DNA from: Pseudomonadota bacterium | Lineage (GTDB): Bacteria > Pseudomonadota > Gammaproteobacteria > Xanthomonadales > Xanthomonadaceae | Direction of reading: 5' to 3' | NCBI GenBank assembly: GCA_021821195.1 | Contig: JAKACT010000005.1 | Coordinates: 62,001-126,000, forward strand | DNA length: 64,000 bases | Shown here: piece after piece, positions 1 to 64,000 of the stretch | Numbering within the stretch: position 1 is the stretch's first letter | Layout of the letters: the number at the start of each line of letters is the position of its first letter | Notes under the pieces: generated by a model | Database searches by the model: none | The model's input: only the letters and a program-made list of their open reading frames with translations | What the model was told of the DNA's origin: nothing | Position numbers and translations under genes: made by a program

Positions 1-429
1 AGCACCAAATCCGCCACTTGCAGCTCTTCCGAGCCCACCTGGCGGCGGTCGCGGCGGATCAGCGCGTGCAGCCGCGCTTCCAGCTCGCGGATCGCGAACG
101 GCTTGGTCAGGTAATCGTCGGCCCCGGACGAAAGCCCGGTGAGCTTGTCGTCTAGGGTATCGCGCGCGGTCAGCATCAGGATCGGCGTGGCCTTGCGCGC
201 CTCGCTGCGCAATCGCTTGCACACCTCGATGCCGTCCAGCCTGGGCAGCATCAGGTCCAGCACGATCGCGTCATAGACGTTTTCCGACGCCAGCCGATAG
301 CCGTCCAGGCCATCGGCCGCATAGTCGATCTCGAAGCCACGGCTTTCGAGGTACTCACCCACCATCTCGGAGATGTTGCGGTTGTCCTCGACGATGAGCA
401 CCAGACCGGCCTGTTCCTGTTCGCGCATG
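1..429 (-). CDS. Response regulator, OmpR family (partial)
   Basis: This is the N-terminal 143 residues of a two-component response regulator; the C-terminus lies beyond the window edge. The receiver domain is clear: acidic residues in LIVEDN (about 11-16), the phospho-acceptor Asp58 in IVLDLMLPRLDG, the conserved Thr in LMLTARD, and Lys in the YLTKPF motif near residue 109. The linker after the receiver (RLHALIRRD) is typical of OmpR/PhoB proteins, so a winged-helix DNA-binding domain is expected downstream. The start is the ATG read leftwards from 429. A sensor kinase partner would be expected to the left and is not visible. Confidence 0.9.
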
Positions 430-531
430 CGCACCCCCTGCCTTCAATTCGCTGGACAAACGATGCCCACCACCCGGTCGAAGCCGCGTGAAGGCGTAAT
501 CTGCGCGCTCCCGCACCCACTGCCACCCCGC

Positions 532-873
532 ATGCCCTACGCCCGCCTGCTGCCGCCGTTCCTGCTGGTGCTGTCCAACGTGTTCATGACCTTCGCCTGG
601 TATGGACACCTGAAATACCGGGATACCGCCCTGCCCAAGGTCATCCTGGCCAGCTGGGGGATCGCGTTCTTCGAATACCTGCTGATGGTGCCAGCCAATC
701 GCCTTGGCAGCACGGCCTACAGCGCGCCGCAGCTCAAGGGCATGCAGGAAGTCATCACCCTGCTGGTCTTCGCCGGGTTTTCCGCTTGGTATTTGGGCCA
801 GCCCTTGAAATGGAACCACTGGGCCGGGTTCGCGCTGATCGTGGCGGCGGCGTGGCTGATTTTCCTTGAGTGA
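532..873 (+). CDS. DMT-superfamily small membrane protein, DUF486 family
   Basis: A 113-residue, very hydrophobic protein with about four membrane segments, matching the DUF486 family of short transporter-like proteins related to the drug/metabolite transporter fold. Substrate and physiological role are not known for the family. The ATG at 532 (MPYARLLPPFLL) gives the usual family length; the frame is open further upstream, but that extension is polar and Ser/Pro-rich and reads like non-coding sequence. It ends just before a REP-like intergenic palindrome and faces the DUF962 gene convergently. Confidence 0.85.
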   Translation: MPYARLLPPFLLVLSNVFMTFAWYGHLKYRDTALPKVILASWGIAFFEYLLMVPANRLGSTAYSAPQLKGMQEVITLLVFAGFSAWYLGQPLKWNHWAGFALIVAAAWLIFLE

Positions 874-916
874 CCGCAGGCGCAGGGGGGTCCGTGTGAC
901 GGGTCCTGCGCGGGCA

Positions 917-1024
917 TCCGCGCGGCCGGCACCCGTCCGGGGACACGCCGTGAATACATCCATGTAGGCTCATCAGCGGCATCCTTGCCGCCGATGGTCC
1001 CCGGACGGGCACCGACCGCGCGGA
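917..1024. repeat. REP-like intergenic inverted repeat
   Basis: The gap between two convergent genes (874-1043) holds a large imperfect stem-loop. Arms at about 917-943 and 998-1024 match at 24 of 27 positions, with the shared core CCCGTCCGGGGA. The loop carries GTGAATACATCCATGTAGG, a sequence type that I recall as common in intergenic repeats of Xanthomonadaceae genomes. A shorter stem (GCGCAGG/CCTGCGC, 880-911) sits directly after the DUF486 stop and could act as its terminator. The element may terminate or protect both convergent transcripts. That it is repeated in the genome is an inference, because only one copy lies in this window. Confidence 0.55.
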
Positions 1025-1043
1025 CGCCTGCCAGATGGTGTCG

Positions 1044-1346
1044 CTAGAACGGAATGCGGCCGATCAGGATGTCCCGGTACATCACCCAGTCGCCAGCAAG
1101 GGAATAGAACGGGTGCTTGAAGGTGGCCGGCCGGTTCTTCTCGAAGAAGAAGTGGCCGATCCAGGCAAATGCGTAGCCTGACAGCAATGCCGCCAGCAGC
1201 CACCACGGGTTGCCGCCCTTCACCGCCAGCACGATGAAACCGATGGCGAAGCTGGTGCCGACGAAGTGCAGGCGCCGGCAGGTGCGGTTGCGATGCTCGC
1301 CCAGGTAGTACGGGTAGAACTCGCGGAAGCTCGAAAAGCCGGCCAT
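1044..1346 (-). CDS. DUF962 / Mpo1-like membrane protein
   Basis: A 100-residue integral membrane protein of the DUF962 family, which includes yeast Mpo1, an Fe2+-dependent dioxygenase of fatty acid alpha-oxidation. It has the family hallmarks: N-terminal FREFYPYYLGEHRN with a His, two hydrophobic hairpins, WIGHFFFEKNRPATF with a His near the second hairpin, and the closing GDWVMYRDI. The start at 1346 gives the normal family length; upstream ATGs add a low-complexity stretch. The conserved histidines needed for metal binding in Mpo1 appear to be present, but enzymatic activity in bacteria is inferred only from the fold. Confidence 0.85.
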   Translation of the reverse strand: MAGFSSFREFYPYYLGEHRNRTCRRLHFVGTSFAIGFIVLAVKGGNPWWLLAALLSGYAFAWIGHFFFEKNRPATFKHPFYSLAGDWVMYRDILIGRIPF

Positions 1347-1375
1347 CGTCCTCCATCCCCGCGGCATCCGCCGTC

Positions 1376-2200
1376 CTACGATTCCTTGCGCTCCGCCAGC
1401 TTGGCGCGCACCCAATAGCGATCCTGCACGTCCAGCGATTTCCCGGCAAGGCCGCCATCGGCTGCCGCCATCGCCTCCATCGCGCGGAAGCGGCGCTCGA
1501 ACTTGGCGTTGGCGCGGCGCAGCGCGCTGCCCACGTCGACCTTGGCGTGCCGCGCAAGGTTGGCACAGACGAACAGCACGTCGCCCAGTTCATCCTCCAA
1601 CCGGTCGTGCGCAGCGGCATCGCTGGGATCGGCGGCCACCGCATCGAACTCGGCGCGCACTTCGTCGATTTCCTCGCGCAGCTTGTCCAGGACTAGCGCT
1701 GGATCCGGCCAGTCGAAACCGACCTTGGCCGCCTTGTGCTGCAATTTCACCGCGCGCTGCCACTCCGGCAGGCCGCGCGCGATGCCGGCCAGCGCGGAGG
1801 CGTCGACCTCGCCTTTCGCGTCGCGCTCCGCGCGCTTGATCGCATCCCAGTTGCGCAGCACCGCGGCACTGTCGCCGACGGCCTCGGCGGTCCCTGCGGC
1901 AAACACATGCGGATGCCGGCGCACCATCTTGTCGCAGATCGCCGCCACCACGTCGCCGAACGCGAACGCACCGGCCTCCTCGGCCATCCGTGCATGGAAC
2001 ACCACCTGCAGCAGCAGGTCGCCCAGCTCGTCCCTGAGGTCGGCCATGTCGCCGCGATCGATGGCGTCGGCGACCTCGTAGGCTTCCTCGATGGTGTACG
2101 GGGCGATGGTCGCGAAGTCCTGCTGCAGGTCCCACGGGCAGCCGCCGTCCGGGTCGCGCAGCCTGGCCATGATGGCGAGCAGTCCAGCGATGTCGCTCAT
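1376..2200 (-). CDS. mazG: Nucleoside triphosphate pyrophosphohydrolase MazG
   Basis: Hydrolyses (d)NTPs to the monophosphate and pyrophosphate, and in E. coli also lowers ppGpp. 274 residues with two tandem MazG domains: an N-terminal one with RDPDGGCPWDLQQ, EEAYEVADAI and the metal-binding ELGDLLLQVVFHARM near residues 58-72, and a C-terminal one with EEIDEVRAEF and ELGDVLFVCANLARH. The ATG at 2200 overlaps the stop of the upstream cysQ (ATGA), so the two are probably translationally coupled. With cysQ and nudE it forms a compact nucleotide-housecleaning operon. Confidence 0.96.
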   Translation of the reverse strand: MSDIAGLLAIMARLRDPDGGCPWDLQQDFATIAPYTIEEAYEVADAIDRGDMADLRDELGDLLLQVVFHARMAEEAGAFAFGDVVAAICDKMVRRHPHVFAAGTAEAVGDSAAVLRNWDAIKRAERDAKGEVDASALAGIARGLPEWQRAVKLQHKAAKVGFDWPDPALVLDKLREEIDEVRAEFDAVAADPSDAAAHDRLEDELGDVLFVCANLARHAKVDVGSALRRANAKFERRFRAMEAMAAADGGLAGKSLDVQDRYWVRAKLAERKES

Positions 2201-2988
2201 GCCGGCAGCCGCGTGCGCAAGGCGACATCGCCCAGCGCGATGAAATCGCCGTTGAGCAGGGTGTCGCGCTGGTTGTAGCGGAACGGCCGCCCCTGCGCGT
2301 CGAGCACCGCACCGCCGGCAGCTTCCAAGATCGCCTGCCCGGCGGCGGTATCCCATTCGCTGGTCGGGCCGAATCGCGGGTAAAGGTCCATCCCGCCTTC
2401 GGCGATCTTGCAGAATTTCAGCGACGAACCGCAGCCGATGACCTCGCTGCCCGGCAGCGCATCCAGCAGCGCCTGCGTGCGCGCGTCGCGGTGCGAGCGG
2501 CTGGCGGCGATGCGCAGCGGCGCGGCGGCAGGAATGCGCGCGCGGATGGCGACATCGGCATCGCCGTCGCGACGGAACGCACCGTGTCCCGGCACGCCGT
2601 GCCAGAGCGCGCCGGTGACCGGCTGCTGGATCACGCCGAAGGTCGCGACGCCATCCTCGATCAGGGCGATGTTGACGGTGAACTCACCGTTGCGCTTGAT
2701 GAACTCGCGGGTGCCATCGAGCGGATCGACCAGCCAGAACCGCGTCCACTGCCGGCGCGTGGCGATGTCCGCGCCACTGGACTCCTCCGACAGCACCGGG
2801 ATGTCCGGCGTCAGTTCGGCCAACCCGGCGACGATGCAGCGATGGGCGGCCAGATCGGCCGCGGTCAGCGGGGAGCGGTCGTCCTTGTGTTGCACGGCGA
2901 ACTCGCTGTCGTAGACCGTCAGGATCGCGGCGGCGGCCTGCCGCGCGATGCGGATCACGCCATCGCGGAGTACGTCATTCGCCTGCAT
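2197..2988 (-). CDS. cysQ: 3'(2'),5'-bisphosphate nucleotidase CysQ
   Basis: Removes the 3'-phosphate from PAP and PAPS, preventing toxic PAP build-up during sulfate assimilation. 263 residues of the inositol-monophosphatase fold. The metal site is visible as LSEESS (about 70-75), VDPLDGTREF (about 86-95) and the closing SEWDTAAGQAI motif. The ATG at 2988 (MQANDVLRDG) matches the family length. It overlaps nudE by 14 bp upstream and mazG by 4 bp downstream, consistent with one operon. Confidence 0.95.
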   Translation of the reverse strand: MQANDVLRDGVIRIARQAAAAILTVYDSEFAVQHKDDRSPLTAADLAAHRCIVAGLAELTPDIPVLSEESSGADIATRRQWTRFWLVDPLDGTREFIKRNGEFTVNIALIEDGVATFGVIQQPVTGALWHGVPGHGAFRRDGDADVAIRARIPAAAPLRIAASRSHRDARTQALLDALPGSEVIGCGSSLKFCKIAEGGMDLYPRFGPTSEWDTAAGQAILEAAGGAVLDAQGRPFRYNQRDTLLNGDFIALGDVALRTRLPA

Positions 2989-3529
2989 GCTGCTGCAACC
3001 ATTCGCGAACCATGAACAGGGCCGCGATGCTGCGGCCTTCGGAAAAATCATCCTGCAGGATCAGCTGGCCGAGGTCCGCCAGCTTCCACGGCACCAACTC
3101 CAGCTCCTCCGGCTCGTCGCCGGGCAGGCGCTGCGGATACAGGTCGCGCGCGAGCACCACGTGGGTCTGGTGGCTCATGTAGGTCGGCGCCAGCGTCAGG
3201 CTGCGCAACACGCGCAGGTCGCGCGCCCCGTAGCCGGCTTCCTCCATCAGCTCGCGGTTGGCCGCCTCCAGCGGCGTCTCGCCGGCGTCGATGCGACCTT
3301 TCACCAGCCCCAGCTCGTAACGGTGCACGCCGGCCGCGTACTCGCGCACCAGCAGCACGGTGTCGGCATCCAGCATCGGCACCACCGCCACCGCGCCATG
3401 GCCGCGCCCGTGCAGGCGCTCGTACAGGCGGCGTTCGCCGTTGGAGAACTCCAGGTCGAGCCGCTCCATCCGGTACGGGCCGGCGTCATGCTCGGTGACG
3501 CGGTGGATGACCGGCAGGCGGCGGCTCAT
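2975..3529 (-). CDS. nudE: ADP-compounds Nudix hydrolase NudE
   Basis: Nudix hydrolase acting on ADP-ribose, NADH and Ap3A-type compounds in the cytoplasm. 184 residues; the full Nudix box GX5EX7REUXEEXGU is present as GRIDAGETPLEAANRELMEE followed by AGYG at about residues 78-101. The ATG at 3529 (MSRRLPVIHRVTE) is preferred over an upstream start that adds a basic, non-family stretch. First gene of the nudE-cysQ-mazG operon; its promoter must lie in the short gap shared with divergent bioA. Confidence 0.93.
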   Translation of the reverse strand: MSRRLPVIHRVTEHDAGPYRMERLDLEFSNGERRLYERLHGRGHGAVAVVPMLDADTVLLVREYAAGVHRYELGLVKGRIDAGETPLEAANRELMEEAGYGARDLRVLRSLTLAPTYMSHQTHVVLARDLYPQRLPGDEPEELELVPWKLADLGQLILQDDFSEGRSIAALFMVREWLQQHAGE

Positions 3530-3558
3530 GCGGCTGCCCCGGCGGCGATAATGGCGGA

Positions 3559-4959
3559 ATGGAAAGCGTTCACGATGGAACCATGATAGCCGCCGCGGAT
3601 GACTGGCGGGCACGCGACCTGGCCGTGCTCTGGCATCCCTGCACGCAGATGCGCGAGCACCCGCATGCCCTGCCGCTGTTTCCGGTGGAGCGCGGCGAGG
3701 GCGCGTGGCTGGTGGGGTTCGACGGCCGGCGCGTCCTAGACGGCGTCAGCAGCTGGTGGACCAACCTGCACGGCCACGCCGAACCCCGCATCGCCGCGGC
3801 AATCGGCCGGCAAGCGCACACGCTGGAACAGGTGATCCTGGCCGGCTGCTCGCACGCACCGGCGGTGGAACTGGCCGAACGCCTGCTGGCGGTCGCCCCG
3901 GGCCAGGCCGGGCGCGCGCCGCTGGCCAAGGTGTTCTACGCCGACAACGGCTCGGCGGGCGTGGAAGTGGCGCTGAAGATGGCCTTCCATTGGTTCCACA
4001 ACCGCGGCGTCGAGGGGCGCACCAAATTCGTGGCGCTGACCGGCAGCTACCACGGCGAGACGCTGGGCGCGCTGTCGGTGGGCGACATCCCACTGTACCG
4101 GCGGGTGTACGCGCCCTTGCTGCTGGAAACCCTGTTCGCGCCCTCGCCCGATGCCTTCGGTGCGCGCGACGAAGCCGAGGCCATCGCCTGCGCCGAGCGC
4201 GCCGCCGATGCGCTGTCCGACCTGCTGGACGCGCACGCCGGCGAGGTCTGCGCCCTGATCGTGGAGCCGCTGCTGCAGTGTGCAGGCGGCATGCGCATGC
4301 ACCACCCGCGCTACCTGCAGCGCGCGCGCGCGCTCTGCGATGCGCACGGCGTGTTCCTGGTCGCCGACGAGATCGCCACCGGCTTCGGCCGCACCGGCAG
4401 CCTGTTCGCCTGCGAGCAGGCAGGCATCCAGCCGGATCTTCTCTGCCTGTCGAAAGGACTGACCGGCGGCTTCCTGCCACTGTGCGCGGTGCTGGCCACG
4501 CAAGCCATTTACGACGGCTTCCTCGACGATTCGCGCGAGCGCGCCTTCCTGCATTCGCACAGTTACAGCGGCAATCCGCTGGCTTGCGCGGCGGCGCTGG
4601 CCTCGCTGGACATCCTCGAAGGCGACGACGTGCTGGCGCGCAACCGCGCCACCGCGGCGAAGATGGCCGCACTGAGCGCGCCGTTCCGGGCGCATCCGGC
4701 GGTGGCGGAAGTGCGCCAGACCGGGATGGTGGTGGCGATCGAACTGCATCCGGAAACCGGCAACGACGAGGACGGCCACGCGGTGGAGATTGCCGGCCGT
4801 CGCGGCCTGCGCATGTACCGCGCGGCGCTCGAGGCCGGCGTGCTGCTGCGCCCGCTGGGCGACGTGCTGTACTGGATGCCGCCCTACTGCATCGACGATG
4901 CGCAGCTGGAGCAGCTGGCGACGGCCACCCGCGCCGCGCTGGCGGAGGCATCGACGTGA
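3559..4959 (+). CDS. bioA: Adenosylmethionine-8-amino-7-oxononanoate aminotransferase
   Basis: Biotin biosynthesis: transfers the amino group of SAM to KAPA, giving DAPA, with PLP. 466 residues of the class III aminotransferase fold. Visible motifs include LWHPCTQM and GVSSWWTNLHGH at the N-terminus, SYHGETLGALSVGD, the PLP aspartate in FLVADEIATGFGRTG, and the PLP lysine in LCLSKGLTGG (Lys299). Two ATGs are possible, 3559 and 3583; the second (MIAAADDWRARD) has GGAA just upstream and gives a more usual length. No other bio genes are nearby. It is divergent from nudE. Confidence 0.96.
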   Translation: MESVHDGTMIAAADDWRARDLAVLWHPCTQMREHPHALPLFPVERGEGAWLVGFDGRRVLDGVSSWWTNLHGHAEPRIAAAIGRQAHTLEQVILAGCSHAPAVELAERLLAVAPGQAGRAPLAKVFYADNGSAGVEVALKMAFHWFHNRGVEGRTKFVALTGSYHGETLGALSVGDIPLYRRVYAPLLLETLFAPSPDAFGARDEAEAIACAERAADALSDLLDAHAGEVCALIVEPLLQCAGGMRMHHPRYLQRARALCDAHGVFLVADEIATGFGRTGSLFACEQAGIQPDLLCLSKGLTGGFLPLCAVLATQAIYDGFLDDSRERAFLHSHSYSGNPLACAAALASLDILEGDDVLARNRATAAKMAALSAPFRAHPAVAEVRQTGMVVAIELHPETGNDEDGHAVEIAGRRGLRMYRAALEAGVLLRPLGDVLYWMPPYCIDDAQLEQLATATRAALAEAST

Positions 4960-5011
4960 ATCCGACCCGCATTCCCACGCGCCGCCGGGCGCAATCCGCG
5001 AGGGCAAACCC

Positions 5012-5743
5012 ATGCGCCTGACCCGCAGCTTCGTCGCCCAGCCGTTGCCCGTCGGCAGCACCATCGCCCTGCCCGAGGACGCCGCTGCCCACCTGGTGCG
5101 GGTGCTGCGCCTGCAGGCGGGGGATCCCTGCGTGCTGTTCAACGGCGATGGCTTCGACCGCGACGCGCGCATCGCCTCGGTCGGCAAGCGCGAGGTGCTG
5201 GCGGACATCGTCGCCAGTCGTCCGGTCGACAACGAATCGCCGCTCGCCATCACCCTGCTGCAGGGCATCGCCCGCGGCGAGAAGATGGATCTGATCCTGC
5301 AGAAGGCGACCGAGCTGGGGGTCACCCGCATCCTGCCGGTGTCCAGCGAACGCAGCGAAGTGAAGCTGGACGCACAGCGCGCCGACAGGCGGGTGGCGCA
5401 CTGGCGCGAAGTGGTGGTGTCCGCCTGCGAACAGAGCGGCCGCGCCCGTGTTCCCGAGGTGGCCGCGCCGCAGCCGCTGGCGCAGGCGGCGGCGCAGCGC
5501 CAGGGGCGCGGCTTCATCCTCGATCCGTTTGCGCAGCAGGCGCTGTCGGCGCTGCAGGTCAGCGAACTGCGTGCCTGCACGCTGGCCATCGGCCCCGAAG
5601 GTGGCTGGTCACCGCGCGACCGCGAACAGCTGCTGGCGGCGGGATTCGAGGGACTGCGGCTGGGCCCGCGTATCCTGCGCACGGAAACCGCCGGCATCGC
5701 CGCGATTGCCGCGCTGCAGGCGCTGGCTGGGGATTTGGGCTGA
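5012..5743 (+). CDS. rsmE: 16S rRNA m3U1498 methyltransferase RsmE
   Basis: SAM-dependent methylation of U1498 in 16S rRNA of the 30S subunit. 243 residues with an N-terminal PUA-like part and a C-terminal SPOUT trefoil knot. The knot signature is clear: LAIGPEGGWSPRDREQ followed by LRLGPRILRTETA near the C-terminus, and the KMDLILQKATELGV motif in the middle. The ATG at 5012 (MRLTRSFVAQPL) matches family proteins. It follows bioA after about 50 bp and may be co-transcribed with it. Confidence 0.95.
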   Translation: MRLTRSFVAQPLPVGSTIALPEDAAAHLVRVLRLQAGDPCVLFNGDGFDRDARIASVGKREVLADIVASRPVDNESPLAITLLQGIARGEKMDLILQKATELGVTRILPVSSERSEVKLDAQRADRRVAHWREVVVSACEQSGRARVPEVAAPQPLAQAAAQRQGRGFILDPFAQQALSALQVSELRACTLAIGPEGGWSPRDREQLLAAGFEGLRLGPRILRTETAGIAAIAALQALAGDLG

Positions 5744-5779
5744 CGCTTCCCGGCCGCCGCTGCGGCCGGGCGCCGTCTC

Positions 5780-6250
5780 TCAGGCAGCTGCCGCCAGCGC
5801 GGCGTGCAGGTGCTGCTCCAGCGCGGCCAGGTCCGGCACCATCGCGTCGTTCTCGTTCAGGCGCACGCGTGCCAGCACGCCGGCGGGGAGTCCTTCGCCT
5901 TCCTCCTGCGTCGCCAGCGTCTCTTCGGTCACCGTCACCAGCCGCGGGAAGCCCTGCGTGAGCAGGGCGAAGTAGGGCCGCTTTGGATTGCCGCCCAGCG
6001 CCTTCAGCACGATCACCTTGCTGCCCAGGCCGCCCTGCTCGTCGGCAATGCCGGCGAAGCGTGCGAACGACACCAGCGGCAGCTGCCAGCCGCGCCAGCG
6101 GATCCTGCCCAGCAGCCAGTCCGGCGCGTCCTCCAGCGGTTCCGGTGCGGCGTAGGACAGCACCTCGGCGATGGTCGCGTTGGGGAGCAGCAGGCGTGCC
6201 TCGGCTACCTGGATGAGCACGCCGCGGATGATGTATGCGATGTCGGACAT
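5780..6250 (-). CDS. chpC: Chemosensory pili protein ChpC (CheW-like)
   Basis: A 156-residue CheW-fold protein, the last gene of the pil-chp operon. CheW domains couple receptors to the CheA-type kinase; ChpC is a second, accessory CheW-like protein in the Pseudomonas Chp system. Visible features are the N-terminal YIIRGVLIQVAEARLLLPNA, a LLGRIRWRGWQLPLVSF segment and a KRPYFALLTQGFPRLV segment typical of the CheW beta-barrels. The start at 6250 follows the chpB stop by 7 bp, and upstream starts would run into chpB. Identity rests on fold plus position in the cluster. Confidence 0.82.
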   Translation of the reverse strand: MSDIAYIIRGVLIQVAEARLLLPNATIAEVLSYAAPEPLEDAPDWLLGRIRWRGWQLPLVSFARFAGIADEQGGLGSKVIVLKALGGNPKRPYFALLTQGFPRLVTVTEETLATQEEGEGLPAGVLARVRLNENDAMVPDLAALEQHLHAALAAAA

Positions 6251-6257
6251 GGAAACC

Positions 6258-7238
6258 TCAGGCGGGCCAGCGTTGCAGCAGTTGACGGGAGATCCCGGCG
6301 AGGCTGTCCGCTTCGCCACCACGTGCCGCCAGCGCCTGGCTGGCGGCGGGATCGAAACAGTTTTCGGCGGCCTGCCCCAGCGCAAGGCCACCGGCCATGC
6401 GCATCGCCAGGGCGACGTCGACCAGTGCCGGCGGCGCGCCGCTGAGCAGCAGCATGGCGCTGTCGGCGGGGCGCAGCTTGGCGAAGCACGGCTCGCCGGC
6501 CGCCTCCACGAAATGCGGGCCGGCCGGCGCCTCGCCCACGTCGATGCCGTCCGGCATCACGTACACATGGCCGCGGCGCAGCGGTTCGCCGGCACAGGCA
6601 AGCACCACCGGCATCTGCGCAGCGCGCTGCATCTGCCGGACCAGGCGGTCGTACTGGCCGCCCTCGATGCGCTGCCGGAGCAGCAGCGCGCGCGGGAAAT
6701 CCCCGGGCAGCCCGCCCAGCAGCTGGCGCACCGCATCGGGGCCGCCGATACCGGCCGCCACCACCACCGCGCCGTCCGGCTGGGCCAGCGCCGAGCCCAC
6801 CGCCGCGGGTGGCAGCGGCTGCATCGCCGCCATTTCCATGGCCAGGTCCTGCATCTCCTGCTCGAAATCGCGACGCGGCGCGTTGCCAGCGGGCGGCGCC
6901 GGCAGCACGTCGCGGTGCCCCTGCAGCTTGGCCGCCAGGTGGCGCGCCCAGCGTGCCGCCTCCCAACCATCCCGGCGCGCCGCCACTTCGGCATCGTCGA
7001 ACAGCACCAGCAACGCTGGGTCGGCCAGCACGGCGTCGAACTTCTCCAACGCGGCCTCGGCCACCGGGTCCAGCACCACCAGCACGGCATCCGGCGCGGC
7101 GGCGCGGACTTGCGCCTCGTCGCCGGTCGCCGGATCCAGCACCGCCGCCAGCGCCGCGCCGGCCTGCCGCAGCGCCGCCTCGGTGCGGTCGCGCGCGGCG
7201 CCCGCGCGCGCCAGCACCAGCACGCGGTGCCTGTTCAT
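6258..7238 (-). CDS. chpB: ChpB, CheB-type methylesterase homologue, catalytic residues missing
   Basis: A 326-residue protein in the place of chpB, overlapping chpA by 4 bp (ATGA). ChpB normally demethylates the receptor PilJ. The N-terminal 1-110 looks like a degenerate receiver without an aspartate pocket; the CheB-like domain covers about 155-300. At the CheB signature G-A-S-T-G-G the sequence reads AAGIGG, so the catalytic Ser is Gly163. The segment that should hold the catalytic His reads [10 protein letters not shown]. The late Asp of the triad (in a DDG-like motif) is not found. The fold seems kept while esterase activity is probably lost, so a structural or regulatory role in the Chp array is more likely. 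The call depends on synteny and residual similarity. Confidence 0.75.
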
Positions 7239-10200
7239 TGCGCGGTTCCGGCGCCTGCGTGCTCCAGCCCCAACAGCTCGAACACGTTACGCATCAGCTC
7301 GACTTCCTGGTACGGCTTGCCGAGGTAACGCTCGACGCCGATCTCGAAGGCGCGCTGGCGGTGCTTGTCGCCGGTACGCGAAGTGATCATCACGATCGGC
7401 ACGTCGCGCAGGCGCGGATCCGCCTTCATCGCGGTGGCCAGCTCGTAGCCATCCATGCGCGGCATCTCGATGTCCAGCAGCATCAGGTCCGGCACGAAGT
7501 CGGACATCCGCTCCAGCGCGTCCAAGCCGTCCTTCGCGGTCGCCACCTCGAGGCTGTGGCGCTCCAGCACGCGGCCGGTGACCTTGCGCATGGTGACCGA
7601 GTCGTCCACCACCATGACCAGCGGCACCTTGCGATGCGCGCCAGCCACGTGGACCACGCCTTCGTCGGCCAGCGTTGCCGCAGCCTGCCGACGTACCAGC
7701 GGCGCCACGTCCAAGATCACCACCACGCGGCCATCGCCCATGATGGTGGCGCCGAAGATGCCCGGCACCGAGGTCAGCTGCGGACCACCGGTCTTGACCA
7801 CGATTTCGCGGCTGCCCATCACCTGGTCGATCGCCACCGCCGCGCGTAGCTCGCCCGAGCCCACCAGCAGCAGCGGCATCTGCAGGTGCCCTTCGGCGCG
7901 TGCCGGCGCAGTGCCGACCAATGCGCCAAGGTCGTGCAGCGCATAGTCCTCGCCGCCGTAGCGGTAGCCTGCGCCCGGCTTGGCCAGGTCCTCGCGGGAG
8001 ATGCGGCCGACGCCGCGCACCGAAGCGATCGGCACCGCGTATTCGGTCTCGCCGATCTTGACGAACACCGCCTGCGTCACCGCCAGGGTCTGCGGCAGGC
8101 GCAGGGTGAAGACCGTGCCCTGGCCGGGCTGCGAAGCGATGTCGATGGTGCCGCCGAGCTGGCGGACCTCGCTGGCGACCACGTCCATGCCGACGCCACG
8201 GCCGGCCAGCCGGCTGACGGTTTCGGCGGTGGAGAAGCCGGGCTGCATGATCAGCTGGTCGAGTTCGACGTCGGTCAGCTGCGCGTCCGCTGCGACCAAC
8301 CCGCGCTCGACGCCACGCGCACGGATCGCCGCGCGGTTGAGGCCGGCGCCATCGTCGGAAATCTGCAGGACCACTTCCGAGCCTTCGCGGCGCACCGCGA
8401 CCCGGATGCTGCCTTCCTCCGGCTTGCCGGCGGCGCGGCGCGCCTCCGGCGCTTCCAGTCCGTGCGCGATGGCATTGCGCAGCATGTGCTCCAGCGGCGC
8501 GGTCATGCGCTCCAGCACGTTGCGGTCGAGTTCGCCCTGCGCGCCATCCAGCTTGAGTTGCGCCTGCTTGCCGGTTTCGGCGGCGGCCTGGCGGATAACC
8601 CGGCGCAGCCGCGGTACCAGCGAGTCGAACGGCAGCATGCGCGTGCGCATGAGGCCTTCCTGCAACTCGGAGCTGACCCGCGACTGTTGGGTAAGCAGGG
8701 TTTCGTACTGGCGGGTCAGGTCGTCCATCGACCCGTGCAGGCTCTGCAAGTCGGCCGCCGATTCGGCCAGCGCGCGGGAGAGCTGCTGCAGGGTACTGAA
8801 GCGGTCGAGCTCCAGCGGGTCGAAGGCTTCGTTGCCGGTGTCGTGCTCGCGCTGGAAGCGGGCGATGATCTGCGCTTCGGTTTCCGAATCCAGCCGGCGC
8901 AGCTGGTCGCGCAGGCGCAGGTTGGTCTGCTCCATTTCAGCCGCGGTGCTGCGGAACGCGGCCAGCTGCTGTTCCAGGCGGGCGCGGTAGATGGCGACTT
9001 CGCCGGCGTAGTTCACCAGCCGGTCGAGCAGGTCGGCGCGGATGCGCACCTGTTCCTGCGGCGCGCGCACGCCGATGTCCTCGTCCTCGCCGAACCCGTC
9101 CTGGCCCATCGGCGCGGACAGCGGCTTGAGCTCGATCTTCGCGGCGGGCCGTGCTGCCGTCGCCGGCCCGGCGCCGGCAGCCGGCACGGCCACCGCGGCC
9201 GGACGCTGCTCCGCACGCGCGTTGAATTCCTCGATCAGCGCTTCCGGCATGCCCAGCGCGCGGCGCGCGGCGATGCGCGTGATCATGCCGTGCAGGCGGT
9301 CGAAGCCGCGCTCCAGCAGCGGTACGCCGTCCGTGCCGAAATCGACCTTCTGCGCGGCCACCGCCTCCAGCAACGACTCCATGGCGTGGCCCAGTTCGCC
9401 GGCAGGCATCATGCCGGCCATGCGCGCACCACCCTTGAGCGTGTGCAGGTCGCGCTGCAGGCCCACCACCAGTTCGTTGTCGTCCGGCGTCTCCCGCAGC
9501 TTTGCCAGCAGGCCGTCGGAGTGGTCCAGCAAGTCGCCGGCTTCCTCCACGAAGATGTCGACCAGTTCCAGGTCCAGTTCGCTGGTGTCCAGCGCCTCGT
9601 CTGGGTCTTCGCTCGCACCCGAGGTCGCCTGCAGCGCAGCCAGCGCCGCCTGTTCGCGTGCCCTGGCGGCGGCGGCGGCTTCGGCAGCGCGACGCTCGAC
9701 CTCCGCGCGCTCAGCCTCCGCGCGGCGCGCGGCGGCACGTTCGGCCTCGAGACGCTCGGCCTCGGCGCGCGCGGCGGCGATGCGTTCTGCTTCGACGCGT
9801 TCGGCCTCGCGCCGGGCCGCTTCTTCCGCGGCAATCCGCTCGGCTTCCTGGCGCGCGGCGGCTTCCGCGGCCAGGCGCTCGGCTTCGGCCTGCTCGGCGG
9901 CAAGGCGCGCCGCTTCGGCTTCTTCCGCGGCGATGCGTTCGATTTCCAGGCGTGCGGCTTCTTCGGCGGCTTGGCGCTCGGCTTGCTCCGTGGCGATCCG
10001 CTCGGCCTCCAGGCGCACCGCTTCTTCCGCAGCCAAACGCTCGGCTTCGGCTTGCTCGGCGGCAAGACGCGCGGCCTCGGCCTCTTCCGCAGCAATGCGT
10101 TCGGCTTCCACGCGCGCCGCTTCTTCCGCAGCCTGGCGCTCGGCTTCGGCCTGCTCGGCGACAAGGCGCACGGCCTCGGCTTCCGCCGCGGCGATGCGTT

Positions 10201-13126
10201 CGGCTTCCTGACGCGCCGCTTCTTCGGTGGCGAGACGCTCGGCTTCGGCTTGCTCGGCGGCAAGGCGCGCGGCCTCGGCTTCCGCCGCGGCGATGCGTTC
10301 GGCTTCCTGGCGCGCCGCTTCCTCCGCGGCGAGGCGCTCGGCTTCGGCCTGCTCGGCGGCAAGGCGCGCAGCTTCGGCTTCCGCCGCGGCGATGCGTTCG
10401 GCCTCCTCGCGCGCCGCTGCTTCGGCGGCGAGGCGCGCGGCTTCGGCTTGCTCGGCGGCAAGGCGCACGGCCTCGGCTTCCGCCGCGGCGATGCGTTCGG
10501 CCTCCTCGCGCGCTGCTGCTTCGGCGGCGAGGCGCGCGGCTTCGGCTTGCTCGGCGGCAAGGCGCACGGCCTCGGCTTCCGCCGCGGCGATGCGTTCGGC
10601 CTCTTCGCGCGCCGCTGCTTCGGCGGCGAGGCGCTCGGCTTCGGCCTGCTCGGCGGCAAGGCGCGCAGCTTCGGCTTCCGCCGCGGCGATGCGTTCGGCC
10701 TCTTCGCGCGCCGCTGCTTCGGCGGCGAGGCGCGCGGCTTCGGCATCGCCGTCCGCGGCCAGTTCGGTTTCAATGAACGGCAGGCTGGCTTCTGGCAATG
10801 CATCGCGCAGTGCCGCCATCCGTTCCGCCAGTGCCGCGAATACGGGCACCTGCGCAGGGCTTTCCTGCAGCGCGCGGGTGGAGGCGCGCACGGCCTCGGC
10901 CACTGCGCCCAGCGCCGCGACGCCCTCGACGCCGGCGACCGCGTGGGCCGCCAGCAAGCGCTTCACGTAGCCCTCGGCGGGCGCTGTAAACGCAGTCACC
11001 GACGGCACTTCGGTCATCGCGAAGGCACCGTTGAGCGTATGGATCGCCCGCACCAGCGCATCGGTGGCGGGTGCGTCGCCATCGCGTGCCTGGACCAGCC
11101 AGGCATCGACGGTTTCCAGATGACCGCCGACCTCGGTACCGAGGATCTCCAGCAGCACCGGATCGACCGCGACCACCCGGGTGTCCGCGTCCACCGCGGC
11201 GACCGGCTCGCCCGCCATCCCAGCCTGCGCCGGTTCCGGCTGCGCGGCCTGGGCGGTCGGCGGCGCCGACATCAGCACGTCCTCGCCCGCGGCCAGGCGA
11301 TCCGCGATGGCCTCCATCGCCGGGATGTCGGTGGTGACCGCGCCGTCGCCGCGCAGCGCGGCATGCAGCTGCGGCAGCACGCCGCGAGCCTGGCCCACGT
11401 ACGCAACCACCGCGTGGCTGGCCGGGCGCGAGCCGTCCAGCACGCGGTTGAGCATGTTTTCGACGTGCCAGGCGAATTCGCCCAGCACCTTGGCGCCGAC
11501 CAGCCGGCCGCTGCCCTTCAGCGTGTGGAACACGCGGCGGATCGGGCGCAGCGTGTCGGCATCGTCCGGCGCCAGCTTCCAGGCCGGCAGCAGGCCGTCG
11601 AGGTTGTTGATCTCGTCCTCGAATTCCTCGAGGAAGATCTCGCGGATCTCGTCGTCGATCTCGTCGCCGGCCGATTCGAAGCCGGCCGCCATCGCCACCG
11701 CGGTCGGGGCGACGCTGACCGCCACTTCGGCAGGCGCGGCCACCGGCCCTTCCTCGGCAACCACTTCATCCTCCGCCTCGGCCGCCGCTTCGCTAGCGTC
11801 GGCTCCTGGGGCCGGCGCGGCGTCCGCTTCCACCGTGGCGTGCGTGCCGACCGGCGCCTTCTCCACCGCGGGTGCAAGCTCCGGCAGCGGCCAGTAGTGC
11901 AACGCCTCTAGGCTGGCGCGGGTCTTGTCCAGCAAATCCAACCGCTGGCCGTGTGGGTCGTGCAGGGTTTCGAGGAAATACTCCATGCTGGACAGCGCGT
12001 CCGCCAGCGTGTCGAGCTGGCGCCCGCCGGGCACCTGCGCGCGGTCGATCAGTTCGTCCTGGCTGTAACGGCGCAGCGCTTCCAGGTAGTCGGCCGGTTC
12101 AGGACGCTCCAGCATCCGCATCGCACCGGCCACTTCGGCCAACAGGCGGGGCACGGACTCCAGCGCGGAATGGCTCCAGTCGGTTTCGACGAAGGCGACG
12201 AAGGCATTGCGCACTTCGGCGAAGTTGGTCACCGCGGCGCGGGTCAACGCACCCATGACCTTGCGCGATTCCTGCGCCAACAACCCACCGGCATCGCCCT
12301 CGGTGCTGCCGCTGCCAAGCTGGGAGACTTGGTCGTCCAGCGAATGGTCGATGTAGAGCAGCGCGCCCGCCACTTCCAGCAGGTCGTTCTCCGCCGGTGG
12401 CCGCAGGCCGCTGGCGATGTCGTGGACGATCCGGCGCTGTTCCTGCACCACGCTGCGGGCGCTATCCAGCCCCAGCATGCCCAGGGTGTCGCCGATCCGG
12501 TCCAGCGCCTCGGCTTGCGCCGCCAGCTCCTGCACGTTGTCGCGGCTACCGCGCAGGTGCAGGTCGAGCGCATCCTTGACCTTCAGCAGGTCTTCCTTGA
12601 TCGCGGTGGACACGGTGTCCAGCAGCGCGCGGTTGCGCCCGGCCAGGCTGCCGCGGGCGTGCTCCAATTCGGCTTCGGTCGGCGCCTCCAGCAATCGCGG
12701 CAGCGCTTCCTGCCCCAGCGCGGGGACGCCGCGCGCGGCACGCAATTCGTTGATCAGCGGCAGCAGCACGATCGGGATGTCGCGATGCCCGCCCTGCAGT
12801 CGCTCCAAGTAATCGGGCAGCTGCACCATGCCGCGCATCAGCACGGCCAGCGCCTCGTCACGATCCGTGGCCACGCCTTCGCGCAGCGCGGCCGCCAGCT
12901 GCTCCATCTCGCCCGCCACCATCGCCGGCGCCTGCAGCTCCAGCATCTGCAGCGTGCCCTGCACCTGGTGCAGGTGACCCATGCAGGTCTCCATGGACAG
13001 GGGTTCGCCGGGGTCCTCGGCGAAGCCTTCGAGCTCGATCCGCGCCTGGCGCAGGGTCTCGTCGATCTCCGGCTTCACCCAGCCGAGCGCGGTGTGGTCG
13101 ATGGCATCCCGCAACGCCGAGGTCAT
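7235..13126 (-). CDS. chpA: Hybrid chemotaxis kinase ChpA (PilL type)
   Basis: Central kinase of the chemosensory system for type IV pili and twitching. 1963 residues. Order: an N-terminal degenerate Hpt-like region (HLHQVQG near 51-57); Hpt with HTLKGSGRL (His534); Hpt with HTLNGAFAM (His696); an Ala/Glu-rich tandem repeat at about 790-1160; Hpt with HTLKGGARM (His1228); dimerisation helices; a CheA-type ATPase domain around 1530-1650 ([29 protein letters not shown]); a CheW-like domain near 1690-1830; and a C-terminal receiver with phospho-acceptor Asp1885 in [15 protein letters not shown]. Several Hpt sites plus an own receiver fit the known ChpA plan, though it is shorter than the P. aeruginosa protein (2472 residues). 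It lies between pilJ and chpB in the operon. Confidence 0.96.
9650..10745 (-). repeat. Tandem 99-bp (33-residue) repeat array inside chpA
   Basis: This part of chpA is built from 11-residue units such as [22 protein letters not shown] and [11 protein letters not shown]. Three units make a 33-residue (99-bp) superunit repeated roughly nine to ten times, nearly identical at 10200-10745 and more diverged towards 9650. An 11-residue period rich in Ala, Glu and Arg predicts a long, nearly straight alpha-helical coiled coil, here a rigid spacer between the third and fourth Hpt domains. The near-identity of neighbouring units at DNA level suggests recent expansion and a capacity for length change. 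Confidence 0.88.
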
Positions 13127-13207
13127 GGCGCGGCTCCGTCACGGCCCGGCGATGCGGGGCTGGCCTGGAGGGTGTTGTTCATCCCGATCCCTGTGTTCCG
13201 GCCGGCG

Positions 13208-15223
13208 TCAGGCGGGCAGCTTGAAGTCGGCGACCGAACGACGCAGGTCGGCGGCGAGCTGGGCCAGGTTGCCGATGGACTCGGCGGTCTGGCTGGCGCC
13301 CTGCGAGGTCTGCGCGGTGATCGACTGGATGGTGTTCATGGCCTGGGTGATGTTGGAGGCCGCGTTGGACTGCTCCTGCGCCGCCACCGAGATGCCTTCA
13401 ATCAGGCCCGACAGGTCGGACGACACCTTTTCGATCTCGCCCAGCGCGGTACCCGCGTCCTCGGCCAGGCGCGCACCGGCGACCACTTCCGAGGTCGTCT
13501 GTTCCATCGACGACACCGCTTCGTTGGTATCGGCCTGGATGGTCTGGACCAGCGATTCGATGCGCTTGGTCGCGCTGGAACTGCGTTCCGCGAGTCGCTG
13601 CACTTCGTCGGCCACCACCGCGAACCCGCGGCCCGCCTCACCGGCCGAGGCCGCCTGGATGGCCGCGTTCAGCGCCAGGATGTTGGTCTGCTCGGAAATG
13701 TCGTTGATCAGTTCCACGATCGAGCCGATTTCCTGCGAGCTCTCACCCAGCCGCTTGATGCGCTTGGAGGTTTCCTGGATCTGGTCGCGGATGCTGTCCA
13801 TGCCGGCGATCGTCTGGCGCACCACGCCGGCGCCGTTGGTCGCGATCTGCACCGAGCGGCGCGCCACCTCGGCCGAATCGGCGGAGTTGCGCGACACCTG
13901 GTTAATGCTGGAGGCGATCTCGTTGATGCGGTCGGTGGCGGAGTTGATCTCCTGCGCCTGGTGCTCGGCCGCGTCGGCCAGGTGCATGGCGGTGGCCTGC
14001 GTTTCCTGCGCGCTGGCCGCAACCTGCACCGAGGTGTCGTTGATGGTGGCCACCAGGGTGCGCAGCTGTTCCACCGCGAAGTTGATCGAGTCCGCGATCG
14101 CGCCGGTCATGTCCTCGGTCACGGTCGCCTTCACGGTCAGGTCGCCTTCCGCCAGCGAACCCATTTCGTCCAGCAGGCGCATGATCGCCTCCTGGTTACG
14201 GTCGTTGAGTTCCTTGGTGGTCTGGTAGCGGACGCGCTGGGCGCGGTTCAGTGCCCACAGCAGGCCGACGATGGAGAACAGCGCCAGCACGCCGGACAGG
14301 ATGCTGACCCAGACGCCGCCGATGATGCTGGTGTCCTTCAGCGAACCGAATTGGGTGAAGGCCGAGAACAGGCTCTCGCTGTCGCCGAGCAGCTTGTCGG
14401 AGCCGCTGGCCAGCGCCGACGCCGAGGCCTGCGCGCCGATCAGCTTGCGCGAGTCGCCGACGATCGCGTTGAGGTCCTTCTTCATGCCCTGCCACAGGGT
14501 GTTGGACTGGTTGAGCGGGCCGATCGCGCCGGCCGCGCTGACCTTGGCGATGTCTTCACTGCCGTTGATCAGCGCGTTCATCTGCCGGTCGAACACCGCC
14601 GCGTCGCGACCCAGTGCATTCGCCGCCACCTGTGCACCGTCGCCGCCGGCGCGCAGCTCGGCGATGCGCTGCGCCATGCGCGAGCTGATGTTGGCCTGTT
14701 GCACCGCCGCGCTCACCTGCGCGGAGTTGGCGCCGCCGGTCACCAGGCCGCGCAGCACTTCGTACAGCTGCGCCTGCAGCTGCGGCACCTTGGTGGTGAA
14801 GCTGTCGGCGCGGCCGGCCAGCGCCAGCACCGCCTGCTGCGAGCCCAGCACTTCCTCGGCGCGCTTGGTCAGCGGGTTCCAGGTCTCGGTGACCTTGCGG
14901 ATCGGCGTGGCCACGTCGGCGGCATCGCCGAAGCGGTCGTTCAGCCACTTGATGTCGCCGTCGATCTCTTCCTTGGTCGCCTTGAAGGATTCGAACGCCT
15001 GCGCGTTGCCGTCGATCGCCTCCCGGCCCTGGTTGGCCAGGCGCTGCGAGTTCAGCTGCAGGCGCGAGGCCGCGGAGCTGGCGCCGCCGAGGCGCGAGGC
15101 CTTGGTCGTGGCATACAAGGTATTGCCGGCGAACACCACCAGCGAACCGATCAGCAGCCAAATCCAGAAGTTGGTGCTGAGATTGCGGCCCTTGCCGGCG
15201 GCGGAATCCATCAAATTGCTCAT
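13208..15223 (-). CDS. pilJ: Type IV pilus methyl-accepting chemotaxis protein PilJ
   Basis: Receptor of the Pil-Chp system, signalling to ChpA through PilI. 671 residues: a membrane segment at about 16-36 ([17 protein letters not shown]), a long periplasmic helical sensor region with two PilJ-type modules to about 300, a second membrane segment near 315-340 ([20 protein letters not shown]), a HAMP domain, and a cytoplasmic signalling hairpin with the conserved tip [20 protein letters not shown]. The ATG at 15223 ([14 protein letters not shown]) is chosen because it places the first membrane segment near the N-terminus. An 81-bp gap separates it from chpA. Confidence 0.96.
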
Positions 15224-15257
15224 TGTGCGACCTCGGCTTACTTCGGAGTTCCGCGGG

Positions 15258-16031
15258 TTAGGCGGCGGCTTGTCGGAATTCGGGGGTACGAGCCAGGCGC
15301 TCGAGGCTGAACACGCCCCAGTCCTGCCCATTCATGCGGTAGGCGCGGTCGACGAAATGGGCATAGCGGCCATCGGCCACCGCCTCGGCGTCGATGCCCT
15401 GCTCATCAACGAAACTGCGCTGGCCGTAGAGCTCGTCGATGGTGACGGCGACATCGCCGCCGGGCTGGCGCACCACCAGCACGCGCTGGCGTTCGTGCAG
15501 CACGGTGCGCTCGCCATCGAGGAACTGCTTGAGGTCGACCACCGGCAGCAGCGCGCCGCGGATATTGGCCACGCCCATCATCCATGGCTGCGCGCCGGGG
15601 ACGTGGGTCAGCGGCGGCATCGGCAGGATTTCCACCACCTCATCGAAGCCGGACGCCAACCGATGGCCGCCGACGCGATAGGCCACGCCGCGCCACAGGC
15701 CCGGCGCATCCAGCTGCTCCGGCAGGCCGGCGACGTGGGTAAGGCTGCGTTGCTCATAGTCGGCCAGCACCAGGAACGGCGAACGCCGCTCGCCGCTGGC
15801 GGGCTGCACCCATTCCGGGACGGCAGCGGGAGCGTCCACGGGCGCCGGCCCGGCTGCATCGAGATCCTCGTGCGCACCCGCGGAGACGACCGGCTCGGCC
15901 CGCTCCTCTTCCCCGTCGTCGCCTGCGTCCTCGTCGTCATCCACCGCTGCGGCGGCTAGCGAGGTGGCCGCCGGCACCGCGGCGGCCTGCTGCGGGCGGA
16001 ACTTGTGCTTGTGCTTGCCGCGCTTGGCCAT
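15258..16031 (-). CDS. pilI: Coupling protein PilI (CheW domain) with acidic N-terminal extension
   Basis: CheW-type adaptor linking PilJ to ChpA. 257 residues, longer than the usual 170-180. The first 75 or so residues are a Lys-rich start ([13 protein letters not shown]) followed by a low-complexity, acidic, Ala/Pro-rich stretch. The CheW domain follows, with the motifs [20 protein letters not shown] and [20 protein letters not shown]. The start directly after pilH (3 bp gap) is the only sensible ATG. The extension may serve as a flexible linker or polar targeting tail; that is inference. Confidence 0.9.
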
Positions 16032-16034
16032 CGG

Positions 16035-16400
16035 TCAGCGCCCGAGCAGTGCGTCGATGCGCGCGACCAGTTCGCTTTCGCGCGGCGGCTTGACGATGTA
16101 GTCCCTGGCGCCCTGGCGCATGCCCCAGACGCGGTCGGTTTCCTGCCCCTTGGTACTGATGATGAGTACCGGGATGTGGCTGGTATCGGCGTCGCGGGTC
16201 AACGCGCGGGTCGCCTGGAAGCCGTTCATGCCGGGCAGGATGATGTCCATCAGGACCAGGTCGGGCTTGTCGCGCTTGCAGCTGGCGATGCCGTCCTCCG
16301 CGTTGGCGGCGGTGGTGACCTGGTGGCCGTTGCGTTCCAGCAACTGGACCATGACCGCGGCTTCGGTCGGCGAATCCTCGATCAGCAGAATGCGTGCCAT
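16035..16400 (-). CDS. pilH: Twitching motility response regulator PilH
   Basis: Single-domain CheY-like receiver, 121 residues. Acidic pocket in LLIEDSPTE, phospho-acceptor Asp52 in LVLMDIILPGMNG, conserved Ser in LIISTKGQ and Lys in YIVKPP. In P. aeruginosa PilH acts opposite to PilG, promoting PilU-type pilus retraction or acting as a phosphate sink for ChpA. Lies between pilG and pilI with gaps of a few bases to 18 bp. Confidence 0.94.
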   Translation of the reverse strand: MARILLIEDSPTEAAVMVQLLERNGHQVTTAANAEDGIASCKRDKPDLVLMDIILPGMNGFQATRALTRDADTSHIPVLIISTKGQETDRVWGMRQGARDYIVKPPRESELVARIDALLGR

Positions 16401-16418
16401 TGGTGCCTTACCCCCCGG

Positions 16419-16820
16419 TCAGGCGTTGACGTACGTGCGGATGGCGCCAAGCAGTTCTTCCCGCGTGAACGGCTTGGTCAGGTATTGCTCGGAGCCGACG
16501 ATACGGCCTCGGGCCTTGTCGAACAAACCGTCCTTGGATGAAAGCATGATCACCGGCACGCTTTTGAAGGTCTGGTTGTTCTTGATCAGCGCGCAGGTCT
16601 GGTAGCCATCCAGCCGCGGCATCATGATGTCCACGAAGATGATCTGCGGGGCGTGGTCGGCGATCTTCGACAGCGCCTCGAAGCCGTCGGTCGCGGTGAC
16701 TACCTCGCAGCCTTCGCGCGCGAGCAGCGTCTCCGCCGTGCGGCGGATGGTCCTGGAATCATCGATGACCATCACCCTCAAACCCTTGAGGCCGATGCCG
16801 GAATCGTCCTGCGGCGCCAT
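16419..16820 (-). CDS. pilG: Twitching motility response regulator PilG
   Basis: CheY-like receiver of 133 residues, first gene of the pil-chp operon. Acidic residues in VMVIDDSRTIRRTAE, phospho-acceptor Asp64 in IIFVDIMMPRLDGYQ, the switch Ser in IMLSSKDGLFD and Lys in YLTKPFTREEL. PilG is the main output of ChpA and stimulates pilus extension through PilB and cAMP signalling. The ATG at 16820 (MAPQDDSGIGLKGLR) gives the family length; the frame continues upstream without coding character. The operon promoter must lie in the roughly 158-bp gap shared with divergent gshB. Confidence 0.95.
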   Translation of the reverse strand: MAPQDDSGIGLKGLRVMVIDDSRTIRRTAETLLAREGCEVVTATDGFEALSKIADHAPQIIFVDIMMPRLDGYQTCALIKNNQTFKSVPVIMLSSKDGLFDKARGRIVGSEQYLTKPFTREELLGAIRTYVNA

Positions 16821-16978
16821 GTAGTCCCCTTGCGCGATTGCCAACCGCCGCGTCTGCGCGCGTTGCGGACTACCTTTATCCAAGCCCGCGCGCGATGTGT
16901 CAAGCGCCGCAATACCCGTGCGGATGGGCAGGCGCCGGCGCCTGCTACCATCCGCGCATCCCGCCCACGGACGTGCAG

Positions 16979-17940
<962 letters not shown>

Positions 17941-17941
<1 letters not shown>

Positions 17942-18828
17942 TGCCGGCAACCGTGGCCGCCGCCGTTCCCGCCCCGCCTCGCATCGGTGAAACCGAGCGG
18001 CTGCGCGCGACCTTCGTGCTGTCCGTGCTGCTGCACGCGATGGTGGTGTTCGGGATCGGCTTCGCGATGGAGGACGCCGCGCCGCTGCTGCCCACGCTGG
18101 ACGTGATCCAGGCCCGTACGCAGACGCCGTTGACCCCGGCGCAGGCGGACTTCCTCGCCCAGGCCAACAACCAGGGCGGCGGCGAACACGAGCGCAGCAC
18201 CCGTCCCAGCGCGCCGCAGGCCGGCCCGCTGCCGCAGCCGAAGGACGGGCTGGCGCCGCGTCCGCTGCGCGCGCAGACGCCCGCGCCCAGCCCGCCGCCA
18301 GAGGCGCGGGTGGTGGCTTCGGCCAACGGCGACATCGCGCTGCCAACCCCCCGGGCGCGCCCGGAAACCCCGCCAGACGAGGCGCCGCGCGGGCGCGAGA
18401 AGATCGAGCGCGACATCGAGATGGCGCGGCTGGCGGCCGAGATCCAGCTGCGCTCGGTGGAATACGCCAAGCGCCCGAAGCGCAAGTTCGTCTCCGCCAG
18501 CACCCGCGAATACGCCTGGGCGCAGTACCTGCGCGGCTGGGTGGACCGGGTGGAGCGCGTTGGCAACCTCAACTACCCGGACGAGGCGCGCCGCCGCCGC
18601 ATCGGCGGGCTGGTGGTGATCAGCGTGGGCGTGCGCCGCGACGGCAGCGTGGAAAGCGTGCGCATCATCCGCTCCAGCCGCATCCCGATGCTGGATGAGG
18701 CGGCGCTGCGCATCGTCAAGCTGTCGGAACCGTTCGCGCCGCTGCCGAAAAGCAGCGAAGACCCGGACGTGCTGCACGTCACCCGCACCTGGCAATTCAT
18801 GCCGGGCGGCGAACTGGTTGATCGCTGA
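17941..18828 (+). CDS. TonB-family energy transducer, TonB3-like
   Basis: A 295-residue inner-membrane protein with the TonB plan: a short cytoplasmic N-terminus, one membrane segment near 22-44 (LRATFVLSVLLHAMVVFGIG), a Pro-rich periplasmic linker, and a C-terminal TonB domain (NYPDEARRRRIGGLVVISV, DGSVESVRIIRSSRIP). In P. aeruginosa the gene next to gshB and pilG is tonB3 (PA0406), needed for normal twitching and pilus assembly rather than iron uptake. Position and length support the same role here, but this is inference from synteny. Confidence 0.85.
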
Positions 18829-18835
18829 CCGAAGG

Positions 18836-19327
18836 CTAGCGGTACAGGCAGTCCACCAGCCGGTTTTCGGTCTGCACCAGCGCCTCCAGCCCTTTTTCCC
18901 AGATGCCACCGGACTGCACCAGCGGCCCATGGGCAACGCTGCCTTCGCCGCCGTCCTGCGCCAGCACGAAGTCCGACTCAATGATCTGGAAGTGGCCGTC
19001 GCCAGCCTCGAAACGCAACCGGCTGCGCAACGCCTGCGTGGAGAAACTGGCGCGGAAGCGGGTCTCCACGCTAGCCAGCAGCAGGCCCTGCGCCGGATCG
19101 GTGGATTCGACGACGACGCCCCCCTGCCTGGCAAGGCAGCCGCGCGCCATCTCCACCAATTGCTCGCCGTTGCGCTGGATGGCGTACTGGGTGCCGCGCA
19201 TGCCCAGGATCGGCCGGGCGTCCGCGCCCACGCCGAGTTCCAGCATGCGGCCGTTGAACGGCACGTCTTCCGCCATCGCCGGCGTCACGGCCAGCGCCAC
19301 GGCCAGCCACAGGATCGGCAACTTCAC
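18836..19327 (-). CDS. Conserved periplasmic protein of unknown function
   Basis: About 163 residues starting with a signal peptide (LPILWLAVALAVTPAMAED). I do not recognise a known domain. The mature part has an ILGMRGTQYAI segment, a paired-Cys candidate (one Cys near MARGCLARQGG, one at the C-terminus in VDCLYR) and a beta-rich pattern (LRSRLRFEAGDGHFQII). A GTG at 19327 is preferred because GGGGG lies five bases upstream and the signal peptide then begins V-K-L-P; an ATG at 19342 in the same frame is possible. Convergent with the tonB-like gene, stop codons only 7 bp apart. Confidence 0.7.
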   Translation of the reverse strand: MKLPILWLAVALAVTPAMAEDVPFNGRMLELGVGADARPILGMRGTQYAIQRNGEQLVEMARGCLARQGGVVVESTDPAQGLLLASVETRFRASFSTQALRSRLRFEAGDGHFQIIESDFVLAQDGGEGSVAHGPLVQSGGIWEKGLEALVQTENRLVDCLYR

Positions 19328-19387
19328 ATCCACCCCCTGCATCAGTAGACCCGTCGGGGAGGATAGCCAAAATTTGCGCATGGGCGG

Positions 19388-20080
19388 CTAGGCGCGGCCG
19401 CGCTGCGCCTGCTGTTGGACGAGGGTCAGCGCCACGTTATCGCGCAGGTAGGCCGGCTCGATGCGTTCCGCCGCCATGCCCTCGCCGCGCGCGAACGCCG
19501 GCGCCGCCAGCCGCGCCACGTCGGCCGCATGCGGCAGCGCCTGCGCATCGACCGCGGCCAGGCGCCCGTGCAGGCGCAGCTGCAGGGCGCCCTCGGCTGC
19601 GGCGAAACCCGTGCCGGCGCCGTGCCAGCCATCCCCTGCCGGGATCACCGCGACATCCGGCCGCACCACGGTTTCCTGCGCCAGCGCCACCAGCCCATCG
19701 CCCTCGCAGGCAAACGTGCCCAGGTAGACCTCGCCCATGCGCGCGTCGATGGCGGCGATGCGGCGCTCGCCGCCGGCCTGCATGGCCAGCACGGCAAGGG
19801 TGGACACCGGCAGCACCGGCAGGTCCAGCCCCAGCGCGACGCCCTGCGCCAGCGCGATCGCCAGCCGCACGCCGGTGAACGCCCCGGGGCCTCGACCCAC
19901 CGCGATGGCATCCAGCTGCGAACGCGCCACGCCGGCCTCGGCCAGCAGCGCCTGCGCCCACGGCAGCGCCAGTTCGGTATGCCGGCGCGGGGCGACCTCG
20001 AAGCGCTCGAGCACCGCGCCATCGACGTACAGGGCAACCGAGCAGGCCTCGGTGGAGGTTTCGAAAGCAAGCAGTCTCAT
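19388..20080 (-). CDS. tsaB: tRNA threonylcarbamoyladenosine biosynthesis protein TsaB
   Basis: Partner of TsaD, TsaE and TsaC in making t6A at position 37 of ANN-decoding tRNAs; TsaB scaffolds and regulates TsaD. 230 residues of the ASKHA fold with the typical opening LLAFETSTEACSVAL, HTELALPW, and the loop GRGPGAFTGVRLAIALAQG. It lies 3 bp after the helicase gene stop in the same direction and probably belongs to the mrcB-helicase-tsaB transcription unit. Confidence 0.95.
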   Translation of the reverse strand: MRLLAFETSTEACSVALYVDGAVLERFEVAPRRHTELALPWAQALLAEAGVARSQLDAIAVGRGPGAFTGVRLAIALAQGVALGLDLPVLPVSTLAVLAMQAGGERRIAAIDARMGEVYLGTFACEGDGLVALAQETVVRPDVAVIPAGDGWHGAGTGFAAAEGALQLRLHGRLAAVDAQALPHAADVARLAAPAFARGEGMAAERIEPAYLRDNVALTLVQQQAQRGRA

Positions 20081-20083
20081 CGT

Positions 20084-22120
20084 TCAATTATCCGCGAAGA
20101 ACGCCTGCACGGCCTTCACTTCGCGGGTGATGGGCAGCGGCGGCAGCGACTCAAGGAAGGTGCGGCCATAGGATTTGCCGAGCAGGCGCGGGTCGCACAG
20201 CACCAACACGCCGCGGTCGGTCTCGGTGCGGATCAACCGGCCGGCGCCCTGCTTGAGCGCGATCACCGCCTGCGGCAGCTGTTCGTCGCGGAACGGATTG
20301 CCGCCGGCGCGGCGGATCGCGTCCAGCCGCGCCTCGAACACGGGGTCGTCCGGCGCGGCGAACGGCAGTTTGTCGATGACCACCACCGAGAGCGCATCGC
20401 CGGCCACGTCCACCCCTTCGCGGAAGCTGGCGGTGCCCAGCAACACGCCGTTGCCGGATTCGCGGAAGCGCTGCAGCAGCACGTGGCGCGGCTCCGTGCC
20501 CTGCACGAACAGCGGCCAGGGGCCGCCCTGCAGCGCCTCGGCGGCCTCGCGCAGCGCGCGATGCGAGGCGAACAGCAGGAACGCGCGACCGCCGGAGGCC
20601 TCCAGCACCGGCCGCAGCGCATCTAGCATGGCTGCACCGAAATCGCGCGAGGCTGGCTCCGGCAATCCCTTCGGCAGGTAGCACAGCGCCTGCCGGTCCC
20701 AGTCGAACGGGCTGGGTTCAAGCAGCTCGCGGGCGTGTTCGACGCCAAGGCGCTGGGCGACGTGGTCGAAGCGCCCGGCCACCGCCAGCGTCGCCGAAGT
20801 GAACACCCAAGCCGCATTCGACGCCTCGCGATGGGCGCGCAGCGGCGCCGCCACGTCCAGCGGGGTGCGCTGCAGGCGGAAGCCGCGCGGGGTCAGCTCG
20901 TACCAGTGCACCGAGACCGAGTCGGGGGAAGGTGAAACGGGGTCAGGTTCACTTTCCGATGACGTTGGCTTGGCATCGCAAAAAACCGTCCCGGAAAGTG
21001 AACCTGACCCCGTTCCGCCCTCCTCGCCCAGCCAACGCTGCAGCCGGCCCAGCTGGTCCTGCGCGCGCACGTGGCAGGCATCGAAACCGGGCGCGGCCTG
21101 ACGCAACGGCGCCACCGCATCGCGCAGCGCCGTCAGCGACTGCACCAGCGCGTGGAAGGCCGGCTCGATGTCCACTTCGTCCAGCGCCCGCCAGGCGGTG
21201 CCGCGCAGCGGCAGGTTATCCATCGCCGCACGCAGCGCGCGGGTAGCGGCTTCCAGCGCGCGCGCCGGTTCCTGCACCGCGGCCAGTGCACCCGGCACGT
21301 CCTTGCACTCGGACACCGCGTCGCGCGCCAGTTCCACCAGCGGGCGCGCGCCCAGTCCTTCGCCGAAGAACTGCGCAGCCAGCTCCGGCAGCTGGTGGGC
21401 CTCGTCGACGATGAACGCCTGCGCGCCCGGCAGGATCTCGCCGAAGCCTTCCTGCTTCAGGGCCAGGTCGGCCAGCAGCAGGTGGTGGTTGACCACCACC
21501 AGATCGGCCGCCTGCGCGCGCTGGCGCGCCTGCACCACGAAGCAGTCGCTCCAGAACGGACATTCGGTGCCCAGGCAGTTGTCGGCGGTGGAGGTCACCA
21601 GCGGCAGCAGCGGGCTGTCCTCCGCCAGCGATTCCAGCTCCGCCATGTCGCCGCTGCGGGTGCGCCCGCTCCATGCCACCACGCGCTGGAACTGGCTGAT
21701 CTGCTCGCGCGAGGTGAAGCGCGGCTCGCCCTTGGCCTGTTCCATCCGGTAGCGGCACAGATAGTTGGCGCGCCCCTTCAGCAGCGCGGTCTTCAGGCCG
21801 ATCCCGAGCGCGTCGCGCACCCGCGGCAAATCGCGCAGGTAGAGCTGGTCCTGCAGCGCGCGGGTGCCGGTGCTGACGATGGTCTTCATCCCCGACAGCA
21901 GCGCCGGCACCAGATAGGCGTAGGTCTTGCCGGTGCCGGTGCCGGCCTCGGCCAGCAGCACCTCGCGGCGCTCGAACGCATCCGCCACCGCCACCGCCAG
22001 CCGCTGCTGCGCCGGGCGCGGGCGGAAGCCGGGCAGTGCTTGCGCCAGCGCCGATCCTTCGCCCAGCGCGGCGCGCACGGCCCGACCCAGCCGCGAGTCG
22101 GTGGCCACCACCGGGCTCAC
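20084..22120 (-). CDS. DinG/YoaA-type ATP-dependent DNA helicase with in-frame palindromic insert
   Basis: 5'-3' superfamily 2 helicase of the XPD/DinG group, active in repair and replication-fork rescue. 678 residues. Motifs: Walker A in AEAGTGTGKTYAYL (about 57-66), DEAH box in FIVDEAHQLPE, and motif VI near QGAGRLIRTETDRG at the C-terminus. The four-Cys iron-sulfur site is visible as YLCRYRM plus NCLGTECPFWSDC. The start is GTG at 22120, overlapping the mrcB stop (GTGA). Residues about 370-395 are encoded by a palindromic element (20936-21014) that adds a hydrophilic Gly/Ser- and Ser/Glu/Pro-rich loop in frame. YoaA is the closer E. coli relative by length; DinG is the alternative. Confidence 0.92.
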   Translation of the reverse strand: MSPVVATDSRLGRAVRAALGEGSALAQALPGFRPRPAQQRLAVAVADAFERREVLLAEAGTGTGKTYAYLVPALLSGMKTIVSTGTRALQDQLYLRDLPRVRDALGIGLKTALLKGRANYLCRYRMEQAKGEPRFTSREQISQFQRVVAWSGRTRSGDMAELESLAEDSPLLPLVTSTADNCLGTECPFWSDCFVVQARQRAQAADLVVVNHHLLLADLALKQEGFGEILPGAQAFIVDEAHQLPELAAQFFGEGLGARPLVELARDAVSECKDVPGALAAVQEPARALEAATRALRAAMDNLPLRGTAWRALDEVDIEPAFHALVQSLTALRDAVAPLRQAAPGFDACHVRAQDQLGRLQRWLGEEGGTGSGSLSGTVFCDAKPTSSESEPDPVSPSPDSVSVHWYELTPRGFRLQRTPLDVAAPLRAHREASNAAWVFTSATLAVAGRFDHVAQRLGVEHARELLEPSPFDWDRQALCYLPKGLPEPASRDFGAAMLDALRPVLEASGGRAFLLFASHRALREAAEALQGGPWPLFVQGTEPRHVLLQRFRESGNGVLLGTASFREGVDVAGDALSVVVIDKLPFAAPDDPVFEARLDAIRRAGGNPFRDEQLPQAVIALKQGAGRLIRTETDRGVLVLCDPRLLGKSYGRTFLESLPPLPITREVKAVQAFFADN
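20936..21014. repeat. Palindromic element inserted in frame in the DinG-type helicase gene
   Basis: Two perfectly complementary 23-base arms, 20936-20958 and 20992-21014, sharing the core GGGGTCAGGTTCACTTTCC, flank a 33-base centre. Read on the helicase strand, the first arm gives TGSGSLS and the second gives ESEPDPV, with a variable spacer between. The reading frame is kept and no stop is introduced. Related copies lie in hrpA (34214-34265 and 35261-35347). The arms resemble termini that I associate with REP elements mobilised by REP-associated tyrosine transposases (RAYTs), but no such transposase is in the window. Confidence 0.85.
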
Positions 22121-24579
22121 TGCACCGGGCGCGGCGCCGGCGCGTCGGGGGGCGGCAGCTGCTTGGCCGGGTCGCCGCCGCCGAAGAAATCACGGATCGC
22201 CTGGCCGGCGCGCTCCAGCGGGTTCTGCGATCCGTCCGCGGGCGGCAGCGGGTTGCCGAATTCGTCCAGCTCCGGCGGCGGCACGTACGGGCAAGGCTGG
22301 TAGGGCGGCGCGTAGCCGGCCACAAACGGCAGATGGCGCGCACCGGGACAGTCGCCATCGGTGCTCTGCCCGTCCAGCACCCAGCGCCAGTCGACGCCTT
22401 CGCTGGACAGCCGCAGCGGCGCGCTGGGCAGGCGCGCGAACATGTCGGACCATACCCGCATGGCGCCGGTGGCGCCGTACAGGCCGGTGGACTGGTTCTG
22501 GTCGTTGCCCACCCAGGCCACCGCCAGATGGTCGCCGGTATAGCCGGCGAACCAGCTGTCGCGGCCGTCGTTGCTGGTGCCGGTCTTGCCGGCCGCGGAC
22601 AGCCGGCCGAGGCCGTCGCGCACCAGCGCATGGCCGGTGCCCGAGGTCACCGCGTACTGCAGCGCATTGCCGACCAGCCGCGCCGCCACCGCATCGCCCT
22701 TCTGCGCCGGCGGGGCCTCGCTGTCGTAGCGCTTGATGGTGCGCCCCTGCGGATCCAGCACCCCGCGCACCGCATGCAGCGGCTGGATCTCGCCACTGGA
22801 AGCGAGGAACTGGTACAGCTGCGCCATCGCGTACGGGCTCTGGTCGACGGCGCCGAGGATCAACGAAGGCTGCGCTTCGGATTCGATCCCGGCCAGGGTG
22901 CGGATCAGCGCCGCCAGCCGCTGCGGCTGCACCTCCATGCCCAGCCGCACCGTGGCCTGGTTGTAGCTCTGCGCCAGCGCGTCCATCAGGCGCACGTCGC
23001 CGTGGCTGCGGCCATCGGAATTGCCGGGCTTCCACGTGCGGCCGCGGCCAAGGCCGACGGTCACCGGGGCATCGCTGATGATGCTAGCCAGCGACCATTT
23101 ATCCGGCTGCGCCAACGCCAGCAGGTAGACGAAGGGCTTCAGCAGCGAGCCAACCGGGCGCCGCGCATCGACCGCGCGGTTGAAGCCGGGCTCGGTGAAT
23201 TCGCGGCTGCCCACCACCGCCAGCACGTCGCCGTTGTGGACGTCGGTCACCACCAGCCCGGCCTGCAGCGGCGGACGCCCCTTGGTGGATAGCGCCTTCA
23301 GCGTGCGCGCCACCGCGCCTTCGGCGTAGCCCTGCGCGGCGGGCGCCATGCCGGTCATCACCGACAGCCCGGCGCCGGACAACTTGTCGGCCGGGTAGTC
23401 GCGGGCCAGCTGCTTGCGCACCAGGTCCACGTAGGCAGGGAAACGATTGGCGACCAGGTTGCCGGCGTTGGCGGTCACGCCCAGTGGCGCTTTCATCGCG
23501 CGGTGGAATTCGGCGTCGTCGATCAGGCCGGTCTCGTGCATCTCGCCCAGCACGAAATTGCGGCGCTGCAGCGCGCGCTCCGGATTACGCCGCGGGTTGT
23601 ACCAGGACGGCCCCTTGACCATGCCGATCATCAGCGCGACCTGCTCGGACGACAGGTCCTTCAGCTCGCGCCCGAACCAGAATTCGGAAGCCGCCGCTAC
23701 CCCGCGGATGGCCTGCGCGCCGCGCTGGCCCAGGTCGACCTGGTTGAAATAGGCCTCGAGGATGGTGCGCTTGTCGTAGCGCGCCTCCAGCAGCAGCGCG
23801 AATAGGATTTCCTTGACCTTGCGGGTGTAGGTCTGTTCCTTGCCAATGCCGAGCAGGCCGCTGCGCGCCAGCTGCTGGGTCAGGGTGCTGGCGCCCTGGC
23901 GGGTGTCGCCGCCGGACGTCACGTTCACGAAGACCGCGCGCAGCATGCCGCTGAGGTCGATGCCGATGTGGTGGTTGAAGTCGCGGTCCTCGACCGCCTG
24001 CAACCCGGTGACCAGCAGCTCCGGCACCTCCTCGATCCGCACCAGCCGGCGCTCTTCCTGGTTTTGTCCGTACAGGGTGGCGATGCGGGCGGGATCGAGG
24101 CGGGCACTACGCAGGGCGCGCTTGGCCTGGACGTCGCGGATGGCCGCCACCCGGCCGCTGGAGAGGGTCACTTCCAGCACCGCCGGTGCCACCCGCCCGT
24201 CGACGTCGTTGTAGCCGCGGCTGGAAATGCGCCATTGCGCGCCGTTGCGGGCATAACTACCAGCGCGGCGGCCATCGCCATCGCGGTAGGAGGCGGCATC
24301 CAGCTCGGTTTTCAGGGTCTGGGCGTCCATCGCCAAGCCCTGTCGCAGCACCAACGGACGCGCGTACACGCGGGTCGGCACCTGCCAGCGCAGCTTGCCG
24401 AAGCGCTCGCCAACCTGGTGGTTCAGGTACAGCAAGTAGGGGATCAGGAATCCCAGCAGCAGCGCAGCCGCGGCCAGCCCCCAGGCCAGTAGCCGCCGGC
24501 GCCAGCCGGCGCCACCGCCCGCATCGCCACCATCGTCCTCTGCGTACAGTTCGTCTTCTTCGTCTTGGATGCGGGGCAT
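22117..24579 (-). CDS. mrcB: Penicillin-binding protein 1B (bifunctional transglycosylase/transpeptidase)
   Basis: Class A PBP that polymerises and cross-links peptidoglycan. 820 residues from ATG 24579 (MPRIQDEEDELY). Acidic cytoplasmic tail, membrane segment around 26-48, UB2H-like region, and a GT51 transglycosylase with catalytic Glu in QAVEDRDFNHHIGID and GASTLTQQLARS. The transpeptidase has SxxK in VGSLLKPF, SxN in SYNQ and the KTGTS box (AAGKTGTSNDGR). The C-terminal tail is Pro-rich. A TTG further upstream in frame is an unlikely start. The IS30 element sits about 95 bp upstream and may have altered its promoter. It overlaps the downstream helicase gene by 4 bp. Confidence 0.96.
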   Translation of the reverse strand: MPRIQDEEDELYAEDDGGDAGGGAGWRRRLLAWGLAAAALLLGFLIPYLLYLNHQVGERFGKLRWQVPTRVYARPLVLRQGLAMDAQTLKTELDAASYRDGDGRRAGSYARNGAQWRISSRGYNDVDGRVAPAVLEVTLSSGRVAAIRDVQAKRALRSARLDPARIATLYGQNQEERRLVRIEEVPELLVTGLQAVEDRDFNHHIGIDLSGMLRAVFVNVTSGGDTRQGASTLTQQLARSGLLGIGKEQTYTRKVKEILFALLLEARYDKRTILEAYFNQVDLGQRGAQAIRGVAAASEFWFGRELKDLSSEQVALMIGMVKGPSWYNPRRNPERALQRRNFVLGEMHETGLIDDAEFHRAMKAPLGVTANAGNLVANRFPAYVDLVRKQLARDYPADKLSGAGLSVMTGMAPAAQGYAEGAVARTLKALSTKGRPPLQAGLVVTDVHNGDVLAVVGSREFTEPGFNRAVDARRPVGSLLKPFVYLLALAQPDKWSLASIISDAPVTVGLGRGRTWKPGNSDGRSHGDVRLMDALAQSYNQATVRLGMEVQPQRLAALIRTLAGIESEAQPSLILGAVDQSPYAMAQLYQFLASSGEIQPLHAVRGVLDPQGRTIKRYDSEAPPAQKGDAVAARLVGNALQYAVTSGTGHALVRDGLGRLSAAGKTGTSNDGRDSWFAGYTGDHLAVAWVGNDQNQSTGLYGATGAMRVWSDMFARLPSAPLRLSSEGVDWRWVLDGQSTDGDCPGARHLPFVAGYAPPYQPCPYVPPPELDEFGNPLPPADGSQNPLERAGQAIRDFFGGGDPAKQLPPPDAPAPRPVQ

Positions 24580-24672
24580 TGGCTGGCGGTCGGCCGCTGG
24601 ATGCGACAATGGCGTTGCCCCGAGTCTAGCGCAGCCGCCCGTGCGGCCATGTGCGGGTTTCCCCGGGCGGTT

Positions 24673-25756
24673 TCAATATCCACGTGCAACATGATCAATG
24701 AATCGTTTCGGCGCTTGCTTCAGCGAGCCGCAGATGGTCGTTGTAGACCTCCAGCGGGGTGCGGAATTGGTGACGCTTTCGCGGTCGCGTGTTGAGGCTG
24801 AGGGCGATCTGGTTGAGCTCGTCCTGGCTGTAGACCGACAGGTCGGTGCCCTTGGGCAGGTACTGTCGAAGCAGGCCGTTGGTGTTCTCGTTGCTGCCGC
24901 GCTGCCATGGACTGTGCGGGTCGGCGAAGTACACCTGCACACCCGTGCGCAAGGTCAGCGCGTCGTGATAGCTCATCTCCTTGCCTTGGTCGTAGGTAAG
25001 TGTCTTGCGCAGGGCCTCAGGAATGCTCTTGAGGGCTTTGCCGAAACTCTCCAGTGCGTCGGCGGCGCTGGCGCTGCTCATCTTGGCCAACACCACGAAG
25101 CCGCTGGTGCGTTCGACCAACGTGCCGACGGAAGAGCGGTTGCCTGCCCCCTTGATGAGGTCGCCCTCCCAGTGGCCAGGAATCAGGCGATCCTCGACCT
25201 CCGGCGGCCGCACGTGGATGCTTTGCATATCGGGGATCTGGCCGCGCCGATCCGTCCCGCGCGTGCGCGGCTTGCGGGTGCTGCGGCCCTGGCGCAGGCA
25301 GCCGATCAGTTCCTTGCGCAGCTCGCCGCGAGGCACCAGGTACACCGCGGTGTAGATCGTTTCGTGGGACACCCGGTAACTCGCTGCGTCAGGAAAGGCT
25401 TTCGTCAGTATCCCGGCGATCTGTTCGGGCGACCAGCGCGCCCGCAACAGGGCCTGCACGGTTTCCCACAGCGCGGGGTCGGCCAGTTTTCGCGTCACAC
25501 GCGGCTTGCTCCGGCACTGCCGGCTGCGCTGATGCGCCACCTGCGCCTTGTAGCTCGCCGGATCGGCGATTGCCCGGCGGCACTCGCGACTGATCGTGCT
25601 TGCCGCGCGGCCCAGCGACCGGCCGATGGCACGCAGGCTGTCGCCCGCTTCCAGGCGCCGCTGAATCTCCACTCGCTCTTCCAGGGTCAGTTCGTTGTAC
25701 GTTCTCATCGCAACAGCCTATGTCAGAATCGGCAAGGTGTTGCACGTGGAGTTTGA
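24673..25756. mobile_element. IS30-family insertion sequence
   Basis: A complete element of about 1.08 kb holding one intact transposase gene. Its ends are inverted: TCCACGTGCAACA at 24679-24691 and its complement at 25738-25750, extendable to 19 bases with two mismatches if the flanking TCAA/TTGA is included. No clear short target duplication is visible next to either end. It lies between divergent mrcB and the glycosyltransferase gene, in what should be a promoter region. The intact ORF suggests recent arrival. Confidence 0.9.
24695..25708 (-). CDS. IS30-family transposase
   Basis: DDE transposase of 337 residues. N-terminal helix-turn-helix region (MRTYNELTLEERVEIQRRLE, LRAIGRSLGRAASTISREC), typical of IS30, followed by the RNase H-like catalytic core: first Asp in PGHWEGDLIKG, second Asp in LTYDQGKEMSYH, and the Glu in SPWQRGSNENTNGLLRQYLP. 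Length and motifs agree with active IS30 members and no frameshift is seen. It starts at ATG 25708, about 40 bases inside the right end. Confidence 0.97.
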   Translation of the reverse strand: MRTYNELTLEERVEIQRRLEAGDSLRAIGRSLGRAASTISRECRRAIADPASYKAQVAHQRSRQCRSKPRVTRKLADPALWETVQALLRARWSPEQIAGILTKAFPDAASYRVSHETIYTAVYLVPRGELRKELIGCLRQGRSTRKPRTRGTDRRGQIPDMQSIHVRPPEVEDRLIPGHWEGDLIKGAGNRSSVGTLVERTSGFVVLAKMSSASAADALESFGKALKSIPEALRKTLTYDQGKEMSYHDALTLRTGVQVYFADPHSPWQRGSNENTNGLLRQYLPKGTDLSVYSQDELNQIALSLNTRPRKRHQFRTPLEVYNDHLRLAEASAETIH

Positions 25757-25790
25757 GACGGCCCCGATTCTTGTGCAGGAGTCCAGCCGC

Positions 25791-27881
25791 ATGCCCGTCC
25801 CCGTCGAAGCGCGCTTCTGGATCCTGCGCGCGCTTGGCCTGTGGCGACGCGGCTGGGCCAGCCTGCGCACGCGCGGACTGGGCGCCACCTGGCGCCGGCT
25901 AGCGCTGCAGTTCCGTCGCGCGCCGGCCAGCGCCGCCGCGCTGTACTTGCCGCCGGCGGCGCCGTTCGCGCCGTTCGCGCTGCCAACCGCGGGAACACCG
26001 CGGGCCAGCATCGTGATCCCGGTGTACGGCGCGTTCGCGCACACGCTGGCCTGCCTGCGCGCGATCGCCACGCATCCGCCGCTTGCTCCATTCGAGGTGG
26101 TCGTGGTGGACGACGCCTCGCCCGATGATTCGCTGGAAAGGCTGCGCGCCATCGGCGGCCTGCGCGTGCACGCGCGGCCGGTCAACGGCGGCTTCATCGC
26201 CGCCTGCAACGACGGCGCGGCGCTGGCGCGGGGCGAATACCTGGTGTTCCTGAACAACGACACCGTGCCGCAACCGGGCTGGCTGGACGCGCTGCTTGCC
26301 ACCTTCGACACGGTGGCGGACGCCGGGCTGGTGGGCGCCAGGCTGGTCTATCCGGACGGCCGCCTGCAGGAAGCCGGTGGGGTGGTGTTCGCCGACGGCA
26401 GCGGCTGGAACTACGGCCGCCATGACGATCCCGGCGGCTGCCGCTACGGCTACCTGCGCGACGCCGACTACCTCAGCGGGGCGGCCATCGCGATCCCGCG
26501 CGCGCTGTTCCAGCGGCTGGGCGGCTTCGATGCGCGCTATGCGCCGGCCTATTACGAAGACACCGACCTTGCCTTCGCGGTGCGCGCCGCGGGCCTGCGC
26601 ACGCTGTACCAGCCGGCGGCGACGGTGGTCCACGACGAAGGCACGAGCTCCGGCACCGACACCGCCAGCGGCCCGAAGGCGGCGCAGGTGCGCAACCAGC
26701 AGGTCTTCGCCGACAAATGGCGCGACGCGCTGCGAGGCCAGCTGCCGGCCGGCACCGAACCGACACCCGCGTTGCTGCATCGCGGCCAGAGGCAGGTGCT
26801 GGTCATCGACGCGCTCACCCCGCAGCCGGACCGCGACTCCGGCTCGCTGCGGCTGGTGGAACTGATGCGCCTGCTGATCGAGGAAGGCGCGCACGTGGTG
26901 TTCCTGCCCGCCATCGGCAAGCCGGACGGCGCCTACACCCGCGCACTGCAGGCGCTGGGCGTCGAGTGCTGGCATGCGCCCGAAGCGGCGCGACTGCCGG
27001 CTTGGCTGCGCGAGCACGGGCCGCGTTTCCATGCGGCGATGGTCAGCCGCCACTACGTCGCCCGCGAATGCTTCCCGCTGCTGCGCCGGCACGCGCCGCA
27101 GGCGCGGCTGCTGTTCGACACCGTCGACCTGCACTACCTGCGCGAACGCCGCGCCGCCGAACTGACCGGCGACGCCGCTGCCCTGCGCGCCGCCAACCGC
27201 ACCCGCGCGCTGGAGCTGGCGCTGGTCCGGGAGGCCGATGCCAGCTTCGTGGTCAGCGCGGTGGAACGGGCGCTGCTGGCGCAGGACGCGCCCGGCGCGC
27301 GCGTCGAGGTCCTGTCCAACCTGCACCGGCCGGCACCGCCCGGCCCCGGCTTCGCCAGCCGGCGCGACCTCCTGTTCGTCGGCGGCTTCCGCCACCCGCC
27401 GAACGTGGATGCGGTGCAATGGTTCGTCGAAGCGGTGTTCCCGCAGCTACGCGCCGCGCGGCCGGACATCGCCTTCCACTGCATCGGTGGCGACGTGCCC
27501 GAGGCGATCGCGCGGCTGGGCGACATCGACGGCGTGCACATCCACGGCCATGTCCCGGACCTACAGCCCTGGCTGGACGGCTGCCGCATCTCGGTGGCGC
27601 CGCTGCGGTTCGGCGCCGGCGTCAAGGGCAAGGTGAACCAGGCGATGGCGCACGGCCTGCCAGTGGTCGCCACCGGCTGCGCGGTGGAAGGCATGCACCT
27701 ACGCGAGGGCGAAGACGTGCTGGTGGCCGACGACGCCGGGGCATTCGCGCAGGCGCTGCTACGGCTATACGACGACGAAGCACTGTGGGGGCGCCTTGCC
27801 ACGCGTGGCCGCGCCAACGTGGCCCGGCATTTTTCCGTGGACGCCGCGCGCGCGGTGGTGCGGGCGCTGTTCCTGGATTGA
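25791..27881 (+). CDS. Two-domain glycosyltransferase (GT2 + GT4-like)
   Basis: About 696 residues from ATG 25791. The N-terminal GT-A domain of family 2 shows SIVIPVYGAFAHTLACLRAI, VVVDDASPDDS and the metal-binding FLNNDTVPQPGW, then YEDTDLAFAVR; the second half is a GT-B domain of the GT4/GT1 type ending in ISVAPLRFGAGVKGKVNQAM with a late Glu (AVEGMHLREGED). Such fusions usually build surface polysaccharide or glycosylate surface structures, often O-antigen or pili; the acceptor here is unknown. The IS30 right end lies about 40 bp upstream, so the original promoter, or a longer N-terminus, could have been displaced. No other polysaccharide genes are adjacent. Confidence 0.85.
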   Translation: MPVPVEARFWILRALGLWRRGWASLRTRGLGATWRRLALQFRRAPASAAALYLPPAAPFAPFALPTAGTPRASIVIPVYGAFAHTLACLRAIATHPPLAPFEVVVVDDASPDDSLERLRAIGGLRVHARPVNGGFIAACNDGAALARGEYLVFLNNDTVPQPGWLDALLATFDTVADAGLVGARLVYPDGRLQEAGGVVFADGSGWNYGRHDDPGGCRYGYLRDADYLSGAAIAIPRALFQRLGGFDARYAPAYYEDTDLAFAVRAAGLRTLYQPAATVVHDEGTSSGTDTASGPKAAQVRNQQVFADKWRDALRGQLPAGTEPTPALLHRGQRQVLVIDALTPQPDRDSGSLRLVELMRLLIEEGAHVVFLPAIGKPDGAYTRALQALGVECWHAPEAARLPAWLREHGPRFHAAMVSRHYVARECFPLLRRHAPQARLLFDTVDLHYLRERRAAELTGDAAALRAANRTRALELALVREADASFVVSAVERALLAQDAPGARVEVLSNLHRPAPPGPGFASRRDLLFVGGFRHPPNVDAVQWFVEAVFPQLRAARPDIAFHCIGGDVPEAIARLGDIDGVHIHGHVPDLQPWLDGCRISVAPLRFGAGVKGKVNQAMAHGLPVVATGCAVEGMHLREGEDVLVADDAGAFAQALLRLYDDEALWGRLATRGRANVARHFSVDAARAVVRALFLD

Positions 27882-27923
27882 GGCAGGCCCAGCGGCCGGC
27901 GTCGCAAAGCAACCGTCGCGCTG

Positions 27924-29432
27924 TCAGCGCAGCTTCTCCAACCGCGCCGCGAATCCATCCAGCCCCGGCGCTTGCGGATCGAGGGCGCGCGCCTGCTCCA
28001 GCGCGCGCCGCGCGTCGGCGGTGCGACCAGCCTCGAGGCGCTCGCTGCCGACCGCGATCCAGCGCTGCGCCAGCCGCCGCCGTGCGGTCGCAACGCCGTC
28101 GTCGGACGGCGCCAGCTGCCGCCAGGCATCCAGGCAGACCAGCGCGCGGCCGAGGTTGTTGTCGCGCAGGGCATCGGCATTGCATTCGCGTGCGGCCGCT
28201 AGCAGCGCCGTCGAGGCCCGCAGCACGCGCGGATCGCGCGGGGCCAGCGCACGCGCCTCGCGCAACCTGTCCCAGGCGCTGTCGCCGGGAGGCGTCAGCC
28301 AGTCGCCGCGGGCGCGGGCGCGCTCCATCTGCTCCAATAGATGGGCAACGCGCGCGCGCTGCCGCGGGCTTGTACTGGTGCGGACGGGGCTCGGCTCGCC
28401 TTGCTGGGCCTGCCGCCACTGCCGCTGCGCCTGCTGCAGGCGCGCGGCGTCCACGCCCGCGGCCCTAGCCAGTTCCAACAGGCGCGCGGCCCTGGCCGCG
28501 GGCGCAGCGGCAGCCGCGCGCAGCAGCGCATTGGTCAATGGCGCAGTGCAGGCCTCCGGCAACGGCCCGGCTTGCAGCTGGCGCAGCTCGCCGCAGGCCT
28601 GCGCCGCCGCTTCCAACCGGCCACGCGCCAGCAGCTGGCGGATGCGCTGGCCGCGCGCTTCCAGCGCTCGCGCCAGACTGGCGTACAGCGGCGGCAGCGC
28701 GGCATGGCCGGGATCGAAACTTTCGGCGCGATGCAGCAGTTCCGCCGCGGGCAGCAGCTCGCCGCGCGCCAGCATTCCCACTGCCGGCTTCAACAAATCC
28801 TCCAGCGCGTCCTCCCGGCCTTCCAGCGCCGGCTGGCTGCGCGGTCGTGCCTGCAGCACCTGCTGGTACAGCGGCAGTGCGGCGTCGGGCCCATCGTCCA
28901 GGTGGCCAGCCGCCTGCGCGGCTTGCGCGCGCGCCAGCAGCGCGTCGATGCCGACCGCTTGCGCCTGCGTCGCCTGCAAGCTCGCGGCCAGCGCATCGAC
29001 CCGCGCCTTGGGCGCCTGCAACTCGCGCGCCATCTGCAGCGCGGCGTGCGCCTGCACGGCGTCGCCCGCGCTGGCGCTGGCTTGCGCCCGGGCCAACGCC
29101 GCCTGCGCCACCCGCGCCAGGCCGTCGCGCGCCTCCAGCTGGTCCGGCTGCAGCGCCAGCGCCGCCTCGAACAGTTCGCGTGCGCCGTCGCCATCCGCAT
29201 CGGTGAGTCGGCCGGCCTGCAGCGCGACCTCCGCCCGCTGGCGCAGCGCGTCGTAGCGCGGATCCGGCCACAGCCAGCGGCCCAGCGCATCGCGATACGC
29301 GAGCCCGGCAAGCAGTCCCAGCAGCAGTACCGCGGCGCCTGCGACGGCGCCAATGCGCGCCGGCCGGGGCAACGCCTGCCAGCGCGCCCGCACTGCTGCG
29401 CGTCGCGCCGGCACGGAGGCGAAGCGCTTCAT
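27924..29432 (-). CDS. Membrane-anchored TPR-like helical repeat protein coupled to relA
   Basis: 502 residues from ATG 29432 (MKRFASVPARR). One membrane segment near 32-52 (GAVAGAAVLLLGLLAGLAY) follows a basic N-terminus, so the rest should be periplasmic (N-in). The remainder is Ala/Leu/Arg-rich helix pairs resembling tetratricopeptide repeats, for example ARELFEAALALQPDQLEARDG and the closing ARRALEQARALDPQAPGL. No catalytic motif is recognised. Its start overlaps the relA stop by 4 bp (ATGA), so translation is coupled to relA. A scaffold or cell-envelope role is possible; its link to the stringent response is not established. Confidence 0.8.
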   Translation of the reverse strand: MKRFASVPARRAAVRARWQALPRPARIGAVAGAAVLLLGLLAGLAYRDALGRWLWPDPRYDALRQRAEVALQAGRLTDADGDGARELFEAALALQPDQLEARDGLARVAQAALARAQASASAGDAVQAHAALQMARELQAPKARVDALAASLQATQAQAVGIDALLARAQAAQAAGHLDDGPDAALPLYQQVLQARPRSQPALEGREDALEDLLKPAVGMLARGELLPAAELLHRAESFDPGHAALPPLYASLARALEARGQRIRQLLARGRLEAAAQACGELRQLQAGPLPEACTAPLTNALLRAAAAAPAARAARLLELARAAGVDAARLQQAQRQWRQAQQGEPSPVRTSTSPRQRARVAHLLEQMERARARGDWLTPPGDSAWDRLREARALAPRDPRVLRASTALLAAARECNADALRDNNLGRALVCLDAWRQLAPSDDGVATARRRLAQRWIAVGSERLEAGRTADARRALEQARALDPQAPGLDGFAARLEKLR

Positions 29433-31591
29433 GCGCGGCGCGCGGATTCGATGCCGGGCAGCGACTCCAGCCGTGCCAGCAGCAGGCCCAACTGTTCGTA
29501 ATCGGACACCCTCGCCTGCAGCCGCACCCGTACCCGCCCGTTGCCACCGCGCAGCGGGTCGGTATGCAGGCCCAAGGCATGCACGCCGACCTGTGCCACC
29601 AGCGTGGTGATGTCCTTGAGCAGCCACTTGCGGTCCACCGCCTCGATGCGGATCGCCACGTCCTGGCCGCTGCGCCGCGTCCCCCACTCCACCGGCAGCA
29701 CCCGCGCCGGCTCCTTGGCGGCCAGGCGCAGGAACGCGGCGCAACCGGGACGATGCACGCTGACGCCGCGGGCGCGGGTGAGATAGCCGACGATGGCCTC
29801 GCCCGGCAGCGGCTGGCAGCAGCGCGCCACCTGCGCCAGCAGGTTGTCCACCCCCTGCACCGTAACCGCGCCTGCGCCGGGTGCCGCCGGCGCCACCGGC
29901 TTGGCCGGCAACGCGGGCAGCGCCGGTTCGGGTTCCTGCGCCGCCTTTTCCAACTCCAGCAGCGCGCGCCCGACCTGGTTGGGGCCAACGTCACCCAGCG
30001 CCACCAGCACCAGCAGGTCGTCTTCGGTCTGCGCGTTGAACCTGGCCAGCACCGGGGTGAGGTCGGCGTTCAACAGGCCCATCCGGCGCAGGTCGCGCTC
30101 CAGCAGCTCGCGGCCCTCCTTCAGGTTCTGGGCGCGGTCGAGCTTGTTGAACCAGGCCCGCACCTTGTCACGCGAGCGGCTGCTGGCCAGGAAGCCGGCG
30201 CTGGACTGCAGCCAGTCGCGGCGCGGCGCGGCCTCCTTGCCGGTGAGGATCTCGACCCGCTGGCCGGTCTTCAGCACCTGGGTCAGCGGCACGATCCGGC
30301 CATCCACCTTGGCGCCGCGGCAGCGGTGACCGACCATGCTGTGGACGGCGTAGGCGAAGTCGAGCACGGTGCCGCCCTGCGGCAGGTCGATCACTTCGCC
30401 CTTGGGCGTCAGCGCGTACACGCGGTCTTCGATCAGCTCGCTGTCGATGCCCTGCAGCGGCGCGGCTTCACCTTCGCCCGCCGCCTCGGCGGCCTGCTCC
30501 AGCAGCTTGCGCATCCACGCGATGCGCTTGTCCATCGCCGCGCCGCCGGCGCTGCTGCCTTCCTTGTAGCGCCAGTGCGCGGCCACACCGAGCTCGGACT
30601 GCGCATGCATCTCGCGGGTACGGATCTGCACCTCCACGGTCTTGCCCCCGGGGCCGATCACCGCGGTATGCAGCGAGCGGTAGCCATTGGGCTTGGGTCG
30701 GGCGATGTAGTCGTCGAATTCGCTGGGGATCGGCACCCACAGCGCATGGACCAGTCCCAGCACCGCGTAGCAGGTGGGAATGTCGTCCACCAGCACCCGC
30801 AGCGCGCGCAGGTCGTAGAGTTCCTCGATCGGCAGCGCCTTGCGCTGCATCTTCTTCCAGATGCTGTAGATGTGCTTGGGCCGGCCGGCCACGTCGGCTT
30901 CGATGCCGTGCGACGCCACCGCGTCGCGCAGCTGTGCGCGCACCGCCTCGATGTAGCGCTCGCGGCCGCTGCGGTTGTCGTCCAGCGACTGCGCGATGCG
31001 CAGGTAGTCCTCGGCCTGCAGCACGCGGAAGGCCAGGTCCTCCAGCTCCCACTTCAGCTGCCAGATGCCGAGCCGGTTGGCCAGCGGCGCGTGGATGTCG
31101 CGGGTCATCCGCGCCAGCGCCCGCTGCTCGTCGGCCGGCAGCCGCCACGCGGCGCGCATGCGCGAGAGCTGGCGGGCCAGCACGATGGGCACCACGCGCA
31201 GGTCGCGCACCAGCGCCAGCAGCAGCCGGCGCATGCCCTCGGGATTGCGGCCACCGCCGTGGCTGCGGTGCAGCGCCCACACCCGGCTGGCGGCGCGCTG
31301 ACCCTCCAGTAGCACGTGCAGGCGCTCCGGCACGTCCACTTTCGCCGCCGCGGCGAGCGCTTCGATATCGACCAGCGCATCCAGCAGGGTGGCGGCCAGC
31401 ACCTCGGCATCGGCGTTGAGCGAGACAAGGATCGACAGGGTGTCGGCCAGCACTTCCGGGCGGTCGCGCATCGGCGCGCCGGCCTCGGCATGCGTGCGCC
31501 AGCAGGCGGCCAGCGGCGCCGGCAGCGCATCCGCTGGCACGCGCGCCAACGCGTCTGTCCAAGTGATGGTGGCAATGGCGGGAACGGGCAT
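29429..31591 (-). CDS. relA: GTP pyrophosphokinase RelA
   Basis: Ribosome-associated (p)ppGpp synthetase. 720 residues: a pseudo-hydrolase domain at about 20-170, where the HD metal motif is lost (TLLDALVDIE in place of a His-Asp pair), the synthetase domain around 220-360 (RPKHIYSIWKKM, YDLRALRVLV), the EXDD motif as SEFDDYIARPKPNGYRS, a TGS domain (VYALTPKGEVIDLPQGGTVL), and zinc-finger and ACT regions at the C-terminus. The EXDD motif is what separates synthetase-only RelA from bifunctional SpoT, which has RXKD. The ATG at 31591 is chosen; a GTG seven codons upstream is possible. Confidence 0.96.
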   Translation of the reverse strand: MPVPAIATITWTDALARVPADALPAPLAACWRTHAEAGAPMRDRPEVLADTLSILVSLNADAEVLAATLLDALVDIEALAAAAKVDVPERLHVLLEGQRAASRVWALHRSHGGGRNPEGMRRLLLALVRDLRVVPIVLARQLSRMRAAWRLPADEQRALARMTRDIHAPLANRLGIWQLKWELEDLAFRVLQAEDYLRIAQSLDDNRSGRERYIEAVRAQLRDAVASHGIEADVAGRPKHIYSIWKKMQRKALPIEELYDLRALRVLVDDIPTCYAVLGLVHALWVPIPSEFDDYIARPKPNGYRSLHTAVIGPGGKTVEVQIRTREMHAQSELGVAAHWRYKEGSSAGGAAMDKRIAWMRKLLEQAAEAAGEGEAAPLQGIDSELIEDRVYALTPKGEVIDLPQGGTVLDFAYAVHSMVGHRCRGAKVDGRIVPLTQVLKTGQRVEILTGKEAAPRRDWLQSSAGFLASSRSRDKVRAWFNKLDRAQNLKEGRELLERDLRRMGLLNADLTPVLARFNAQTEDDLLVLVALGDVGPNQVGRALLELEKAAQEPEPALPALPAKPVAPAAPGAGAVTVQGVDNLLAQVARCCQPLPGEAIVGYLTRARGVSVHRPGCAAFLRLAAKEPARVLPVEWGTRRSGQDVAIRIEAVDRKWLLKDITTLVAQVGVHALGLHTDPLRGGNGRVRVRLQARVSDYEQLGLLLARLESLPGIESARRA

Positions 31592-31674
31592 GCGGATACG
31601 GTAGCGGGACACGATGACGGCGACCAGCGCCCGGAGTCGCTACACTCGGCGGATTCCGACTCCGGGAGCCTTCC

Positions 31675-32163
31675 ATGCTGCGTCTATCCCTGTTCCTCTG
31701 CGCGATCTTCCTGCTCCCGTTTGCCCCGGCCGCGGCGCAAGACGCCACGCCACCGATCGAACGGCAGATGTCGGCACAGGAGTTCAAGGCCGCAGGGCTG
31801 GACAAGCTGACCGCGGCGGAACTGGCCAGCCTTAACACGTGGCTGAAGCGCGCGGTGGCCACCGAATCCGGCAAGGCCGTCGCCGAGGTCCGGCGCGAGC
31901 AGGAGGCGGGGACCCGCGGATTCAAGACCGAGCGCAGCGAAGCGTTCGAAGCGCGACTGGTCGGCCATTTCGACGGCTTCAAGAAAGGGCTGGACTACAC
32001 CCTCGACAACGGCCAGGTCTGGCAGCAAGTCGATGCAACCGTGATGTACGGGGTCAAGTTGGATAACCCGAGCGTGCAACTCAAGCCCGGGGCATTCGGC
32101 GAGATCTGGTACATGCGCGTTGACGGCCGCGCCGTGAATGCCAAGGTCAAGCGCATCAAGTAA
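31675..32163 (+). CDS. Small secreted protein of unknown function
   Basis: 162 residues with a clear signal peptide (MLRLSLFLCAIFLLPFAPAA, cleavage near AAAQ-DA). The mature protein has an amphipathic helical first half (AQEFKAAGLDKLTAAELASL) and a beta-rich second half with HFDGFKKGLDYTLDNGQVWQ and [20 protein letters not shown], reminiscent of small periplasmic proteins common in Xanthomonadaceae but without a named domain that I recognise. Divergent from relA, with about 80 bp of shared upstream DNA. Its 3' end overlaps the hrpA stop by 8 bp, tail to tail. Confidence 0.8.
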   Translation: MLRLSLFLCAIFLLPFAPAAAQDATPPIERQMSAQEFKAAGLDKLTAAELASLNTWLKRAVATESGKAVAEVRREQEAGTRGFKTERSEAFEARLVGHFDGFKKGLDYTLDNGQVWQQVDATVMYGVKLDNPSVQLKPGAFGEIWYMRVDGRAVNAKVKRIK

Positions 32164-35100
32164 TTGGCGACAACAGGCGCAGTCGCGCGGCCAGTCGCTT
32201 CGGCGAGACGCCGCCCTTGGCGCCCAGTTCCTGCGCGAACAGCGACACGCGCAATTCCTCCAGCTCCCAGCGCAGGGCGTGGGCTTCCGGATCGGCAGGA
32301 TCGGCGGCGGCCAGCGCGGCGGTGAACGGCGCCAGTTCCAGCATGCGCTGCTGGTCGCGCACCGGGTCGCGCTGGGCACGCTCGGCGCGCAGCGACATCG
32401 CCTTCAGCCAGCGCGGATATTCGGCCAGAGCCGCAGCCGGGACGTCGCGCAGGAAGCCCGGCGCGGCCAGCGCATCCAGCTGCGCCTGCATGTCGTCGAG
32501 ATTGGCGCGCGCCCAGCCGATCAGCTTCGATTCCAGCTTCGCCCGCACTTCCGCCACCAGCCCGAGGATGGTTTCCGCCTGCCTGAGCCGCTGCATCGCC
32601 TCGCCGAACACCGCCTTGGCGATGGCCTCGCGGCGCTGCGCGAAGGTTTCGGCATCCCGCACGTCCAGCAGGCCGTCGGCGGTGAGCGCATCGAAGGCAC
32701 CGTCCAGCAGGTCGGCGCGCAGGCGGTCGGCATCCTTGAGCCCGTCGCGGCGCGGCGCGGCCGACTCGATGGCGGCATACAGCAGCGAGATCTTCGGCTG
32801 CACCGGCAGCTGCCGGCGCGCCTGCTTCAGCTTGTCGGCCAGCGCGATCGCCAGCAGCCGGCGCACGCCCTGCGGGTGCAGGCGCTCGGCCACCTCGCGC
32901 TGGGCATGCAGCGCCAGCGACACGGATTCGCCATCGTCCTGCAGGGCCGGATACGCCGGCACGCCGCCGGCACCGGGCACCGACACGGGGATCGGCGTGT
33001 CGGGGAACACGGTCAGGCCGGCCTGCGCCATGCCCTGCGCCGCGTGGCGGGCGAAGGCCTGCGCCGCGCGTTCACCGAAGCGGGTGCGCAGCCCGGCAAG
33101 ATCCCGCGATTCGGCCAGCACCGCCTTGCCATCCAGCAGGCGCAGGTTGGCGCGCAGGTGCGGCTCGATGGCGGCAGCGTCGAAATCCAGCGCGGAGACG
33201 TCCACGCCGGAGAGCTTCTTCAGGAACTTCGCCAGCGCGCCTTCGATGCTGTCCGCGTCCGGTTGCGCGAATGCTTCCGCGAAGGCGCGGGCGAAATCCG
33301 GCGCCGGCACGAAGTTGCGCCGCAACGCCTTCGGCAGCGACTTGATCAGCGCTGTCGCCTTGTCCTCCACGAAGCCCGGCGCCAGCCACGACAGCTTTGC
33401 TGCATCCAGCGCATTGAGCAGGTGCAGCGGCACCGCCACCGTCATGCCGTCATCGACCGCGCCCGGCTCGAAGCGGTACTGCACCGCCAGCCGCGCATCG
33501 CCCAGCGCGATGTAGGCCGGGAAGCGCGCGGCGTCGCTCTGGTCGGCCACCAGCAGGTCGTCGCGCGACCACTCCAGCGCGGCCTTTTCGTCCTTCGACA
33601 GTTTTCCGAACCACGCATCCAGCGCCTGCGCGTTGTGCACGTGCGCGGGCAGCCGGTCCAGGTACCAGCGCGCCTGCCAGTCCTCGTCCACCACCAGCCC
33701 GACCCGGCGCTGCTTGGCTTCCTCCTGCTGCGCCAGTTCCAGCGTGCGCAGGTTGCGCGCGAGGAAGGCACTGCGGGTGTTGATCTCGCCGGTCAACAGC
33801 GCTTCGCGCACGAAGATCGCGCGGCTCTCCTCGGGGAACAGCGCGCCGTAGTAAATGGGCCGTTTCGGCGCCAGCACCAGCCCGAACAGGCTGATCTGCT
33901 CACTGCCCAGCACCCGCCCCTGCGCCCGCGACCAGTGCGGATCGTGGTGACGGCGCGCCAGCAGGTGCGGCAGCTCGGCGATGACCCAGTCCGGTTCGAT
34001 GGCGGCGTTGGTCAGTGCCCAGACCTTCTCGGTGTCCAGCAGGTTGGCCGACAGCACCCACGGCGGCGGCTTCGACGCCAGCTTCGAGCCGGGGAACAGC
34101 TGGAACTTGCGCCCGCGCGGGCCGTCATAGAGGCCCTTGTCGCCGCGATTGCCGATCTGCGTGGGCAGGCCGGCAATCAGTGCGCGGTGGAGTGCGGCGA
34201 AAGCGGAAGGGAGGGAAAGGGGGTCAGGTTCACTTTCCGCGGAAAGTGAACCTGACCCCCTTTCCGGCCACAGTTCTTCGCACTGCAGCTTCAGCTGCCG
34301 GTGCAGCTCCCACCATTCGCGCAGGCGCAGGAAGCCGAGGAAATTGCGATCGGCCCACTTGCGCAGCTGCGACTGGGTCATTGCCTCGTGCGCTTCGCGG
34401 TAGGCATGCCACAACTTGAGGATGCCGACGAATTCCGATTTCGCGTCGGCGAACTGCGCGTGCGCGGCGTCGGCGGCGGCGCGGGCATCGGCCGGGCGCT
34501 CGCGCGGGTCCTGGATGCCGAGGAAGCTGGCGATCACCAGCATCTCGCGCACCACCCCGTGCGCCTGCGCGGCCACCAGCATCCGCGCCAGCTTCACGTC
34601 CACCGGCAGCTTCGACATCGTCCTGCCGATGGCGGTGAGCTTGCGCTGGGCATCGACGGCACCCAGTTCGCCCAGCTGCTGCCAGCCGTCGGCGATCGCG
34701 CGCGGATCGGGCGGTTCCAGGAACGGGAAGTCCTCGATGCTCCCCAGACCCAGCGACAGCATCCGCAGGATCACCCCGGCCAGCGCGGCGCGACGGATCT
34801 CCGGGTCGGTGAATGCCGGCCGCGAGGCGAAGTCCGCCTCCGAATACAGGCGGAAACAGGTACCCGGCGCGATGCGCCCGCAGCGGCCGGCGCGCTGGTT
34901 GGCGCTGGCCTGCGAGACATCCTCGATGTGCAGGCGGTCCAGCTTCTGCCGCGGGCTGTAGCGCTTAACCCGGGCCACCCCGGGATCGACCACGTAGTGG
35001 ATGCGCGGGACGGTCAGCGAGGTTTCCGCCACGTTGGTGGCCAGCACGATCCGCCGCTGCGGGCCCGGGTGGAACACGCGGTCCTGGTCCTTCGCCGACA

Positions 35101-36151
35101 GCCGCGCATACAGCGGCAGCACCTCGGTATGGCGGTACTTGCGCTTCTCCAGCGCCTGGTGGGCGTCGCGGATCTCGCGCTCGCCGGGCAGGAAGATCAG
35201 GGTGTCGCCGATGCCCTTGTCGCGCTGGATCTCGTCGCAGGCCGCAACGATGCCGTCGAGGAGAGAAACGGGGTCAGAGTCACTTTTCGCCGAAACGCTT
35301 CTGCCTGCCGAGTGCGCGGGAGCGGAAAGTGACTCTGACCCCGTTTCTCCCAGCGGGCGATAGCGAATCTCCACCGGATACCCGCGCCCTTCCACGCCCA
35401 CCACCGGCGCGCCGCCGAAGTGTTCGGCAAAGCGGGCGGTGTCGATGGTGGCCGAGGTCACGATCAGCTTCAGGTCGGGCCGCTTCGGCAGCAGCTGCCT
35501 GAGGTAGCCCAGCAGGAAATCGATGTTGAGGCTGCGTTCGTGCGCCTCGTCGATGATCAGGGTGTCGTACTTCGACAGCCAGCGGTCGTTCTGGATTTCC
35601 GCCAGCAGGATGCCGTCGGTCATGAACTTGATCGCGGTCTGCTCGCTGACCGCATCGTTGAAGCGCACTTGGAACCCGACCGCGCCGCCCAAGGGCACCT
35701 GCAGCTCTTCGGCCACGCGCCGCGCCACCGAACGCGCGGCGATCCGGCGCGGCTGGGTGCAGCCGACCATGCCCGCCGCGCCGCGCCCGGCCAGCAGGCA
35801 CAGCTTGGGCAGCTGGGTGGTCTTGCCGCTGCCGGTTTCGCCGGCGATCACCACCACTTGGTGGCGGCGGATCAATGCCACGATCTCGTCGGCGTGCGCG
35901 GCGATCGGCAACGTCGCATCGACCGTGGCCGCGGGCAGCGCGGCGACACGGCGTTCACGTTCGGCGAGCGATGCTTGTAGCCTGTCCATGAACGCCTCGC
36001 GCAATCCTGCATCGCCCGGCTTGGCCTTCCAGCGCGCCAACAGCCCGAGCAGACGGCCGCGGTCGCGGGTCAGCGCGCCGTCGAGGTCACGGCCGGCCTG
36101 GCGCAGGGCGTCGGCGTGCGCCGTCTTGATGTTCGATTCGTCAGGCACCAT
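32156..36151 (-). CDS. hrpA: ATP-dependent RNA helicase HrpA with two in-frame palindromic inserts
   Basis: DEAH-box RNA helicase involved in mRNA processing and ribosome rescue. 1331 residues from ATG 36151 ([12 protein letters not shown]). Motif I in [21 protein letters not shown] box in [15 protein letters not shown] in IVTSATID, motif VI in [12 protein letters not shown], then the winged-helix/ratchet, OB fold and a long C-terminal DUF3418-type region. Residues about 269-297, between the two RecA-like domains, come from a palindromic element at 35261-35347. Residues about 630-646, after the ratchet, come from a second one at 34214-34265. Both keep the frame and add hydrophilic loops, ESLS/SDSDPVS and [14 protein letters not shown]. 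The frame stays open upstream of 36151, but that part overlaps the dps gene. Confidence 0.95.
34214..34265. repeat. Perfect 52-bp palindrome inside hrpA
   Basis: Left arm 34214-34239 is the exact reverse complement of right arm 34240-34265, with no loop. Each arm contains GGGGTCAGGTTCACTTTCC. On the hrpA strand it is read as [15 protein letters not shown], in the same frame as the other two copies. This is a minimal version of the element, with the central spacer gone. Confidence 0.9.
35261..35347. repeat. Second palindromic element inside hrpA, sequence variant
   Basis: Arms of 24 bases, 35261-35284 and 35324-35347, are perfectly complementary and carry GGGGTCAGAGTCACTTT in place of the GGTTCACTTT type found at the other two sites. 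The 39-base centre encodes a Ser/Ala/Arg-rich spacer. On the hrpA strand the arms read TGSESLS and KSDSDPVS. Frame and orientation of translation match the other copies. Confidence 0.88.
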
Positions 36152-36244
36152 GGTTCCAACAACGTGTTTGTCCACCTGCAGGCAGACGCAGGACCTGCGT
36201 ATTGTCACCGCAAGTTCCCCCCGAAGCGCGTAAAGGAGTTCGCC

Positions 36245-36781
36245 ATGCCCAAGAGCAAGACCCCCAGCAAGCCCGCGAAGGCCAAGGCCGCGGCCGCCAG
36301 CGCCCCCGGCATCGACATCGGCATCAGCGCCAAGGACCGCGCCGGCATCGCCGACGGGCTGTCGCACTTCCTCGCCGACAGCTACACGCTGTACCTCAAG
36401 ACCCACAACTTCCACTGGAACGTGACCGGGCCAATGTTCAACGCCTTGCACACCATGTTCGAGGCCCAGTACACCGAGCAGTGGACCGCGCTGGACGAGA
36501 TCGCCGAGCGCATCCGCGCGTTGGGCTTCAACGCCCCCGGCAGCTATTCCGAATTCGTCCGCCTGTCCTCGATCCGGGAAGAACCCGGCCTAACCGCCGC
36601 GCCGGCGTGGCACGACATGGTGCAGCAGCTGGTGGACGGCAACGAGGCGGTCTGCCGCACCGCCCGCAAGGTGCTGAAGGTGGCCGATGCCGGCGGCGAC
36701 GACCCGACCGCCGACCTGCTGACCCAGCGCCTGCAGACCCACGAGAAGTACGCGTGGATGCTGCGTTCGCTGCTGCAGTAA
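36245..36781 (+). CDS. dps: DNA starvation/stationary-phase protein Dps
   Basis: Dodecameric ferritin-like protein that stores iron, consumes H2O2 and coats DNA. 178 residues from ATG 36245, preceded by AAGGAG. The N-terminal 22 residues are a Lys/Ala/Pro tail ([19 protein letters not shown]), the kind used for DNA binding. The ferroxidase site shows in [26 protein letters not shown] and [12 protein letters not shown]. The length is typical with the tail. It is divergent from hrpA across 93 bp, which should hold its promoter. Confidence 0.95.
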
Positions 36782-36808
36782 GCGGAAGTTCGCACGTGCC
36801 GTGAGTCC

Positions 36809-36887
36809 GGTCGTCGGGCGGGCAGGGGCATCCCAACCAAGCGAGTATCGGGGAGCGACTTGGGAGGCCCCTGCCCGCCCGACGACC
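36809..36887. repeat. Large intergenic stem-loop between dps and recQ
   Basis: Arms 36809-36829 and 36867-36887 are perfectly complementary over 21 bases (starting GGTCGTCGGGCGGGCAGG). The 37-base loop has further pairing potential (CCCAA with TTGGG). It fills most of the 195-bp gap after dps. There is no T-run, so it is more like a repeated intergenic palindrome or an mRNA 3'-end stabiliser than a classical terminator. No gene is seen in the rest of the gap. Confidence 0.7.
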
Positions 36888-36976
36888 TCCATCGCAAGCA
36901 TGTAAAAGAGCAAAACCCGACAGGTTCCGGGACGGATGTCCGATGACGGCGTCGCCCCGCTTGCTACCCTTGCGGC

Positions 36977-38791
<1,815 letters not shown>

Positions 38792-38816
38792 AGGTCCGCC
38801 CCACTACAATGCGCCC

Positions 38817-39815
38817 ATGCGCATCGGCCCCCACCTGATCGACCCGAAGGTGATCCTCGCGCCCATGGCGGGCGTGACCGACAAGCCGTTCCGGCTGCTG
38901 TGCAAACGCCTCGGCGCCGGGCTGGCGGTGTCGGAGATGACCATCTCCGATCCCCGCTTCTGGAACACCAGCAAGTCGCGCACGCGGATGGACCATGTTG
39001 GCGAACCGGACCCGGTCAGCGTGCAGATCGCCGGCACCGACCCGGCCGCGCTGGCCGAGGCGGCGCGCTTCAACGTCGACCACGGCGCGCAGATCATCGA
39101 CATCAACATGGGCTGTCCGGCCAAGAAGGTCTGCAACGTGCTGGCCGGCAGCGCGCTGATGCGCGACCCGCGGCTGGTGGCGCGGATCGTCGAAGCGGTG
39201 GTGGCCGCGGTCGACGTGCCGGTGACACTGAAGATCCGCACCGGCTGGAATCCGGACAACAGGAACGCGCCGGAAATCGCGCGCATCGCCGAGGACGCCG
39301 GGATCCAGGCGCTGGCCGTGCACGGCCGCACCCGCGATCAGCACTACACCGGGCAGGCCGAGTACGACACCATCGCCGCGGTCAAGGCGATGCTGAAGAT
39401 CCCGGTGATCGCCAACGGCGACATCGACTCGCCGCAGAAGGCCGCCTTCGTGCTGGACAGGACCGGCTGCGACGCGGTGATGATTGGCCGCGCCGCCCAG
39501 GGCCGGCCCTGGCTGCTTGGCCACATCGCCCACTACCTGCGCACCGGCGAACAGCTGGCGGAGCCTTCGCCGGCGCAGGTGCGCGACATCCTGCTGGGCC
39601 ACCTCGAAGCCCTGCACGCGTTCTACGGCGAGGAGATGGGCGTGCGCATCGCCCGCAAGCACTTGGGCTGGTATGCGAAGGACCGGCCGGAGAACGCGGC
39701 CTTCCGCGCGGTGGTCAACCGCGCGCAGAGCGCCGACGAACAGCTGCGGCTGACCCGCGATTACTTCGACGCGCTGGCCGCCGGCGTCTCGCCCGCGCTG
39801 CCGGCCGCGGCCTGA
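38817..39815 (+). CDS. dusB: tRNA-dihydrouridine synthase DusB
   Basis: FMN-dependent reduction of uridine to dihydrouridine in the tRNA D-loop. 332 residues. Motifs: LAPMAGVTDKPFRLLCKRLG near the N-terminus, SVQIAGTDP, the catalytic Cys in INMGCPAKKVCNV, KIRTGWN, HGRTRDQHYTGQA and VIANGDID for FMN binding. It begins 25 bp after recQ. In enterobacteria dusB is followed by fis, which is absent here. Confidence 0.95.
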   Translation: MRIGPHLIDPKVILAPMAGVTDKPFRLLCKRLGAGLAVSEMTISDPRFWNTSKSRTRMDHVGEPDPVSVQIAGTDPAALAEAARFNVDHGAQIIDINMGCPAKKVCNVLAGSALMRDPRLVARIVEAVVAAVDVPVTLKIRTGWNPDNRNAPEIARIAEDAGIQALAVHGRTRDQHYTGQAEYDTIAAVKAMLKIPVIANGDIDSPQKAAFVLDRTGCDAVMIGRAAQGRPWLLGHIAHYLRTGEQLAEPSPAQVRDILLGHLEALHAFYGEEMGVRIARKHLGWYAKDRPENAAFRAVVNRAQSADEQLRLTRDYFDALAAGVSPALPAAA

Positions 39816-39825
39816 GCGCAGCGAC

Positions 39826-40818
39826 TCAGGCGGCCGCGGCCCTGTCCCGACCCGACGGCAGGCCCATCGGCCCCGACTTCGGCGGGATCTCCGCCAGCAC
39901 CTGGCCCAGGTGCGAGAGCAGCCGCAGGGTGCCGTCGTGCTCCTCCACCAACGCGCTCAGGCTCTCCACCCAGTCGCCGTCGTTGGCGTAGATCAACCCA
40001 TCGCGTTGCAGCAGCGCGGCACGGTGGATATGCCCGCAGACGATGCCATCCAGCCCGCGCCGGCGCGCATCGTCCAGGCCGGCGCGGACGAAGCGCCCGA
40101 TGTAGCGTTCGGCGGCGCTGCTTTTCGATTTCAGGAACTCCGACAACGACCAGTAGCGCAGCCCCAGCCGTCCGCGCAGCGCGTTCAGCCACTGGTTGCC
40201 GGTGAGGATGCGGTAATATAGCCAGTCGCCCAACGCGTGCTGGAAATCGCCAACGAAGCGATCCCAGCCCTCTTGGGCCAAGCGGGCGATCGCATCGCCG
40301 CTGTTGGGCGATGCGATGGGGGATGTGGAGGCGCTCCTGCTTCCCGTTGGCATCGACAGGTGCCATCGGGTGATCGCGTCGTAGTCGTCGCCGTGGGTCA
40401 CCAGCAGGCGGCGACCGTCGGCGGTGACGTGGACCGCGCGGCGGCGCACCTGCATCGCCGGCAGCGCCAGCCCGCAGAAGCGGCGGATCGGGCGATCATG
40501 GTTGCCGGGGATGTAGACCAGCCCGGTGCCGCGCCGGTGCAGCGCGTGCAGCGCTTCCACCACGCGGTTGTGCGCGCCGCCCCAGCTGGCGCGGCGCTGC
40601 GCCATCCACCACAGGTCGACGATGTCGCCCACCAGGTACAGCCGCTCGCAGCGCAGCCCGTCGAGGAAATCGGCCAGCTCGGCGGCATGGCAATGGCGCG
40701 CGCCCAGGTGCACGTCGGAGATGAACACCGCGCGCCGGGTGGGCGGCTGCGGCAGCGCAGGTCGCGGCAGCGCTGCAACCGCGGGCGTGGACTTGCCATG
40801 GCGGACGGGCGCGCCCAC
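39826..40818 (-). CDS. UDP-2,3-diacylglucosamine-hydrolase-like metallophosphoesterase with an internal insertion
   Basis: Calcineurin-type phosphoesterase related to LpxH, which forms lipid X in lipid A synthesis. About 330 residues. Metal ligands are visible: ISDVHLGARHC, LVGDIVDLWWM, PGNHDRPIRR, THGDDYD, CGHIHRA and NDGDWVESLSALVE. The subgroup is the LpxH-like phosphoesterase widespread in Proteobacteria, so true LpxH activity is uncertain. The start is GTG at 40818, directly after the stop of the upstream acyltransferase. Compared with the usual family, about 38 residues (from LSMPTGSRSAS to RFVGD) are inserted after DAITRWH, at DNA 40246-40359. The frame is intact. Confidence 0.85.
   Translation of the reverse strand: MGAPVRHGKSTPAVAALPRPALPQPPTRRAVFISDVHLGARHCHAAELADFLDGLRCERLYLVGDIVDLWWMAQRRASWGGAHNRVVEALHALHRRGTGLVYIPGNHDRPIRRFCGLALPAMQVRRRAVHVTADGRRLLVTHGDDYDAITRWHLSMPTGSRSASTSPIASPNSGDAIARLAQEGWDRFVGDFQHALGDWLYYRILTGNQWLNALRGRLGLRYWSLSEFLKSKSSAAERYIGRFVRAGLDDARRRGLDGIVCGHIHRAALLQRDGLIYANDGDWVESLSALVEEHDGTLRLLSHLGQVLAEIPPKSGPMGLPSGRDRAAAA
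40246..40359 (-). other. Candidate in-frame insertion in the phosphoesterase gene
   Basis: About 114 bases with no counterpart in the family as I remember it, sitting between the THGDDYDAITRWH motif and the FQHALGDWLYY helix. It contains the inverted repeat ATCGCATCGCC (40289-40299) and GGCGATGCGAT (40307-40317). It looks less GC-rich than its surroundings and encodes a Ser/Thr/Pro-rich stretch. It is unrelated in sequence to the GGGGTCAG palindromes. Its origin is unknown; an inserted small repeat or a lineage-specific loop are both possible. Confidence 0.5.
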
Positions 40819-42546
40819 CTATCCGGCCACGTCCGCCGCGGCATCTGCCGTCGCGCCGAGATAGCGCTGGCGCTTCTTCGGCCGCATCCGCTGGATGTCC
40901 ACCTCGATCAGGCCGTCCACGGAATCGCTGAAATCGGGATCGACGCCGAAAGCGAGGAAGCGCGCGCCGCCCGGCTCGCACAGGTCGACGTACTGCTTGT
41001 AGAGCATCGGCACCTGCGCGCCCAGCGCGTCGAGGTTGGCCTTGAGCACGCGGAAGGCGGTGTCGGCATCCAGCGCGGCATCGGCGGGGTCAGCGGCCTC
41101 GTAGTGGAACGGGCGGCGCGACACCGCATCGCCCTGCGGGCCGCCGTGCCAATGCGCGTAGTGGGCGACGATCTGCGCACGCGCCGCCGCCGGCAGCGCG
41201 GCGCTGATCGAGACCGCGCCGAACAGGTAGCGCACCCGCGGATGCGCGCGCAGGTAGGCGCCGATGCCCTGCCACAGGTAGTCGATGCTGCGGCTGCCCC
41301 AGTAGTCCTGCGCCACGAAACTGCGACCCAGCTCCATGCCCTGCGCGATCCGCGCCAGCGCGTCCTCGCCGTAGTCGAACAGGCTGGCGGTGTAGAGCCC
41401 GCGCAGGCCGTGCGCCGCCAGTACCGGCGCGCCGCGGGCGATGCGGTAGGCGCCGGCGATCTTCGCCGCCGCCTCGTCCCACAGCACGATGTGTTCGTAC
41501 CAGCTGTCCCAGGCATCGAGGTCGAGGCGGCGGCCGGTGCCCTCGCCCACCGCGCGGAAGGTCAGCTCGCGCAGCCGGCCGATCTCGCGGAGCAGCGGCG
41601 AATCCACCGCCAGCGTGCCCACCCGGATCTGCTTGCCGTCGCTGGTCCGGCCGAGCAGGCGCAGCCCGGCCACGGCCGCGCCGACCAGGGCCGGGTCGAC
41701 GGCCGCGGCCACCGGTTCGGGACCGCCGTCGGCCGGCTCGTCGCACTGCCGGCGGGTGCCCAAGGCATACAGCTCGCGGCGGATATCCCGCAGCAGGGCG
41801 GCGTCGCCGGCATCGGCCGGGATCGCGCGCGGCGTCCCCACCCGCAGCAGCACCCGGCGCGCGCGGCGGGCGAACATCTCGCGCGCCAGCAGCGCCGTGC
41901 CCACCGGCTTGAACAGCGCCGAGGCGCCGTAGAACAGCATCGAATTGCGCGCATCGATGCGCACCGGCAGCACCGGCGCAGCGCAGGCGCGGGCGAAGCG
42001 CAGGAAGCCGCGCCGCCAGCGGCCGTCGCGGATCCCGCGCGGGCCCAGGCGCGAGACCTCGCCGGCCGGGAACACGATCACGCACTCGCCGCGGGCCAGC
42101 GCCGCGCGCACCGCGCGCAGGCTGTCCGGCGCCGGCCGCCCGCCGAGGATGCGCACCGGCAGCAGCAGCTCGCCCAGTCCGCCCAGCGCCGACAGGAAGT
42201 CGTTGGCGACGATCCGCACGTCGCGCCGCACCTGTCCCACCAGGTCCAGCAGCGCCAGCGCATCCAGCGCGCCGGAAGGATGGTTGGCGACGATCAGCAG
42301 CCGCCCATGCGCCGGGATCCGCGCCCGGTCCGCATCGCTGGCCTCGTACCCCGCCCCCAGGTGGCGCATCGCCGCGGCGACGAAGTCGAAGCCGTGCACA
42401 TGCCGGTTGGCGGCGAGGAAGGCATCGATCTCGTCCAGCCGCGACCAGCTCGCGATGCCGCGCAGCAGCGGCCTGGCCAATGCCGCCCGGCGGCCGCGGA
42501 ACCAGTGCGGGAAACGCTGCTGCAGGCGCTGTTCGAGCTGGATCAT
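40819..42546 (-). CDS. Two-domain acyltransferase, OlsF-like (PlsC-like + OlsB-like GNAT)
   Basis: 575 residues. The N-terminal half resembles lysophospholipid/glycerophosphate acyltransferases, with the active-site motif [17 protein letters not shown] and [10 protein letters not shown]. The C-terminal half, from about 300, resembles OlsB-type N-acyltransferases ([44 protein letters not shown]). A fusion of these two activities is the plan of OlsF, which makes ornithine lipids by N- then O-acylation. Whether the product is an ornithine or another amino-acid lipid cannot be told. Its stop directly abuts the phosphoesterase start, suggesting one lipid-related transcription unit. Confidence 0.75.
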
Positions 42547-42702
42547 CGCGGGGCGGTATCGGCCTAGTTGGCCGACAGCCTGCGCGGCAACCGGGACAGC
42601 CCGGTTTCACGCCAGTTACCCGCCGATGACGGCAGGCTTAACGCGCGCCCAACACCCCCGGCAGCGGAAACAGGGCAGGATGCACATCCAGCCGCGTCGC
42701 TG

Positions 42703-42743
42703 TATCATTCGCGCCCATCTTTCCATCCGAATACAAGGATATA
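42703..42743 (+). promoter_or_regulatory. metK promoter and possible methionine-cycle operator
   Basis: TATCAT at 42703-42708 is a plausible -10 box. Just downstream lies ATC(N4)CATCCG(N8)GATATA (42717-42743), overlapping the ribosome binding region AAGGAT. The same arrangement with identical spacing occurs upstream of metF (50606-50632). This suggests a common regulator or leader element for SAM synthesis. No SAM riboswitch fold is seen. The rest of the 202-bp gap before metK shows nothing recognisable. Confidence 0.45.
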
Positions 42744-42748
42744 AAGCG

Positions 42749-43960
42749 ATGTCCAGCTATCTGTTCACCTCCGAATCGGTCTCCGAAGGCCATCCGGACA
42801 AGATCGCCGACCAGATTTCCGATGCGGTGCTGGACGCGATCCTGGCCCAGGACAAGCAGGCGCGCGTGGCCTGCGAGACGCTAGTGAAGACCGGCGCCGC
42901 CATCGTGGCCGGCGAGGTCACCACCAGCGCGTGGGTGGACATCGAGGCGCTGGCACGCAGCGTCATCAACGGCATCGGCTACGACAACTCCGACGTCGGC
43001 TTCGACGGCCACACCTGCGCCATCATCAACATGCTCGGCAAGCAGTCGCCCGACATCAACCAGGGCGTGGACCGCAAGAAGCCGGAAGACCAGGGCGCGG
43101 GCGACCAGGGCCTGATGTTCGGCTACGCCTGCAACGAGGCGCCCGAATTCATGCCCGCCCCGCTGTACTACAGCCACCGGCTGGTGGAACAGCAGGCCAA
43201 GGTGCGCAAGAGCGGCAAGCTGAAGTGGCTGCGCCCGGACGCCAAGTCGCAGGTCACCCTGCGCTACGACGGCAACACCGTGCTGGGCCTCGATGCGGTG
43301 GTGCTGTCCACCCAGCATGACCCGGACATCAAGCAGAAGGACCTGGTCGAGGCGGTGCGCACGCACATCCTCGCCCCGGTGCTGCCGAAGAAGTGGCTGG
43401 AGGCGCTGCCGAAGAACAAGGTGCACATCAACCCGACCGGCAAGTTCGTGATCGGCGGCCCGGTGGGCGACTGCGGCCTGACCGGCCGCAAGATCATCGT
43501 CGACACCTACGGCGGCATGGCCCGCCACGGTGGCGGCGCGTTCTCCGGCAAGGACCCGTCGAAGGTGGACCGCTCGGCCGCCTACGCCGCGCGCTACGTG
43601 GCCAAGAACATCGTCGCCGCCGGCCTCGCCGACAAGTGCGAAGTGCAGGTGTCCTACGCCATCGGCGTGGCCCAGCCGACCTCGATCTCGGTCACCACCT
43701 TCGGCACCGGCAAGGTCGGCGACGACGTGATCGAGAAGCTGATCCGCGCGCACTTCGACCTGCGTCCGTACGCGATCACCCGCATGCTGGACCTGGAGCA
43801 CCCGATCTACCAGCCCACCGCAAGCTACGGCCACTTCGGCCGCAAGCCGAAGGAAATCAGCTACACCGACGGCGAAGGCAAGAAGCACAAGGCCACCACC
43901 TTCTCGTGGGAGAAGACCGACAAGGCCGAGGCCCTGCGCAAGGCGGCGAAGCTGAAGTAA
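42749..43960 (+). CDS. metK: S-adenosylmethionine synthetase
   Basis: Makes SAM from methionine and ATP. 403 residues. Signatures: [20 protein letters not shown] at the N-terminus, the methionine loop [13 protein letters not shown], the P-loop-like [20 protein letters not shown], and [14 protein letters not shown]. The ATG at 42749 ([10 protein letters not shown]) matches the family. Together with ahcY and metF in this window it covers most of the activated methyl cycle. A strong stem-loop follows the stop. Confidence 0.98.
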
Positions 43961-43986
43961 GCCGCGCTCCGGCAAGGCGATTTGCG

Positions 43987-44012
43987 AACGGGCCGCAGCG
44001 ATGCGGCCCGTT
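43987..44012 (+). terminator. Rho-independent-type terminator after metK
   Basis: AACGGGCCGCA and TGCGGCCCGTT pair perfectly over 11 bases around a 4-base loop, followed by a short T-run. It lies 26 bp after the metK stop and before uup. Confidence 0.8.
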
Positions 44013-44040
44013 TCCGTTGGCGGGCCCGTAAAATGGCCGC

Positions 44041-45915
44041 ATGCCCCTCCTCCATTTCCAGAACGTCGACTTCAGCGTCGGCGGCCCGCTGCTGCTCGAA
44101 CAGGTCAACCTGACCATCGAACCTGGCGAACGCGTCTGCATCGTCGGCCGCAACGGTGCCGGCAAGTCCACCCTGATGCGGCTGATGGCCGGCGACATCA
44201 AACCCGACGACGGCGAGCTGCGCGTGCAGAACGGCGTGGTGGTCGCGCGGATGGCGCAGGAGGTGCCGCAGGACACCCACGGCAGCGTGTTCGACGTGGT
44301 GGCCGAGGGGCTGGGCGACCTGGGGGCGCTGCTGGCGCGCTTCCACCACGCCGTGCACGACGGCGACATGGATGCGATGGCAGCGGCGCAGGCGCAGATC
44401 GAAGCGCGCCACGGCTGGGACCTGGATCGCCGCGTGCAGCAGGTGCTGGAGCGGCTGGAACTGCCGGAGGACGCCGATTTCGCCGCGCTCTCCGGCGGCA
44501 TGAAGCGAAGGGTACTGCTGGCGCAGGCGCTGGTGCGCGCGCCGGACATCCTGCTGCTGGACGAGCCCACCAACCACCTCGACATCGAGGCGATCGACTG
44601 GCTGGAAAGCTTCCTCAAGGCGTTTTCCGGCAGCATCGTCTTCGTCACCCACGACCGCAGCTTCCTGCGCGCGCTGGCCACCCGCATCGTCGAGATCGAC
44701 CGCGGCCAGGTGACCAGCTGGCCGGGCGACTACGACAACTACCTGCGCCGCCGCGAGGAACGCCTGCACGCGCAGGCGCAGGAGAACGCGCGCTTCGACA
44801 AGCTGCTGGCGCAGGAGGAAGTGTGGATCCGCCAGGGCATCAAGGCCCGCCGCACCCGCAACGAAGGCCGGGTGACCGCGCTCAAGGCCATGCGGCGCGA
44901 GCGCGCCGCGCGCCGCGAAGTCACCGGCAAGGTGAAGATGGAAGCCGCCAGCGCGCAGGCCTCCGGCAAGAAGGTCATCGAGATGACCGGGGTGTCGCAG
45001 GCGTTCGGCGACAGGGTCATCCTGCGCGACGCCTCGACCACGATCCTGCGCGGCGACAAGGTCGGCATCATCGGCCCCAACGGCTCCGGCAAATCGACCC
45101 TGCTGAAGATCCTGCTGGGGGAACTCAAGTCGGATGCCGGCAACGTGGCGATGGGCACCAACCTGCAGATCGCCTATTTCGACCAGCACCGCAGCCAGCT
45201 GGACGAGACCCGCAGCGCGCTGGAAAACGTGGCCGGCGGGCGCGACTTCGTGGAGATCAACGGCAGCCGCAAGCACATCATCGGCTACCTGCAGGAGTTC
45301 CTGTTCTCGCCGGAGCGCGCGCGCGCGCCGATCACCCGCCTGTCCGGCGGCGAACGCAACCGCCTGCTGCTGGCCCGGCTGTTCGCGCAGCCGTCCAACC
45401 TGCTGGTGATGGACGAACCCACCAACGACCTCGACGTGGAAACGCTCGAGCTGCTGGAGGAGCTGCTGCTGGACTACCAGGGCACCCTGCTGCTGGTCAG
45501 CCACGACCGCGATTTCCTCGACAACGTGGTGACCAGCACGCTGGCGCTGGAAGGCGACGGCCGGCTGGGCGACTACGTCGGCGGCTATACCGACTGGCTG
45601 CGGCAAAGACCCGCGCCGCAGGCGCAGGCATCGGTCGCGGCTTCACCTGCGATGCCGGCAACGCCAGCCGCGCCAGCGCCAGCGCCAGCACCAGCGAAGA
45701 AGAAACTCAGCTTCAAGGACCAGCGCGAGCTGGAACTGCTGCCCGCGAAGATCGAACAGCTGGAAACCGACATCGCCGCGCGCAGCGCCGCGATGCAGGA
45801 TGCCGCTTTCTACAAACAGGACGCCGCCGCCCAGCAGCGCGCGAATGCGGAACTGGCCGCTCGGCAGGCCGAGCTGGACGCCGCCTACGCACGTTGGGAA
45901 GCGTTGGACGGCTGA
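44041..45915 (+). CDS. uup: ABC-F ATPase Uup
   Basis: Soluble ABC-F protein with two ATPase domains, linked to precise excision of transposons, replication-fork maintenance and ribosome function. 624 residues: Walker A GRNGAGKSTL (about 37-46), signature LSGGMKRRVL, Walker B LLLDEPTNHLD; the second set is GPNGSGKSTL, LSGGERNRLL, LVMDEPTNDLD. The interdomain linker is charged (RRTRNEGRVTALKAMRRER). An Ala/Pro linker leads to a C-terminal coiled coil (about 555-624), the DNA-binding domain that distinguishes Uup from other ABC-F members. Confidence 0.95.
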   Translation: MPLLHFQNVDFSVGGPLLLEQVNLTIEPGERVCIVGRNGAGKSTLMRLMAGDIKPDDGELRVQNGVVVARMAQEVPQDTHGSVFDVVAEGLGDLGALLARFHHAVHDGDMDAMAAAQAQIEARHGWDLDRRVQQVLERLELPEDADFAALSGGMKRRVLLAQALVRAPDILLLDEPTNHLDIEAIDWLESFLKAFSGSIVFVTHDRSFLRALATRIVEIDRGQVTSWPGDYDNYLRRREERLHAQAQENARFDKLLAQEEVWIRQGIKARRTRNEGRVTALKAMRRERAARREVTGKVKMEAASAQASGKKVIEMTGVSQAFGDRVILRDASTTILRGDKVGIIGPNGSGKSTLLKILLGELKSDAGNVAMGTNLQIAYFDQHRSQLDETRSALENVAGGRDFVEINGSRKHIIGYLQEFLFSPERARAPITRLSGGERNRLLLARLFAQPSNLLVMDEPTNDLDVETLELLEELLLDYQGTLLLVSHDRDFLDNVVTSTLALEGDGRLGDYVGGYTDWLRQRPAPQAQASVAASPAMPATPAAPAPAPAPAKKKLSFKDQRELELLPAKIEQLETDIAARSAAMQDAAFYKQDAAAQQRANAELAARQAELDAAYARWEALDG

Positions 45916-45919
45916 GCCG

Positions 45920-46444
45920 TCAGCCGCAGTTGCCGTCCACGTTGCAGGCCGCGCTGCTTGCGATGGCCGTCATCGGTTCGGCCGCCAACATCGCGATCTG
46001 CGCGCCCAGCAGCAGATCCTCCACCTGCCCGAAGTGGTGCTGGCGCAGGCGGCCGGCACGGTCGACCAGCAGCAGCGTGGGCGTGCCGCGCATGCCGTAG
46101 GCGGCCATGGTGCGCGGCATCGGGCCAGCCTCCGACGGTGCATCCACGCCCACCGGGAAGCCGATCCGGTACTCGTGCAGGAACGCCTCCAGCGCCACCG
46201 GCGTCATCGCCGCATGGTGTTCGAACACGGTGTGCAGGCCGATCACCTCCACGTCTTCGCGCGCGAACACCTGCCGCACCCGCTGCGCCTGCGGCAACCC
46301 GTGCGAGACGCAGCCGGGACACAGCATCTGGAACGCCTCGACCACCACTACGCGGCCGTGCAACGCGGCCAGCGACAGCGGTGCAGGGGTGTTGAACCAG
46401 CGCGAGACCTGCAGCTCGGGGGCGGCTTGATTGTCCATCGGCAT
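45920..46444 (-). CDS. Redoxin/TlpA-like thiol protein with CPGC motif
   Basis: 174 residues with a thioredoxin fold of the AhpC/TSA-TlpA type: VVVVEAFQMLCPGCVSHGLP holds a CxxC pair (Cys42, Cys45), and the cis-Pro motif is RGTPTLLLVDRAG. No signal peptide or lipobox is seen, so it is probably cytoplasmic. The ATG at 46444 has GGAGA at good spacing. The C-terminus has two more Cys (CNVDGNCG). It is the last gene of a MarR-headed cluster and convergent with uup; a stem-loop separates it from the gene before. Confidence 0.82.
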   Translation of the reverse strand: MPMDNQAAPELQVSRWFNTPAPLSLAALHGRVVVVEAFQMLCPGCVSHGLPQAQRVRQVFAREDVEVIGLHTVFEHHAAMTPVALEAFLHEYRIGFPVGVDAPSEAGPMPRTMAAYGMRGTPTLLLVDRAGRLRQHHFGQVEDLLLGAQIAMLAAEPMTAIASSAACNVDGNCG

Positions 46445-46464
46445 ACGCTTCTCCACGATGGAAA

Positions 46465-46490
46465 GCCCGCGCCGTTGTCGCGGCGCGGGC
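46465..46490 (-). terminator. Stem-loop between the periplasmic-protein gene and the redoxin gene
   Basis: GCCCGCGCCG and CGGCGCGGGC form a 10-bp stem with a 6-base loop, followed in the minus direction by TTTCC. It starts 8 bp after the stop of the gene at 46498-47229, so it may end the marR transcript or attenuate expression of the redoxin gene. Confidence 0.6.
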
Positions 46491-46497
46491 CGGTTGC

Positions 46498-47229
46498 TCA
46501 GCGGTTGGGTTTTCCCGACAGGCTGAGGTTGCCGGAGGCCACCTTGAACACATCCGCCACGCAAAGCAGCGGCGCATGCACGCTGGCATTGACGCGCAGG
46601 CCAGCGGTCACCCCATCGAAACCACCCGCCGTGACCACACCGATGTCATCGAAAGGGACTTTCACCTCCACCGTTCCGGCATCCAGGGTCGGACTCCAGC
46701 CGGGGCTGTCGAGCAGCAGCGGCAATCCCGGCCAAGTCCTGGGCAGGCGCGGCTTCGCTCCTACGGGGATATCCACCACTGCCAACGCATCCTTGCCGCA
46801 GGCCGGGTTCGACTGCAACACGACCCAGTGGCTGTGCCAGAGGTCGCCGTCGTTGTCACGGCGCCCATCGCCGTTTTCATCGAACAGGGGGGTGTCATCG
46901 AAGTCCGGGTGCGCCGTCACCGCCAACGCAAGGATGCCGGCCTTGCGCTCGAAGCCGACTTCCCATGGATCAATGCTGGTCGGCCATACGTAGGAAAACA
47001 CCTGGCTTCCGGCCAGCTTCCCGGAGGCGGACGGGCGGGTCTGGCCAGCCCTCCCGGACACCGCCATGTGGAACGTGGCGACATTTCCGTCGGTGCTGAT
47101 GCGGGTATGGACGATATCGAAATCGGCCGAAACCGCGGATTTTGCCGGCGTGGTGATGCCGCCCTCATGCGCCAGGACGGCAGGCGCCGCAACCAGCAGC
47201 AGCGCCGCAACGATGGGATGCAGATTCAT
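46498..47229 (-). CDS. Periplasmic protein of unknown function with a Ca-loop-like motif
   Basis: 243 residues from ATG 47229. Signal peptide MNLHPIVAALLLVAAPAVLA, with cleavage before HEGGITTP. I do not recognise the family. Notable segments: DIVHTRISTDGNVATFHMAV, SYVWPTSIDPWEVGFE, and at 117-129 DENGDGRRDNDGD, a spacing of Asp/Asn like EF-hand or thrombospondin-3 calcium loops, followed by WHSHWVV. Two Cys are present (NPACGK and LLCVAD). It lies between two small CxxC redox proteins, so it could be their substrate or partner in the envelope. Confidence 0.75.
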   Translation of the reverse strand: MNLHPIVAALLLVAAPAVLAHEGGITTPAKSAVSADFDIVHTRISTDGNVATFHMAVSGRAGQTRPSASGKLAGSQVFSYVWPTSIDPWEVGFERKAGILALAVTAHPDFDDTPLFDENGDGRRDNDGDLWHSHWVVLQSNPACGKDALAVVDIPVGAKPRLPRTWPGLPLLLDSPGWSPTLDAGTVEVKVPFDDIGVVTAGGFDGVTAGLRVNASVHAPLLCVADVFKVASGNLSLSGKPNR

Positions 47230-47239
47230 CGTGGTCTCC

Positions 47240-47476
47240 TCAGCGCAGGTCGGCCAGCGAGGCGCCGAAGTTGACGTGCATCGGCACCCCGCCGATGACC
47301 AGCGCCGGCACTGAACGGACGCCGGCGGCTTCGGCTTCGCCAAGACGGGTGCGCTGCTCGCCAAGATGCACGATCTCGACGTCGTAGCGCTGCGGGTCCA
47401 GCGCATGCGCGAGGCCTTGTTCGGCCTCCACGCAGACGGGGCAACCGGCGTGATAGAAAACAGCTTTCTGGCGCAT
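47240..47476 (-). CDS. Small thioredoxin/glutaredoxin-like protein, CPVC motif
   Basis: About 78 residues, a minimal thioredoxin fold: KAVFYHAGCPVCVEAE (Cys12, Cys15), then the beta-alpha-beta with VRSVPALVIGG, where the cis-Pro lies. No signal peptide, so probably cytoplasmic. The ATG at 47476 is preferred because GAGGA lies nine bases upstream; an in-frame ATG at 47485 abuts the same sequence. It lies between the MarR gene and the periplasmic-protein gene, same strand, tight spacing. Confidence 0.8.
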   Translation of the reverse strand: MRQKAVFYHAGCPVCVEAEQGLAHALDPQRYDVEIVHLGEQRTRLGEAEAAGVRSVPALVIGGVPMHVNFGASLADLR

Positions 47477-47558
47477 AATCTTCATTCCTCTTGCTTGCTC
47501 GTGACGGGTAGGTGGGGGAACCGGGCGACACTCGACTGCAATCGGGTGCCGCCCTCTT

Positions 47559-48212
47559 TCATTCCGCGGGATGCGGAATCCGTTGCCGGAACCGTTCCCG
47601 GTTCGCAGCGAAATCCCATGGCTCGGCGCGCTCATGTTCGGCACAGTCCGCGCGCAGCTCCAGATCGCCGAACGGCTGGCCGGTGAAGCCGCACAGATGT
47701 GGCCGTGCGGCGTCGCCACTGGCGAAGGGCCGGAAGAACTTGCAGCCCACGCAGGTGCGCAGGCCCGTCGCCAGTCCCTGTCGCTGCGCCTCGCCGACCA
47801 ACAATTGGGTACAGCGCAGCAACGCCGCAAGATCAGCCTGCTCCAACACTTGCAGCAACCCCAGCGCGCCTTGGCCCGGCTGTCGCTTCAGCGCTGCCTG
47901 CGCGTGCCCTTTCCAGCTCAGGCGCAGCAGCCGGGCGCGGCCGTCCCGCGGATCCGGGCTGCGTTCGATCCAGCCATGGGCCTCCATGGTCTTCAGGGTG
48001 TCACTGAGACTTGCAGGGGTGATCCCCAGTTGCTCAGCCATCCGCGCCGCCCGCATGCCGTGCCGGGCATCGGCCAACAGCTTCAGCACGCCTGCCTGCA
48101 CCGGCGGCATGGGCCGACCGGCATCGCCATGCCATGCCTGCGCGCGCAGCAGCCGGGTGAGCTGTTCCAGTGCGGTGGCGGCCTGTTCGCGGGTCTTGCC
48201 GGATGCGTGCAT
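47559..48212 (-). CDS. MarR-family regulator with C-terminal four-Cys domain
   Basis: 217 residues. The winged helix spans about 35-110 (PVQAGVLKLLADARHGMRAA, AEQLGITPASLSDTLKTMEA, wing WIERSPDPRDGRARLLRLS). The extra C-terminal part carries Cys154, Cys157, Cys174 and Cys190 in a C-x2-C-x16-C-x15-C pattern (TCVGCKFF, HLCGFTG, DCAEHE), suggesting a metal or iron-sulfur site that could sense redox state. It heads a minus-strand cluster with a CPVC protein, a periplasmic protein and a CPGC redoxin. A perfect palindrome, TAGGACTCCTA in plus-strand sense, sits 10 bp upstream of the ATG and probably serves for autoregulation. Confidence 0.88.
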   Translation of the reverse strand: MHASGKTREQAATALEQLTRLLRAQAWHGDAGRPMPPVQAGVLKLLADARHGMRAARMAEQLGITPASLSDTLKTMEAHGWIERSPDPRDGRARLLRLSWKGHAQAALKRQPGQGALGLLQVLEQADLAALLRCTQLLVGEAQRQGLATGLRTCVGCKFFRPFASGDAARPHLCGFTGQPFGDLELRADCAEHERAEPWDFAANRERFRQRIPHPAE

Positions 48213-48222
48213 GCTTTAATAT

Positions 48223-48233
48223 TAGGACTCCTA
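48223..48233. promoter_or_regulatory. Palindromic operator candidate upstream of the MarR gene
   Basis: TAGGACTCCTA, a five-base dyad around a central C, lies 10-21 bases before the MarR start codon in an AT-rich stretch (TTTAATATTAGG). Size, symmetry and position suit a MarR dimer acting on its own promoter. Confidence 0.5.
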
Positions 48234-48338
48234 TCGTTTTATGTCAAGCCCCACGAGGGCACTGGCCTGTAGCCACTGCGTAGGCACCGCAGACAGGCCG
48301 CTCATCCGCAGGCTGCATCCGATGGCGCCCACCGTCGC

Positions 48339-48344
48339 TATAAT
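48339..48344 (+). promoter_or_regulatory. -10 box of the ahcY promoter
   Basis: A consensus TATAAT lies 9 bases before the first helix of the SAH riboswitch, so transcription should begin at about 48351, right at the aptamer. No good -35 hexamer is seen at 17 bp. Confidence 0.6.
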
Positions 48345-48352
48345 TCAGGCAT

Positions 48353-48428
48353 CCCGAGGGGCGCTGCGATGGGCCGGCCTGCACAAGCCGGCGTCCGCCA
48401 GGCTCGGTTTTGCAGAAAACGGCGCCCG
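48353..48428 (+). ncRNA. S-adenosylhomocysteine (SAH) riboswitch
   Basis: The leader matches the SAH aptamer: P1 pairs CCGAG (48354-48358) with CTCGG (48403-48407), followed by the conserved GGGCGCTGCGAT, a hairpin (GCCGGCctgcacaaGCCGGC), CCAGGCTCGG, and a downstream GGCGCCC that can form the pseudoknot helix with GGGCGC. Known SAH riboswitches are genetic ON switches upstream of ahcY. High SAH, which inhibits methyltransferases, would raise SAH hydrolase synthesis. The gene that follows is ahcY. Confidence 0.9.
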
Positions 48429-48445
48429 GTTTGCACTCACCCAGC

Positions 48446-48466
48446 CCTCCCCCGCATAGCGGGAGG
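48446..48466 (+). promoter_or_regulatory. SD-sequestering hairpin, likely expression platform of the SAH riboswitch
   Basis: CCTCCCCCGC pairs with GCGGGAGG around ATA, burying the GGAGG ribosome binding site of ahcY (ATG at 48472). This suggests translational control: ligand binding upstream would favour a fold that frees the site. Confidence 0.6.
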
Positions 48467-48471
48467 CGGGC

Positions 48472-49935
48472 ATGAAACCGGAAAACCACATGAACGCAGT
48501 TGCCAAGACCTTCTCGACCGAGGGCGACTACAAGGTCGCCGACATTTCGCTGGCCGATTGGGGCCGCAAGGAACTCGACATCGCCGAGCACGAGATGCCG
48601 GGCCTGATGTCGATCCGCCGCAAGCATGCCGCCTCCACCCCGCTCAAGGGCGTGCGGGTGACCGGCTCGCTGCACATGACCATCCAGACCGCGGTGCTGA
48701 TCGAGACGCTGAAGGACATCGGCGCCGACGTGCGCTGGGCGTCTTGCAACATCTTCAGCACCCAGGACCACGCCGCCGCCGCGATCGCCGCCACCGGCAC
48801 CCCCGTGTTCGCCTGGAAGGGCGAGACGCTGGAGGAATACTGGGACTGCACGCTGGACGCGCTGACCTTCACCCTGCCCGACGGCACCCTGACCGGCCCG
48901 GAGCTGGTGGTGGATGACGGCGGCGACGTCACCCTGCTGATCCACAAGGGTTACGAGCTGGAACAGGGCGACGACAGCTGGGTCAATTCGGCCTCCGGCA
49001 GCCACGAGGAGCAGGTGATCAAGAACCTGCTCAAGCGCGTCGCCAGCGAGCGCCCCGGTTACTGGACCCGCGTGGTCAAGGACTGGAAGGGCGTCTCCGA
49101 GGAAACCACCACCGGCGTGCACCGCCTCTACCAGCTGGCCGAGAAGGGCAAGCTGCTGGTGCCCGCGATCAACGTCAACGACTCGGTGACCAAGTCCAAG
49201 TTCGACAACCTGTACGGCTGCCGCGAGTCGCTGGCCGATGGCCTGAAGCGCGCGCTGGACGTGATGCTGGCCGGCAAGGTGGCGGTGGTCTGCGGCTACG
49301 GCGACGTGGGCAAGGGCTCGGCGGCTTCGCTGCGCGCCTACGGTGCCCGCGTCATCGTCACCGAGATCGACCCGATCTGCGCGCTGCAGGCGGCGATGGA
49401 AGGCTTTGAAGTCACCACCGTCGAGGACACCCTCGGCCGTGCCGACATCTACGTCACCACCACCGGCAACAAGGACATCATCACGCTGGCGCACATGCGG
49501 GCGATGAAGGACCAGGCCATCGTCTGCAACATCGGCCACTTCGACAACGAGATCCAGGTCGATGCGCTGTACGCCAGCGGCGCGGTGAAGACCAACATCA
49601 AGCCGCAGGTGGACAAGTTCACCTTCGAGGGCGGCAATTCGATCTTCCTGCTGGCCGAAGGCCGGCTGGTGAACCTGGGCTGCGCCACCGGCCATCCCAG
49701 CTTCGTGATGTCGAACTCGTTCTCCAACCAGACGCTGGCGCAGATCGACCTGTGGGCCAACAAGGACGCCTACGAGGCCAAGGTCTACATCCTGCCGAAG
49801 AAGCTGGACGAGGAAGTGGCGCGCCTGCACCTGGAGAAGATCGGGGTGAAGCTGACCAAGCTCACCAGCGAACAGGCCGACTACCTCGGCGTGTCGATGG
49901 ACGGCCCCTACAAGCCGGAGCACTACCGCTACTGA
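48472..49935 (+). CDS. ahcY: Adenosylhomocysteinase
   Basis: Hydrolyses SAH to adenosine and homocysteine with a bound NAD, closing the methyl cycle. 487 residues from ATG 48472, which has GGAGG six bases upstream; an ATG at 48490 ([14 protein letters not shown]) is an alternative. Signatures: [29 protein letters not shown], the NAD loop [34 protein letters not shown] and the C-terminal [11 protein letters not shown]. Preceded by a SAH riboswitch and followed by a strong terminator, so it is monocistronic. Confidence 0.98.
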
Positions 49936-49960
49936 TCGCCACCCGGCAACGGTAACGACC

Positions 49961-49982
49961 ACGGGCGCCGCAAGGCGCCCGT
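49961..49982 (+). terminator. Terminator after ahcY
   Basis: ACGGGCGCC and GGCGCCCGT form a 9-bp stem with a GCAA tetraloop, followed by TTT, 25 bp after the ahcY stop. It can also serve the convergent SRPBCC gene. Confidence 0.85.
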
Positions 49983-49995
49983 TTCCATTGCGGGA

Positions 49996-50502
49996 CTAGC
50001 CCAGCCGCGCCACCTGCTCGGCGTACGACTTGCGGGTCTGCACGAACAGATCGAACGGGAAACGCGTCGACACACCCTCCAGCACCGTGGCCAGCATCTC
50101 CAGATGGCCCTCGAAACCGGCGCAGGCCTTGGCCACGTCCTCGCCCGCCGGGATGTCCACGAACAGCTCCAGCCGGGTGCCGCCGCCGCGCGGGTGCAGC
50201 TCCCAGCGCAGCGGTCGCTGCGGCTGTTCGCCGCTGCTCCACGAATACTCCAGCACCCGCCCCGGCTCGAACGCGGTGACCGTGCTGTCGATGACGGTGC
50301 CGCTGTCGGCGAAATCGATCCGCACCGCGCCGCCCGGCTGCTGCTGGATGCTGCCCGGCGCCAGCCACTGCGCCATCGACGCGGACTCGGTGAGCATGGC
50401 CCAGACCGCGTCCGCTTCATGCTCTAGGTCGCGCGAGAGGTGGCCTTGGAAGCCGGTGTCGGTGCGCCGGATGCGCCCGATCGGAAACAGCATGGTGCTC
50501 AT
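49996..50502 (-). CDS. SRPBCC (START/Bet v1-like) domain protein
   Basis: 168 residues of the SRPBCC superfamily, AHSA1-like subgroup: FQGHLSRDLEHEADAVWAML, MAQWLAPGSIQQQPGG, VLEYSWSS and LRWELHPRGGGTRLELF, ending with GHLEMLATVLEG. These domains bind hydrophobic ligands; no specific role is known here. The ATG at 50502 gives the normal length. Divergent from metF, with which it shares a 163-bp control region. Confidence 0.85.
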   Translation of the reverse strand: MSTMLFPIGRIRRTDTGFQGHLSRDLEHEADAVWAMLTESASMAQWLAPGSIQQQPGGAVRIDFADSGTVIDSTVTAFEPGRVLEYSWSSGEQPQRPLRWELHPRGGGTRLELFVDIPAGEDVAKACAGFEGHLEMLATVLEGVSTRFPFDLFVQTRKSYAEQVARLG

Positions 50503-50600
50503 TGTCGGATTTCCTGGAGGAAGGTCGACAGTTGTAACCCCAACGCGGCCGGGGCGCATTGACGCACGTCACCCGGTCCCGGATGGCGTCCGCGACAGCG

Positions 50601-50636
50601 TATATATCGCTTCATCCGGAAAAAGAGATATATAAT
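50601..50636 (+). promoter_or_regulatory. metF promoter with dyad and metK-like motif
   Basis: TATAAT at 50631-50636 is a consensus -10 box. Overlapping it, TATATATC (50601-50608) and GATATATA (50627-50634) form an inverted repeat 18 bases apart. Inside lies CATCCG(N8)GATATA, shared with the metK upstream region at identical spacing. An operator that blocks the -10 region is plausible. SahR-type ArsR regulators are known for methyl-cycle genes in Proteobacteria, but no sahR gene is in the window. Confidence 0.5.
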
Positions 50637-50665
50637 CCCGCCACCCACGGAACCACGCCGCCGCA

Positions 50666-51490
50666 ATGCTGCCGATCAGCTTCGAGTTCTACCCGCCCAA
50701 GACCGACGAACAGCACGCCCAGTTCGACCGCACCGTGCGCAAGCTCAAGGCGCATGCCCCGCAGTTCATGTCGGTCACCTTCGGCGCCGGCGGCTCCACC
50801 CTCAGCCACACCCCGGAAACGGTGCAGCGCCTGCGCGACGAACACGGCGTGGACGGCGTTCCGCACCTGACCTGCGTCGGCGGCAGCCGCGAGGAAATCC
50901 GCACCCTGCTCAAGCTCTATCGCGCACTGGGCTGCACCCGCATCGTCGCGCTGCGCGGCGACCTGCCCTCCGGCATGGCCCGCAGCGGCGACCTACGCTA
51001 TGCCAGCGAGCTGGTGCGGTTGATCCGCGACGAGCACGGCGACCATTTCCACATCGAAGTGGCGGCCTATCCGGAAACCCATCCGCAGGCGGAAGACGCG
51101 CGGATCGGGCTTGCCCATTTCAAGACCAAGGTCGATGCCGGCGCCAGCGGCGCGATCACCCAGTATTTCTACAACGCCGACGCCTATTTCCGCTTCGTCG
51201 ACGATGCGCGCGCGCAGGGCATCGACCTGCCGATCGTGCCGGGAATCATGCCGATCGCCAATTTCAGCCAGCTGCGCCGGTTCTCCGAGGCCTGCGGGGC
51301 GCAGATCCCGCGCTGGATCGACCAGCGCATGCGCGCCTTCGGCGACGACGGCGACGCGGTGCGCGAGTTCGCAGCGGACGTGGTGGCAGGCCTGTGTCGC
51401 CGCTTGGTGGAAGGCGGCGCGCCGGCCCTGCACTTCTACACGCTGAACTTGGCCAAGCCCACCCAGACGGTGTTGCAGCGGCTGGCCTGA
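50666..51490 (+). CDS. metF: Methylenetetrahydrofolate reductase
   Basis: FAD-dependent reduction of 5,10-methylene-THF to 5-methyl-THF, the methyl donor for methionine synthesis. 274 residues of the TIM-barrel family: ISFEFYPPKTDEQ, VTFGAGGSTL, LRGDLPSG, EVAAYPETHPQA, ITQYFYNADAYFRF and PIVPGIMPI. It closes the folate branch that feeds metK and ahcY. No methionine synthase is visible in the window. Confidence 0.97.
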   Translation: MLPISFEFYPPKTDEQHAQFDRTVRKLKAHAPQFMSVTFGAGGSTLSHTPETVQRLRDEHGVDGVPHLTCVGGSREEIRTLLKLYRALGCTRIVALRGDLPSGMARSGDLRYASELVRLIRDEHGDHFHIEVAAYPETHPQAEDARIGLAHFKTKVDAGASGAITQYFYNADAYFRFVDDARAQGIDLPIVPGIMPIANFSQLRRFSEACGAQIPRWIDQRMRAFGDDGDAVREFAADVVAGLCRRLVEGGAPALHFYTLNLAKPTQTVLQRLA

Positions 51491-51545
51491 AACGGCGCCG
51501 CCAGCCTTCCTTCCGCCTTGACGGGGCGGCGGGTACCCTGCGGGG

Positions 51546-52085
51546 ATGCTCCGTCTTGTCCCGCTGCTGCTCCTGTTGGCCTGCCTCGCGCCGCCGCGCA
51601 TGGCGTCGGCGCAGGTCAGGCACTGCATTGCCGCCGACGGTAGCCGGCTCTACACCGAGCGCCGCTGCGCGGACTTGGGCGCGGCCGATGAACTGCGATT
51701 GCCCGCGCTGGGCACCCCGGCGGCGCACAGCCGCCGTCCGCTGTGCGCGCACAGCGTGCAGGACCTGGCCTATGCGCTGGAAGAGGCGATCCGTTCGGGC
51801 GATGCCAACCGCATCGCCGGGCTGTACGACTGGGCCGGCATGGGCACGGCCAATGCCAACCGGGTGATGAACCAGCTGCAGGCCATCGCCAAGCGCGAGG
51901 TGGTGGAGGTGCGGCAGGTGCATGCCGGCGACCGCTGGGAGGCCGTCGACCCGTGGCTGGCACCGCCACCGTCCGGCCCGCCGATCGGCCTGCGGGTGGA
52001 GCAGGTACAGGCCAACGGCCACACGCCGGCGCGCGCCAGTTTCGGCCTGCGCCAGCGCATGGGCTGCTGGTGGGTGCGGATGTAG
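51546..52085 (+). CDS. Secreted protein of unknown function, DUF4124-like N-terminus
   Basis: 179 residues with a signal peptide (MLRLVPLLLLLACLAPPRMA, cleavage near ASAQ). The start of the mature protein, VRHCIAADGSRLYTERRCADLG, has the Cys-x-x-x-DG-x-x-x-Tyr pattern of DUF4124-type proteins. The rest contains EEAIRSGDANRIAGLYDWAGMG, which resembles SnoaL-like or NTF2-like domain starts, and ends with RMGCWWVRM. Function unknown. It follows metF by 55 bp. Confidence 0.7.
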   Translation: MLRLVPLLLLLACLAPPRMASAQVRHCIAADGSRLYTERRCADLGAADELRLPALGTPAAHSRRPLCAHSVQDLAYALEEAIRSGDANRIAGLYDWAGMGTANANRVMNQLQAIAKREVVEVRQVHAGDRWEAVDPWLAPPPSGPPIGLRVEQVQANGHTPARASFGLRQRMGCWWVRM

Positions 52086-52121
52086 CCTCCCCCGCCTTGG
52101 GCAGGGGCGGTCACGCGCCGG

Positions 52122-53228
52122 TCAGCGCAGGCGCACCATCCAGCCGTGGCGGTCGGGCGCGCGGCCGTGCTGGATGTCGGTCAGTTCGCGACGGATCGCC
52201 ATGGTGACCTCGCCGGCCGGCGCATGGATGTCACCCACCGCGAAGTCCTTGCCCTTCAGCTCACCGATCGGGGTGACCACGGCGGCGGTGCCGCAGGCGA
52301 ACACTTCGGCGATCTCGCCCGAGGCCACGCCGCTCTTCCATTCCTCGATGGAAACCTTGCGCTCCTCCACCGTCATGCCGCGGTCGCGCGCCAGCTGCAG
52401 GATGCTGGAGCGGGTGATGCCCTCGAGGATGCTGCCCGACAGCTCCGGCGTCACCAAACGACCGTCGCGGTAGACCAGGAACACGTTCATGCCGCCCAGT
52501 TCTTCCAGGTACTTGCCCTCGACCGGGTCGAGGAACAGCACCTGCGAGCAGCCGTGCACCTGCGCTTCCTGCTGCGGCAGCAGCGAAGCGGCGTAGTTGC
52601 CGCCGCATTTGGCCGCGCCGGTGCCGCCCTTGGCCGCGCGCGCGTAGTCCTCGGACAGCCAGATCGACACCGGGGCGACGCCCTTGGCGAAGTAGGCGCC
52701 GGCCGGGCTGGCGATCACGTAATAGGTCGCCGCCTGCGCCGCGCGCACGCCGAGGAAGGCTTCGCTGGCGATCATGAAGGGGCGGAAATACAGGCTGCTT
52801 TCCGGCGCCGACGGCACCCAGGCGTGGTCGACCGCAACCAGCTGGCGCAGCGACTCGACGAACTCGCCCACCGGCAGCTGCGGCAGCGCCAGCCGCGCGG
52901 CGGAGCGCTGCAGGCGCGCGCCATTGGCCTCGGGACGGAAGGTCCAGATCGAGCCATCGGCATGGCGATAGGCCTTGATGCCCTCGAAGATCTCCTGGCC
53001 GTAGTGCAGCACCGCTGCCGCCGGGTCCAGCGACAGCGGGCCGTAGGCGTGGACCTGCGCATCGTGCCAGCCGCGGTCCTTGTCCCACTGGATCGCCACC
53101 ATGTGGTCGGTGAAGCGCTTGCCGAAGCCCAGCTCGCCGGCCAGCAGCGCGTTGCGCTGCTCCTCGCCGAGGGCGTGATCGGACAGGTTGACCTGATAGG
53201 CCAGCGGTGCGGCGGCGGAAGCGTGCAT
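52122..53228 (-). CDS. ilvE: Branched-chain amino acid aminotransferase
   Basis: PLP enzyme for the last step of leucine, isoleucine and valine synthesis. 368 residues, of the long (eukaryotic-like) BCAT subgroup rather than the roughly 310-residue E. coli type: AYGPLSLDPAAAVLHYGQEI, FEGIKAYRHADGSIWTFRP, the PLP Lys in GAAKCGGNYAASLLPQ, and GITRSSILQLARDRG with FACGTAAVVTPIG. The ATG at 53228 (MHASAAAPLAYQV) is chosen. Confidence 0.94.
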   Translation of the reverse strand: MHASAAAPLAYQVNLSDHALGEEQRNALLAGELGFGKRFTDHMVAIQWDKDRGWHDAQVHAYGPLSLDPAAAVLHYGQEIFEGIKAYRHADGSIWTFRPEANGARLQRSAARLALPQLPVGEFVESLRQLVAVDHAWVPSAPESSLYFRPFMIASEAFLGVRAAQAATYYVIASPAGAYFAKGVAPVSIWLSEDYARAAKGGTGAAKCGGNYAASLLPQQEAQVHGCSQVLFLDPVEGKYLEELGGMNVFLVYRDGRLVTPELSGSILEGITRSSILQLARDRGMTVEERKVSIEEWKSGVASGEIAEVFACGTAAVVTPIGELKGKDFAVGDIHAPAGEVTMAIRRELTDIQHGRAPDRHGWMVRLR

Positions 53229-53294
53229 GCGGAATCCCTGGGAAACGAACCCGCACATTATGAGGCCGCGACGCCGTCGGCGCTGGCGCACGCC

Positions 53295-54608
53295 TCAGCC
53301 GAACGCCAGCGTCGCCACCACGCCCTTCTGCGCGCCCGGCCGCACCTGCACGTCCCAGTCGTACAGCGCGCACAGCCGGCGCACGATCGACAGGCCGATG
53401 CCGCCGCCCTGCGAATGGCCGGCGTGGGTGCCGCGGTAGCCGCGGGTGAACAGCTTGGCCGCGTCCTCCGCGCTCAACCCAGGACCGGAATCGATGACTT
53501 CCACCGCATGGGCCAGCACCCGCACCACCACCTCGCCGCTGGGCGTGTACTTCACCGCGTTGCCGATCAGGTTGCCCAGCGCCACCGCCAGCACCGACTC
53601 CGGCACGTCCAGCGGCAGCGACGACGCGCCCTCCAGGCGCAGCTCCACCGGCTTGCCGGCGAGCTGGGCGCGGTGGCTTTCCAGCAGTTGCTGCGCCACC
53701 CGCGCTGCATCGCACTGGCCCACCGCGCGCTCGTTGCGCGACAGCAGCAGCAGCGCACTGATCAGGTCGGTGCACTGCAGTTCGGCGCGCTGGATGCGCA
53801 GCAGCCGCGTGCGCGTGCGCTCGTCCAGCTCGGGCCGGGCCAGCAACAGCTCCACCGCGCCGCGGATCACCGCCAGCGGGGTGCGCAGCTCATGGCTGAC
53901 GTCGGCGTTGAATTCGCGGTCGCGCTGCACCACCTCGGTCAGGCGCGCGGCGTAGTCGTCCAGCGCCTTCGCCAGCTCGCCCACCTCGTCCTCGGGGAAG
54001 TGCGGCGCCAGCGCCTCCGGGGTGGAACTGGTGCCGGAACGGCGCAGCCGCTGCGCCAGCTCGGTGACCGGGCTCATCACCCGCGCGGCCGACCACCAAC
54101 CGATCAGCAGCGAAAACAGGGTGAAGATGCCGACGCTGGCCACCAGCGCGCTGTTGAGCTTCTGCTGGCTCTCGCGCTCCTCTGCGATGTCGTAGGCGAG
54201 GAAGAACCAGTAGTCCGGATCCTTGCGCACCGCCAGCTTGTAGACCCGCAGCTCGCCGGACGCCTGCGCCGGCATGACCACGTCGTGCACGCCGCTAGAC
54301 AGGTCGCGCCATTCCGGCGGCACCTTGTCGAGCTTGCGGGTGCTGAACTGCCGCCCTTGGATCTTCTCGAACGGGATGCCCACCGCAGTCGGGTTGCGGT
54401 AGAACCCCTCCGCGAACATGTTGTTGTTCTTTTCAAGCGCCGCGCCCAGCACGTTGCTCTCGACCCGGTTGCGCATGTAGACCGTGGTCGCCGCGATCAG
54501 CGTTGACAGGGCGAAGCCGAACAGCGCAAACGACAGGATGATGCGGGTGCGCAGCCGCCGCCGGCCGCGCCGCTGCCGGTTCGGCACCGCGATGTCAGCT
54601 GTCGGCAT
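53295..54608 (-). CDS. Sensor histidine kinase
   Basis: 437 residues, partner of the regulator at 54595-55278, which it overlaps by 14 bp. Basic N-terminus, membrane segment near 24-44, a short periplasmic sensor of about 110 residues, second membrane segment near 157-178, HAMP, then the dimerisation helix with His239 in DVSHELRTPLAVIRG, N box NLIGNAVKYTP, G1 DSGPGL and G2 GGGIGLSIVRRL. A PhoQ/ColS-like plan; the signal is unknown. Confidence 0.92.
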   Translation of the reverse strand: MPTADIAVPNRQRRGRRRLRTRIILSFALFGFALSTLIAATTVYMRNRVESNVLGAALEKNNNMFAEGFYRNPTAVGIPFEKIQGRQFSTRKLDKVPPEWRDLSSGVHDVVMPAQASGELRVYKLAVRKDPDYWFFLAYDIAEERESQQKLNSALVASVGIFTLFSLLIGWWSAARVMSPVTELAQRLRRSGTSSTPEALAPHFPEDEVGELAKALDDYAARLTEVVQRDREFNADVSHELRTPLAVIRGAVELLLARPELDERTRTRLLRIQRAELQCTDLISALLLLSRNERAVGQCDAARVAQQLLESHRAQLAGKPVELRLEGASSLPLDVPESVLAVALGNLIGNAVKYTPSGEVVVRVLAHAVEVIDSGPGLSAEDAAKLFTRGYRGTHAGHSQGGGIGLSIVRRLCALYDWDVQVRPGAQKGVVATLAFG

Positions 54609-55278
54609 CGGGCGCGGCGATCCTGTAACCGATGCCGTGGCGGGTCTGGATCATCGGCTTGCCGAACGGCTTGTCCACCGCTGCGCGCAGGCCGTGGATG
54701 TGCACCCGCAGCGAATCCGAATCCGGCAGTTCCTCGCCCCAGACGCGGCCCTCCAGGTCCTGCCGGGTCACCACCGCCGGCGAGGCTTCCATCAGCGCCT
54801 GCAGGATCTTCAGCGCGGTGGGATTGAGCTGGATCAGCTTGCCCTCGCGGTGCACCTCCAGGGTGTCGAGGTTGTATTCCAGCTCGCCGACGTTGAGCAC
54901 CCGCGCCGGCAGCCCGCGTCCGCGCCGTGCCAGCGCGTTGAGGCGCACGTTCACTTCCTGCAGCGCGAACGGCTTGATCAGGTAGTCGTCGGCGCCGGAA
55001 TCGAAGCCGGCCAGCTTGTTGTCCAGCGAATCGCGCGCGGTCAGCATCAGCACCGGGGTCTGCTTGCGCGCATCCACGCGCAGCTTGCGGCAGACTTCCA
55101 GCCCGTCCATGCCCGGCAGGTTGAGGTCCAGCACGATGGCGTCGAACTCGTGCACCACCGCTAGGTGCAGCCCGGTGATGCCGTCGGCGGCGAAATCCAC
55201 CGTGTGGCCACAGTCCTCAAGGTAGTCGCCCAGGTTGGCGGCGATGTCGGGGTTGTCCTCGATGACCAAGATGCGCAT
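54595..55278 (-). CDS. Response regulator, OmpR/PhoB family
   Basis: 227 residues: a receiver with Asp7-Asp8-type pocket in LVIEDNPDIAANL, Asp51 in IVLDLNLPGMDGLE, Thr in LMLTARDS and Lys in YLIKPF; then a winged-helix effector (LIQLNPTALKILQALMEASP, VTRQDLEGRVWGEELPDS, LRVHIHGLRAAVDKPF, RHGIGYRIA). The ATG at 55278 starts directly with MRILVIED. It is the first gene of a two-gene operon with the kinase. The targets are unknown. Confidence 0.93.
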   Translation of the reverse strand: MRILVIEDNPDIAANLGDYLEDCGHTVDFAADGITGLHLAVVHEFDAIVLDLNLPGMDGLEVCRKLRVDARKQTPVLMLTARDSLDNKLAGFDSGADDYLIKPFALQEVNVRLNALARRGRGLPARVLNVGELEYNLDTLEVHREGKLIQLNPTALKILQALMEASPAVVTRQDLEGRVWGEELPDSDSLRVHIHGLRAAVDKPFGKPMIQTRHGIGYRIAAPDADS

Positions 55279-55385
55279 GGGGGTTCCAGTGTTGGCGGTG
55301 CCTGCCGGCTGAGACCGGCACGGCCGGCGCAGGTTCCACGATTCTTGCACAGCGCCCCATCCTCGTGGCCCGCGGCCGCGCGGGC

Positions 55386-55417
55386 AAACAAAAGGCCCGG
55401 GCGGAGCCGCCCGGGCC
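55386..55417 (-). terminator. Strong intrinsic terminator downstream of the RimK-type gene
   Basis: On the minus strand GGCCCGGGCG and CGCCCGGGCC pair over 10 bases around a 4-base loop, followed by TTTTGTTT. It lies about 80 bp past the stop of the ligase gene and insulates the two-component operon. The rest of the 55279-55497 gap shows only a short direct repeat (GCATGCCCT) and no gene. Confidence 0.88.
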
Positions 55418-55497
55418 GAAGTTCACATGCATGCCCTGCATGCCCGACTGCGGGGGAAGTACAGCCGGGCACGGGATCGATGTTGGGTGATGCCCGA

Positions 55498-56412
55498 TTA
55501 AGAATCCGTCAAATCGGTGTTGCGGCTGCGTTGCGCCGCGGCCGCGCGTGCCGCGACATGCTCGATGACTGCACCCGCCACGTCCACCCCGGTCACCATC
55601 TCGATGCCCTCCAGCCCCGGCGACGAGTTGACCTCCAGCACCAGCGGGCCGCGCTCGCTGCGGATCAGGTCCACCCCGGCCACGCCCAGGCCCAGGATGC
55701 GCGCCGCGCGCACCGCCGTTTCCACTTCGGCGCGGGTGGGCCGCACCTTCTTGGCGCTGCCGCCGCGATGCAGGTTGGAGCGGAAATCACCCGCCGGCGC
55801 CTGCCGCCGCATCGCCGCGACCACCCGCTCGCCGACCACGAAGCAGCGCAGGTCCGCGCCCTTGGCCTCGGCGATGAATTCCTGCACCAGGAAGTTCGCG
55901 TACAAGCCGCGCAGGGTTTCGATGGCCGCGCGCGAGGCCGACGGCTTCTCAGTCAGCATCACCCCTGCGCCCTGCGTACCCTCGTTGAGCTTGATGACAT
56001 GCGGTGCCGGCCCCAGCATCGCCAGCAGGTCGCCGGTGTCGTCGGGGTTGTCGCCGAACACCGTCACCGGCAGGCCGATGCCTTCCGCCGCCAGCACTTG
56101 GTGGCAGCGCAGCTTGTCGCGCGCGCGCACGATCGCCGCCGCGCTGTTGGGGCTGTAGCTACCCATCAGCTCGAACTGGCGCAGCACTGCGCAGCCATAA
56201 CGCGTCACCGAGGCGCCCACCCGCGGTACCACCGCTTCGTAGCCGGCCAAGGGCTTGCCCTTGTAGCGCATGTCGAAGCCATCGCTGCTGATCCGCAGGT
56301 AGCAGCGCAGCGGGTCGAGCACCCGCACGCTGTGCCCGCGCTCGCGCGCGGCCTCCACCAGCCGGCGGGTGGAATACAGCTTGCCGTTGCGGGAAAGGAT
56401 GGCGAGTTTCAT
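55498..56412 (-). CDS. rimK: RimK-type alpha-L-glutamate ligase
   Basis: ATP-grasp ligase of the RimK family, which adds glutamates to the C-terminus of ribosomal protein S6 in E. coli. 304 residues: [18 protein letters not shown], the preATP-grasp part [19 protein letters not shown], the ATP-binding [46 protein letters not shown] and the metal-binding [13 protein letters not shown]. Length and motifs match RimK. Modification of another substrate cannot be excluded. Confidence 0.92.
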
Positions 56413-56518
56413 CGCGGGAAGTCCTGCATGCGCCGCTGCCGGCAGTGCCCATCGCCCGCCGCACCGCCAACGGAAAGGGCGGCACCCCTGGGGATGCCGC
56501 CCTGCATTTCCATCGTCT

Positions 56519-56592
56519 TGGAGCGGGTGATGGGAATCGAACCCACGTTAGCAGCTTGGGAAGCTGCAGTTCTACCATTGAACTACACCCGC
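56519..56592 (-). tRNA. tRNA-Gly, anticodon CCC
   Basis: Cloverleaf read on the minus strand from 56592: acceptor GCGGGTG paired with CACCCGC, D-arm with TAGTTCAATGGTAGAAC, anticodon stem GCAGC/GCTGC with loop TTCCCAA (anticodon CCC), T-arm GTGGG-TTCGATT-CCCAT, and encoded CCA at the 3' end. 74 bases including CCA. Very close to E. coli tRNA-Gly(CCC). Confidence 0.97.
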
Positions 56593-56664
56593 GAGGTCGG
56601 CAAGTCTATGCCGGTGGCGGTGCGGGATGCAACGCGGGCGCGCTGCATCCCGCCCATCCGCAGG

Positions 56665-58602
56665 TCAGAACGTGCCGCCGAAGGTGACGAAGAAGGTGGT
56701 GTTGCTGCCGCCCTGCTGCTCCACCGTGACGTTGGCGCCGCCGGTCACGTCCATCCCGAACAGCTTGCTGCGCACGCCCATGCCCACGGTGCCATAGCTG
56801 TCGTCGAATGCCACGCCCGGCACCGCGTAGGGCAGCGTGCCCGGCATCGACAGCGACTGCGCCCACGCCTGCGCCGGCGCGTCCTCGAACTCGCGATCCC
56901 AGGTCATCCGCACGTACGGCTTGACGTGGTCGTTGAGAGCGAAGCTGGCCTGCCAGCCGGCGCTGCCGATCAGCGAATCGACGTCCTGCCCCGGGTAGCC
57001 CAACGCGGTCGACTGGGTGCTGTCCTCGGCGTAGCCGTCGATGCTGATCCGCTGCGCCAGCACCGCCACCACCGGGCCGTGCTCCAGCGCGCCATGCTTG
57101 AACGTCCAGCCGCCGCTGATGCCGGCGCTGAGGTTGTCGCCGTCCGGCGAGCCGCTGTGGATGCGGGTGGCCGGGCCGAGGTTGACCTGGCGGTCGACCT
57201 TGTAGCCCAGCTTGGTCCAGCCCAGCTGGCCGTTGACCCACGCACTGCCGCCGGTCCAGCCGACGAAGCCGCCCACGCTGGCGTCGGTCTGGCGGAAGTC
57301 GCCGCGGCGATAGCCGAAGTCGATGTCCTGCCGGCCGTAGCCGGCGAACGCGCCGTACATCAGGTTGCCGCTGCGCCAGCCGATGCCGAACGAGCCGGTG
57401 CCGCCCATGCCGTCGTAGCCGCTGGAGTTGACGAAGCGCTGCTGCTGGCCGCGCAGGTCGGCCCACCAGTGCATGCCATCGCCTTCGGCCGCGGCCATGC
57501 CAGAAGCCACGCCATCGACCATCTGCGCGCGCGCGCGGCCGGTGGTGGCGGCCGACTGCGGCAGCAGCGAGACCAGGCGCGGGCCGTCGATCACCGAGAT
57601 CGCGAAGTCGCCCATCGCCTTGTGCGCGGCGGTGGTCGGGTGCACGCCATCGGCGAACAGATAGCTATTGGCGCCGCCGGAAACGGTCGAGGGCGGGCTG
57701 CAGAACAGCGAGTTGCCGCCCTGCACCGCGGTCGAACAGGCCGTCCCGGTGACGTTGGTGAGGCCGAACGCCGACGGATTCGCGACCACTTCCTGCAGGA
57801 AGTGATAGGTATCCAGCGGGATCACGCTCAACCCGGCACTGGCCAGCCCGGCGAACAGTGCATTGTTGTAGCTGTTCGACAAACCACTGGCGAGCATCTT
57901 CCCGGCCGTGCCGCCCGCGGCCGCGGACGGCGTCAACCCCATGTCCGGCAGGGTCGGCACCAGCACGTACTGCGCGCCGGCGGTCTTCAGCGCACCGATC
58001 AGTCCGACCTGCGCACCGACGGCCGGCGCAATGACTGCGCCCGCAGCTGCCTGCCCGGCGGCATCGGCCTGCGTCGCGGTGCCGCCGCCCATCAGGCTCC
58101 CCACATACGCGGTCTGGTAGTCGGTGATGGCCTGGAAGACGTCGTTGGCACCGCCCCACACCGAATACAGCGCATTCGGGTCAACCGAATGGCCAGACGC
58201 CAGGTAGGCCTGGTACTGCGCGGTCAGCGAGGGCGTCAGCCCCAACCCCCCCACGGTGGTGGTGTCGGCGCGCGCACCGCCCACCGCCCAGTTATCCCCG
58301 CTGCCCGGGGTCGGGGTGGCGGTGGTGTTGCCAGTCCATGCCGGCGAGGCGTCACCGCCGTAGTAGCTGGCCAAGTGCTGCGACCAGACATAGCCGGGGT
58401 TGGTGGTGAACTGGCCGACTACCGCGCCGTTGGGGCCCAGCATCTGGACCAGCAGCGGGCGGAAGTAGCCGCCATCGGTCAGGCTGTCGCCGAAGAAGAT
58501 GGTGCTGGTGAACGGCGACGGCGGCGCGGTCTGCGCCACGGCGGGCATCGCAACCACGGCAAGGGCGGCGGACAGCAGGGTCCGGCGGAACAGGGTTTTC
58601 AT
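56665..58602 (-). CDS. Autotransporter GDSL esterase (EstA-like)
   Basis: 645 residues: a signal peptide (about 1-24, ending AVAQ), a GDSL lipase passenger with the nucleophile Ser40 in IFFGDSLTDGG, block III in SVWGGANDVF and the Asp/His pair in FADGVHPTTAAHKAMGD (about 315-330), then a C-terminal beta-barrel of about 270 residues (from GMHWWADLRGQQQ) ending in Phe (TFFVTFGGTF), the usual signal for outer-membrane insertion. Homologous to P. aeruginosa EstA, which affects rhamnolipid production and motility. The ATG at 58602 has GAGG at proper spacing. Confidence 0.93.
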   Translation of the reverse strand: MKTLFRRTLLSAALAVVAMPAVAQTAPPSPFTSTIFFGDSLTDGGYFRPLLVQMLGPNGAVVGQFTTNPGYVWSQHLASYYGGDASPAWTGNTTATPTPGSGDNWAVGGARADTTTVGGLGLTPSLTAQYQAYLASGHSVDPNALYSVWGGANDVFQAITDYQTAYVGSLMGGGTATQADAAGQAAAGAVIAPAVGAQVGLIGALKTAGAQYVLVPTLPDMGLTPSAAAGGTAGKMLASGLSNSYNNALFAGLASAGLSVIPLDTYHFLQEVVANPSAFGLTNVTGTACSTAVQGGNSLFCSPPSTVSGGANSYLFADGVHPTTAAHKAMGDFAISVIDGPRLVSLLPQSAATTGRARAQMVDGVASGMAAAEGDGMHWWADLRGQQQRFVNSSGYDGMGGTGSFGIGWRSGNLMYGAFAGYGRQDIDFGYRRGDFRQTDASVGGFVGWTGGSAWVNGQLGWTKLGYKVDRQVNLGPATRIHSGSPDGDNLSAGISGGWTFKHGALEHGPVVAVLAQRISIDGYAEDSTQSTALGYPGQDVDSLIGSAGWQASFALNDHVKPYVRMTWDREFEDAPAQAWAQSLSMPGTLPYAVPGVAFDDSYGTVGMGVRSKLFGMDVTGGANVTVEQQGGSNTTFFVTFGGTF

Positions 58603-58769
58603 CGGCATCCTCGATCTGGACAGGGAGTTCGGTTCCAACTGGTGCAGGGCCGCGGGATCGCGACATACGCCAGCGAATGGCGGGTGATACTTTCATGAAA
58701 TCATAACGACCTCACGCTGCGCTGCGTCACGAGGCACTACAACGGGCGACAATACGCACCCGGGCCTGC

Positions 58770-59537
58770 ATGCTTGCGCAGGTCGCGCCAGAGACCGCCG
58801 ATTTGACCGACCCGTTTTCCAGCAGCGGCGCCAAGGCCCCGCCCAAGCCCTTCACCGCCACCGAAGGCGTGCGCAAGGTGCGCAGCTTCGTATTGCGCCA
58901 GGGCCGCTTCACCGATGCCCAGCAGCGCGCCTTCGACGAGCTGTGGCCGCGTTTCGGACTGGACTACGCCGGCACCCCGCGCGACTTCGACGCCGCGTTC
59001 GGGCGCAGCGCCAGGCGCATCCTCGAAATCGGCTTCGGCAATGGCGAGGCGCTGCGCTATTCCGCACGGCGCGACCCGGACCGCGACCACATCGGCATCG
59101 AAGTGCACGCGCCCGGCGTGGGCCGCCTGCTCAACGCACTGGCGGAAGACGACGCGAAGAACGTGCGCCTCTACCACCACGACGCGGTGGAAGTGCTGGA
59201 AAACGAGATCGCCGACGGTAGCCTGGACGAGGTACGCATCTACTTCCCCGACCCCTGGCACAAGAAGCGCCACCACAAGCGGCGGCTGGTGAACCCAGGG
59301 TTCGCCGCGCTGCTGGTGCGCAAGCTCGCGACCGATGGCCGCTTGCACCTCGCCACCGATTGGCAGGAGTATGCGGAGCAGATGTGGGACGTGCTCGACG
59401 CCACCGCCGGCCTGGCCAATGCCGCCGGGCCACGCGGCCACGTGCCGCGCCCCGCGTGGCGGCCGCAGACCCATTTCGAGACGCGCGGACAGAAGCTGGG
59501 CCACGGCGTCTGGGACCTGCTGTACAACCGCCGCTGA
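58770..59537 (+). CDS. trmB: tRNA (guanine-N7)-methyltransferase TrmB
   Basis: SAM-dependent m7G46 methylation in tRNA. 255 residues: [17 protein letters not shown] loop [28 protein letters not shown], and the catalytic [20 protein letters not shown] motif. A 167-bp gap divergent from the esterase gene holds the promoters; its AT-rich TTTCATGAAATCATAA stretch is the only notable sequence there. Confidence 0.95.
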
Positions 59538-59575
59538 GCCGCCGGGCCAACACGTAAGGACACCGACGACGCCTG

Positions 59576-61414
59576 ATGGACACCACCCTCACCCTCACCG
59601 GCGACATGCTCTGGGTGCTGGGCCTGGTGGGGTTCACCATGGCGATGTTCCTGTTCGAGCGCATCCGCGCCGATGCCGCCGCGCTGGTGGTGCTGGTGGT
59701 CCTGGGCCTGACCGGGCTGGTGGCGCCCGAGGACATCTTCGGCGGCTTCTCCTCGGACGCGGTGATGAACGTCATCGCCACCATGATCCTGGGCGCGGGG
59801 TTGGACCGCACCGGCGCGCTCAACCGCCTGGCCAGCTGGCTGCTGCGGCGCGCGCACGGCATCGAGCAGCGCCTGCTGCTGCTGTCCTCGGCGGTGGCGG
59901 GGCTCAATTCGGCGTTCATCCAGAACACCTCGGCCACCGCGCTGTACCTGCCGGTGGCCTCGCGCCTGACCGCGCGCACCGGCATCAGCCTATCGCGGCT
60001 GCTGATGCCGATGTCGGCGGCGATCATCATGGGCGGCAGCCTGACCATGGTCGGCAACTCGCCGCTGATCCTGCTCAACGACCTGCTGGTGTCCGCCAAC
60101 GCCAACATGCCGTCCGGCGCGGCCTCGCTGCAGCCGCTGAAGATGTTCGCGCCGCTGCCGATCGGCCTGGCGCTGCTGGCGGCGTCGCTGGCGTATTTCC
60201 ACTTCTTCGGCCACCGGGTGCTGCGCGAGGACGGCGACGACGCGGTCACCCCGGCGCGCACCCAGAGCTATTTCGCCCGCGCCTACGGCATCGACGGCGA
60301 CATCCACGAGCTCACCGTCACCGCCGACAGCCCGCTGGTGGGCATGAGCGTGGGCGACGCGGAGGCACTGGTCGACATGCCGCTGCTGCTGGCCCTGCAG
60401 ACCGGCAACGAATCGCGGCTGGCGCCGCCGGCCGACACCCGCATCTGGGTGGGCAGCGTGCTGGGCGTCATGGGCGAACGCCAGCGCATCGCCGACTTCG
60501 CGCAGAAGAACTTCCTGCGCGACTCCGCCCGCCTGCGCGCCTTCGCCGACCTGTTCAACCCCAGCCGCGCCGGCATTTCCGAAGCGGTGGTGCCGCCCAC
60601 CTCGGGCTTCATCGGCAAGCCGCAATCGCAGCTGCGCCTGCGCAAGCAATACGGGCTGAGCCTGCTGGCGATCAACCGCGACAAGCAGGTGCTGCGCGAG
60701 GACGTGCGCAACATCCCGATCCGCGCCGGCGACATGCTGGTGCTGCACAGCATCTGGACCGACCTGGCGGAAGCCGCGCGCAGCCGCGACTTCGTGGTGG
60801 TGACCGACTACCCCAAGGGCGAGCAGCGCCCGCACAAGTTCAAGATCGCGATGACGATCTTCGCCGTGACCATGCTGCTGGCGCTGTCCACCCGCATCCC
60901 CACCTCGATCGCGCTGATGACCGGCGTGGCCGGGATGCTGGTGACCGGCGTGCTGAAGATGGACGAGGCCTACGCCGCGATCAGCTGGAAGACGGTGTTC
61001 CTGATGGCCTGCCTGATCCCGCTGGGCTGGGCGATGGACAGCAGCGGCGCCGCCGCGTGGGTGGCCGGGCACAGCATCGAGCGGCTGCCCGAGGGCATGC
61101 CGCCGTGGTTGATCGAACTGGCGCTGGCGCTGTTCACCACCGCCTTCTCGATGGTGATCAGCCACGTCGGCGCCACCATCGTGCTGGTACCGCTGGCGAT
61201 CAACCTGGCGCTGGCGGTGGGCGGCAATCCCACCGCGTTCGCGCTGATCGTGGCGCTGTCGGCCTCCAATAACTTCGTCACCGCGTCCAATCCGTCGGTG
61301 TCGATGATCACCGGCCCGGCCGGCTATACCCCGCGCGACATGTGGCGCGCCGGTGGCCCGCTGACCCTGCTCTACACCGCCATCATCGTGCTGATGGTGA
61401 ACCTAGTCTTCTGA
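59576..61414 (+). CDS. SLC13-family permease with internal RCK_C (TrkA-C) domains
   Basis: 612 residues. About ten to twelve membrane segments in two blocks (N-terminal 10-220, C-terminal 425-612) belong to the ArsB/CitT-type ion transporter superfamily, with the hairpin motifs NTSATALYLPV and SHVGATIVLVPLA. Between them, at about 240-410, are two cytosolic TrkA-C-like regulatory domains (IHELTVTADSPLVGMSV, VVPPTSGFIGKPQSQL). This SLC13 + RCK_C architecture is common but its substrate (sulfate, dicarboxylate or other anion) is undetermined. Confidence 0.88.
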   Translation: MDTTLTLTGDMLWVLGLVGFTMAMFLFERIRADAAALVVLVVLGLTGLVAPEDIFGGFSSDAVMNVIATMILGAGLDRTGALNRLASWLLRRAHGIEQRLLLLSSAVAGLNSAFIQNTSATALYLPVASRLTARTGISLSRLLMPMSAAIIMGGSLTMVGNSPLILLNDLLVSANANMPSGAASLQPLKMFAPLPIGLALLAASLAYFHFFGHRVLREDGDDAVTPARTQSYFARAYGIDGDIHELTVTADSPLVGMSVGDAEALVDMPLLLALQTGNESRLAPPADTRIWVGSVLGVMGERQRIADFAQKNFLRDSARLRAFADLFNPSRAGISEAVVPPTSGFIGKPQSQLRLRKQYGLSLLAINRDKQVLREDVRNIPIRAGDMLVLHSIWTDLAEAARSRDFVVVTDYPKGEQRPHKFKIAMTIFAVTMLLALSTRIPTSIALMTGVAGMLVTGVLKMDEAYAAISWKTVFLMACLIPLGWAMDSSGAAAWVAGHSIERLPEGMPPWLIELALALFTTAFSMVISHVGATIVLVPLAINLALAVGGNPTAFALIVALSASNNFVTASNPSVSMITGPAGYTPRDMWRAGGPLTLLYTAIIVLMVNLVF

Positions 61415-61443
61415 GGCAGGCCATGGCCCCCCCGGGGGCAGGA

Positions 61444-61839
61444 TCAGCCGGCTTCCCCGAGCCGCACTTCCCCGTCGGCCACGTGCACCGGCACCGCGCG
61501 CAGGCAGTCGCCGCGGCAGGGGCCCGCCACACAGTTTCCCTGCGGCAGGGCGAACGTGGCGCCGTGCACCGCGCAGACCAGCTCGCCGGCCTTGCTGCGC
61601 AGGAACTTGCCGGGCGCGAAGTCCAACCGGCGGCCGGCGTGCGGGCAGACGTTGAGCCAGGCGCGTACCCCGCCCTGCGGGTCGCGATAGAGGATCAGTG
61701 GCTCGTTTTCGCCATCGACCGGCGCATCGCAGGCATGCAGGCCGTCCGGCGGCAAGGCCTCCAGCGGCGCCAACACCAGCGCCTCGTTTAACGAACTACT
61801 CACAACTGCCCCGCCGGTTCTGCCGATACTTCGCCGCAT
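61444..61839 (-). CDS. Rieske [2Fe-2S] domain protein
   Basis: About 131 residues, essentially one Rieske domain. The cluster ligands are Cys-Pro-His in NVCPHAGRRLDF and Cys-x2-His in LVCAVHGATFALP. It is a small soluble ferredoxin-like Rieske protein, possibly an electron donor to an oxygenase that is not in the window. An internal GTG (61803) with GGGG upstream could be the true start, shortening the protein by 12 residues. Convergent with the SLC13 permease. Confidence 0.88.
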   Translation of the reverse strand: MRRSIGRTGGAVVSSSLNEALVLAPLEALPPDGLHACDAPVDGENEPLILYRDPQGGVRAWLNVCPHAGRRLDFAPGKFLRSKAGELVCAVHGATFALPQGNCVAGPCRGDCLRAVPVHVADGEVRLGEAG

Positions 61840-61877
61840 TGTGTCATGACGCCGTCGCGTCCAGGATCTCCACCACG

Positions 61878-62168
61878 ATGTCCAGCTTCCACCGCCGCAC
61901 CTTCCTACGTTTCCGCAGCCTCGCCTTCAACGCGCCGCGCCGCCCGCGGCATCCACTGCTGCGGGTTGCAGTGGGCCTGCTGGGCGTCGCCCTGCTGCTG
62001 GCGCTGGTGGTGGTGGGCGTGTTCGTCGGCGCGGCGATGCTGGCCGGCGGCCTGCTGTGGCGGCTGTGGGTGCAGCGCGGCGCGCGTGCCGGCGTGCGCC
62101 GCCGCGAGCAGGCCTTCGAAGGCAGCTACCGGGTGGTGGGCAAGGCGCAGCTGCCGCTGGCGCACTGA
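61878..62168 (+). CDS. Small single-span membrane protein
   Basis: 96 residues: basic N-terminus (MSSFHRRTFLRFRSLAFN), one long hydrophobic segment at about 29-58 (VAVGLLGVALLLALVVVGVF, then GAAMLAGG) and a basic C-terminal tail ending in RVVGKAQLPLAH. Its stop overlaps the next start as TGATG, so it is coupled to the FAH-family gene. No known function. Confidence 0.7.
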   Translation: MSSFHRRTFLRFRSLAFNAPRRPRHPLLRVAVGLLGVALLLALVVVGVFVGAAMLAGGLLWRLWVQRGARAGVRRREQAFEGSYRVVGKAQLPLAH

Positions 62169-62893
62169 TGGACCTGGTTGCCGCCGCGGCCACGCCGCGC
62201 ATCCCCGTCGTTGATGGAAGTGGCGCCGTACTGGGGACGTTCCCGGTGCGCCGGATCTATTGCGTGGGCCGCAACTTCGCCGACCACGCGCGCGAAATGG
62301 GCGCCGCGGTGCCGGCCTCGAAGGCGGAGCGCGGTACGCCGGTGTTCTTCATGAAGCCCGCCGATGCCATCGTCACCGATGGCGTGGTGCCCTACCCGCC
62401 CGGCACCCACGACCTGCACCACGAGGTGGAGCTGGTGGTGGCGCTGGGCCGGGACGCGCCCGCCGGCGTGCTGCCGGTGGAGGCCGCCGCCGCGCTGGTG
62501 TTTGGCTACGGCGTCGGCCTGGACCTGACCCGCCGCGACCTGCAGGCCGCGGCCAAGGCCAAGGGCCTGCCCTGGGATACCGGCAAGGGCTTCGATCATT
62601 CCGCGCCGGTATCGGCGCTGCTGCAGGTGGCCGCGTTCGGGCCGCTGCAGGCGCAGCCGATCCGGCTGGACGTCAACGGCGAACGCCGCCAGCAATCGCA
62701 TCTGGACCAGCTGGTCTGGGACGTGCCCGAGATCCTGCACGAGCTGTCGAAGCTGTACGCGCTGCGCACCGGCGACCTGGTGTTCATGGGTACGCCGGCC
62801 GGCGTGGCCGCGCTGCAACCGGGCGACCACTTCGATGCCCGCATCGGCGATGCGCTGCAGCTACAGGGTCACATCGTGCCTCCGAACGGTTAA
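62168..62893 (+). CDS. Fumarylacetoacetate hydrolase (FAH) family protein
   Basis: 241 residues of the FAH fold: [28 protein letters not shown], the metal-binding Glu pair in [34 protein letters not shown] and the closing [14 protein letters not shown]. Close to acylpyruvate hydrolases (YcgM/FAHD1 type), which cleave acylpyruvates or decarboxylate oxaloacetate. The exact substrate is not deducible. Confidence 0.9.
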
Positions 62894-62927
62894 CCTTCGG
62901 CCTCACCCCGGCAGTGGAGGACAACCG

Positions 62928-63341
62928 ATGGGCATGATGACCGAGTTCCGTGACTTCGCGATGCGCGGCAACGTGATCGACCTTGCCGTGGGCGTGGTGA
63001 TCGGTGGCGCGTTCGGCAAGATCGTCTCCGCACTGGTGGACAAGGTGATCATGCCGCCGATCGGGCTGCTGGTCGGCGGCGTCGATTTCTCCAAGCTGGC
63101 GATCACGCTAAAGGCGGCGACGGTGGATGCGGCCGGCAAGGAGGTACCGGCGGTGGTGCTGGGCTATGGCGAGTTCATCAACGCGCTGATCCAGTTCGTG
63201 ATCGTGGCCTTCGCCATCTTCATGGTGGTCAAGGCGATCAACCGGCTGCACAAGAAGCCCGCCGAGGCGCCCGCCGCACCGGCCGAACCCGCGGAAGAAG
63301 TCCTGCTGCTGCGCGAGATCCGTGATTCGCTGCGGAAGTGA
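62928..63341 (+). CDS. mscL: Large-conductance mechanosensitive channel MscL
   Basis: Pentameric emergency valve opening under membrane tension. 137 residues: N-terminal amphipathic helix ([12 protein letters not shown]), TM1 with the pore motif [20 protein letters not shown], periplasmic loop, TM2 [20 protein letters not shown] and a cytoplasmic bundle ([15 protein letters not shown]). The ATG at 62928 is preceded by GGAGG. A terminator follows. Confidence 0.97.
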
Positions 63342-63364
63342 CACTTCCGGCACGGTCGCCGCGC

Positions 63365-63390
63365 AAGCCCCGGGCCTAGACTCGGGGCTT
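63365..63390 (+). terminator. Terminator after mscL
   Basis: AAGCCCCG and CGGGGCTT form an 8-bp stem around a 10-base loop, followed by TTCC, 23 bp after the mscL stop and before the next start codon. Confidence 0.65.
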
Positions 63391-63410
63391 TCCGTTCGTG
63401 GAGCCCGCCA

Positions 63411-64000
63411 ATGCGCACCACCCTGCTTGCAGCCACCCTCGCCCTGTTGGTCGCCAATCCGCTGCAGGCGGCGCAACCCACCCGCATCGATGCCAAGGCC
63501 CTCACCCAAGCCGCCAGCCTGCGCGACGCGGCACTACGGGACGCCACCGCTTGGCAGGTCACTGAATCACTGACCACCGAGGTGGGCCCGCGCCTGGCCG
63601 GCAGCGAAGCCGATGCGCGCGCGGTGGAATGGGCCAAGGCCAAGTTCAGGGCGCTGGGCTACGACAAGGTGTGGACCGAGCCGGTCACCTTCCCGAAGTG
63701 GGTGCGCCGCGGCGAAGCCGCGCAGGTGCTGGGCGCACACGCGCAGCCGCTGCGGATTGCAGCGCTGGGGGGCAGCGCCGGCGGCACGGTGGAAGCCGAA
63801 GTGGTGCGTTTTGCCGACCTGGCCGCGCTGGAGGCGGCGCCGGACGGCTCGCTGGCCGGCAAGATCGCCTTCGTCGACTACCAGATGCAGCGGCGACAGG
63901 ACGGCGGCGATTACCGCAACGGCGGCGGCATCCGCGGACGCGGGCCGTCGCTGGCGATCCGCAAGGGCGCGTCCGGCTTCCTGATGCGCTCGGCTGGCAC
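63411..64000 (+). CDS. Secreted M28-type aminopeptidase (partial)
   Basis: The first 196 residues; the gene runs off the right edge. Signal peptide MRTTLLAATLALLVANPLQA. The next part, TESLTTEVGPRLAGSEADAR and RALGYDKVWTEPV, is the usual start of M28 metallopeptidases. It is followed by a protease-associated (PA) domain (GSLAGKIAFVDY, SLAIRKGASGFLMRS). The zinc-binding catalytic domain would lie beyond the window. Confidence 0.85.
   Translation, partial: MRTTLLAATLALLVANPLQAAQPTRIDAKALTQAASLRDAALRDATAWQVTESLTTEVGPRLAGSEADARAVEWAKAKFRALGYDKVWTEPVTFPKWVRRGEAAQVLGAHAQPLRIAALGGSAGGTVEAEVVRFADLAALEAAPDGSLAGKIAFVDYQMQRRQDGGDYRNGGGIRGRGPSLAIRKGASGFLMRSAG

Follow-up and report, generated by a model that had tools for sequence, protein, structure and literature searches.

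What are the palindromes that lie within two helicase genes of this stretch of DNA, and how can working proteins accommodate them? The window, by which we mean the whole analysed stretch of 64,000 nucleotides from a genome presumably of the genus Thermomonas, contains three near-perfect inverted repeats in open reading frames of the minus strand, as an earlier note on this DNA had claimed. Element 1 spans 79 bp (20936..21014), with perfect 23-nt arms (20936-20958 and 20992-21014) around a 33-nt spacer, or loop (20959..20991). Element 2 is a 52-bp palindrome (34214..34265) whose arms (34214-34239 and 34240-34265) pair at 26/26 nt with no spacer between them. Element 3 spans 87 bp (35263..35349), with 28-nt arms (35263-35290 and 35322-35349), of which 27 nt are paired, and a spacer of 31 nt. 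The spacer lengths given earlier, 0, 33 and 39, are correct for the first two elements and incorrect for the third. With up to three mismatches allowed, GGGGTCAGNNTCACTTT matches the window seven times, and the six exact matches are the three arm pairs; 100 dinucleotide shuffles of the window gave a mean of 0.82 matches and a maximum of 4. The minus-strand peptides are GSGSLS...SEPDPVS (element 1), GSGSLS/SEPDPLS (element 2) and GSESLS...SDSDPVS (element 3), which bears out the predicted GSxSLS from the first arm and DP(L/V)S from the second.

Element 1 lies in a DinG/YoaA-type DNA helicase gene (20084..22120, minus strand), whose ORF matches Pfam Helicase_C_2 (8.1e-43) and DEAD (3.1e-9) and has a match in 25/25 genomes of the genus. 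Elements 2 and 3 occupy sites B and A, respectively, of the HrpA RNA helicase gene (32156..36451, minus strand; Pfam DEAD, Helicase_C, HA2, OB and DUF3418). Solved HrpA structures match this protein at about 1e-211 to 1e-212. Its GTG start at 36451 is a mechanical assignment, and several orthologue matches begin near residue 100. A third position, hrpA site C (32729..32770, minus strand), is empty in the window; an element replaces the linker in G018 and G006, and decayed copies are found in G019 and G017. In an AlphaFold2 model of HrpA residues 175-830 made from 42 sequences (mean pLDDT 72.6), site A is predicted to be coil with block pLDDT values of 30-54, and site B coil with values of 48-68, in keeping with the proposal that the palindromes sit in loops. 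Low pLDDT is not confined to these two sites, as the C-terminal 30 residues of the model are also low.

Across the genus, elements were collected with a superfamily pattern consisting of GGKGTCAGRKW and its inverse 14-74 nt away. This pattern occurs at 121 paired places in 18/25 genomes, partly drafts (one place has its right arm in common with another), and 12 of these are in the window's own genome; the reversed pattern, as a control, occurs at none. In a sample of the family, the pattern is present in 51/198 genomes. Intragenic copies were called by a codon-score classifier (threshold 0.10), not by annotation or expression; its codon model was derived from orthologues of hrpA and dinG and was applied to the flanks of all 121 places. 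By this measure 41/121 copies lie in frame inside genes, with the same coding frame on either side, and the elements are not restricted to intergenic DNA; many of the 41 are orthologous and thus not independent. The remainder comprise 25 copies on the same strand whose frame is not open, 54 taken as intergenic by their scores, and one that lies at a contig edge. Of the 25, three form part, in frame, of a C-terminal tail; for the remaining 22, the frame from upstream terminates between -45 and +22 nt from the core start, and five of these end at a stop codon within the palindrome itself (...GSE*). Inspection of the 25 copies found no clear gene disruption.

The arms are shared with transposases. 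The Y1 transposase family PF01797 has 24 matches in 18/25 genus genomes and 3 more in G047 and G056, from another family of the same order; 22/27 were analysed, while L125, L138, L142, L025 and L027 were set aside because they are divergent or incomplete. The window's arm type, GGGGTCAGGTTCACTTC, is found at -101 of the transposase in 8/8 loci of its type, and these loci also have the arm downstream, intact or altered. The remaining transposases are accompanied by GGTGTCAGGGACA, AGTCGACTT, AGTCATTGAT and GGGGACGG arms, in many loci also downstream. A cognate GGGGTCAG arm lies upstream in 11/22 loci, and the others have variants such as GGTGTCAG, CGGGTCAG and GGGGACGG. On a tree of the 22 transposases the seven arm types separate fully, with the minimum of 6 label changes; shuffled labels required 13.1 changes on average, and 0/200 shuffles were as low as 6. 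The window's genome (98.17% complete) has a single Y1_Tnp match, which is of the GGGGACGG arm type. The suspected linkage of a Y1 gene to the same arms therefore holds in relatives within the genus and not in the window's own genome, and the lack of a cognate transposase in this 98.17% complete assembly counts against a TIRYT origin. The Y1 gene that is present lies between remnants of GGTTCACTT-type ends, and G002 has a GGTTCACTT-type transposase gene at the matching locus; one element seems to have been replaced by another here.

Two known groups of Y1-associated repeats could account for such arms. TIRtrons with GGGGWSAS repeats are described in the available part of PMC3733652. As here, their inverted repeats lie at a constant distance from a Y1 gene that resembles subclass 2.1, and dimers and clusters of such repeats are found too. 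GGGGTCAG agrees with GGGGWSAS, and for the window's arm type the Y1 gene is flanked by these repeats in inverted orientation. Subclass 2.1 motifs are NHVH, W[EQ] and YIELNP, according to the accessible text of PMC6006769. NHVH is found in 21/22 and Y[IV][ED]LNP in 22/22 of the transposases, which fits this subclass, and a W[EQ] motif expression matched 3/22. The C-terminal helix-turn-helix (HTH) domain of the TIRYT/TIRtron group was not matched in two (Pfam) and four (NCBIfam) transposases, most of them truncated where the BLAST match ends, and two transposases compared with phage families yielded a single weak match, to a transposase. TIRtrons or TIRYT families are probably subclass 2.1 of PMC6006769; that source, in the part available, finds subclass 2.1 genes to have no REP-like sequences nearby, which counts against a TIRYT reading, as may the lack of HTH matches. 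Classical REP or REPIN elements of the GTAG-RAYT type would likewise provide inverted pairs with a variable spacer and matched Y1 genes, and many cores measure 70-76 nt, near the 71 bp that separate 16-mer starts in P. fluorescens REPINs in the available text of PMC3116915. However, the arms have no GTAG tag and by eye are not self-palindromic, and 4/4 transposases (some cut at the BLAST match) score only 62-75 bits with the NCBIfam RAYT model NF047646, below its cut-off of 80, in a group with subclass 2.1 motifs. We regard a classical REP origin as unlikely, and arms and transposases fit the TIRYT/TIRtron group better than GTAG REP/RAYT. The earlier likening of the arms to RAYT-mobilised REPs is right in that the arms are common to a Y1 transposase, but they lack the tag and carry a TIRYT-like GGGGTCAG.

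Probably, to judge from sequence, the palindromes are miniature TIRYT-type elements without a transposase that are tolerated as disordered linkers. In each element the terminal repeat of a single-strand transposase of the Y1 (HUH) type would be present twice, in inverted orientation, with a loop of a few nt or of about 33 nt between the copies; the elements were presumably transposed by TIRYT. Copies in linkers or loops would persist if the host frame is open and both arms are in hydrophilic frames, and through this combination the elements would become disordered linker peptides in working proteins, presumably translated and neutral for them. After insertion, polymerase template switching between the arms would keep the arms matched and could invert the loop, and older copies may be overwritten by younger palindrome families.

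The 41 in-frame copies fall at only 11 host sites. With Pfam support these include PriA (4 genomes), Lhr (3 genomes), HrpA sites A, B and C (6, 3 and 2 genomes) and DinG (6 genomes). A fused isobutyryl-CoA mutase, for which solved IcmF is the best match besides Pfam support, has two sites (6 and 6 genomes). An AIR-synthase-type protein by Pfam, which we take to be ThiL, has one site (2 genomes), as does a protein that we assume to be IspA (2 genomes; Pfam polyprenyl synthetase for the G005 copy there). The last site is in one further protein of G023 (1 genome), presumably a membrane protein. Targeting of helicases only is rejected, because the mutase, AIR-synthase-type and polyprenyl synthetase genes are also occupied. 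The mutase sites, at residues 153 and 425, lie between Pfam matches (B12-binding 19-122, MeaB 191-384).

The same sites are used repeatedly by different palindromes. If an inverted-repeat score of at least 14 is taken as filled, mutase site 1 is filled in 6/23 genomes with data by four arm types (AGTCGAC, AGTCAT, AGAACA and GGGACA), and all 17 unfilled linkers measure 138 nt. Mutase site 2 is filled in 9/23 genomes by five arm types, and 11/14 of its unfilled linkers are 93 or 102 nt long. Scores of at least 12 are reached in 9/24 genomes for DinG, 6/23 for hrpA A and 10/23 for hrpA B. Among those at hrpA B are one GGGGACGG element and two palindrome types that are unrelated. In 80 named hrpA loci, some of which also belong to the genus set, scores of at least 14 occur at site A in 6, at site B in 11 and at site C in 2, with Arenimonas, Stenotrophomonas and Pseudoxanthomonas represented among these. 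Every linker extracted (DinG, hrpA A, hrpA B and the mutase sites) has a length that is a multiple of 3. Orthologues without a palindrome carry other linkers and not the same residues. They do not align gap-free around the insert, a point that the earlier note had proposed to check: at hrpA C and mutase 1, the sites read closely, about 10-13 host codons are absent from filled alleles, so the element replaces the linker. This loss is unlike simple insertion and counts against the TIRYT-element reading.

In-frame copies are also restricted in how they are read. Core length modulo 3 and reading phase give nine combinations, six of which, by arithmetic, avoid a TGA in arm 2. Only two are used, by 41/41 copies: (1,1) in 25, which read G-S-x-S...DP, and (2,2) in 16, which read G-Q...DP. 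The single shared frame that had been proposed is thus true of the window's three elements and not of the genus. Core lengths divisible by 3 are found in 0/41 in-frame copies compared to 38/80 others (Fisher 3.3e-9, with orthologues that are not independent), or compared to 22/52 when others with a stop in the first arm are removed (Fisher 2.4e-7). Counted by the 11 sites, the arithmetic gives about 6e-6 if the six open combinations are assumed to be equally likely. Ten further in-frame copies from 13 hand-picked loci follow the two-frame rule in 10/10 cases; one is a G005 copy that the pattern had missed, and the other nine, two of which are orthologues, lie outside the genus. At L029 14642, L032 4719 and L032 4833 the best frame is the same on both sides, with a stop just before the element. 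The unused frames encode more hydrophobic peptides (GVRFTF, NLTPF), and this hydrophobicity may be the reason for the rule.

The elements have changed since insertion. Among 28 chosen cores from five sites, a spacer is in common at p < 0.005 in 23/70 same-site pairs compared to 2/616 cross-site tests. At dinG the spacers of G002 and G018 run in the opposite orientation, as reverse complements, to those of G000 and G024 and to the loop of element 1 in the window; G000 and G002 are identical at 31/35 positions after reverse complementation, and 0/2000 shuffles were as good. This inversion was found only at dinG among the compared sites. At mutase site 2, G002, G021 and G024 have a spacer in common (26/36), and in the same genomes both arms differ in concert (AG vs GT). 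At hrpA C one spacer is common to four genomes, with arms that are near-perfect in two and decayed in two. To look for selection that keeps both loop orientations open, distinct spacers were inverted; 16/18 remain open, where shuffling of the spacers predicts 13.4. The accessible text of PMC8604942 names two signatures of template switching, described for inverted repeats in coding DNA of yeast, namely homogenised arms and inverted spacers; ours are mobile-element-type palindromes in bacteria. On the pattern of the sequences, template switching may well have caused both the inverted loop and the concerted arm differences.

Could the sharing of sites have arisen without repeated insertion? Whole alleles might have been exchanged between species by homologous recombination. 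G000 and G018 have the same hrpA-A arms and spacer while G002 is empty there, even though G002 is closer to G000 by HrpA identity (95% vs 93% for G018). Unrelated arms and spacers at one site in different species argue against exchange, which also cannot create the first copy of each family. As a replacement for repeated insertion it is a minority possibility; allele exchange probably acts in addition to insertion. A selective explanation, in which the peptides are kept for host function and the palindrome is secondary, would suit the repeated use of the same loops, several in helicases, and PMC3733652, in its available part, questions whether the repair genes tagged by REPs are hit at random. 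It is nonetheless improbable, given that one site has unrelated peptides and many empty orthologues, that copies at hrpA site C are decayed, and that hosts include mutase, AIR-synthase-type and polyprenyl synthetase genes. Least probable by far is that host DNA was captured as the spacer and arms were added on either side, an idea that a test of own-site scores over 27 rows did not support. Spacers are similar in length to the missing host linker, and in 8/27 rows, four being hrpA A, the own site had the highest score among six, but chance would give about 4 to 5 of 27, and the rows include orthologues and two repeats. The margins are 1-2 points, and the sole high score (22, at hrpA C) comes from decayed copies counted as empty.

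Palindromic repeats of Wolbachia would seem, like the RPEs of Rickettsia, to be a related known system. RPEs are in-frame palindromes in conserved genes, translated and perhaps near-neutral in the account available from PMC2229807, and in-frame copies at 11 gene sites bear out the likeness that the earlier note had drawn to them; RPEs differ in host and in their length of 105-146 bp. In PMC3733652, as far as available, RPE-4 and RPE-6 of R. conorii are assigned to the CGTC REPs, a type for which its authors found no dedicated transposase. The same paper reports GTAG and CGTC REPs within ORFs, many of which serve replication or repair, and X. campestris and X. oryzae have recB REPs at about the same site. 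These intragenic cases, unlike ours, are tagged units and not TIR repeats, whereas our arms are untagged, with up to five types per site. REPINs share the inverted doublet, conserved ends, variable spacer and a similar span, but are built of REPs and described as extragenic in the available text of PMC3116915. Both palindromes inside genes, as in the RPEs of Rickettsia and intragenic REPs, and TIRtrons are thus already known. Their union, the shared sites, the frame rule and loop inversion seem to be new; the last three are without counterpart in the TIRtron description of PMC3733652 that was available. A literature survey, with most subscription papers outside it, returned no in-frame TIR-type palindromes, multi-family sites, frame rule or loop inversion.

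If the palindromes are miniature TIRYT-type elements, their entry into genes and their survival there are now testable, because each arm type has a matching transposase clade in the genus. The shared sites amount to repeated natural experiments on how loops of HrpA, DinG, PriA, Lhr and the fused mutase tolerate inserts, and the two-frame rule gives a hint of what a translated parasite has to encode to be tolerated. More tentatively, occupied loops might be self-renewing cassette sites, the first palindrome making the loop a lasting target that later TIRYT families overwrite and in which template switching during replication inverts the loop and resets the arms. If so, these five proteins would carry continually reshuffled linker peptides, which might even flip within populations.

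The outer end of the element, which consists of two inverted arms around a short loop, is present as short tandem repeats in five loci, namely L064 (at site A of the HrpA RNA helicase gene, hrpA), L049 (at hrpA site B), L045, L209 and L248. In the hrpA gene of the Thermomonas-genus genome G017, for example, these repeats advance in 15-nt steps. Such repeats are present at transposase 5′ ends and in in-gene copies alike.

In loci L174, L185, L242 (two cases) and L245, the coding frame that runs in from upstream ends on a stop codon contributed by the palindrome itself (...GSE*). In locus L008 (1465-2425), two palindromes of the GGGGACGG type break a transposase gene close to its 3′ end, and the stretch 3′ of them looks like a remnant of the older transposase.

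Outside the family, in genomes G047 and G056 of the same order, palindrome copies of 73-76 bp each, the majority of the AGTCACTTTCC type, are clustered over about 11-12 kb (L028, 5605-17185; L032, 4719-15515). When these clustered copies were scored for an open frame, none was open within a gene.

Other palindromes occur in and around hrpA. At site B, loci L068 and L069 carry two additional, unrelated palindromic repeats in frame, with the peptides RHAREGGHP..DARFRGND and HPHPNPPPQAGEG. In the window, a strong inverted repeat at 36809-36887 (28-nt arms, 96% paired, 23-nt loop), of a type differing from the in-gene elements, lies in the gap that separates the HrpA gene from an ORF on the plus strand that begins at 36943. 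Away from hrpA, the window has an inverted repeat at 910-1031 (35-nt arms, 86% paired, 52-nt loop) that, judged by sequence, falls outside the palindrome family of the dinG and hrpA elements.
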